DNA of 27,402 nt from positions 1-27,402 of the IMG/VR virus record IMGVR_UViG_3300006920_000186. One strand, given 5' to 3'. Shown here piece by piece: positions 1 to 27,402 of this stretch. Source of the DNA: a virus. Position numbers and translations under genes: made by a program. The notes beneath the pieces are model-generated. The model ran no database searches. It worked only from the letters and a program-made list of their open reading frames with translations, and was not told where the DNA came from. Position 1 is the first letter of the stretch, and each line of letters opens with the position of its first letter.

Positions 1-2
1 TA

Positions 3-95
3 GTGGTCTCGTCATCACTTACTTGGATGCTTATCAAAAAGCGCGACGGTAAAGGATCGCAGCCACTATTCGCGCCTATCTCTCAGGCGGCATAA
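3..95 (+). CDS. 3' end of a truncated gene, unknown product
   Basis: An open frame enters from the left edge and ends at TAA 93-95, giving about 30 C-terminal residues that finish in PISQAA. No function can be assigned from so short a piece. Support for this frame is that its last eight codons are copied at 129-152 with the same stop and nearly the same peptide, which suggests coding sequence was duplicated. A competing frame (2-52) is also open but shorter. A start could lie inside the window at ATG 27, but a 5'-truncated gene is more likely. Confidence is moderate to low. Confidence 0.4.
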   Translation: MVSSSLTWMLIKKRDGKGSQPLFAPISQAA

Positions 96-152
96 GAATA
101 GAGAGAAGAGGATCGTCAAGATTCTCAAGCGCCCAGCTCTCAGGCGGCATAA
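72..152 (+). repeat. Two copies of a 24-bp repeat (72-95 and 129-152)
   Basis: Copies at 72-95 and 129-152 differ only at three adjacent bases. They are 57 bases apart and in the same reading frame. Each encodes AP-x-SQAA followed by TAA, and each can also form a short hairpin (CGCC with GGCG) around a CTCTCA loop. The second copy continues the first frame after TAA GAA TAG, so it looks like a duplicated gene terminus. Confidence 0.75.
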
Positions 153-239
153 TAAATGAAGGAGTCAGAGTATCATCCTAGCACTAAGGGGTTACTCATA
201 TACCATTTGCTAGTATGGTGAATCAAACATAGCAACCAA

Positions 240-417
240 GGAGGATCACCCGAAAGGGGGTTCTATAGATGGCACTCTTCTTGATTCGTATAGAGTCACG
301 ACCGAGTGAATAGCTGTAAGTAAGAGGATCACCGAAGGGTGGTTCTAATAGATACCGCTGTTCATAAGGGTGCCATCTACTTAATCCTTTTCACCCTTAA
401 TAATAAGGACGATAACT
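240..417 (+). promoter_or_regulatory. Structured untranslated leader ahead of the small-gene operon
   Basis: This stretch has no convincing gene and precedes the first small gene at 418. It contains two related stem-loops beginning GAGGATCACC (241 and 323): the first closes CCC-GAAA-GGG, the second CACC-GAAG-GGTG. A perfect 10-bp inverted repeat joins 266-275 to 370-379. A second perfect 8-bp inverted repeat joins 365-372 to 392-399 and shares bases 370-372 with the first, so the two helices cannot form together. A 14-codon open frame (269-313) starts inside the first helix, downstream of AGGGGG. This looks like a control region, but no known riboswitch was recognised. The part from 153 to 239 shows only a weak ACCAT/ATGGT hairpin. 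Confidence 0.45.
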
Positions 418-600
418 ATGAGCATCCAGAAGCTACGTCAATCAATCTATGATGGATATGAAGTACTCGCAGATGAGACTGATCGACTGATCGAGTTGAA
501 AGAAGAAACCTATCAAACGGAACAAGAGATCAAAGATATCCGATCAACAATTGCCCGTAAGATCAGAGAGCTATATCAAATATATGGAGAAAGACCATGA
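418..600 (+). CDS. Small coiled-coil protein, unknown function
   Basis: Encodes 60 residues, highly charged and predicted mostly helical. Leucine, isoleucine and valine are spaced in heptad-like fashion (LADETDRLIELKEE), suggesting a coiled coil. There is no signal peptide or membrane segment. The start is supported by AAGGA at 404-408, nine bases upstream. It is the first gene of a chain of very small overlapping genes; its stop overlaps the next start in an ATGA arrangement, implying translational coupling. Small helical proteins of this kind are common among phage early genes that bind host proteins, but nothing in the sequence points to a particular target. Confidence 0.8.
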   Translation: MSIQKLRQSIYDGYEVLADETDRLIELKEETYQTEQEIKDIRSTIARKIRELYQIYGERP

Positions 601-722
601 GTATCAATGAAGCGAAGATCAAAGCACTTAAGAAGAAGATTCAGATACTGAAGATTCAGACTAAGAACAATGAACTCTTATTGAAGGTGTTGGAAAATGC
701 TAACTTGGAAACCACAAGCTAA
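597..722 (+). CDS. Very small lysine-rich helical protein
   Basis: Encodes 41 residues starting MSINEAKIKALKKK. It is rich in lysine, leucine and isoleucine in a pattern compatible with one amphipathic or coiled-coil helix. The start overlaps the stop of the preceding gene (ATGA at 597-600), and the 3' end overlaps the next gene by 26 bases, so the three are probably translated together. It is short enough that coding is supported mainly by the overlap architecture and composition. No family recognised. Confidence 0.6.
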   Translation: MSINEAKIKALKKKIQILKIQTKNNELLLKVLENANLETTS

Positions 723-888
723 AACTCATGATCTCTACATGGACCAACGTGGACACGGTATCAAACTGAGATATAAGATACAACAATTAACCAAAGAACT
801 GGAGCTAAGTGATGCTATAGAGAGCAATCTCATTGACATCATGTATGAAGAGTATCTTGACTCCTCTATAAATTGGAAGGATGTCTGA
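697..888 (+). CDS. Small hypothetical protein
   Basis: Encodes 63 residues. The N-terminal third is polar, and the middle (IQQLTKELELSDAIESNLID) looks helical and resembles a coiled-coil segment. It ends shortly before the next gene. GAAGG about 10 bases ahead supports the start, and the gene overlaps the previous one by 26 bases. No known domain is visible. It is likely part of the small-gene operon 418-1579. Confidence 0.7.
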   Translation: MLTWKPQAKTHDLYMDQRGHGIKLRYKIQQLTKELELSDAIESNLIDIMYEEYLDSSINWKDV

Positions 889-890
889 CC

Positions 891-1091
891 TTGTCACCAC
901 TATACAATGTTACGATAAACTACATCAATGCAGATGGAAACATGGACGAAATCAAATACTACGATATTGCAGAAGACAGCGTATGGCGTATGGTAACGAG
1001 AGCTAAAGGAGCTCTAGAACCACTATTCGATTTCACTATAATCAGTATCCTCGTCGAATTTCCACCCGAATCAACGAAACAGCAATCATAA
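891..1091 (+). CDS. Small hypothetical protein, TTG start
   Basis: I place the start at TTG 891 because GGAAGGA at 875-881 lies nine bases upstream and the codon follows directly on the previous stop (886-888). The open frame extends back to TTG 873, which has no ribosome binding site. The product of about 66 residues mixes beta and helical character (YNVTINYINADG, then DEIKYYDIAEDSVWRMV). An extended hydrophobic strand (FTIISILVEF) lies near the end. No membrane segment or known family. The non-ATG start makes the exact N-terminus uncertain. Confidence 0.6.
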   Translation: MSPLYNVTINYINADGNMDEIKYYDIAEDSVWRMVTRAKGALEPLFDFTIISILVEFPPESTKQQS

Positions 1092-1099
1092 GGACTATC

Positions 1100-1231
1100 A
1101 TGACAGATAAAAAACCATATCAAGCAATGAGCGAAGCCCTGTCTGAAATGGCTGAGACAGTTACTATAACTGAAGCAGAATTAAGAAAGATTATCGCGAA
1201 AGAAGTAGCTAAAGCCAGAAAGGGCGAGTAG
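1100..1231 (+). CDS. Very small hypothetical protein
   Basis: Encodes 43 residues starting MTDKKPYQAMSEALSEMAE and ending in a lysine/alanine-rich helix (IIAKEVAKARKGE). AAGGA at 1090-1094 stands five bases before the ATG, a good ribosome binding site, and the gene fits between its neighbours with short gaps. No domain is recognisable. Confidence 0.65.
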   Translation: MTDKKPYQAMSEALSEMAETVTITEAELRKIIAKEVAKARKGE

Positions 1232-1235
1232 TATA

Positions 1236-1370
1236 ATGGTATTCATATTTGGAGACATCGAAACACATATCCCACTACTCATACCGATTCTGATAGCTGC
1301 TCTGATCGCACTCAATATGACGCTCAAGGTAGTTATACAGATTGAAAAATATCGCCATTGGGATGAATAG
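1236..1370 (+). CDS. Small single-span membrane protein
   Basis: Encodes 44 residues. A hydrophobic stretch (IPLLIPILIAALIAL, about residues 13-27) is long enough to cross the membrane once. A charged tail ending in IEKYRHWDE follows. Position and size would suit a membrane-active small phage protein, but there is no specific evidence for a holin or spanin. The 3' half of the gene (1301-1370) is duplicated at 1535-1604, downstream of and partly inside the next gene. A GGGCGAG element upstream is a weak ribosome binding site. Confidence 0.6.
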   Translation: MVFIFGDIETHIPLLIPILIAALIALNMTLKVVIQIEKYRHWDE

Positions 1371-1604
1371 GATATGATATGACTATGAAGCTATATACGC
1401 GAAATGAGACAATTGAATATGTTATTAGGCTAATACCATCAAATAAGAAAATTGATAGGATTAAAGCCGTTCGTAAACTTACAGGATGTAGACTGGTAGA
1501 AGCTAAAGACTGGTGTGATGAGCTTCAGAAAAAGTCTGATCGCACTCAATATGACGCTCAAGGCAGTTGTACAGATTGAAGGCTATCGCCATTGGGATGA
1601 ACAG
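1301..1604 (+). repeat. 70-bp duplication (1301-1370 and 1535-1604)
   Basis: Bases 1301-1370 recur at 1535-1604 with about seven mismatches. The first copy is the 3' half of the membrane-protein gene. The second copy sits at the end of the L7/L12-like gene, which reads it in a different frame. In the original frame the second copy stays open to a TAA at 1671-1673. A more diverged third trace (peptide GYRRWDN in place of GYRHWDE) lies at about 4728-4760 upstream of the other L7/L12-like gene. Confidence 0.85.
1379..1579 (+). CDS. L7/L12 C-terminal-domain-like protein, copy 1 (chimeric end)
   Basis: Encodes 66 residues. Residues 12-50 resemble the start of the C-terminal domain of ribosomal protein L7/L12: a beta strand (YVIRLI), then a helix with IKAVRKLTG, then L-x-EAKDW, matching the family pattern IKAVR-x-x-TG-x-x-L-x-EAKD. 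In ribosomes this domain contacts translation factors; a role in altering host translation is inference. The product is shorter than a complete domain. Its last residues come from a duplicated fragment of the upstream gene read out of frame, so it is probably a recombinant or truncated form of the paralogue at 5043. The ribosome-binding and start context is identical in the two copies over 20 bases (GAATAGGATATGATATGACT). Confidence 0.75.
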   Translation: MTMKLYTRNETIEYVIRLIPSNKKIDRIKAVRKLTGCRLVEAKDWCDELQKKSDRTQYDAQGSCTD

Positions 1605-1659
1605 ATACTGTCGGAGCTTATGTCGGCAGATCACAACAATGTCTTGAAAGGACAAACAA

Positions 1660-1953
1660 ATGACTACATTTAACAAATCGAACACATCAACGTACAAAGT
1701 AGTAGTTACATGGACATCGGGTAAGTCAGCCGATTTCCCATTCATTACTGCTATCGAATATCCTGATAACGGTACAATAGTACTGCACGGTCAGAACCAG
1801 ACGGATGGTACTATGGAAAACCGTTCCTATGTACTCGAACGTCGGGTTGTAGCATTCGCGGATGTACGTCGCATCTCCACAGTACGGACGATGCAACAAA
1901 ATACGCAGATGGTAGACAGCTACGTTGGCGATAGTGGCGAACCAGCGTTCTAA
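1660..1953 (+). CDS. Hypothetical protein, beta-rich
   Basis: Encodes 97 residues with alternating short beta-like segments (YKVVVTWTSG, TAIEYPDNGTIVLHG, RSYVLERRVVAFADV). No signal peptide or membrane segment. AAAGGA at 1647-1652 lies seven bases before the ATG and supports the start. The last 30 residues are polar and may be disordered. It is followed by a strongly structured intergenic region. No family recognised. Confidence 0.75.
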   Translation: MTTFNKSNTSTYKVVVTWTSGKSADFPFITAIEYPDNGTIVLHGQNQTDGTMENRSYVLERRVVAFADVRRISTVRTMQQNTQMVDSYVGDSGEPAF

Positions 1954-1963
1954 GAATACGTCA

Positions 1964-2112
1964 CCACCCTCACATACAACGAGCACGAGAATCTCCTCGA
2001 GTTCAGTGTGTGGGGGTGGACCTGCACCCTAAATCAGCGGGAAGCCCGACATACTGATTTACTCATTTGAATTAATACGTTACATGGCTATATTGATGTA
2101 ATCTATAGCCAT
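1964..2112 (+). ncRNA. Structured intergenic RNA with three nested stem-loops
   Basis: This 195-base gap between genes (1954-2148) holds three consecutive helices. The first is a 14-bp stem, 1964-1977 with 2006-2019, with two G-U pairs and an inner CGAG/CTCG. The second pairs AAATCAG (2031-2037) with CTGATTT (2054-2060) around an inner CGGG-AAG-CCCG hairpin. The third is a perfect 9-bp stem, 2084-2092 with 2104-2112. None is followed by a T-tract, so ordinary intrinsic termination is unlikely. It could be a processing site, a regulatory leader for the gene at 2149, or an independent small RNA; no known class was recognised. Confidence 0.5.
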
Positions 2113-2148
2113 CTTAATATACTCAGATATAAAGTAGAAAGTAAAAAG

Positions 2149-2529
2149 ATGAATACTGAGAACTTAATAAAAGTAATAAAAAAGTTAGAGAGTACCAATG
2201 ATACCCATTTTAGCATGAATGTGTTTATGAATAAAGATGGATTACCGATGTGTATAGCAGGTCATGCGGCAAGGATAGCAGAATACAACATGGAGTTAAA
2301 AACAAACACTGTGGAGGGTATAAATGGGGAGATAAATTATAACATATATTATGAAGCAAGTAAATGGCTAGGCCTAACAGAAGAAAATGCTAGTTACCTT
2401 TTCCAAGGACGTTGGTCATCAAAAAATCTATTTAATATCACCAGAGAAGAAACGATAGACTACCTAAAAAGATGTATAAAATCTGAAAAGATAATACAAA
2501 CAGGGGCAGAACAGGATAACACATGGTAG
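2149..2529 (+). CDS. Conserved hypothetical phage/bacterial protein (CIAGHAA motif)
   Basis: Encodes 126 residues with a pattern I recognise from uncharacterised phage and bacterial proteins: a phenylalanine/methionine-rich start (HFSMNVFMNKDGLP), then CIAGHAARIA. A helix with A-x-x-x-LGL follows, then LFQGRW, and last an IT-x-EE-x-I-x-YL segment at the C-terminus. The cysteine and histidine in CIAGHA could bind metal or be catalytic, but no activity is established to my knowledge. It starts just after the structured region 1964-2112 with only a weak AGAAAG ribosome binding site, and it overlaps the next gene by seven bases. Confidence 0.8.
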   Translation: MNTENLIKVIKKLESTNDTHFSMNVFMNKDGLPMCIAGHAARIAEYNMELKTNTVEGINGEINYNIYYEASKWLGLTEENASYLFQGRWSSKNLFNITREETIDYLKRCIKSEKIIQTGAEQDNTW

Positions 2530-2690
2530 AGGGATGGACACTTGAAGAGATAGAGATGGATAAATTAATAGAAAAACACACAGTATATATGGAAAGTATG
2601 ATTGTAGAACGTGGAATGATTGATATAGATCAATTGATAAAAGAACTTGTGAAAATCAGGATCAAACTAAACATGGAATACTATGATTAA
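2523..2690 (+). CDS. Very small acidic hypothetical protein
   Basis: Encodes 55 residues, methionine- and glutamate-rich, apparently all helical (WTLEEIEMDKLIEKH, then IDQLIKELVKIRIKL). The start overlaps the end of the preceding gene, and the TAA (2688-2690) abuts the lipoprotein gene. No domain recognised. Coding is supported by overlap spacing and an uninterrupted helical reading frame. Confidence 0.6.
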   Translation: MVEGWTLEEIEMDKLIEKHTVYMESMIVERGMIDIDQLIKELVKIRIKLNMEYYD

Positions 2691-2701
2691 TGGAGAATAG
2701 A

Positions 2702-3109
2702 ATGAAATATAAAATTACGAGTGTAATTGCGCTAATAGCACTAACCACAGCGTGTACACCACGATATGTACTACCAATCTGCGACCGTGAGGCACAAGAG
2801 TGGAACAAGTTCGATACTGTGGAAGATGTGTGTGATACTGTAGAAGTAGAGGTAATAGGGTGGGAACCGACAGGCTCTGAGCCTAATCCCAAGCCACCAA
2901 CTAGTAAACCACCTTCAGAGCCACCGAAGGAGCCACCGCACGAGCCACCTCATAAACCTGAAAAGGAAAAGGGTAACAATGGTTGGGGTAATGGGGACCA
3001 GAATGCACCCGGAAAATCTGGAGGACATAACAATGCGGAGAATGGTCCAAAGGGAGATCATGATGGTCGTGGAAAAGAATCATCTAATTCTGGAAAACGA
3101 AAGAACTGA
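2702..3109 (+). CDS. Proline-rich lipoprotein with Gly/Asn-rich tail
   Basis: Encodes 135 residues from ATG 2702, preferred over ATG 2690 because GGAG (2692-2695) is correctly spaced for the second. Residues 1-18 form a signal peptide (MKYKIT, then VIALIALTTAC) with a probable lipidated cysteine in a slightly atypical lipobox. A Pro-Lys-rich segment (repeats of EPP) spans about residues 60-90. A tail with WGNGDQNAPGKSGGHNNAEN resembles a motif seen in other phage and bacterial secreted proteins. It is probably anchored in a membrane facing the periplasm. Short proline-rich lipoproteins include Rz1-type outer spanins, but no partner inner spanin lies beside it, so that role is only a possibility. 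Confidence 0.7.
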   Translation: MKYKITSVIALIALTTACTPRYVLPICDREAQEWNKFDTVEDVCDTVEVEVIGWEPTGSEPNPKPPTSKPPSEPPKEPPHEPPHKPEKEKGNNGWGNGDQNAPGKSGGHNNAENGPKGDHDGRGKESSNSGKRKN

Positions 3110-3144
3110 TGTATGTCAGTAAAACGTATAAAAAGGATATGACA

Positions 3145-4164
3145 ATGAATGAAGATCGTGATAAAGCTTTTAAACAGTATCAATGTGATAACAGTGATAT
3201 ACAACAATACCTGATTAGTATGGAATCGAGAGCATTCAATGCTGGATGGGAAGCTGATAAACAGAATTCACTTAGACATACAGAAACTGTACATGACTTC
3301 GATGATAAAAACGGACCAGTACCTGCACATAAACATTGTAATGGCGGTGGTTGGGTAGCAGATACCGCAAGTGTATCAAGCTCAGTATATGTTGGATCAG
3401 AAGCTAAAGTATATGGTGATGCTAAAGTGTCAGGTAAGGCTAAACTATATGATTACGCTAAAGTATCAGGCAATGCTATAGTATGTGATAACGCTAAAGT
3501 ATCAAGTAGTGCTCAAGTATATGGTAGTGCTCAAGTATATGGTGATGCTATAGTATCAGGCAATGCTATAGTATGTGATAATACTAAAGTATATGGTAGT
3601 GCTCAAGTATATCGTGATGCTGAAGTATATGGTGATGCTCAAGTATCAGGCAATGCCATAGTATGTGATAACGCTCAAGTATCAGGCAATGCTATAGTAT
3701 ATGGTACTGCTAAAATACATAATCGTAGTAAAGTATATAGTTATGCTCGAGTATATGGTAATGCTATAATATATGATTATGCTGAAGTAAGTGGTGATGC
3801 TGAAGTATCAGGTGATGCTCAAGTATATAGTTATGCTAAAGTATGGAGTAAGGCTCAAATATATGATAGAGCTAAAGTATATGATCATGCTATAGTATAT
3901 GATAATGCTATAATATATGATGATGCTCAAATATATGATAGAGCTAAAGTATATAATAATGCTAAAGTATATAATAATGCTAAAATATGTAGCGATGCTC
4001 AAGTATATGGTAATGCTCAAGTATCAGATAATACTCAAGTATATGGTAATGCTCAAGTATATGGTGATGCTATAGTATATGGTTATGCAAAATTATATGG
4101 TTATGCTGAAGTATATGGTGATGATATAGTATGTAATAGCGGTGAGATAAGGACAATACTCTAG
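3145..4164 (+). CDS. Hexapeptide-repeat left-handed beta-helix protein
   Basis: Encodes 339 residues from ATG 3145, chosen because AAGGA (3133-3137) lies seven bases upstream; ATG 3109, overlapping the previous stop, would add 12 residues. Residues 1-60 are helical and polar and include AFNAGWEA. A cap with HCNGGGWVADTASV follows, then about 40 hexapeptide repeats of the form V-Y-G-[ND]-A-x to the C-terminus. This is the signature of a left-handed parallel beta-helix, as in hexapeptide acyltransferases and YdcK-like proteins. No catalytic histidine or CoA-binding feature stands out, so a structural or polymerising role is more likely than acyltransfer. The repeats are nearly identical at DNA level. 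Confidence 0.85.
   Translation: MNEDRDKAFKQYQCDNSDIQQYLISMESRAFNAGWEADKQNSLRHTETVHDFDDKNGPVPAHKHCNGGGWVADTASVSSSVYVGSEAKVYGDAKVSGKAKLYDYAKVSGNAIVCDNAKVSSSAQVYGSAQVYGDAIVSGNAIVCDNTKVYGSAQVYRDAEVYGDAQVSGNAIVCDNAQVSGNAIVYGTAKIHNRSKVYSYARVYGNAIIYDYAEVSGDAEVSGDAQVYSYAKVWSKAQIYDRAKVYDHAIVYDNAIIYDDAQIYDRAKVYNNAKVYNNAKICSDAQVYGNAQVSDNTQVYGNAQVYGDAIVYGYAKLYGYAEVYGDDIVCNSGEIRTIL
3385..4130 (+). repeat. Long array of 18-bp coding repeats
   Basis: Most of the beta-helix gene is a tandem array of 18-base units of the type GCTCAAGTATATGGTAAT, varying at a few positions. Codon choice is unusually uniform: alanine mostly GCT, valine mostly GTA, tyrosine mostly TAT. The array could change length by slippage or recombination in 18-base steps without breaking the frame. 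The reverse strand of the array is also open by chance (3808-4020). Confidence 0.85.
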
Positions 4165-4304
4165 TATATACGGCGTTGAGCTAAGTGACACAATAGAATA
4201 AATTGAAAAGAATGAAATGAAATACTCAATAATTATAAAGAGAGATATAACAAGCGTATAAGAAAGATTAGAAAATTAGAAATATAAACCTTGGGGGTTT
4301 AGAA

Positions 4305-4454
4305 ATGATTAGACTAACGGAAGATGAAGTAAACGAACTGATAAAAGCACTAGAAGATGGAGCTGAAGACTTGCTCCGTTGGACTAATATACATTACTTG
4401 AAACAAAGATTAGAGGAGATGAAAGATGTCTTGGAAGAACCTATTAATTATTAA
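4305..4454 (+). CDS. Very small acidic helical protein
   Basis: Encodes 49 residues starting MIRLTEDEVNELIKALED, acidic and helical, with a coiled-coil-like second half (YLKQRLEEMKDVLEE). Its end overlaps the next gene by 29 bases. The upstream gap 4165-4304 has a small AAACC/GGTTT hairpin at 4287-4301 just before the start and no classical ribosome binding site, which lowers confidence. No family recognised. Confidence 0.55.
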   Translation: MIRLTEDEVNELIKALEDGAEDLLRWTNIHYLKQRLEEMKDVLEEPINY

Positions 4455-4722
4455 CTGGATAGCACTGATTATATTTGCATTATCTATCTTATCAGCACGA
4501 TCTCAAGAAATAGGACCATGTGGTAAATATGGAGAGATGGCTGACCCCTATAGTTATGAAGAGATCACAATATATGTAGAAAATGAGGAATCAGAATCAG
4601 CTATTATCATATACCTTGATAAAGATGGACAGGGAATGGTACACCTTACAGCAAAAGGAGTAGAGTGCCACATGATCAACATCGAAAAGACTATTAAAGT
4701 TGACATAGGTGAACGATCATAA
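4426..4722 (+). CDS. Small exported or membrane-anchored protein
   Basis: Encodes 98 residues. An N-terminal hydrophobic segment (about residues 5-22, LLIINWIALIIFALSIL) is followed by SARSQE, a plausible signal peptidase site. The remaining part has two cysteines (C32 and C80) that could form a disulphide in the periplasm, and a beta-like ESAIIIYLDKDGQGMVHL. AGGAG upstream within the preceding gene supports the start. Superinfection exclusion or envelope modification are common roles for such proteins but are not shown here. Confidence 0.7.
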   Translation: MSWKNLLIINWIALIIFALSILSARSQEIGPCGKYGEMADPYSYEEITIYVENEESESAIIIYLDKDGQGMVHLTAKGVECHMINIEKTIKVDIGERS

Positions 4723-4824
4723 ACATCGGCTACCGCCGTTGGGATAATGCGCTTATTGAGTGCTTAGGGGTGACGAACGCCCGACAAATAACAATTATAA
4801 TTTAACTCCTAAAGGGGAACAACC

Positions 4825-5034
4825 GTGGCCTATAAGAAAAAGTATGAAGCTAAGGTATCTAAAGCCTTAAATGTAGTAGAAGAAGTTTCTCCGGGAAAGT
4901 TCCAAGTATTCCAACTATACGCATATATGAAGATTCCATTGTTGGGAACCAGAGTGCGAGGGAAGTTCGAAGAGACATTTGCTGACTCAATTGATGAAGC
5001 ATTCAACCGACTTTATTCCAATTATTATGAATAG
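4825..5034 (+). CDS. Small hypothetical protein, GTG start
   Basis: Encodes 69 residues from a GTG preceded by AAAGGGGA seven bases upstream. The N-terminus is basic (AYKKKYEAKVSKA). A beta-like VVEEVSPGKFQVFQLYAYMK follows, then FADSIDEAFNRLYSNYYE. No known domain. It ends eight bases before the second L7/L12-like gene and presumably shares its transcript. The preceding gap (4723-4824) carries a remnant reading frame related to the 1301-1604 duplication. Confidence 0.7.
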   Translation: MAYKKKYEAKVSKALNVVEEVSPGKFQVFQLYAYMKIPLLGTRVRGKFEETFADSIDEAFNRLYSNYYE

Positions 5035-5042
5035 GATATGAT

Positions 5043-5375
5043 ATGACTGTGAAACTATATTCACGAAAGCGAAATGAGACACTCGAATATGTTATTAGGC
5101 TGATCCCATCAAATAAGAGAATTGATAGGATTAGAGCCGTTCGTAAACTTGCAGAATGTACTCTAAGAGAAGCTAGAGACTGGTGTAATGAGCTTCAGGA
5201 AAAAGATGATCTAAAAGATTATGAGGTTCCTTATAACAAGAATACAGATTTCGATGATACTTATTATGATAACGAGGATACTGATAACGAGGAACCCTAT
5301 TATGGACGCACTAGGTGGCTGGACTCGGTATGCGATCATTCGAAAGTGTTATCACGAGCCTTGAATGGTGGCTGA
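5043..5375 (+). CDS. L7/L12 C-terminal-domain-like protein, copy 2 with acidic tail
   Basis: Encodes 110 residues. Residues 1-53 are closely similar to the 66-residue paralogue at 1379 (YVIRLIPSNK, then DRI-x-AVRKL and EA-x-DWC-x-EL), and both follow the helix pattern of the ribosomal L7/L12 C-terminal domain. In place of the usual second half of that domain it has a strongly acidic, tyrosine-rich tail (about residues 55-90), then a short helical end. The RBS/start context is shared with copy 1. In ribosomes the equivalent helices bind EF-Tu, EF-G and IF2, so competition with or recruitment of translation factors is a reasonable inference; there is no direct evidence. Confidence 0.75.
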   Translation: MTVKLYSRKRNETLEYVIRLIPSNKRIDRIRAVRKLAECTLREARDWCNELQEKDDLKDYEVPYNKNTDFDDTYYDNEDTDNEEPYYGRTRWLDSVCDHSKVLSRALNGG

Positions 5376-5386
5376 TAAATAGAGAT

Positions 5387-5478
5387 AGCCGAGTATGGTG
5401 ATGCTGTGGTGGACATCATCGTGAGGATAAGTAGTGGTAACACTATAAAATGAAGGTTCGACTCCTTCCTCGGTTGCC
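5387..5478 (+). ncRNA. tRNA-like RNA without an anticodon arm
   Basis: A seven-base acceptor-like stem, AGCCGAG (5387-5393) with CTCGGTT (5469-5475), encloses three hairpins. The last is a perfect T-arm, GAAGG-TTCGACT-CCTTC (5452-5468), with the canonical T-loop pattern. The second is TAGTG-GTAA-CACTA (5432-5445), placed like a long variable arm. The first is a ten-pair hairpin (5394-5403 with 5414-5423, three G-U pairs) with a ten-base loop. No 5-bp/7-base anticodon arm can be drawn, and the 3' end reads GCCG rather than CCA. It may be a decayed class II tRNA or a purposeful tRNA mimic. It lies wholly between genes. Confidence 0.55.
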
Positions 5479-5506
5479 GATATATACCCAAAATAAGGAA
5501 AGTAGA

Positions 5507-5908
5507 ATGATAATCAAACAGAAATTTATCAACCGAGTAGACCTGCAGAACAACCCGACATTAGTATACTTGTTTGGAGATAACCTTGCAAGGGTAGGGT
5601 TGGGAGGTCAAGCTGCAGCAATGCGGGGAGAACCTAATGCAGTAGGTGTAGCTACTAAGAAAACACCCTCATCAAACCCATCGGCGTTCTTTTATGATGA
5701 TGAATACATGGCGAACGTTAAAGCTATCTACGATGATATTACACCAGCCATAGGACACATCCTAAAGGGTGGAGTGTTGGTTATTCCATCTGATGGACTT
5801 GGTACAGGACTGTCAGCCATGGAAAAACACTGCCCAAAGACTCTGAAAGCGCTGAATGGACTACTTGAATATCTTGAGGACCTAGATAAAAGGATCAACT
5901 TAGTATAA
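5507..5908 (+). CDS. Conserved phage protein with FGDN...GGQAxxMRGE motif
   Basis: Encodes 133 residues from ATG 5507, preceded by AAGGAAA (5495-5501). A longer frame from ATG 5450 would run through the tRNA-like element and lacks an RBS. The protein has a compact conserved core: YLFGDNLARVGLGGQAAAMR, then PNAVGVATKK, then GGVLVIPSDGLGTGLSAM. Glycine-rich loops and the terminal IPSDGLGTGL suggest a nucleotide- or ADP-ribose-type binding fold, reminiscent of macro domains, but that is inference. I recall this signature from uncharacterised phage proteins. It is flanked on both sides by structured RNAs. Confidence 0.8.
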   Translation: MIIKQKFINRVDLQNNPTLVYLFGDNLARVGLGGQAAAMRGEPNAVGVATKKTPSSNPSAFFYDDEYMANVKAIYDDITPAIGHILKGGVLVIPSDGLGTGLSAMEKHCPKTLKALNGLLEYLEDLDKRINLV

Positions 5909-5942
5909 TCAGAATGGCAGTACTAAGATTCATGACATTATT

Positions 5943-6088
5943 TGTGGGGTGAGTACCGCCAGTAGTAGGTGAGCACCTCAGCAGTGAGGCACCGAATCTG
6001 TCGGGTAACTGCTACTCACTCCACATGTAATGTTATACTCAGATTGAAAATGGTGACTTTCTAGATAAGTCAACCTGTTAACATTACA
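5943..6088 (+). ncRNA. Two-domain structured RNA in a gene-free stretch
   Basis: The stretch 5909-6397 has no convincing gene. Its first half folds into two abutting domains. Domain 1 is closed by a 13-bp stem, 5943-5955 with 6013-6025 (one G-U). It contains CAGT/ACTG (5960-5963 with 6008-6011), GGTG/CACC (5968-5971 with 5990-5993) and a CCTCA-GCAG-TGAGG hairpin. Domain 2 is closed by a perfect 10-bp stem, 6026-6035 with 6079-6088. It contains a GGTGACTT/AAGTCAACC helix with one bulge. There is no T-tract, so a terminator is unlikely. This looks like a stable non-coding RNA or a processed UTR; no known class was recognised. Confidence 0.6.
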
Positions 6089-6120
6089 ACAAAACAGTTA
6101 GGATCATCGATATGACACTA

Positions 6121-6432
6121 GAGACACTAGAAGAACTTGGGTAATAAAAATTAGAGACACGTCGAGTAACGTCGACTAGTCTGGAGCTGGCACCTTCGAT
6201 GAATAGAAATGAGATCGTAACTCATAAACAAATGCTCATGAAAGGGGAATAGGATACCTATCTGCATGTATACAGATAAAGATGAATAATGGAGGATACC
6301 GTAGACTTTAGATATTGGTAAGTACCGAGTCGAGAGCTTCCGTTGAAACTTATTCATCATCCTACAATAAACTTAAGCAGCACAATGGAGAGTTCGAATG
6401 AAGCAGCCAGAGACACTAGAAGAACTTGGGTA
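6121..6432 (+). repeat. 23-bp direct repeat flanking a structured insertion
   Basis: The 23 bases at 6121-6143 recur exactly at 6410-6432, where they encode ETLEELG near the start of the gene at 6398. The first copy belongs to a ten-codon frame (ATG 6112 to TAA) that looks like a duplicated, aborted start of that gene. The 266 bases between contain TATCTG/CAGATA (a hairpin near 6258-6278) and a perfect 9-bp pair GATGAATAA/TTATTCATC (about 6281-6289 and 6350-6358). They also contain a repeated AGGATACC and only tiny open frames. It may be a second structured RNA or an inserted segment. Confidence 0.6.
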
Positions 6433-6694
6433 CAGAATAAACGACCCTGAAAACCCGCCGCCAAAGGATGGGACGCAGATTCTGCTTCGACAGGATTCCT
6501 ACGGGTATTTCCTTGGATGGTACGATACAAACGTATCAAGGCTACGTCAGCAAGGCATTGCACCTAGTTTCCCGTGGGCGTTCATCGACAAAGATTTCGA
6601 CCAAGATTGCGAAATAAACGGGTTTCAAGAGGGACCAAACGGACCCACCCACTGGATGCCGATACCAAAGCCACCCAAGTTGAATGGGCGATGA
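6398..6694 (+). CDS. DUF551-like phage protein
   Basis: Encodes 98 residues. The middle (PPPKDGTQILLRQD, then FLGWYDTN) and the end (THWMPIPKPPKL) match the layout of the DUF551 family of small phage proteins, which combine a PxDG-x-x-[VI]L start with a terminal HWMPLPxPP. Its function is unknown. ATGGAGAG nine bases upstream supplies the RBS, and its stop overlaps the next ATG (ATGA). Its first codons are duplicated at 6121-6143. Confidence 0.75.
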   Translation: MKQPETLEELGYRINDPENPPPKDGTQILLRQDSYGYFLGWYDTNVSRLRQQGIAPSFPWAFIDKDFDQDCEINGFQEGPNGPTHWMPIPKPPKLNGR

Positions 6695-6891
6695 ATTGTA
6701 CAAAATGCGGCGGGGAGATGCAAGAAGGAATCGCAACCGGACAGACTATAGTAGGCGGTATGCCCGACTTTGAAGGGGAAAGCCGCTCGTCAACATTCTA
6801 CTCAGGTGGTCCGGGTAAGATTATACCTTGCATGAAGTGTAAAGACTGCGGATGGTCCGTAAGTCCACCAAAGGAGACTGAATATGTATAA
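6691..6891 (+). CDS. Small conserved phage zinc-ribbon protein
   Basis: Encodes 66 residues starting MNCTKCGGEM. Two cysteine pairs (CTKC near the N-terminus, CMKCKDCGW near the C-terminus) would bind one zinc ion as a ribbon. Between them lies GQTIVGGMPDF and SGGPGKIIPC, a pattern I recognise from small phage proteins of unknown role. I start at ATG 6691, which overlaps the previous stop, because the Zn-ribbon begins there; the frame remains open upstream to 6574 only as an overlap with the previous gene. Confidence 0.8.
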   Translation: MNCTKCGGEMQEGIATGQTIVGGMPDFEGESRSSTFYSGGPGKIIPCMKCKDCGWSVSPPKETEYV

Positions 6892-7036
6892 TGAATGGTT
6901 TAATTTTATTAAACTACGACTAATCGATGTAAACTTAGCATACTCACTTAGTTATGGTTTTACAAAAATAGCTAAACAATACATAGACGAAGAAGGTTGT
7001 GGTGCAGTGTTTGCAAGTTTGGAGTTTGACAAATGA
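6884..7036 (+). CDS. Very small hypothetical protein
   Basis: Encodes 50 residues starting MYNEWFNFIKLRLIDVNLAYS, aromatic-rich, with one cysteine. AAAGGAG (6870-6876) is well placed, and the gene overlaps both neighbours by a few bases (ATGA with thyX), so it is probably translated in a chain with them. No domain recognised. Confidence 0.7.
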   Translation: MYNEWFNFIKLRLIDVNLAYSLSYGFTKIAKQYIDEEGCGAVFASLEFDK

Positions 7037-7758
7037 AACCATATATTAAGTCAACACTAGTAGATCACATGGGAAGCGACTTATCCGTTGTTAACGCAGC
7101 GAGAGTATCCTTCGGAAAGAAAAGTCAATTCGAAGGAGGATCACACCCTTACTATGATCCACTTACAAATATCTTAAATTATAAAGATAAAAAGCTAATC
7201 AAATACCTCGCTAAACACAAGCATTTCAGCCCATTTGGGCATGCATTCGCATCGTTCCACGTAAAGGCCCCTATCTTCGTGGCGAGGCAGCTAGTTAAGC
7301 ATAAATTCCTACGTTGGAATGAGATCAGTCGTAGGTACGTTGATAATGAACCAGAGTTCTATATTCCTGATGTGTGGCGTGGTAAGGGTGCTAATAAGAA
7401 ACAGGGTAGCGAAGGTGTGATTAACTTAAATGCGATAGGTCTAGCTGGCAAATCACCCACACACGAGTCTGATTGGGAAGCCAGCTTACTTGAAAGTATT
7501 TACGAAGGATACAGTCACACACTAGGTAACTACGATGCAATGATTAAGGCTGGTGTCGCCCCCGAAATGGCACGGATGACTTTGCCACAAAGCACAATGA
7601 CTGAGTGGTACTGGTCAGGTAGCTTAGACGCCTTCGCTGACATGTACAACCTAAGAGCTAAACCAGACGCTCAAGAAGAATCTAGATATGTAGCCTATCA
7701 GATAGGGGATAAAATGCAAGAGCTATTTCCAGAATCTTGGAAAGAGCTAACAAGGTAG
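7033..7758 (+). CDS. thyX: Flavin-dependent thymidylate synthase ThyX
   Basis: Encodes 241 residues, a normal length for ThyX. The enzyme methylates dUMP to dTMP using methylene-tetrahydrofolate, NADPH and FAD. Signature features are HFSPFGHAF (H64-F72) and the ThyX motif at 89-102, here KHKFLRWNEISRRY. In cellular enzymes it reads RHRxxSxNExSxRY, so both flanking arginines are lysine, as in other phage ThyX proteins. Next is EFYIPDVWR, and near the end PEMARMTLPQ with a tryptophan-rich segment. It starts within the stop of the preceding gene and ends 11 bases before the tRNA. It would supply dTTP with the MazG, kinase and RNR genes downstream. Confidence 0.95.
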   Translation: MKPYIKSTLVDHMGSDLSVVNAARVSFGKKSQFEGGSHPYYDPLTNILNYKDKKLIKYLAKHKHFSPFGHAFASFHVKAPIFVARQLVKHKFLRWNEISRRYVDNEPEFYIPDVWRGKGANKKQGSEGVINLNAIGLAGKSPTHESDWEASLLESIYEGYSHTLGNYDAMIKAGVAPEMARMTLPQSTMTEWYWSGSLDAFADMYNLRAKPDAQEESRYVAYQIGDKMQELFPESWKELTR

Positions 7759-7769
7759 CTAAACTATTA

Positions 7770-7846
7770 GCTCTTTTAGCTCAGTTGGATAGAGCGACCG
7801 ACTTCTAATCGGTAGGTCCGGGGTTCGAATCCCTGAGAGAGCACCA
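7770..7846 (+). tRNA. tRNA-Arg (anticodon TCT)
   Basis: A complete 77-base cloverleaf. Acceptor GCTCTTT pairs with AGAGAGC (one G-U). The D-stem is GCTC/GAGC. The anticodon arm is ACCGA-CTTCTAA-TCGGT with anticodon TCT at 7804-7806. The T-arm is CGGGG-TTCGAAT-CCCTG. The 3' CCA is encoded. It reads AGA (and AGG by wobble), codons used heavily in the phage genes here, so it probably supplements a scarce host tRNA. Confidence 0.97.
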
Positions 7847-7862
7847 TAATAAAGGAAAAGAT

Positions 7863-8093
7863 GTGAAACTAGAATCTATTAATAGAGATTACTTCACTAT
7901 ATACTTAGTAGATAAATCAGAAAACATGATGGTTTTATATGATAACTTAACCGACAGAGAACTAGCACTTAGCCTTATTGATAATGCGAAAGTAAGAGAG
8001 CTAATACTAGTACAAACAACAAGTAAAGTTATACTAACCAGAATTAATGATGGGTGGAATGATGGGTGGAATGATGGATGGAATGAAGATTGA
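7863..8093 (+). CDS. Small hypothetical protein with NDGW repeats
   Basis: Encodes 76 residues from a GTG preceded by AAAGGA, 16 bases after the tRNA. The first 60 residues are a mixed alpha/beta sequence (YFTIYLVDKSENMMVLYDNL, then ELILVQTTSKVILTRI). The C-terminus is a tandem NDGW x3 from a 12-base DNA repeat, which the next gene reads in another frame. No known family. Confidence 0.7.
   Translation: MKLESINRDYFTIYLVDKSENMMVLYDNLTDRELALSLIDNAKVRELILVQTTSKVILTRINDGWNDGWNDGWNED
8046..8093 (+). repeat. 12-bp tandem repeat read in two frames
   Basis: Three units of AATGATGGGTGG (the third with one change) at 8046-8081, then a degenerate fourth to 8093. In one frame it gives the NDGW tail of the upstream protein; in the +1 frame it gives MMGG units and several possible start codons for the downstream protein. 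It lies exactly in the 47-base overlap of the two genes. Confidence 0.85.
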
Positions 8094-8250
8094 TAAAGAA
8101 CCATTAGATGAAGAATTTCTTAGGAAAGAAGATAGACTCTTTGACCGAATGGATAAAGCTGCGATAGAGTCAGACTGGGATGAGTATTTAAGGCTCGCAG
8201 ATAAACACGAAGGTCTGGAAATAGAATACAATATTAAACGATACGAATAA
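8047..8250 (+). CDS. Small acidic hypothetical protein
   Basis: Encodes up to 67 residues. After the MMGG repeat region the body is acidic and helical (LDEEFLRKEDRLFDRMDKAAIESDWDEY). Start codons at 8047, 8050, 8059, 8062, 8071, 8074 and 8083 are all possible within the repeat. None has a well-spaced ribosome binding site, so translation may be coupled to the overlapping upstream gene. ATG 8083 (MKIDKEPL) would remove the repeat. No family recognised. Confidence 0.6.
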   Translation: MMGGMMGGMMDGMKIDKEPLDEEFLRKEDRLFDRMDKAAIESDWDEYLRLADKHEGLEIEYNIKRYE

Positions 8251-8308
8251 TTAAAAAAATGATTACAGCTAGTACACAGATACTCGCTAATAAAAGGACA
8301 CGATAAAA

Positions 8309-8836
8309 ATGACTAAAGAAAAATTCGAAGGCGCACGAGAACGGTTGTTCCAGAATGTTGAATTTAACTACTTCAAGAACAAGCCTGTAAACTTTAAGGG
8401 TAAAGATCAATGGGAAGTATCCATCAAAACAAATGACCCAGCACAAGCTGAAGAGTGGGAAAATGGACATCTAAACGTTCGTCACAATGGTACTAGTACT
8501 AAAATGCCGACAGAGTGGACATCCTCACTGAATCGTAAAGTATTCAAAAATGATGGAACTCCAAATGAGCCAGTACGAGTAGTAGACGAAACCCGTAGAC
8601 CATACTCTGAAGAAGAGCGTAAGAAGATTGGTAATGGATCACGAGGTAACGTAATTGTATGGCAGGGACATTACGACAATGAACACGGTAAAGGCGTATC
8701 GAAGAGCCTTACAGCTATGCAGATTCCACGAGATATGCTACAAGTATATGAGGGTTCTATGGAGACAGTTGACTTTGATCTAATTGGTGAAGTATCTAAA
8801 TCTGATGGAACATCCTCAAACGAAGACTTGTTCTAG
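8309..8836 (+). CDS. Putative ssDNA-binding protein (Enc34/DUF2815-like, gp2.5 analogue)
   Basis: Encodes 175 residues. The central part (PTEWTSSLNRKV, then VRVVDETRRPY, then IGNGSRGNVIVWQ) follows the pattern of DUF2815-type phage proteins, whose member Enc34 is an OB-fold ssDNA-binding protein. The last residues (SSNEDLF) form an acidic tail with a terminal aromatic, as in T7 gp2.5 and bacterial SSB, where the tail recruits polymerase and helicase. It would coat single strands during replication and recombination. An AAAGGA lies upstream of the ATG, with somewhat long spacing. A strong hairpin follows the stop. Assignment is by pattern and context. Confidence 0.7.
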   Translation: MTKEKFEGARERLFQNVEFNYFKNKPVNFKGKDQWEVSIKTNDPAQAEEWENGHLNVRHNGTSTKMPTEWTSSLNRKVFKNDGTPNEPVRVVDETRRPYSEEERKKIGNGSRGNVIVWQGHYDNEHGKGVSKSLTAMQIPRDMLQVYEGSMETVDFDLIGEVSKSDGTSSNEDLF

Positions 8837-8845
8837 GATCAAATA

Positions 8846-8869
8846 GAGTCGGGGAGAAATCCCTGACTC
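8846..8869 (+). terminator. Hairpin after the ssDNA-binding protein gene
   Basis: A nine-pair stem, GAGTCGGGG (8846-8854) with 8861-8869, with one G-U pair and a six-base loop, lies nine bases after the stop. It is followed by ACCAAAAG rather than a T-tract, so it may protect the mRNA 3' end or be a processing site rather than terminate fully. Confidence 0.5.
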
Positions 8870-8942
8870 ACCAAAAGAACGATAAAGACTTAAAGTATGA
8901 CGTAAACAAAATTGTAAGTTTTGAATTGAAAGGAACTACAAA

Positions 8943-9332
8943 ATGAACGAATATAAAATCTCAACACTAGTAAACACACGAGTACTGAACTACAGATTCT
9001 CGGTTAAGTCTAAGAGTGATCCACAATATGTAAAACTGAGTCAATCAATCAAGGAACATAACCTTAAACAGACTCAAAGAGAACTTGCAGACCTAGAGCC
9101 ACACTTCCTTCGAATTCGTGGACGTGGACGTAATCCAATTATGTCTGGACCACAAAATTCCCGATCAGTAACCGACGATAACGCATCCTACTTCGATGTA
9201 TATGTACAACGAGATACAGATGCTATGGCTCGATATCGTATTAGAACTGCAAAGAATAGGGCAAAAGGTATCATCACCACATCAATCAAAAATATTGCTA
9301 ATCTGATGGTGCCGACACAAGCTACAAACTAA
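8943..9332 (+). CDS. Hypothetical basic protein upstream of rIIA
   Basis: Encodes 129 residues with net positive charge, including FLRIRGRGRNPIMSG and a C-terminal helix RIRTAKNRAKGIITTSIKNIA. AAAGGA is well spaced upstream. No domain is recognised. Basic composition and position between the ssDNA-binding protein and rIIA make nucleic-acid binding possible, but this is only inference. Confidence 0.75.
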   Translation: MNEYKISTLVNTRVLNYRFSVKSKSDPQYVKLSQSIKEHNLKQTQRELADLEPHFLRIRGRGRNPIMSGPQNSRSVTDDNASYFDVYVQRDTDAMARYRIRTAKNRAKGIITTSIKNIANLMVPTQATN

Positions 9333-9357
9333 TAACTCTAAATAGAAAGGGCTCATC

Positions 9358-11778
9358 ATGCTCATCAAAGAAAGTGAAGTCGAAGTAAGTTCAAGTGGAA
9401 TGTTGTCAACAGATGACCTAGGTATTAACTTGGACGGTGTTATGTTCGACAGTCTAATTAATGGTATCTACTCAAATAAGATTGCAGCAGGTATCAGAGA
9501 ATACTCCACTAATGCCAAGGATGCACACAGTGAAGCTGGGATTCCAAACAAACAGTTTGAAATTGGTCTTCCAACAGAAGACAACGCATACTTCGAATGT
9601 CGTGACTATGGTGAGTCCTTAACGCATGAAGAAGTGGTACACACATTCTCGGTGCTAGGAAAGTCAACTAAACGGAACTCTAATGAAGTTACAGGTTGTC
9701 TTGGCCTAGGGTCACAGTCAGCATTTGCGTATGCAAACATGTTCTCTATCACAACATGGAAAGATGGAAGAAAAAGTGACTATTCATGCTATAAGGGTGC
9801 AGATGGACGACCAAAAGTCTCAAAGATTACAGAAGTACCTTCATCAGAGCCTACAGGTCTAAGGGTATCCTACGCGGTAAAGCAAGCTGATGTAGACGCA
9901 TTCAACCAAGAAGCATCTATACAACTAATGGGATTCGATCCACAACCAATAGTAACAAGAAAAACTAGAACATATAAACCGATTAACGAAAAAGAACTGT
10001 TAATTGAGGGATCAGATTGGAAACTTTTCAAAAAAGAAAATGATTCAAGAGAACAAGCAATTGCAGTACAAGGATCAGTAAGCTACCCGATAAATGCAAA
10101 TAATAAGAACCTAGTATCTACAATGGAAAGAAAATACGATTACAAAAAGAGGACCCCCTACAACTACAACTATTCAGCGTCAAATACTGAAAATATGTAC
10201 GTTAAAATCGAAAGGTTACTTGAAAAGACTAGTATAATAGTTACATTTCCAATAGGTCAACTAAAGATGACTACAAGTAGAGAGTCATTGGGTTATGATG
10301 ACTACACATGCCTAAATATTATTAACAAACTAGAAGATGTGATAAAAGACATTGAAGTATCTCTAGATAAAAAGTATGAGAACTTTGATAACCTAGGTGA
10401 TGCTCGTAGGTTCAATGAACTATCTAATAAAGAGGGTGGGTTGAAAATATTAGAGAATATTACTGGATTAAATATAAGAAAGTGGAAAGGTCAAGAAGTA
10501 TATAGCACATTCGTGCTAGAAGAAAGAGAAGATGAAAAAGACCTTAAAACTTATATAGGTGAAAGACAATACTCTAATGGTAGATCACAAAATAATCTAA
10601 AAGAAGATACAAGGGTTGAAGGATCGGTAAGGTTAATATATTCGGATTCTTATTCTACTAAATTTGGAGAAATAAAATCATCGTTCACTTACCCGACCAC
10701 AAGACACAATGGTTCAAGAAAAGTTCTACAGATATGTAATATGAGTATAAGTAGTTTGGATAAAACTCACATTCTATTTGAAGTAAGTGACGAGTGTATC
10801 AAGTTATCTAAAAATAATCTAATGAGAGAATTCTGGTACAAATTCAATCAAGATAATAAATTTCTATGGGTAAAAGTTAGAACCCTTTCAGATGCGAGTA
10901 AGTTTCTAAAACTGATCCACAATAAAAATGATACAAGGGTACATTATCTTCATAAACAAAAACCGCTTAAGCTAGTAAAAGGGGTAAATACATCATCGAA
11001 TACAGGAACATTAACTGAGCGTACATTTAGATATATAACTCCGTTACCTTATTGCATGAATAGCGGGATAGTAAGTGGAAGCTTTGATACAGTAAAAGGT
11101 AATATACCAGCTATATTCTATTTTAAGAATAAATTCTATCTTACTCAGGATGATCTTATTAATGATATAAATGGTCAGAATGAGGGTACGACAAGAAGCA
11201 ATCTATACGAATGGATAAAAGACGTAGATGATAAAATAGCAGTTATAAATAGTAACCAGATTAAGTTCTTCAAAAATAATAGAAAACTATTTATACCTAT
11301 AGAAGACTACATGAAGAGTAAATGGATTAAGGATAACCCAAACTGGAAAAAAAGTTATGAAACCGTTAGCGGAATGACCAGTGAGGAATCATCTACAGAA
11401 TTAAATCTAATCAAAAAGCTGATAAGGTTAGATACAAATCTAGGTATAAGGTTAGATAGGTTCAAAGACTCGTTATATAATGACAATAAGGTAAAAACTA
11501 TAAAAGAAAAACTATATGCGAGAGTGGAGTACCAACGTAAACCAAAAGACTTCCACATAATAATGGAAAAAGAAATAAAGAATGCGGAAAAGGCTAATCA
11601 TAAATCTACATTAAAAAGAGAAAACTTAGTGATTGATTATATAAAAGATAAGCCAACTCTAAAATTTATGATGACGATGAATACCAATACCATATACGGA
11701 TCAGGAGAAGAGAACTACAATGCTGCAATGATAGAAGTATTCAATAAAGAAAACAAAAAATGGAAAGAGGTTAAATAA
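9358..11778 (+). CDS. rIIA: rIIA-like GHKL ATPase
   Basis: Encodes 806 residues, somewhat longer than T4 rIIA. The N-terminal 190 residues are a GHKL ATPase domain. The N-box is REYSTNAKDAH (E48, N52, D55), the next motif CRDYGESLT, then the glycine-rich lid GCLGLGSQS, and last PTGLRVSY. The rest is a long, polar, poorly conserved region typical of rIIA proteins. rIIA and rIIB are membrane-associated proteins that protect infection against prophage exclusion in T4; their role in other phages is uncertain. The C-terminal two thirds look more A/T-rich than the ATPase domain. The last base of its stop is the first base of the rIIB start (TAATG). Confidence 0.9.
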   Translation: MLIKESEVEVSSSGMLSTDDLGINLDGVMFDSLINGIYSNKIAAGIREYSTNAKDAHSEAGIPNKQFEIGLPTEDNAYFECRDYGESLTHEEVVHTFSVLGKSTKRNSNEVTGCLGLGSQSAFAYANMFSITTWKDGRKSDYSCYKGADGRPKVSKITEVPSSEPTGLRVSYAVKQADVDAFNQEASIQLMGFDPQPIVTRKTRTYKPINEKELLIEGSDWKLFKKENDSREQAIAVQGSVSYPINANNKNLVSTMERKYDYKKRTPYNYNYSASNTENMYVKIERLLEKTSIIVTFPIGQLKMTTSRESLGYDDYTCLNIINKLEDVIKDIEVSLDKKYENFDNLGDARRFNELSNKEGGLKILENITGLNIRKWKGQEVYSTFVLEEREDEKDLKTYIGERQYSNGRSQNNLKEDTRVEGSVRLIYSDSYSTKFGEIKSSFTYPTTRHNGSRKVLQICNMSISSLDKTHILFEVSDECIKLSKNNLMREFWYKFNQDNKFLWVKVRTLSDASKFLKLIHNKNDTRVHYLHKQKPLKLVKGVNTSSNTGTLTERTFRYITPLPYCMNSGIVSGSFDTVKGNIPAIFYFKNKFYLTQDDLINDINGQNEGTTRSNLYEWIKDVDDKIAVINSNQIKFFKNNRKLFIPIEDYMKSKWIKDNPNWKKSYETVSGMTSEESSTELNLIKKLIRLDTNLGIRLDRFKDSLYNDNKVKTIKEKLYARVEYQRKPKDFHIIMEKEIKNAEKANHKSTLKRENLVIDYIKDKPTLKFMMTMNTNTIYGSGEENYNAAMIEVFNKENKKWKEVK

Positions 11779-12977
11779 TGTTTATCCCTTATGTAATAAA
11801 TAAAGTGAACGAAACAGAACAAATGACGGTATACCTCGGTGGTGTACCAACAGAGTTCGACAGTTCACACCCTAAATACCATGAGATTAAAAATAATATC
11901 TCAACACTTACGGAAAAGGAAGTAAGAGACCTGATTGATTCAGCTAAACAACTTCGTAAAGCAGTAAGTCGATTTGGTAACGTAAAAGTAGAAGATGGTC
12001 AAGTAACATACAAAGGTGAAGAAGTACACGGCTTCCTTGCAGACCGTATGGTACAAATGCTAAAAGACGGTATGGATATCAAGCCTTGGGCTCTATTCCT
12101 AGAGAACCTGAAAAAGAATCCAGCTAAACATGCAGTAGACGAACTGTACGGATGGCTAGAACATGCAAACATGCCAATCACTGACCGTGGACGCTTTCTA
12201 GCCTACAAGAAGGTAAAGGATGACTATACATCGTACCGAAACAACCCAGATGGAACATCGTTTCATAATGACATTGGTACGTTCGTATCTATGGATCGTA
12301 ACAAAGTTGATGATGATCGTACACGGACGTGCTCATCTGGACTCCACTTCTGCTCATGGGATTACCTACCAAGCTATATGGGTAATAGAGGTAAGGTAGT
12401 AATCCTAGAGATTAACCCTGAACACGTTGTATCAATCCCTACGGACTATAATAATGCCAAAGGACGAGCAGCGGGTTATATGATTATCGGTGAGATTCCT
12501 GAAGATAAATGTGAACATGCATTCGAGAATACACCATATGTAAGTGTAAATGACATCGAATGGAGTGACATTGAAATCGACGAAGATATTGATTATAGTG
12601 AAATCGAAGATGGATGGTATGACGATATCGGAGACGACTACGATGAAGAGTTAGATTACGAAAGTGGCTATGTAGAAGGACTCTATGCAGGTAAGAATGG
12701 GTACAGTGACGTAGATATGGACCTATCAGAAGATTGCTTCCATACTTATTTCAGTTACCAGCAATATCTAAATGGATTTAAGGATGGATGGTATAATGGG
12801 AATAAGTATGAAGCAGTAAAAGAACCAACATTACCACTAAGCTACAATGACTTTGATAACTACGAGAACTACAAAAACTCTAATTCGCTTATTTCAAGAA
12901 TAATTAGAGAAATGAATCTATCACAATATGAACTTGAATTACTAACTAAAATCTGGGTATCTACAGATAATGTATAA
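11778..12977 (+). CDS. rIIB: rIIB-like protein with acidic C-terminal extension
   Basis: Encodes 399 residues. Residues 90-260 contain the rIIB core: WALFLENLKKNPAKHAVDEL, then TDRGRFLAYKKV, then CSSGLHFCSWDYL and VVILEINPEHVVSIPTDYNN. In phages this family is always paired with rIIA, as here (TAATG overlap). From about residue 260 the protein becomes very acidic. It carries two related motifs (YESGYVEGLYAGKNGY and YLNGFKDGWYNGNKY) and ends in a helix; this extension is not part of classical T4 rIIB. A strong intrinsic terminator follows. Confidence 0.9.
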   Translation: MFIPYVINKVNETEQMTVYLGGVPTEFDSSHPKYHEIKNNISTLTEKEVRDLIDSAKQLRKAVSRFGNVKVEDGQVTYKGEEVHGFLADRMVQMLKDGMDIKPWALFLENLKKNPAKHAVDELYGWLEHANMPITDRGRFLAYKKVKDDYTSYRNNPDGTSFHNDIGTFVSMDRNKVDDDRTRTCSSGLHFCSWDYLPSYMGNRGKVVILEINPEHVVSIPTDYNNAKGRAAGYMIIGEIPEDKCEHAFENTPYVSVNDIEWSDIEIDEDIDYSEIEDGWYDDIGDDYDEELDYESGYVEGLYAGKNGYSDVDMDLSEDCFHTYFSYQQYLNGFKDGWYNGNKYEAVKEPTLPLSYNDFDNYENYKNSNSLISRIIREMNLSQYELELLTKIWVSTDNV

Positions 12978-12996
12978 TACTAACTAATACTAAATC

Positions 12997-13049
12997 GGAG
13001 GGAACCTCTGTACATATAATGTGTACTAAGGTTCTCTCCATATTTTTTT
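12997..13049 (+). terminator. Rho-independent terminator after rIIB
   Basis: An 11-bp stem, 12997-13007 with 13029-13039 (one G-U), is topped by a six-pair helix (GTACAT with GTGTAC). It is followed by ATA and seven T. This is the clearest + strand terminator in the window and closes the transcription unit ending with rIIB. The next start (13068) follows within 20 bases, so downstream genes depend on read-through or on a promoter within or before the hairpin. Confidence 0.9.
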
Positions 13050-13067
13050 CATCGGAAAGGATGTAAA

Positions 13068-13304
13068 GTGGCTGACCAAATTGAATTAAGTAAGAATGCC
13101 TTTATATATTTTGTTGTTACCGACTTAGACACAGAAGACGCACAGTTATTCAAAAATAAGGAAGAACTAGTGGAATGGCTAAGGCAGGATGCAGAAGGCA
13201 TGACAGATGTATCAGAAATTAATGATTACATGATATACAGAATACCAAGAGCTGAATTCATTAACCCTAGAATGAAAATAGAATTGGAACTTAAATATGA
13301 CTGA
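13068..13304 (+). CDS. Small acidic hypothetical protein, GTG start
   Basis: Encodes 78 residues from GTG 13068 with AAAGGA (13056-13061) properly spaced. It is acidic with an alpha/beta pattern (FIYFVVTDLDTEDAQLF, then EELVEWLRQDAEG). It overlaps the GP88-family gene by eight bases. No family recognised. Confidence 0.75.
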   Translation: MADQIELSKNAFIYFVVTDLDTEDAQLFKNKEELVEWLRQDAEGMTDVSEINDYMIYRIPRAEFINPRMKIELELKYD

Positions 13305-14034
13305 TAAGAAAAAATTAACTTGGACATCAAAGACGATAAGTGCAGGTAATAATTCCAAAACAGTTAAGGGTGACGAAGAGTACCTAACAGCGATTATGTA
13401 TATGGCTCCATATAAACTATCTGGGGTAGGTAATCTTTGTTCAATGGCGGAACTAGCTAAGTGCCATGAACCATGTCTAAATCTATCTGGACGTGGTATA
13501 TTCAACAATGTACAAAAGGCAAGAATTAGAAAATCTAAGTGGTACTTTCAGGATCGTAAATCGTTCATGGATCAGCTATACAAAGATGTAGAAAGGTTCG
13601 AAAAGTTCTGCGAGAAGAACGATGTGATGCCAGCAGTAAGGCTTAATGGTACATCAGATGTTAGATGGGAATTGATTAAGGATGATGAAGGTAAATGTAT
13701 ATTCGAAAGATTTCCCGACATAACGTTCTATGATTACACTAAAATATATAATAGAAAAGTAACAAAATATAAGAACTACCACTTAACATGGTCTTACTCA
13801 GAAGCTAATCCAAAATACCAAGTATACTTTAAGGAAGCTAAGAAAGCTAAGATGAATATAGCAGTTGTATTTAGAGATGATAAGTTTCCAAGGAAGTTTC
13901 TAAACTGGAAAGTAATTAACGGAGATGCAGATGACCTAAGATTTCTTGACCCCAAGAATAGTATCGTAGGGCTGAAGGCGAAAGGTCCAGCTAAGAAAGA
14001 TACATCAGGATTTGTTGTAGACACGAGAGTATAA
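13297..14034 (+). CDS. GP88-family conserved phage protein
   Basis: Encodes 245 residues with the features I associate with the phage GP88 family. A cysteine cluster (C48, C56, C60 in LCSMAELAKCHEPCL) is followed by LSGRGIFNNVQKAR. Then come AVRLNGTSDVRWE (about residue 110) and FYDYTKIYNRKV, with YHLTWSYSE further on. The three cysteines ahead of an alpha/beta core resemble an iron-sulphur cluster site as in radical-SAM enzymes, but activity is unproven. It is the last + strand gene before the convergent reverse-strand gene. Confidence 0.8.
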   Translation: MTDKKKLTWTSKTISAGNNSKTVKGDEEYLTAIMYMAPYKLSGVGNLCSMAELAKCHEPCLNLSGRGIFNNVQKARIRKSKWYFQDRKSFMDQLYKDVERFEKFCEKNDVMPAVRLNGTSDVRWELIKDDEGKCIFERFPDITFYDYTKIYNRKVTKYKNYHLTWSYSEANPKYQVYFKEAKKAKMNIAVVFRDDKFPRKFLNWKVINGDADDLRFLDPKNSIVGLKAKGPAKKDTSGFVVDTRV

Positions 14035-14040
14035 TACATG

Positions 14041-14066
14041 AAAAAAATAAGTGACCCGAAGGCCAC
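14041..14066 (-). terminator. Reverse-strand rho-independent terminator
   Basis: On the - strand, GTGGCC-TTCG-GGTCAC (six pairs with one G-U and a very stable TTCG tetraloop) is followed by TTA and a run of T. It lies directly after the stop of the reverse-strand gene. On the + strand the same hairpin has a mismatch and no T-tract, so it is directional. Confidence 0.85.
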
Positions 14067-14074
14067 CTATCTTA

Positions 14075-14497
14075 CTATTCCTTACCGCCCCTTATAACAC
14101 CCAACTGAATGAGTTCTGCTTCAAGCTCATCATCGGAAATATCGCTAACATCAATATTCTTGTTTGTTTGGTCGATACGGGAAAGTTTTGGAGTCTCAAA
14201 CTCGACTAGTTCCTTAGCCAGTTCCTGAGCCTCAATCATCTTTCCTTCTTCCATCAGTTGTAACATTCTAAAACGTAAGAAGTCCAATGCAGAAGGTGCA
14301 TCAGCAATCTGAATGCGCTCCTTCATAATGTTCCAGTCTTTGATTGACTTGTTCAACTTCTTAGCGAGGACATTCTTCGCCTTTCGTGACGCAGCAGACT
14401 TCAATTGCATTTCCCTAGCCTTGTCGGGATCAGTGACAGGTTTAAGGTTGCGTAATGAGTTCGGATGCGAGTTAAAGGGCTTCTTTTCATCAGCCAT
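14075..14497 (-). CDS. Putative terminase small subunit or DNA-binding protein
   Basis: Encodes 140 residues on the opposite strand to every other gene here. The N-terminus (HPNSLRNLKP, then DPDKAREMQLKSAASRKAKN) matches the usual start of phage small-terminase-like proteins, in which NxxNLxP is followed by an E/A-rich basic helix. The C-terminus (KLSRIDQTNKNIDVSDISDDELEAEL) is also typical of those proteins. A small terminase would recognise the packaging site on phage DNA. AGGAG lies upstream. It has its own terminator and a control region, so it may be an independently acquired (moron-like) gene. A regulatory DNA-binding protein is an alternative. Confidence 0.5.
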   Translation of the reverse strand: MADEKKPFNSHPNSLRNLKPVTDPDKAREMQLKSAASRKAKNVLAKKLNKSIKDWNIMKERIQIADAPSALDFLRFRMLQLMEEGKMIEAQELAKELVEFETPKLSRIDQTNKNIDVSDISDDELEAELIQLGVIRGGKE

Positions 14498-14536
14498 ATC
14501 ATATTTCTCCTATATATAGAGGGACTTCTCCCTGTA

Positions 14537-14624
14537 AGGGGACAGTATATTTAGTATATGGCTAAAATAACACCACTAAACCTAGTAGATAAAACCGATA
14601 TCACCACAATATCTACTGTCCCCT
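14537..14624. promoter_or_regulatory. Divergent control region with 11-bp inverted repeat
   Basis: AGGGGACAGTA (14537-14547) is repeated as its exact reverse complement at 14614-14624. An additional AGGGA-cttc-TCCCT hairpin lies at about 14520-14533, beside the start of the reverse gene. The arms flank an A/T-rich stretch and a 22-codon open frame. They could be two facing operator or promoter elements, or the base of a large hairpin. It is the only place where divergent transcription is needed. Confidence 0.55.
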
Positions 14625-14626
14625 AA
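14558..14626 (+). other. 22-codon open frame inside the control region
   Basis: ATG 14558 to TAA 14626 encodes MAKITPLNLVDKTDITTIS plus three residues. The first residues resemble the start of some phage structural proteins, and the stop lies within the right arm of the inverted repeat. It has no well-spaced ribosome binding site. It may be a leader peptide or a remnant of a gene start, or chance. Confidence 0.3.
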
Positions 14627-14639
14627 TAGGAGTCATTAA

Positions 14640-14984
14640 ATGGGAGAGCTACAAGAAGAAAGAAATATCATAATGGAAGAGGTTGCAACAGAGTATAACG
14701 TAGTAATTAACTCACCATTAGATGACGTAGAGATTGCGTACCTATCGAACTACCTAACCTTATACAACTTCAGTAGGGTAGATTTCAGAGGACTAATTAT
14801 AAACATCATATCAAAGGATGAGCTAAGAGAGACTGTGAGAATGATAGCATCTTGGCTTAGTCGTATCGGTGCTGATGGAGATGTATTCTGTATTCAACAA
14901 GTAAACAACTTTTATACAGGGTATGTATCTGAAGAAGTAAATGAATTACTGAGGAAAATGCCTAATGATCAAACTAAACATTAA
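14640..14984 (+). CDS. Hypothetical acidic protein
   Basis: Encodes 114 residues. AGGAG at 14628 is well spaced before the ATG. The sequence is largely helical (LRETVRMIASWLSRIGADG), with one early beta-like segment (TEYNVVINSP). No known domain. It overlaps the dNMP-kinase-like gene by 20 bases and heads the nucleotide-metabolism operon. Confidence 0.75.
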   Translation: MGELQEERNIIMEEVATEYNVVINSPLDDVEIAYLSNYLTLYNFSRVDFRGLIINIISKDELRETVRMIASWLSRIGADGDVFCIQQVNNFYTGYVSEEVNELLRKMPNDQTKH

Positions 14985-15483
14985 CGGATATGCAAGGCAC
15001 GGTAAGGATACAGTGGCAGATATGTTCGTACAGTTTCATGGGTTCAGGAAGACTGACGCATCTATGCTTTATGCAAGAGACATAAGACAAATGGGCGTAA
15101 TAGAAGGGTATCACTCAGACAGAGAATGTTATGATGATAGGATTAACCACAGAAAAGAATGGTTCGACTTCATTACAGATGCTACTAAGAATGAACCAGA
15201 CCTATATGTAAAAGAAGTATTAAGGGGTGGGGATATCTATGTGGGTCAAAGAAACCTAAAACAATACTACCAGACTAAACACCTATTTGACGCGACAATA
15301 TGGGTAGACTCATCAAATAGAGGACTAGAAAGGGAAGCGAAAGAAAGTTGTGAATTGAACCCACTAATAGAACATACATTCTACATAGACAACAGTAAGT
15401 CTATTTATGAAACAGGAAAACAGATAGATTCAATTATGAACCTATTAATTAATAGAAAGAATATTCAAAATGATGCATTATGA
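14965..15483 (+). CDS. Deoxynucleoside monophosphate kinase-like P-loop protein
   Basis: Encodes 172 residues. The N-terminal P-loop GYARHGKDT (residues 8-16) follows the pattern of phage and bacterial dNMP kinases, which phosphorylate dNMPs with ATP. EVLRGGDIYVGQRNLKQY fits the substrate/lid region, and FDATIWVDSSNR is the conserved strand after it. Length is a little short for T4 gene 1 but normal for related phage kinases. It lies between ThyX and RNR functions, which favours nucleotide kinase over another P-loop NTPase. Start overlaps the preceding gene. Confidence 0.75.
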   Translation: MIKLNINGYARHGKDTVADMFVQFHGFRKTDASMLYARDIRQMGVIEGYHSDRECYDDRINHRKEWFDFITDATKNEPDLYVKEVLRGGDIYVGQRNLKQYYQTKHLFDATIWVDSSNRGLEREAKESCELNPLIEHTFYIDNSKSIYETGKQIDSIMNLLINRKNIQNDAL

Positions 15484-16039
15484 TACAGTAAAAGACGCAC
15501 TAAATAAAATGACAAACAGAAATGTTGAGCTGTATATGGAGATGATTTGGGATGTTGCAGAGTTCAACAGTAAATTTGAAATAAAGACAGATATTGATCT
15601 ACAATCAAAACTAGTATGTGAAGAAGTCTTTGAGTGGATGGAGGAACTTCTAAATTATGGAATGACAACTAACCTAATGAAAGAAACTATAGATATTCTA
15701 TATGTTCTAGAGGGATTAGCTGTAATGTTAATGAATGAAGAGAAGACAGAGTTCGAAGTATACAACGAAGAGAAATTAAGGAAAGCAATAGCCTATATCA
15801 ATGATACTATATCTAATGTAGCAAACCTGTTTGAAGAATATGAAACACTAAGCGCTTGGAAGAAAGTACACAAAAGTAATATGTCTAAGCTAGACGTAGA
15901 TGGTAATGTTATTCGTAGAGAAGATGGTAAGGTGCTAAAGTCTGATCTATATAAGCCAGCAGACCTAAGCGATGTAGTGAATAAATATACAACGATTGAA
16001 ATCCTAGAGGATATCAAGGAAGAATTGACAGAGGACTAA
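15470..16039 (+). CDS. MazG-like NTP pyrophosphohydrolase
   Basis: Encodes 189 residues. The helix pair EEVFEWMEE and KETIDILYVLEG supplies the acidic metal-binding residues of all-alpha NTP pyrophosphohydrolases (MazG/dUTPase-like superfamily). The C-terminal segment (HKSNMSKLDVDGNVI, then REDGKVLKSDLYKPADL) is a hallmark of phage members. It would hydrolyse non-canonical NTPs or dUTP, or adjust alarmone levels as proposed for MazG. The gene overlaps the kinase by 14 bases; ATG 15473 is an equally possible start. Confidence 0.85.
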   Translation: MMHYDTVKDALNKMTNRNVELYMEMIWDVAEFNSKFEIKTDIDLQSKLVCEEVFEWMEELLNYGMTTNLMKETIDILYVLEGLAVMLMNEEKTEFEVYNEEKLRKAIAYINDTISNVANLFEEYETLSAWKKVHKSNMSKLDVDGNVIRREDGKVLKSDLYKPADLSDVVNKYTTIEILEDIKEELTED

Positions 16040-16042
16040 TAT

Positions 16043-16192
16043 ATGACAATTAATAATTATGAATTTATGACACAAAGCCAACAGCTAAAGATTAGAATGC
16101 TGGAGGAAGACTGGGAAGATGGTGTGATTACACAAGAGCAATACAGAGATTTCATTTCTGATATTGAAGATGAGATGGATGAGCTAATATGA
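16043..16192 (+). CDS. Very small acidic hypothetical protein
   Basis: Encodes 49 residues (MTINNYEFMTQSQQLKIRML..., ending in DIEDEMDELI), acidic and helical, three bases after the MazG-like gene. AGAGGA overlaps the end of that gene and is a good RBS. The middle (EDGVITQEQYRDFISDIE) resembles a short EF-hand- or SHOCT-like helical hairpin, but no family can be assigned. Confidence 0.65.
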   Translation: MTINNYEFMTQSQQLKIRMLEEDWEDGVITQEQYRDFISDIEDEMDELI

Positions 16193-16204
16193 CATGGAAA
16201 ACCA

Positions 16205-16381
16205 ATGGCAGACAACCCCATAGGTAAAAAGTACGAAATAAAGGAAGACTCATTCACACATAGACTTTATGGGGTTCCAATTGGTTCCTATGAAGTCTAT
16301 GTTGGTGAATTTGGGTGGGACGATGGAGATATGTACATACGAGTAAGAGATAGGAAATGGAAGTTAAAAGATTTAGATTGA
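16205..16381 (+). CDS. Small hypothetical protein
   Basis: Encodes 58 residues starting MADNPIGKKYEIKEDSFTHR, beta-rich with several aromatic residues (YEVYVGEFGWDDGDMYIRV), ending in a basic KWKLKDLD. Its pattern resembles a small barrel or Tudor-like fold, but this is only visual. The RBS is weak (GGAAAA). It sits between the MazG-like gene and glutaredoxin. Confidence 0.6.
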   Translation: MADNPIGKKYEIKEDSFTHRLYGVPIGSYEVYVGEFGWDDGDMYIRVRDRKWKLKDLD

Positions 16382-16406
16382 AAGAAATGATTAAGGGATA
16401 GATACG

Positions 16407-16667
16407 ATGGAAGAAGATGAAGAAGAGTGGGATAGTGATAATTACACAGTATTCACTGCAGGTAAATGTGAATGGTGTACTAAGGTAATCAACCTAATGG
16501 GTAACCTAGGATTAACATTCGATGTAGTATCAGTAAAAGGTAACAAAGAGGCCCTAACTTTTATGGGTGAGCGTGGATTGAAAACAGTACCGCAAGTCTT
16601 TAGAGGACTAGAGCTAATTGGTGGGTACGAAGATTTTGTGATATACACAAAACAACTTAACTTGTGA
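16407..16667 (+). CDS. Glutaredoxin, NrdH/Grx type
   Basis: Encodes 86 residues with the thioredoxin-fold signature CEWC (C21-C24), then TVPQVF (cis-proline loop) and IGGYEDF, all canonical for glutaredoxins. It reduces disulphides; the neighbour (12 bases downstream) is ribonucleotide reductase, whose active-site cysteines need a dithiol donor, so it most likely re-reduces that enzyme. A short acidic N-terminal extension (MEEDEEEWDSD) precedes the fold. AAGGGA upstream supports the start. Confidence 0.9.
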   Translation: MEEDEEEWDSDNYTVFTAGKCEWCTKVINLMGNLGLTFDVVSVKGNKEALTFMGERGLKTVPQVFRGLELIGGYEDFVIYTKQLNL

Positions 16668-16679
16668 GTAAAAAGAAAT

Positions 16680-18593
16680 ATGAACGACTATCAGAAATTT
16701 ATAGCAACCAGCCGCTATGCACGATGGCTGGAAGAAGAAGGGAGACGTGAATCCTATGACGAAACGGTAGATCGTTACGTTGATAATGTAATAGTACCAG
16801 CGATAGACAATGCAGGTCTAATAGATGATGGAACTATTGAAGATATCAGAAAATCGATTAAGAATATGGAAGTCATGCCATCAATGAGAGCAATGATGAC
16901 TGCTGGTCCTGCTCTTAATAGAGATAACACTTGTGCATTCAACTGTTCCTATTTGCCAGTGGATAACCTAAGAGCCTTCGACGAAGCTATGTATATACTA
17001 CTATGTGGTACAGGAGTAGGATTCTCAGTAGAAAGACAAGAAATCTCAAAGCTACCTGAAGTACCACTGATTAAGTTCAGTGACGTGATCATTAAGGTAG
17101 GAGACTCTAAAGAGGGATGGGCAGAGTCGCTAAGACTTCTACTAGAAACACTATTCAACGGATTACTCCCAAGGTGGGACACTAGAGATGTACGAGATGC
17201 TGGTTCAAGACTGATTACATTCGGAGGACGAGCATCTGGTCCAGCACCACTGATAGAGCTATTCGACTTTGTTGTAGCCACAGTTAAGGCTGCTCAGGGC
17301 CGTAAGCTAACTTCTCTAGAGTGCCATGACATTATGTGTAAGATTGGAGAAGTCGTAGTGGTAGGTGGAGTAAGACGTTCCGCAATGATATCGCTAAGTA
17401 ATCTATCAGACCAACGGATGAGTAAAGCTAAATCTGGTGCTTGGTATGAGAACGACAAACAACGTGCTCTAGCGAACAACAGCACAGCCTATACAGAGAA
17501 ACCAGACATGGACTCGTTCATACAAGAATGGCATTCACTGGTATCCTCTAGGTCCGGTGAACGTGGAATGTTCAATAGAATGGCAGCTATAAAACAGGTA
17601 GAGAAGTTTGGAAGACGAAAATCAAAGCTAGAAAACTCTACATCATATATAGCTTTCGGGACAAACCCATGCTCAGAAATTATCTTAAGACCATACCAGT
17701 TCTGTAACCTAACAGAAGTAGTGGCCAGAGTAGATGATACATTCGAAACTCTGGAAGATAAAGTATACATCGCAGTAGTTATCGGTACTATTCAAGCATC
17801 ACTTACTCACTTTCCATACCTACGGGATATCTGGAGAAAGAACACAGAGGAAGAGGCACTGCTAGGAGTATCGATTACAGGAATTATGGACTCTCCATAT
17901 CTGAGAAACTGTACAGAAGAAGACCTTAATGAGTTGAGAGTTTATGCAGTAGAAGTTAATGAGAAGTATTCTAAGTTACTGGGGATCAAACCAGCAGCAG
18001 CTATTACTTGCGTTAAGCCGAGTGGAACTGTATCACAACTAACAGACACAGCATCAGGAATACACGCTAGGTATGCAGACTACTACATTAGAACAGTTAG
18101 GGGTGACAACAAAGACCCACTGACAGAGTTCATGAAGTGGGTAGGGGTTCCTAGTGAACCATGTGTAATGAAACCTGACAATACGACCATTTTCAGCTTC
18201 CCAATGAAATCACCAGAGGGAGCTATCAAAGCCAGCGATTGGACAGCACTAGAACAACTAGAGTTCTGGATTAAGTTCCAAAGAGGTTGGTGTGAACACA
18301 AACCATCTGTTACTATTAATGTGAGAGAGCATGAATGGATGGAAGTAGGAGCTTGGGTATATAAGAACTTTGATGAAGTATCAGGGATTTCATTTCTACC
18401 GTATGACGATAACGTTTATCAACAAGCACCTTATCAAGAAATAACAGAAGCCGATTATGTAGCGTTAGAAGGAAAGATGCCAAAAGCAATCAACTGGGAA
18501 CTACTCAGTGCCTTCGAACATGAAGATCATACATCAGGCTCACAGACATTCGCATGTTCCTCTGGATCGTGTGAGATAGTCGATATTAACTAG
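16680..18593 (+). CDS. nrdJ: Class II (B12-dependent) ribonucleoside-triphosphate reductase, monomeric
   Basis: Encodes 637 residues. It converts ribonucleotides to deoxyribonucleotides using adenosylcobalamin to generate a thiyl radical. Diagnostic features: MPSMRAMMTAGPAL near residue 65, NCSYLPVD with C89, and LLCGTGVGFSVERQ. These are followed by NPCSEI (C331 and E333, radical cysteine and proton shuttle) and FCNLTE (C342). C89 and C342 form the substrate-reducing pair. The C-terminal CSSGSC (C626, C631) matches the redox-shuttle pair of the Lactobacillus leichmannii enzyme. It is somewhat shorter than that enzyme. Glutaredoxin upstream would recharge it. Activity depends on host cobalamin. 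A hairpin follows the stop. Confidence 0.95.
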   Translation: MNDYQKFIATSRYARWLEEEGRRESYDETVDRYVDNVIVPAIDNAGLIDDGTIEDIRKSIKNMEVMPSMRAMMTAGPALNRDNTCAFNCSYLPVDNLRAFDEAMYILLCGTGVGFSVERQEISKLPEVPLIKFSDVIIKVGDSKEGWAESLRLLLETLFNGLLPRWDTRDVRDAGSRLITFGGRASGPAPLIELFDFVVATVKAAQGRKLTSLECHDIMCKIGEVVVVGGVRRSAMISLSNLSDQRMSKAKSGAWYENDKQRALANNSTAYTEKPDMDSFIQEWHSLVSSRSGERGMFNRMAAIKQVEKFGRRKSKLENSTSYIAFGTNPCSEIILRPYQFCNLTEVVARVDDTFETLEDKVYIAVVIGTIQASLTHFPYLRDIWRKNTEEEALLGVSITGIMDSPYLRNCTEEDLNELRVYAVEVNEKYSKLLGIKPAAAITCVKPSGTVSQLTDTASGIHARYADYYIRTVRGDNKDPLTEFMKWVGVPSEPCVMKPDNTTIFSFPMKSPEGAIKASDWTALEQLEFWIKFQRGWCEHKPSVTINVREHEWMEVGAWVYKNFDEVSGISFLPYDDNVYQQAPYQEITEADYVALEGKMPKAINWELLSAFEHEDHTSGSQTFACSSGSCEIVDIN

Positions 18594-18598
18594 AGAGA

Positions 18599-18624
18599 GT
18601 GGGCTGGCCGAAAGGCTGGCTCAC
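18599..18624 (+). terminator. Hairpin after the RNR gene
   Basis: An 11-pair stem with three G-U pairs, 18599-18609 with 18614-18624, is capped by a GAAA tetraloop and begins five bases after the RNR stop. It is followed by CTATCATT, not a full T-tract. It may be a weak terminator or an mRNA-stabilising element, since further genes follow within 15 bases. Confidence 0.5.
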
Positions 18625-18636
18625 CTATCATTATAA

Positions 18637-18798
18637 ATGAAAGAATTTAATTATGAACACTTCAAGTGTTTAGATTGTAGGGAAGATTATTCCCGGCTGG
18701 TGTTAAATGAAAAGCACAAAGACGACGACCTCTGCCCTACATGTTCCAATAAGAGAGAACAGAAAGAGATTGTTAGCTGTAACACCAGAACAAATTGA
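18637..18798 (+). CDS. Very small zinc-ribbon-like protein
   Basis: Encodes 53 residues starting MKEFNYEHFKCLDC. Two CxxC pairs (C11-C14 and C33-C36) suggest a zinc-binding ribbon. It has no strong ribosome binding site and overlaps the next frame by 92 bases, so one of the two may not be expressed; the cysteine pattern argues for this one. Confidence 0.5.
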   Translation: MKEFNYEHFKCLDCREDYSRLVLNEKHKDDDLCPTCSNKREQKEIVSCNTRTN

Positions 18799-18898
18799 GT
18801 GGCACCTCATAGCAGGTTATGTATTCATAGTAGTAATGATACTAGGGATCATAGACCCATTGAGATTTATACCACCTAGAAAGGAAGATAATGACTAA
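18707..18898 (+). CDS. Small single-span membrane protein
   Basis: Encodes up to 63 residues. A strong hydrophobic segment (LIAGYVFIVVMILGII, about residues 34-49) is followed by a short charged tail. The N-terminal 25 residues overlap the zinc-ribbon gene; a TTG at 18770 preceded by AAAGAGA would give a 42-residue product without that overlap. Its end overlaps the polymerase gene by eight bases. A small membrane protein beside the replication genes could be membrane-active, but no role is shown. Confidence 0.5.
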   Translation: MKSTKTTTSALHVPIRENRKRLLAVTPEQIEWHLIAGYVFIVVMILGIIDPLRFIPPRKEDND

Positions 18899-20744
18899 AC
18901 AATTAGTATGGGATATTGAAACCAACGGATTGTTAGATACGATGGATGAAGTATGGATTCTATGTGCAGAAGATATTGACACAGGGACTACATATGACTT
19001 CTCCGACCACGATAAAACACTACCAAATATGGACTATGGTATAGAACTACTAGATCAATGCCAACACCACATAGGACATAACCTATTCGGATTTGACTTC
19101 TTGGCAATGAATAAGAAGTACGGATGGGAATTACGTGATGATCAAAAAGTAACAGACACATGGATTCTATCACTGTTAAACTGTTATAAGCGAGATCATA
19201 ATCACGGACTAAAGGGGTGGGGAGAGAAGTTAGGAAACTCGAAGATCGAATTTAATGATTGGGAAAAATACTCACCAGAAATGAAAAGATATTGTAGACA
19301 GGATGTACGACTTAACACAGAAGTATATCGTAAACTACATTCAGAAGCTAAATCGTTGATAGCCAGAAATCCGTTGTACTCTAAACGTATCATGATCGAG
19401 ATGTACGTTTCACGACTAAACATGAAACAACAAAGGGGTTGGGTATACGACAGAGAACTTGCAGATAAAACTATAGAAGAATTAGATACTAAGATGAAGA
19501 AAGTTGAACGTGCTATTGAACCTAAGCTCGGACATAAGCGAGTGTGGATTGATAAGGCACCTAAGACGCCTAAGTACACATCAAAGGGATGGTATCACTC
19601 TATTACTGCCAAGCTACTATCAGAATACCTAGGAACAAAAGTAATTCCAGAAGATGCATTGAAAGATAACCCACCGATTAAACCCGGAGAACACTTCCAG
19701 AGATTCAAGGAAGAGAAAGTAACTATGGGTCAGATGGATGATGTAAAGACATACCTGATGGAACAATGCGGGTGGAAACCAAATGAATGGAATAGAACTA
19801 AAACTCCTACGGGAGGATGGAAAAACTCATCACCTAAGCTAGAGGGTAAAAACCTTGAAGAGCTGGGAGACGTAGGTAAGGGTGTATCAGAATACTATAT
19901 GCTGAGACATCGTCGTTCATTCATTGAAGGATTCAATAAACTATCTGATATCAGAGGTGATGGACGTATCAATGGAGGTATGTGGACAATAGGTACACCT
20001 ACGTTCAGGGTACGTCACACAGGTATCGTAAATCTACCTAAGAACGACGAGAATGTACCTTACGGTAAGGAGATTAGGTCGTTACTGACAGTAGAAGACG
20101 ATAGGGTGGTAGTAGGCGCTGACTCAGCAGGAAACCAGCTTAGAGGAGCATGCCACGTATTCAACAACCCAACGTTCACTGATCGTATCGTAAACAGTGA
20201 GGATGCACACCAAGAGAATGCAGACGCAGTAGGGTGTACTCGTGATGAAGCTAAGGTATTTATCTACAGAGTTCTGTTTGCAACTACTGCATTTGGACTA
20301 GCTAAAGCATTTGGTAAGACTGAAGCTTATGCTCAGGATATTCTAGATACTTTCGACAGGGATGTACCAGAGTTCAAGGTAATCAAAGATAAATATGAAT
20401 CAGAGTGGCACCAGAATGGTGGATATATCTTTGGACTAACAGGTAATATCTTGTTTGTAGAAGAACCACGTAAATGTCTAAACTCTGTACTACAAGATTT
20501 AGAAAAGGCCTCATGTGCAGCAGCGCTGTGGTGGGCTGAAGAAGAAATGAAAAAGGTAAACATAGACTACTACCCACTAATTTTCTACCATGATGAAGGA
20601 GCCTTCGCTGTAAAGAAAGATCAAGCTGAAGAAGCTGCTAAAATCATATCTAATGGATTCAAAGAGGGTCCAAAGATATTCGGTATAGAGATAATGGACG
20701 GCGGTGGCGGTCAAATTGGGAGAACATATGCTGATGTTCACTAG
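18891..20744 (+). CDS. Family A DNA polymerase with 3'-5' exonuclease (T7 gp5-like)
   Basis: Encodes 617 residues, somewhat shorter than T7 gp5. The exonuclease motifs are DIETNG (D8, E10), HNLFGFDF and YCRQD. Motif A is GADSAGNQLR, with the metal-binding D411, but Gln416 where most relatives have Glu. Motif B is RDEAKVFIYRVLFA (R451, K455, Y459), where the usual YG dipeptide is replaced by Phe463-Ala464. Motif C is HDE (567-569). Tyr459 corresponds to the T7 tyrosine (Tyr526) that accepts dideoxynucleotides. The host thioredoxin-binding loop of T7 cannot be identified with certainty. It replicates the phage genome together with the helicase and SSB. Start overlaps the previous gene by eight bases. 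Confidence 0.95.
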   Translation: MTKQLVWDIETNGLLDTMDEVWILCAEDIDTGTTYDFSDHDKTLPNMDYGIELLDQCQHHIGHNLFGFDFLAMNKKYGWELRDDQKVTDTWILSLLNCYKRDHNHGLKGWGEKLGNSKIEFNDWEKYSPEMKRYCRQDVRLNTEVYRKLHSEAKSLIARNPLYSKRIMIEMYVSRLNMKQQRGWVYDRELADKTIEELDTKMKKVERAIEPKLGHKRVWIDKAPKTPKYTSKGWYHSITAKLLSEYLGTKVIPEDALKDNPPIKPGEHFQRFKEEKVTMGQMDDVKTYLMEQCGWKPNEWNRTKTPTGGWKNSSPKLEGKNLEELGDVGKGVSEYYMLRHRRSFIEGFNKLSDIRGDGRINGGMWTIGTPTFRVRHTGIVNLPKNDENVPYGKEIRSLLTVEDDRVVVGADSAGNQLRGACHVFNNPTFTDRIVNSEDAHQENADAVGCTRDEAKVFIYRVLFATTAFGLAKAFGKTEAYAQDILDTFDRDVPEFKVIKDKYESEWHQNGGYIFGLTGNILFVEEPRKCLNSVLQDLEKASCAAALWWAEEEMKKVNIDYYPLIFYHDEGAFAVKKDQAEEAAKIISNGFKEGPKIFGIEIMDGGGGQIGRTYADVH

Positions 20745-20937
20745 CTCAAGGACAAAACATAAGTACGATCACTTCATCTTCATTGATGCGAGTGGTATAG
20801 GACACCAAATAGACGAGTCTAAACTGTTAGAACACTTCTATGAGAATGGAAGACTACACTTAGTATTCGAAGACAATGAACACGTAGTACATAACGAATG
20901 GCGTTCAATTGATTACAAATACAATAAACCACAATAG
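20728..20937 (+). CDS. Small hypothetical protein
   Basis: Encodes 69 residues from ATG 20728, chosen because GGGAGA (20718-20723) is just upstream and the rest of the longer frame (GTG 20704) is inside the polymerase gene; ATG 20734 is also possible. The sequence is polar and beta-like (KYDHFIFIDASGIGHQI, then LHLVFEDNEHVVHNEW). No known domain. It sits between polymerase and exonuclease. Confidence 0.65.
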   Translation: MLMFTSSRTKHKYDHFIFIDASGIGHQIDESKLLEHFYENGRLHLVFEDNEHVVHNEWRSIDYKYNKPQ

Positions 20938-20948
20938 AGAAAGGACAT

Positions 20949-21695
20949 ATGGACAATATAACTAAAAGCTACGTCTTCGTAGATGCAGACTCTATTCTAT
21001 ATAGTAGTTGCTATGGAGATGACGTAAGTAATTCTACTATCTATAAACGATATATGGATAGGTTAAACTACATTAAGGTTCAATGCTTCTCAACAGATAT
21101 GTTAGTGACTGTAAAAGGTCATAATAACTTTAGAGATAAACTTGATCCAGAGTACAAGGCTAATCGAAAACCACTAGAGCCAATTATGAAAGAGCGGCTA
21201 AAGGCTGCACACGCTTATGCCCTAGAACTAGGAGCTGTACAAGCAGACGGTTGGGAAGCAGATGACCAAGTAGTATCGTGGGCATATGAAGCCACTCAAG
21301 AAGGAATGCCTTGGGTAATAGCAGCTATTGATAAAGACCTATTACAAGTTCCGGGAACTCACTTCAACTATGGTGGGACAGAGAAGAAACCATTAGCAGA
21401 AGATAAGAAGTGGAACTTCATAGATCAGAAGGAAGGAGACTTCCGTTTCGCACGTCAACTACTAACAGGGGATACTGTTGATAACATCAAGGGAATTCAT
21501 AGAGTAGGTCCAGTTAAAGCTGGTAAGGCGCTAGAAGGAAAAGATCGTAAAGGTATGATGAATACCATAGTGGACATGTATAAAGAAGAATATAAGACAG
21601 ATTGGGAACGTAAACTAATCCTGAATTGTAATCTAGTTTACATGAGAAGATGGTTAGATGATGAATTCGACTACAAGGTATGGCTGAATGAATAA
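20949..21695 (+). CDS. 5'-3' exonuclease, FEN family (T7 gp6-like)
   Basis: Encodes 248 residues. FVDADSILYSS gives the first metal-binding aspartates, and FRDKLDPEYKANRK is the conserved DNA-binding/helical-arch segment. EADDQV, DKDLLQ and LLTGDTVDNIKGI give the remaining aspartates and the helix-hairpin-helix entry, all in the family order. The enzyme removes 5' ends and RNA primers and helps degrade host DNA and recombine phage ends. AAGGA upstream supports the start. It is followed by an overlapping GIY-YIG gene. Confidence 0.92.
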   Translation: MDNITKSYVFVDADSILYSSCYGDDVSNSTIYKRYMDRLNYIKVQCFSTDMLVTVKGHNNFRDKLDPEYKANRKPLEPIMKERLKAAHAYALELGAVQADGWEADDQVVSWAYEATQEGMPWVIAAIDKDLLQVPGTHFNYGGTEKKPLAEDKKWNFIDQKEGDFRFARQLLTGDTVDNIKGIHRVGPVKAGKALEGKDRKGMMNTIVDMYKEEYKTDWERKLILNCNLVYMRRWLDDEFDYKVWLNE

Positions 21696-22290
21696 CGGCC
21701 ATTGGGAGTTTGAAAGAGAGATGAGCCCTAAAACACATCAGGGATTTGTCTATCTAATAATTAACAAACTGACTCAACGTGTGTATATAGGGAAGAAGAG
21801 ATACTTCTCAGTTACAACATTACCACCATTAAAGGGTAAGAAGCGTAACCGTAAACAGTTCAAAGAGATGGCGTGGCGATCCTACACAGGATCGTCAACT
21901 GAGTTAAACGAAAACATAGAAAAGTTAGGTAAGAGTAATTTCTCATTTATCTGCCTATGTGAATGTGAGACACAAGCTGAACTAACATACACAGAGACCA
22001 AGTTGCAATTCGACATGAACGTACTCACAGATGTGATGCCTTGTGGAGAAAGGAAATACTACAACAAAGCTATAGGGGCAATAAAGTTCCTACCGCCAAA
22101 GGTTGTAGCTGAAAGTACTAGAAACAAGTTAAGAGAAAAAGCCTATCTACTGCCGAGAGGAACATGTACACATTGTGGATACACATGTGACATAGCTAAC
22201 CTAGCTAGATGGCATGAAGATAATTGTAGAGATAAACCTAATGAACAACCCAACGATATCGGACCCGAGACTTCTAAGGGGAAGACATAG
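21688..22290 (+). CDS. GIY-YIG endonuclease with C-terminal zinc motif (SegE-like)
   Basis: Encodes 200 residues. The GIY-YIG motif is degenerate in its first half (FVY at 20-22) but intact in the second (YIG at 33-35). WRSYTGSS (R64) and AELTYTE (E98, E103) fit the catalytic Arg/Glu and the usual phage pattern. C160, C163, H176 and C180 (CTHCGYTC, then RWHEDNC) would bind zinc. Related proteins are homing or resolvase-type endonucleases. No intron is seen beside it, so a role in DNA processing is as likely as homing. ATG 21721 is an alternative start; its end overlaps the primase-helicase gene. Confidence 0.85.
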   Translation: MNNGHWEFEREMSPKTHQGFVYLIINKLTQRVYIGKKRYFSVTTLPPLKGKKRNRKQFKEMAWRSYTGSSTELNENIEKLGKSNFSFICLCECETQAELTYTETKLQFDMNVLTDVMPCGERKYYNKAIGAIKFLPPKVVAESTRNKLREKAYLLPRGTCTHCGYTCDIANLARWHEDNCRDKPNEQPNDIGPETSKGKT

Positions 22291-24028
22291 TTGTGAGACA
22301 TGCGGCTCCAGTGATTCTGTAGGATACTATGAGGATCACTGGACCTGCTTTGGAGCTTGCGATAAGACTTCTTTTTATGACGACAATAAGGGTTCAAGGA
22401 AAAGAATGGAAGTAGAAGAGATAGACTTCAATGATATTATCAGTACGCTGAGAGATATCGAAGAACTACCAATAAGAGGATCGAGACTTCGTAATATTCA
22501 AAAGAATATCTATGATTTCTATGGAGTACACTCTACCGTAAATGAGGATGGTGATCCTGACCACAGGTATTACCCTTGGACCAGAGATGGAAAGGTAGTA
22601 GCGTACAAACAAAAGGTCGATAAGAAAGTAAACGAAGAGGGTGAAGTTACCCAAAAGAAACAATTCTATATGCATGGTGATACACAAGTCATGAATAGAA
22701 AAGACTGCGATCTATTCGGTCAACATCTATTTGAAGCTGGCGGTCGTATGCTAGTTATCACTGAAGGTGAAGATGATGCAGCAGCACTACAACAAGCCTA
22801 CGACAAGAAGTACAATGGACGAAGGTTCCCAGTAGTATCGTTGTACAATTCTAAGTCTGATCAAGTATTCATCAATAACCTAGAGTGGGTTATGAGCTTC
22901 GAGAAGATTGTACTATGGCCAGATAGAGACGAACATGGTGCTGGACTAGATACTATGCAACGTTACGCAAAGGCTATAGGTATCAAGGCGCACATCGTAG
23001 GATGCACTAAGTATAAAGATGCTAATGATGCTTGGAAAGCTGAAGGTGCAGAATATTGTGTATCACAGATATATAATGCACAGGGATACACCCCAGCAGG
23101 ATTTGTAAAGGGTGAAGAACTCTGGACTAGATTCAAAGAGCGTAAAAATGTAAAGTCTCAACCATACCCGGATTGTCTATCAGAAATAAATAATAAGCTA
23201 ACTGGTATGAGAGCAGGGGAGATCGTACTGTTCACTAGCGGAACTGGTGCAGGTAAATCAACTGTAACTAAAGAGGTTATGATTAACATCTCAAAGAACA
23301 AAGAGAACAAACTAGGGATCGTCAGCTTAGAAGAAGATGTTGGTGAAACTGTAGAGAAGTTCATTGAGATGCAGATGCGCGTAAACTTCCAAGAAATGGG
23401 TACAGATGTAAGCGAAGAGCGACAAAGAGAAGCATTCGATGAACTATTTGCATCAGAACGTGTAATCATTCTGGACCACCAAGGATCAGTAGGAGATGCA
23501 TCACTGATAGATAAACTACGAGCGCTATGTGCTATGGGGTGTACACACATCGTACTAGATCACATTACTATCGCTGTATCAGAAGGTAATGAAGGATTTA
23601 CCGGGAACGAGGCAGTAGATAAGATGATGAGTGATCTACTAAAGCTAGTAAAACAATTCCCTGTATGGCTCGGTGTGATCTCACACTTGCGTAAGACAGG
23701 TGCTGGTGGTAAATCATTCGAAGAAGGTCACATGGCATCTATGGATGACATTAAGGGATCAGGTTCGATTAAACAAATCTCATTCGACATCATAGCATTC
23801 AGCCGTAACATGATTGCAGAAGATGATAGAGAGAAGAATACGATCCACTTCAGAGTACTAAAGGCTCGTTTCACAGGTAAAACTGGAGACGCTGGTGCTG
23901 CATACTATGATGGGAAGACAAGGCGGCTAAAACAAGCTGCCACTACATCAGCATCACGAGCAGATGAGATGTTCAAGTCTATAGAGAACGTATCACCAGA
24001 GGTTATGAAGGAAAGAATGGGATTATAG
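22241..24028 (+). CDS. Bifunctional primase-helicase (T7 gp4-like)
   Basis: Encodes 595 residues from ATG 22241; ATG 22214 would add nine residues, and neither has a strong RBS. The N-terminal zinc motif is CETC near residue 20 with CFGAC about 20 residues later. The TOPRIM primase domain has VITEGEDD (E175) and VLWPDRDEHGAG. The helicase has a Walker A SGTGAGKST (K339) and VSLEEDVGET. HIVLDHITI (Walker B) and GVISHLRKTG follow, then DDIKGSGSIKQ near the end. It unwinds the fork as a hexamer and primes lagging-strand synthesis. The start overlaps the endonuclease gene. Confidence 0.95.
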   Translation: MNNPTISDPRLLRGRHSCETCGSSDSVGYYEDHWTCFGACDKTSFYDDNKGSRKRMEVEEIDFNDIISTLRDIEELPIRGSRLRNIQKNIYDFYGVHSTVNEDGDPDHRYYPWTRDGKVVAYKQKVDKKVNEEGEVTQKKQFYMHGDTQVMNRKDCDLFGQHLFEAGGRMLVITEGEDDAAALQQAYDKKYNGRRFPVVSLYNSKSDQVFINNLEWVMSFEKIVLWPDRDEHGAGLDTMQRYAKAIGIKAHIVGCTKYKDANDAWKAEGAEYCVSQIYNAQGYTPAGFVKGEELWTRFKERKNVKSQPYPDCLSEINNKLTGMRAGEIVLFTSGTGAGKSTVTKEVMINISKNKENKLGIVSLEEDVGETVEKFIEMQMRVNFQEMGTDVSEERQREAFDELFASERVIILDHQGSVGDASLIDKLRALCAMGCTHIVLDHITIAVSEGNEGFTGNEAVDKMMSDLLKLVKQFPVWLGVISHLRKTGAGGKSFEEGHMASMDDIKGSGSIKQISFDIIAFSRNMIAEDDREKNTIHFRVLKARFTGKTGDAGAAYYDGKTRRLKQAATTSASRADEMFKSIENVSPEVMKERMGL

Positions 24029-24040
24029 AAAGGATGCAAA

Positions 24041-24547
24041 ATGAAAGATATATGGATAACAAGTGACACACACTTCAACCATGAAAATATTCTTAAGTTT
24101 GAGGACAATCTGGGTAATAAGATAAGGGATTTTCATTACGTACAAGAGATGAATGAGACAATCATACAAAATTGGAACTCAGTAGTAAAACAAGGGGATA
24201 AAGTATACCACCTTGGGGACGTAATGTTTGGTAGTAAGGATTGGTTTGCATTGAATTGGCCAAGGCTTAATGGATCAAAGAACTTAATAGTTGGAAACCA
24301 TGACGATATCAAATACTTAAGTAGTGGTGGATTCTTTAAAAAGGTGTATATGTGGAGACTACTAAAAGAGCACAATATGCTCCTTACTCACGTTCCAGTA
24401 CATGAAAGTAGTATAAGAAAAGTAGAGTTTAATGTACATGGACATATTCACAGACAAAAAAGTCCAACCAAGAGACACATAAATGTATGTGTAGAAAAAA
24501 CTAATTACACACCTATAAATATAGATGAAGTTCTGAAGGGTAAATAA
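24041..24547 (+). CDS. Calcineurin-like metallophosphoesterase
   Basis: Encodes 168 residues with all metal-binding motifs of the family: D9-x-H11, G-D60, GNHD (85-88), TH117 and GHIH (134-137). This is a compact phosphoesterase of the type found in phages; its substrate is unknown (cyclic nucleotide, nucleic acid end or phosphoprotein are all possible). AAAGGA is well spaced. Its stop overlaps the RNA polymerase start (TAATG). Confidence 0.9.
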   Translation: MKDIWITSDTHFNHENILKFEDNLGNKIRDFHYVQEMNETIIQNWNSVVKQGDKVYHLGDVMFGSKDWFALNWPRLNGSKNLIVGNHDDIKYLSSGGFFKKVYMWRLLKEHNMLLTHVPVHESSIRKVEFNVHGHIHRQKSPTKRHINVCVEKTNYTPINIDEVLKGK

Positions 24548-26925
24548 TGCAGGACATAAAAGATTACTTACAGAAGAAGATAGATAGGATCAGCCCTGAC
24601 AACAGAAAGTTCAATGGGACTGGAGCTACGCTACTAAGGTTCGATAAAAGTGATAACGACCTAGATGATTATATCAACTCATGCATTCAATCTATAATGT
24701 CTTCAATGACTCGTAGTGAGATAGCTGGGATGGCTAAGTTAACACAAGTATCAACTGCTATTGGACAACGTATACTCTCAATGATGGGAGATAACGATGC
24801 TCCTTTCGATCAGAGAGTAAGACTAGGTGATCTATTTATAGAAGCATTATACTCTCTGAACTATATCAACGTATATAGGGACCCCTCATTCTCTGAACAC
24901 AACAGAGAGGCTCCCTATGTAATACACCTAGAGTCAAGGTGGTCAGAACTAGCTGAATACCCACTAGTAAGATCAAAGAAAGACTTAAGGGGAACATTCT
25001 CTGAACCACAGAAAGCGACAAGAGCCTGTCTAAAACGAGATAAGTTCACAAAAGAAGATTGGGCAGATATCTCAGAGTCTCAACATATATCAGCGGTAAC
25101 GAAATTACAATCAGTCGCTCTAAGGATTAACCTAGATGTACTTGAAGCGGTAAAGCTTAACCAAGACAAGTTCATAACTAATGGTAATGTCCAGATACCG
25201 AATGAAGGTAACAAGAAACGAATGGATGATCGTTACTATGAGTGGAGACTTGAGGTAAATAGAGCTAAGGGTAAGGAAAGTAAGTTCTTAGATAAGAAAA
25301 AAGAGAACTACATTAAGGAAGCAGAACTATGGAACAAGAAGCTAATTGCACTGAAGGCACAAAGTAAGAAGACAGCCTTCACATACACATTGCAAAAGGC
25401 TGAACTCTTAAAGACAGAACCAGAGTTCTATCAAAGTATCGAACTAGACTACAGAGGAAGGTTCTACTACTCAGAAAGCTTCTTCAACTTCCAAGGGACT
25501 GACATGGCTAGAGGACTCATTGAGTTCACAGAAGGAAAGCCAATAGATGAACGAGGAAGAAGGTGGCTTGCGATACATACAGCGTCTTCTTATAATGAAT
25601 CCTACCTAATAGATGAGTTACCTGAATGGTGTGAAGAAGACTACAAAGAGTATCTAAAAGACGAAGGTCTGGACTCAATCTCTGTCGATAAGATGACTAT
25701 GAATGATAGAGCTAATTGGACAGAGAACAATTATGAGAGGATAAAGGGTTATGTCAACCGAAAAGAAATACCAATTAAAGCAGAAAAACCTGTTGTGTTC
25801 TATGCATGCTGTGTGGAATGGACAGACTATCTTGATGATCCCACAGGTCACATGTCAAGACTTCCAATCCAAATTGATGGTTCAAACAATGGATGGCAGC
25901 ATCTTGGAGCGATGTCGAAAGACAGTAAAACTGGTTCACTTGTGGGCCTCGTTCCGTCTAAAATCCAAAGGGACTTCTATGTATCTACTGCTAAAGAACT
26001 AATAAAAATTATGCCTGATTGGTTCGCTGAGAAACAGATGCCAATGAAGCATATTCGTAAGGGAATTAGTAAACGTGGTAGTATGACAAGGGCTTACTCG
26101 GCTGGTGAAAAGACTATGGCTACCAATATGTATGCCGATTGTTACCAAGAGGACTACACAGAGAAGTATGGGATCAGTGTTGATGATTGTAATAAACTAT
26201 CACATAACCTGATAACGGCCATCAACAGAGTATGTCCCGGACCTCTGGAAACTATGTCATACCTACAGAAGCTTGCATCATTTGAGATAGGAACGTACAC
26301 AATATATCGAGATGGGAAGGTAGCATCTAAAGCCTACCAGAAGATCAAGAAGATAATCAAGGAACTCAAATGGAAGAAGATTAAGTCAGAAGAAGAACTA
26401 ATTTCTCTGTCAGATGCAATCAACGAACAATCACAGTTTGAATCTAGACTTGTACATGGTAATGGTTCTAATACACTGAGGTGGGTTACTCCATCAGGGT
26501 TCTATGTGATCTATGAGAACTTCATTCAGAGATCAATAAAGTGTAAAGGGACTATTAATGGCATCGGAAGGATTACACACGTAGCCTTCGAAAGAACTGA
26601 GATGCCTAATGTAAAAGGATACATGAGTGGTATCAGTCCTAACTTCGTACACTCAATGGATGCTGCCCACATGGCTATCATAATTGATAACTGGGAAGGT
26701 ACATTCACAGCAGTACATGACGCCTTTGCATCACATGCATCAGACATGGATGAACTGCTGAGAGTAACAAAAGAAGCATTCATAATGATGTATAATAAGG
26801 AAAACTACTATGATGAAATCGAACAAACAATGCTCAGTAACAGTGAGAGTCTCACAGTCGAGCAGCCAAGTATTGGTGAACTTGATGTTTCAGAGATACG
26901 AGACTCAGATTACTTCTTCGCTTGA
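24547..26925 (+). CDS. Single-subunit DNA-directed RNA polymerase (T7 family)
   Basis: Encodes 792 residues, about 90 fewer than T7 RNAP. Palm motif A is QIDGSNNGWQHL (catalytic D444). The fingers motif is SKRGSMTRAY (K509, Y517, equivalent to T7 K631 and Y639). Motif C is VHDAF (D725). SPNFVHSMDAAHM lies just before it, as in T7. Tyr517 is the residue that discriminates ribose. The N-terminal 250 residues, which would include promoter-recognition elements, are highly diverged. It transcribes phage genes from its own promoters. Unlike T7, the gene lies after the replication cluster. Confidence 0.96.
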   Translation: MQDIKDYLQKKIDRISPDNRKFNGTGATLLRFDKSDNDLDDYINSCIQSIMSSMTRSEIAGMAKLTQVSTAIGQRILSMMGDNDAPFDQRVRLGDLFIEALYSLNYINVYRDPSFSEHNREAPYVIHLESRWSELAEYPLVRSKKDLRGTFSEPQKATRACLKRDKFTKEDWADISESQHISAVTKLQSVALRINLDVLEAVKLNQDKFITNGNVQIPNEGNKKRMDDRYYEWRLEVNRAKGKESKFLDKKKENYIKEAELWNKKLIALKAQSKKTAFTYTLQKAELLKTEPEFYQSIELDYRGRFYYSESFFNFQGTDMARGLIEFTEGKPIDERGRRWLAIHTASSYNESYLIDELPEWCEEDYKEYLKDEGLDSISVDKMTMNDRANWTENNYERIKGYVNRKEIPIKAEKPVVFYACCVEWTDYLDDPTGHMSRLPIQIDGSNNGWQHLGAMSKDSKTGSLVGLVPSKIQRDFYVSTAKELIKIMPDWFAEKQMPMKHIRKGISKRGSMTRAYSAGEKTMATNMYADCYQEDYTEKYGISVDDCNKLSHNLITAINRVCPGPLETMSYLQKLASFEIGTYTIYRDGKVASKAYQKIKKIIKELKWKKIKSEEELISLSDAINEQSQFESRLVHGNGSNTLRWVTPSGFYVIYENFIQRSIKCKGTINGIGRITHVAFERTEMPNVKGYMSGISPNFVHSMDAAHMAIIIDNWEGTFTAVHDAFASHASDMDELLRVTKEAFIMMYNKENYYDEIEQTMLSNSESLTVEQPSIGELDVSEIRDSDYFFA

Positions 26926-26941
26926 AACAGTTGGATAGATA

Positions 26942-27238
26942 ATGAATAACATAGAAATCAAACTAGATACAGTAATCAAGAAGAAGAACCAACAAGAGTG
27001 GACAACAGAGTCAAAAGCAACTTGTGAAGAGTTCAAGTTGGAATTCAGGGGTAATGGATTCATAATTAATCAGCTATTGAAGGCTATACCTACTAATCCA
27101 AGCCACTTGAGCAGGGTTGTAGAGATAAAACGAGCTGACATACCTGTGTTCGAGTTAATGTCGCTAAAACGATGGTTATTCCCAGTGAATAAACAACCGG
27201 AACAACTTAAGAGAAAAAATTGGAAGAGGAAAGAATAA
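26942..27238 (+). CDS. Hypothetical protein downstream of RNA polymerase
   Basis: Encodes 98 residues with a basic C-terminus (KQPEQLKRKNWKRKE). The middle (FIINQLLKAIPTNPSHLSRVV, then FELMSLKRWLF) is helical. No known domain. It follows the polymerase by 16 bases, and its stop overlaps the next ATG (TAATG). Basic character suggests nucleic-acid or protein contacts, but this is not shown. Confidence 0.7.
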   Translation: MNNIEIKLDTVIKKKNQQEWTTESKATCEEFKLEFRGNGFIINQLLKAIPTNPSHLSRVVEIKRADIPVFELMSLKRWLFPVNKQPEQLKRKNWKRKE

Positions 27239-27402
27239 TGAAAGAACATGTAAACTATAACTTCATGGCTCTGCAAGGAATTGATATCGATGATGAAGAG
27301 TACGCCAAAGAGTTTGGAGCACCACCTAATCTAGCATACACTCCAGAATTGAATAACTGGATGCTTAACTACGCATTCGACAGAGATGTACAAGAACTGA
27401 AA
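27238..27402 (+). CDS. Unknown protein, cut by the window end
   Basis: ATG 27238, coupled to the preceding stop, opens a frame that remains open to the end of the window (55 codons). The visible part begins MKEHVNYNFMALQG and contains the acidic IDIDDEEYAKEFGAPPN. The rest lies beyond the window, so length and function cannot be judged. Confidence 0.75.
   Translation, partial: MKEHVNYNFMALQGIDIDDEEYAKEFGAPPNLAYTPELNNWMLNYAFDRDVQELK

Follow-up and report, generated by a model that had tools for sequence, protein, structure and literature searches.

According to a recent study, the bacterial tRNAs known so far all form cloverleaves (PMC11551756). tRNAs without a D-arm have been described and these keep their anticodon arm (PMC7609411, PMC11551756), which is also retained in tRNA-Sec, a tRNA with 8+5 or 9+4 acceptor/T pairs (PMC7609411). 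In Bacillus cereus, the pseudo-tRNA tRNA-Other carries a Trp anticodon, is poorly charged and is thought to act outside of translation (PMC3399842). The phage element described here is likewise a tRNA-like RNA, but unlike tRNA-Other and the known D-arm-less tRNAs it is devoid of an anticodon arm. With tRNA-Sec it shares a lengthened arm after the acceptor stem and a long variable arm, but it contains 7+5 pairs and lacks the anticodon arm that tRNA-Sec keeps; when the element was submitted to Rfam, neither tRNA-Sec nor tmRNA was returned. Its strongest similarities are to class II tRNAs (Ser/Leu) and to a phage tRNA-Gln, and comprise a 7-bp acceptor stem, U8/A9, a T-arm with a consensus loop, the long variable arm with TAGTGGTAACACTA, and G73. 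In contrast to these tRNAs, a single 10-bp hairpin is present instead of the D-arm and the anticodon arm, and the element terminates with CCG.

The element is located in a 27.4-kb virus record (27,402 nucleotides; hereafter the window), which represents a phage fragment coding for RIIB and a GP88-like protein. The window also encodes a T7-like RNA polymerase with 37% identity to the polymerase of Roseobacter phage CRP-7 and, as judged by reading the translations, RIIA-like, ThyX, ribonucleotide reductase, DNA polymerase, exonuclease and primase-helicase proteins. The tRNA-like element occupies most of a 131-nt gap on the plus strand that separates two co-directional genes: an upstream gene encoding 110 amino acids of unknown function (5043-5375), and a downstream DUF7831 gene (5507-5908; PF25176, E 4e-40), whose start is preceded by AAGGA. 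An open reading frame that begins at 5450 was rejected as a coding stretch, as no ribosome-binding site is visible by eye and the DUF7831 match starts at 5507. The first-pass annotation considered the upstream gene to be L7/L12-like, a location that would make a translation-related function attractive. Searches of the 5043-5375 product against Pfam, PHROG and PDB sequences gave no support for L7/L12, and the translation-related setting is also unsupported, with an upstream gene that lacks profile support and a downstream DUF7831 gene of unknown function. The sole relative seen for the upstream gene is its paralogue at 1379-1579, with which it forms a direct repeat (161 nt at 83% identity) that is accompanied by repeated upstream sequence. 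Additional features of the window are a gene at 3109-4164 with approximately 36 tandem 18-nt units (a YGDAKV-like hexapeptide repeat), a 24-nt exact repeat (6120-6143 and 6409-6432) whose first copy resembles the beginning of the 6398 gene in truncated form, and a long hairpin at 5932-6038. In the latter (z -5.0), the outer stem exceeds 20 pairs; the hairpin matches no Rfam family and resides in a gene-free 490-nt stretch 3' of the DUF7831 gene.

The element spans positions 5387-5479 and ends with G-CCG. The seven nucleotides of its 5' acceptor strand AGCCGAG (5387-5393) all pair with the 3' strand CTCGGTT (5469-5475), forming an A-U pair, a G.U pair and five Watson-Crick pairs. The ten-pair hairpin (5394-5423) starts at U8 A9 and occupies the place of the D and anticodon arms; its strands TATGGTGATG (5394-5403) and CATCATCGTG (5414-5423) pair with probabilities of 0.81-1.0 and enclose the 10-nt loop CTGTGGTGGA. 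A linker (AGGATAA, 5424-5430) that is unpaired in the minimum-energy fold leads to the variable arm GTAGTG-GTAA-CACTAT (5431-5446), in which six base pairs (5431-5436/5441-5446) are capped by GTAA, a GNRA loop. This long paired arm in front of the T-arm is characteristic of class II tRNAs, and the distance of 58 nt between acceptor and T-arm also corresponds to the class II length. The T-arm GAAGG-TTCGACT-CCTTC (5452-5468) has five of five pairs (5452-5456/5464-5468) and a consensus loop. The tRNA body stops at the discriminator G73 (G5476), and CCG (5477-5479) is found at the position of CCA. Thus, the acceptor stem, the T-arm with a canonical loop, the GNRA-capped third hairpin and the ten-pair hairpin proposed by the first-pass annotation are all present in the computed fold, although the end of the body had to be corrected to G5476 and the third hairpin is the class II variable arm.

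Nearly all pairs of the element have probabilities above 0.8, with 0.71 for the terminal A-U pair, and the fold is considerably more stable (-31.4 kcal/mol) than those of shuffled sequences (-21.95 kcal/mol, sd 2.81; z -3.4; 0 of 200 as good). A conjunction pattern consisting of a 7-bp acceptor stem, U8, R9, a 5-bp T-stem abutting the acceptor and a TTCRANY loop matches the window at two places, whereas 0.003 matches per window are expected by chance from dinucleotide shuffles. These two places are the element and an ordinary tRNA-Arg(TCT) with encoded CCA on the same strand (7770-7846), which provides a comparison tRNA of the same phage. The ten-pair helix by itself is less striking, as 1.3% of shuffles of the 38-nt stretch hold a helix of this length. 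ARAGORN called only the tRNA-Arg in the window, and the Rfam tRNA model (RF00005) scored the element with 24.2 bits against a cut-off of 29, which is the low-scoring outcome that the first-pass annotation had associated with tRNA decay. The Rfam alignment contains the acceptor stem, one arm and the T-arm and skips the D-arm and much of the center; the element has the 7-bp acceptor and the 5-bp consensus-loop T-arm of a canonical tRNA, but neither the anticodon arm nor a score that reaches the threshold. Enumeration and constrained folds revealed no competing anticodon arm with a 5-bp stem, a 7-nt loop and U33; forced alternative anticodon arms carried a penalty of at least about 5 kcal/mol, and U33 was missing from most of them. 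A normal cloverleaf emerged neither from ARAGORN nor from enumeration or constrained folds, and the lack of an anticodon arm, already noticed in the first pass, is borne out by the latter two.

Further information on the origin of the element comes from its kinship to ordinary tRNAs. Ordinary phage tRNAs (L260, L266) carry 14 nt of the variable arm (TAGTGGTAACACTA) at the equivalent position, and close counterparts exist in two loci (L254, L256) where ARAGORN calls tRNA-Ser(TGA). Among 621 tRNAs, the closest to the element is a phage tRNA-Gln(TTG) (L189:284-358), with equal acceptor strands and the same GCC end; its last base is A (GCCA), where the element has G. Because the class II variable arm is shared with phage tRNAs and the acceptor and GCC end are like those of tRNA-Gln, the element is regarded as a tRNA derivative; its ends are tRNA-like beyond reasonable doubt, and its middle is not. 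We estimate a probability of roughly 50% that it is a recently remodelled, non-decoding tRNA remnant, in which the 10-bp hairpin replaces the D and anticodon arms. The decayed class II tRNA considered by the first-pass annotation is the best fit to the class II arm, the tRNA-Gln-like acceptor and GCC, the sub-threshold score and the missing anticodon arm.

Such a remnant would have arisen when the D and anticodon arms of a tRNA were replaced by one continuous 10-bp hairpin, leaving a top half that can still fold. The middle would have been altered by one or a few rearrangements and not by slow decay, and this confinement of the change would explain why the ends are intact; slow neutral decay should also strike the acceptor and T-stem, so that either the middle was rearranged or the ends are under selection. 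The element is probably transcribed together with its run of co-directional genes, and it could still be excised by RNase P and RNase Z because both enzymes read mainly the acceptor/T-arm half, but the excised product of about 90 nt would not decode. In line with a remnant, the top half is fully paired with a consensus T loop and CCG stands in place of CCA. Broken or odd tRNA genes are also not rare in phage contigs: in a biased sample of 2.5 Mb of phage loci, 27 of 362 acceptor plus T-arm matches, including the element, received no ARAGORN call. On the other hand, the middle is clean and stable (z -3.4 for the entire element) and the top half is free of mismatches, which would also agree with selection for a new function. 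Relatives yielded no intact ancestor, and the class II arm points to another parent than does the acceptor resembling tRNA-Gln. As a source of the middle, insertion into a tRNA of an 18-nt repeat unit from the gene at 3109-4164 was rejected, since the 12 identical nucleotides (TATGGTGATGCT) are not significant and were equalled in 11 of 500 shuffles and in 38 of 903 other genome windows.

The position of the element within a gap that it largely fills, between co-directional genes, together with an intact part that is just the top half required by RNase P and RNase Z, would also agree with a cis-acting processing site, at which a polycistronic message is cut between the 5043 and 5507 genes and the middle is free to vary. 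We consider this improbable, as the window contains no further intergenic tRNA-like site except for the ordinary tRNA-Arg.

No homologue of the element turned up in 50,697 phage records, in three IMG/VR scans with exact patterns that targeted arm combinations, or in a pattern scan across 84,980 genomes, although diverged copies would escape exact patterns. When IMG/VR was scanned more broadly for acceptor and T-arm, the matches listed were mostly ordinary tRNAs. A contig with 99% identity begins at window position 5914, just past the element, and the next relative, whose polymerase is 78% identical, terminates close to RIIA and lacks a counterpart of the early region. Likewise, contigs retrieved in searches with RIIA, ThyX, DUF7831 and RNA polymerase end before the element region or have no counterpart of it. 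No relative with a conserved structure was seen in the phage records and pattern scans, which lends no support to a functional tRNA mimic, i.e. an RNA that would be cut out, acquire CCA and bind a tRNA-binding protein without decoding. The proposed partners of a mimic are EF-Tu, a synthetase such as SerRS, RNase P or a tRNA-cutting defense nuclease. SerRS depends on G73 and a long variable arm and can dispense with the anticodon, and would therefore be the most plausible of these partners. The element has G73, a class II variable arm, acceptor and T-arms without mismatch, and a predicted fold that is more stable than all 200 shuffles. Although the intact acceptor/T-arm half is compatible with mimicry, the acceptor pairs A1-U72 and G2.U71 differ from typical tRNA-Ser and the element ends with CCG, and we regard a mimic as unlikely.

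The search for relatives of the element also uncovered a separate phage tRNA family without an ordinary D-arm, to which several of the 27 uncalled matches belong. Members were found at L282:595-688, L283:594-672, L284:596-676, L285:1495-1574 and L286:595-674, on the minus strand at L191:2248-2341, L264:1410-1501 and L162:2530-2609, and in L289, L290, L291 and L296-L303. Their acceptor stem is followed by UA, a CCCC- or UUGG-type stretch and a 4-5-bp hairpin with a 7-nt loop, and then by AAAGG or its counterpart, UAACUGG, sometimes a variable arm, the T-arm and usually NCCA. The anticodon hairpin is nested in a CC/GG-type pair that precedes UAACUGG. When 20 members were fitted to a covariance model, 93% of the cells were paired, 17 of 19 pairs had changed on both sides and the covariation score was 0.91, compared with 0.22 in shuffles; this result was matched by a MAFFT alignment of eight sequences. 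The loops CUACGAA, CUUCUAA, CUUCGAA, CUCCUAA, CUUAUAC and CUGAUAA can be read as containing the anticodons ACG, UCU, UCG, CCU, UAU and GAU, all of which would correspond to Arg or Ile. BLAST places the family in phages of Xanthomonas, Microbacterium, Rhizobium, Mesorhizobium, Streptomyces, Alishewanella and Pseudomonas. The genes are mostly unannotated, with a tRNA-Leu in Streptomyces phage EGole and a tRNA-Ser in an Alishewanella phage as annotated cases, and ARAGORN called no gene of this family in the loci tested. The tRNA-rich phage contig L162, which bears one member, also contains a GOLLD RNA (5760-6176, minus strand; 277.9 bits). Further odd phage tRNA-like genes are present at L255:7616-7674(-), L197:7042-7137, L177:5010-5090(-), L259:3559-3672 and L212:1846-1906(-), and include a 59-nt form that lacks an anticodon arm, forms whose anticodon or variable region carries an insert, and an apparent acceptor/T-arm minihelix with CCA.

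The architecture of this family, represented by model R1, invites a comparison with the element, as the latter could be a working non-cloverleaf tRNA whose 10-bp hairpin would serve as an extended anticodon arm and present the anticodon in the loop CU GUG GU GGA. The order of parts is the same (acceptor, UA, a single arm ahead of the variable region, a GGUAAC-type stretch, T-arm), the loop starts with CU as in 20 of 20 members, and R1 scores the element higher (31.3 bits) than the tRNA-Arg of the window (25.6 bits) and higher than the Rfam tRNA model does (24.2 bits). However, 31.3 bits does not exceed what ordinary tRNAs can reach under R1 (up to 37.7) and falls short of the members (47-95), and the element was accordingly rejected as a family member on this score. 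Family members have a 7-nt anticodon loop starting with CU, are closed by CC/GG pairs and mostly contain AAAGGUAACUGG, whereas in the element the loop CTGTGGTGGA has 10 nt, and the CC/AAAGG and UAACUGG motifs are absent. The element is therefore not a proven member of the D-arm-less family, and its function as a working tRNA appears quite unlikely. Even when working tRNA and mimic are taken together, a functional non-cloverleaf RNA with an architecture that is a sibling of the D-arm-less Arg/Ile phage tRNAs is a rather doubtful proposition, and the remodelled tRNA remnant is the reading that we prefer.

The D-arm-less family is probably more interesting than the element itself. Genes of this type are left unannotated by standard tRNA finders, and it was the element that led to a conserved family uncalled by ARAGORN. 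A phage RNA that has the top half of a tRNA and no decoding arm would constitute a natural probe of the features that RNase P, the CCA enzyme, EF-Tu and synthetases need in their substrates.
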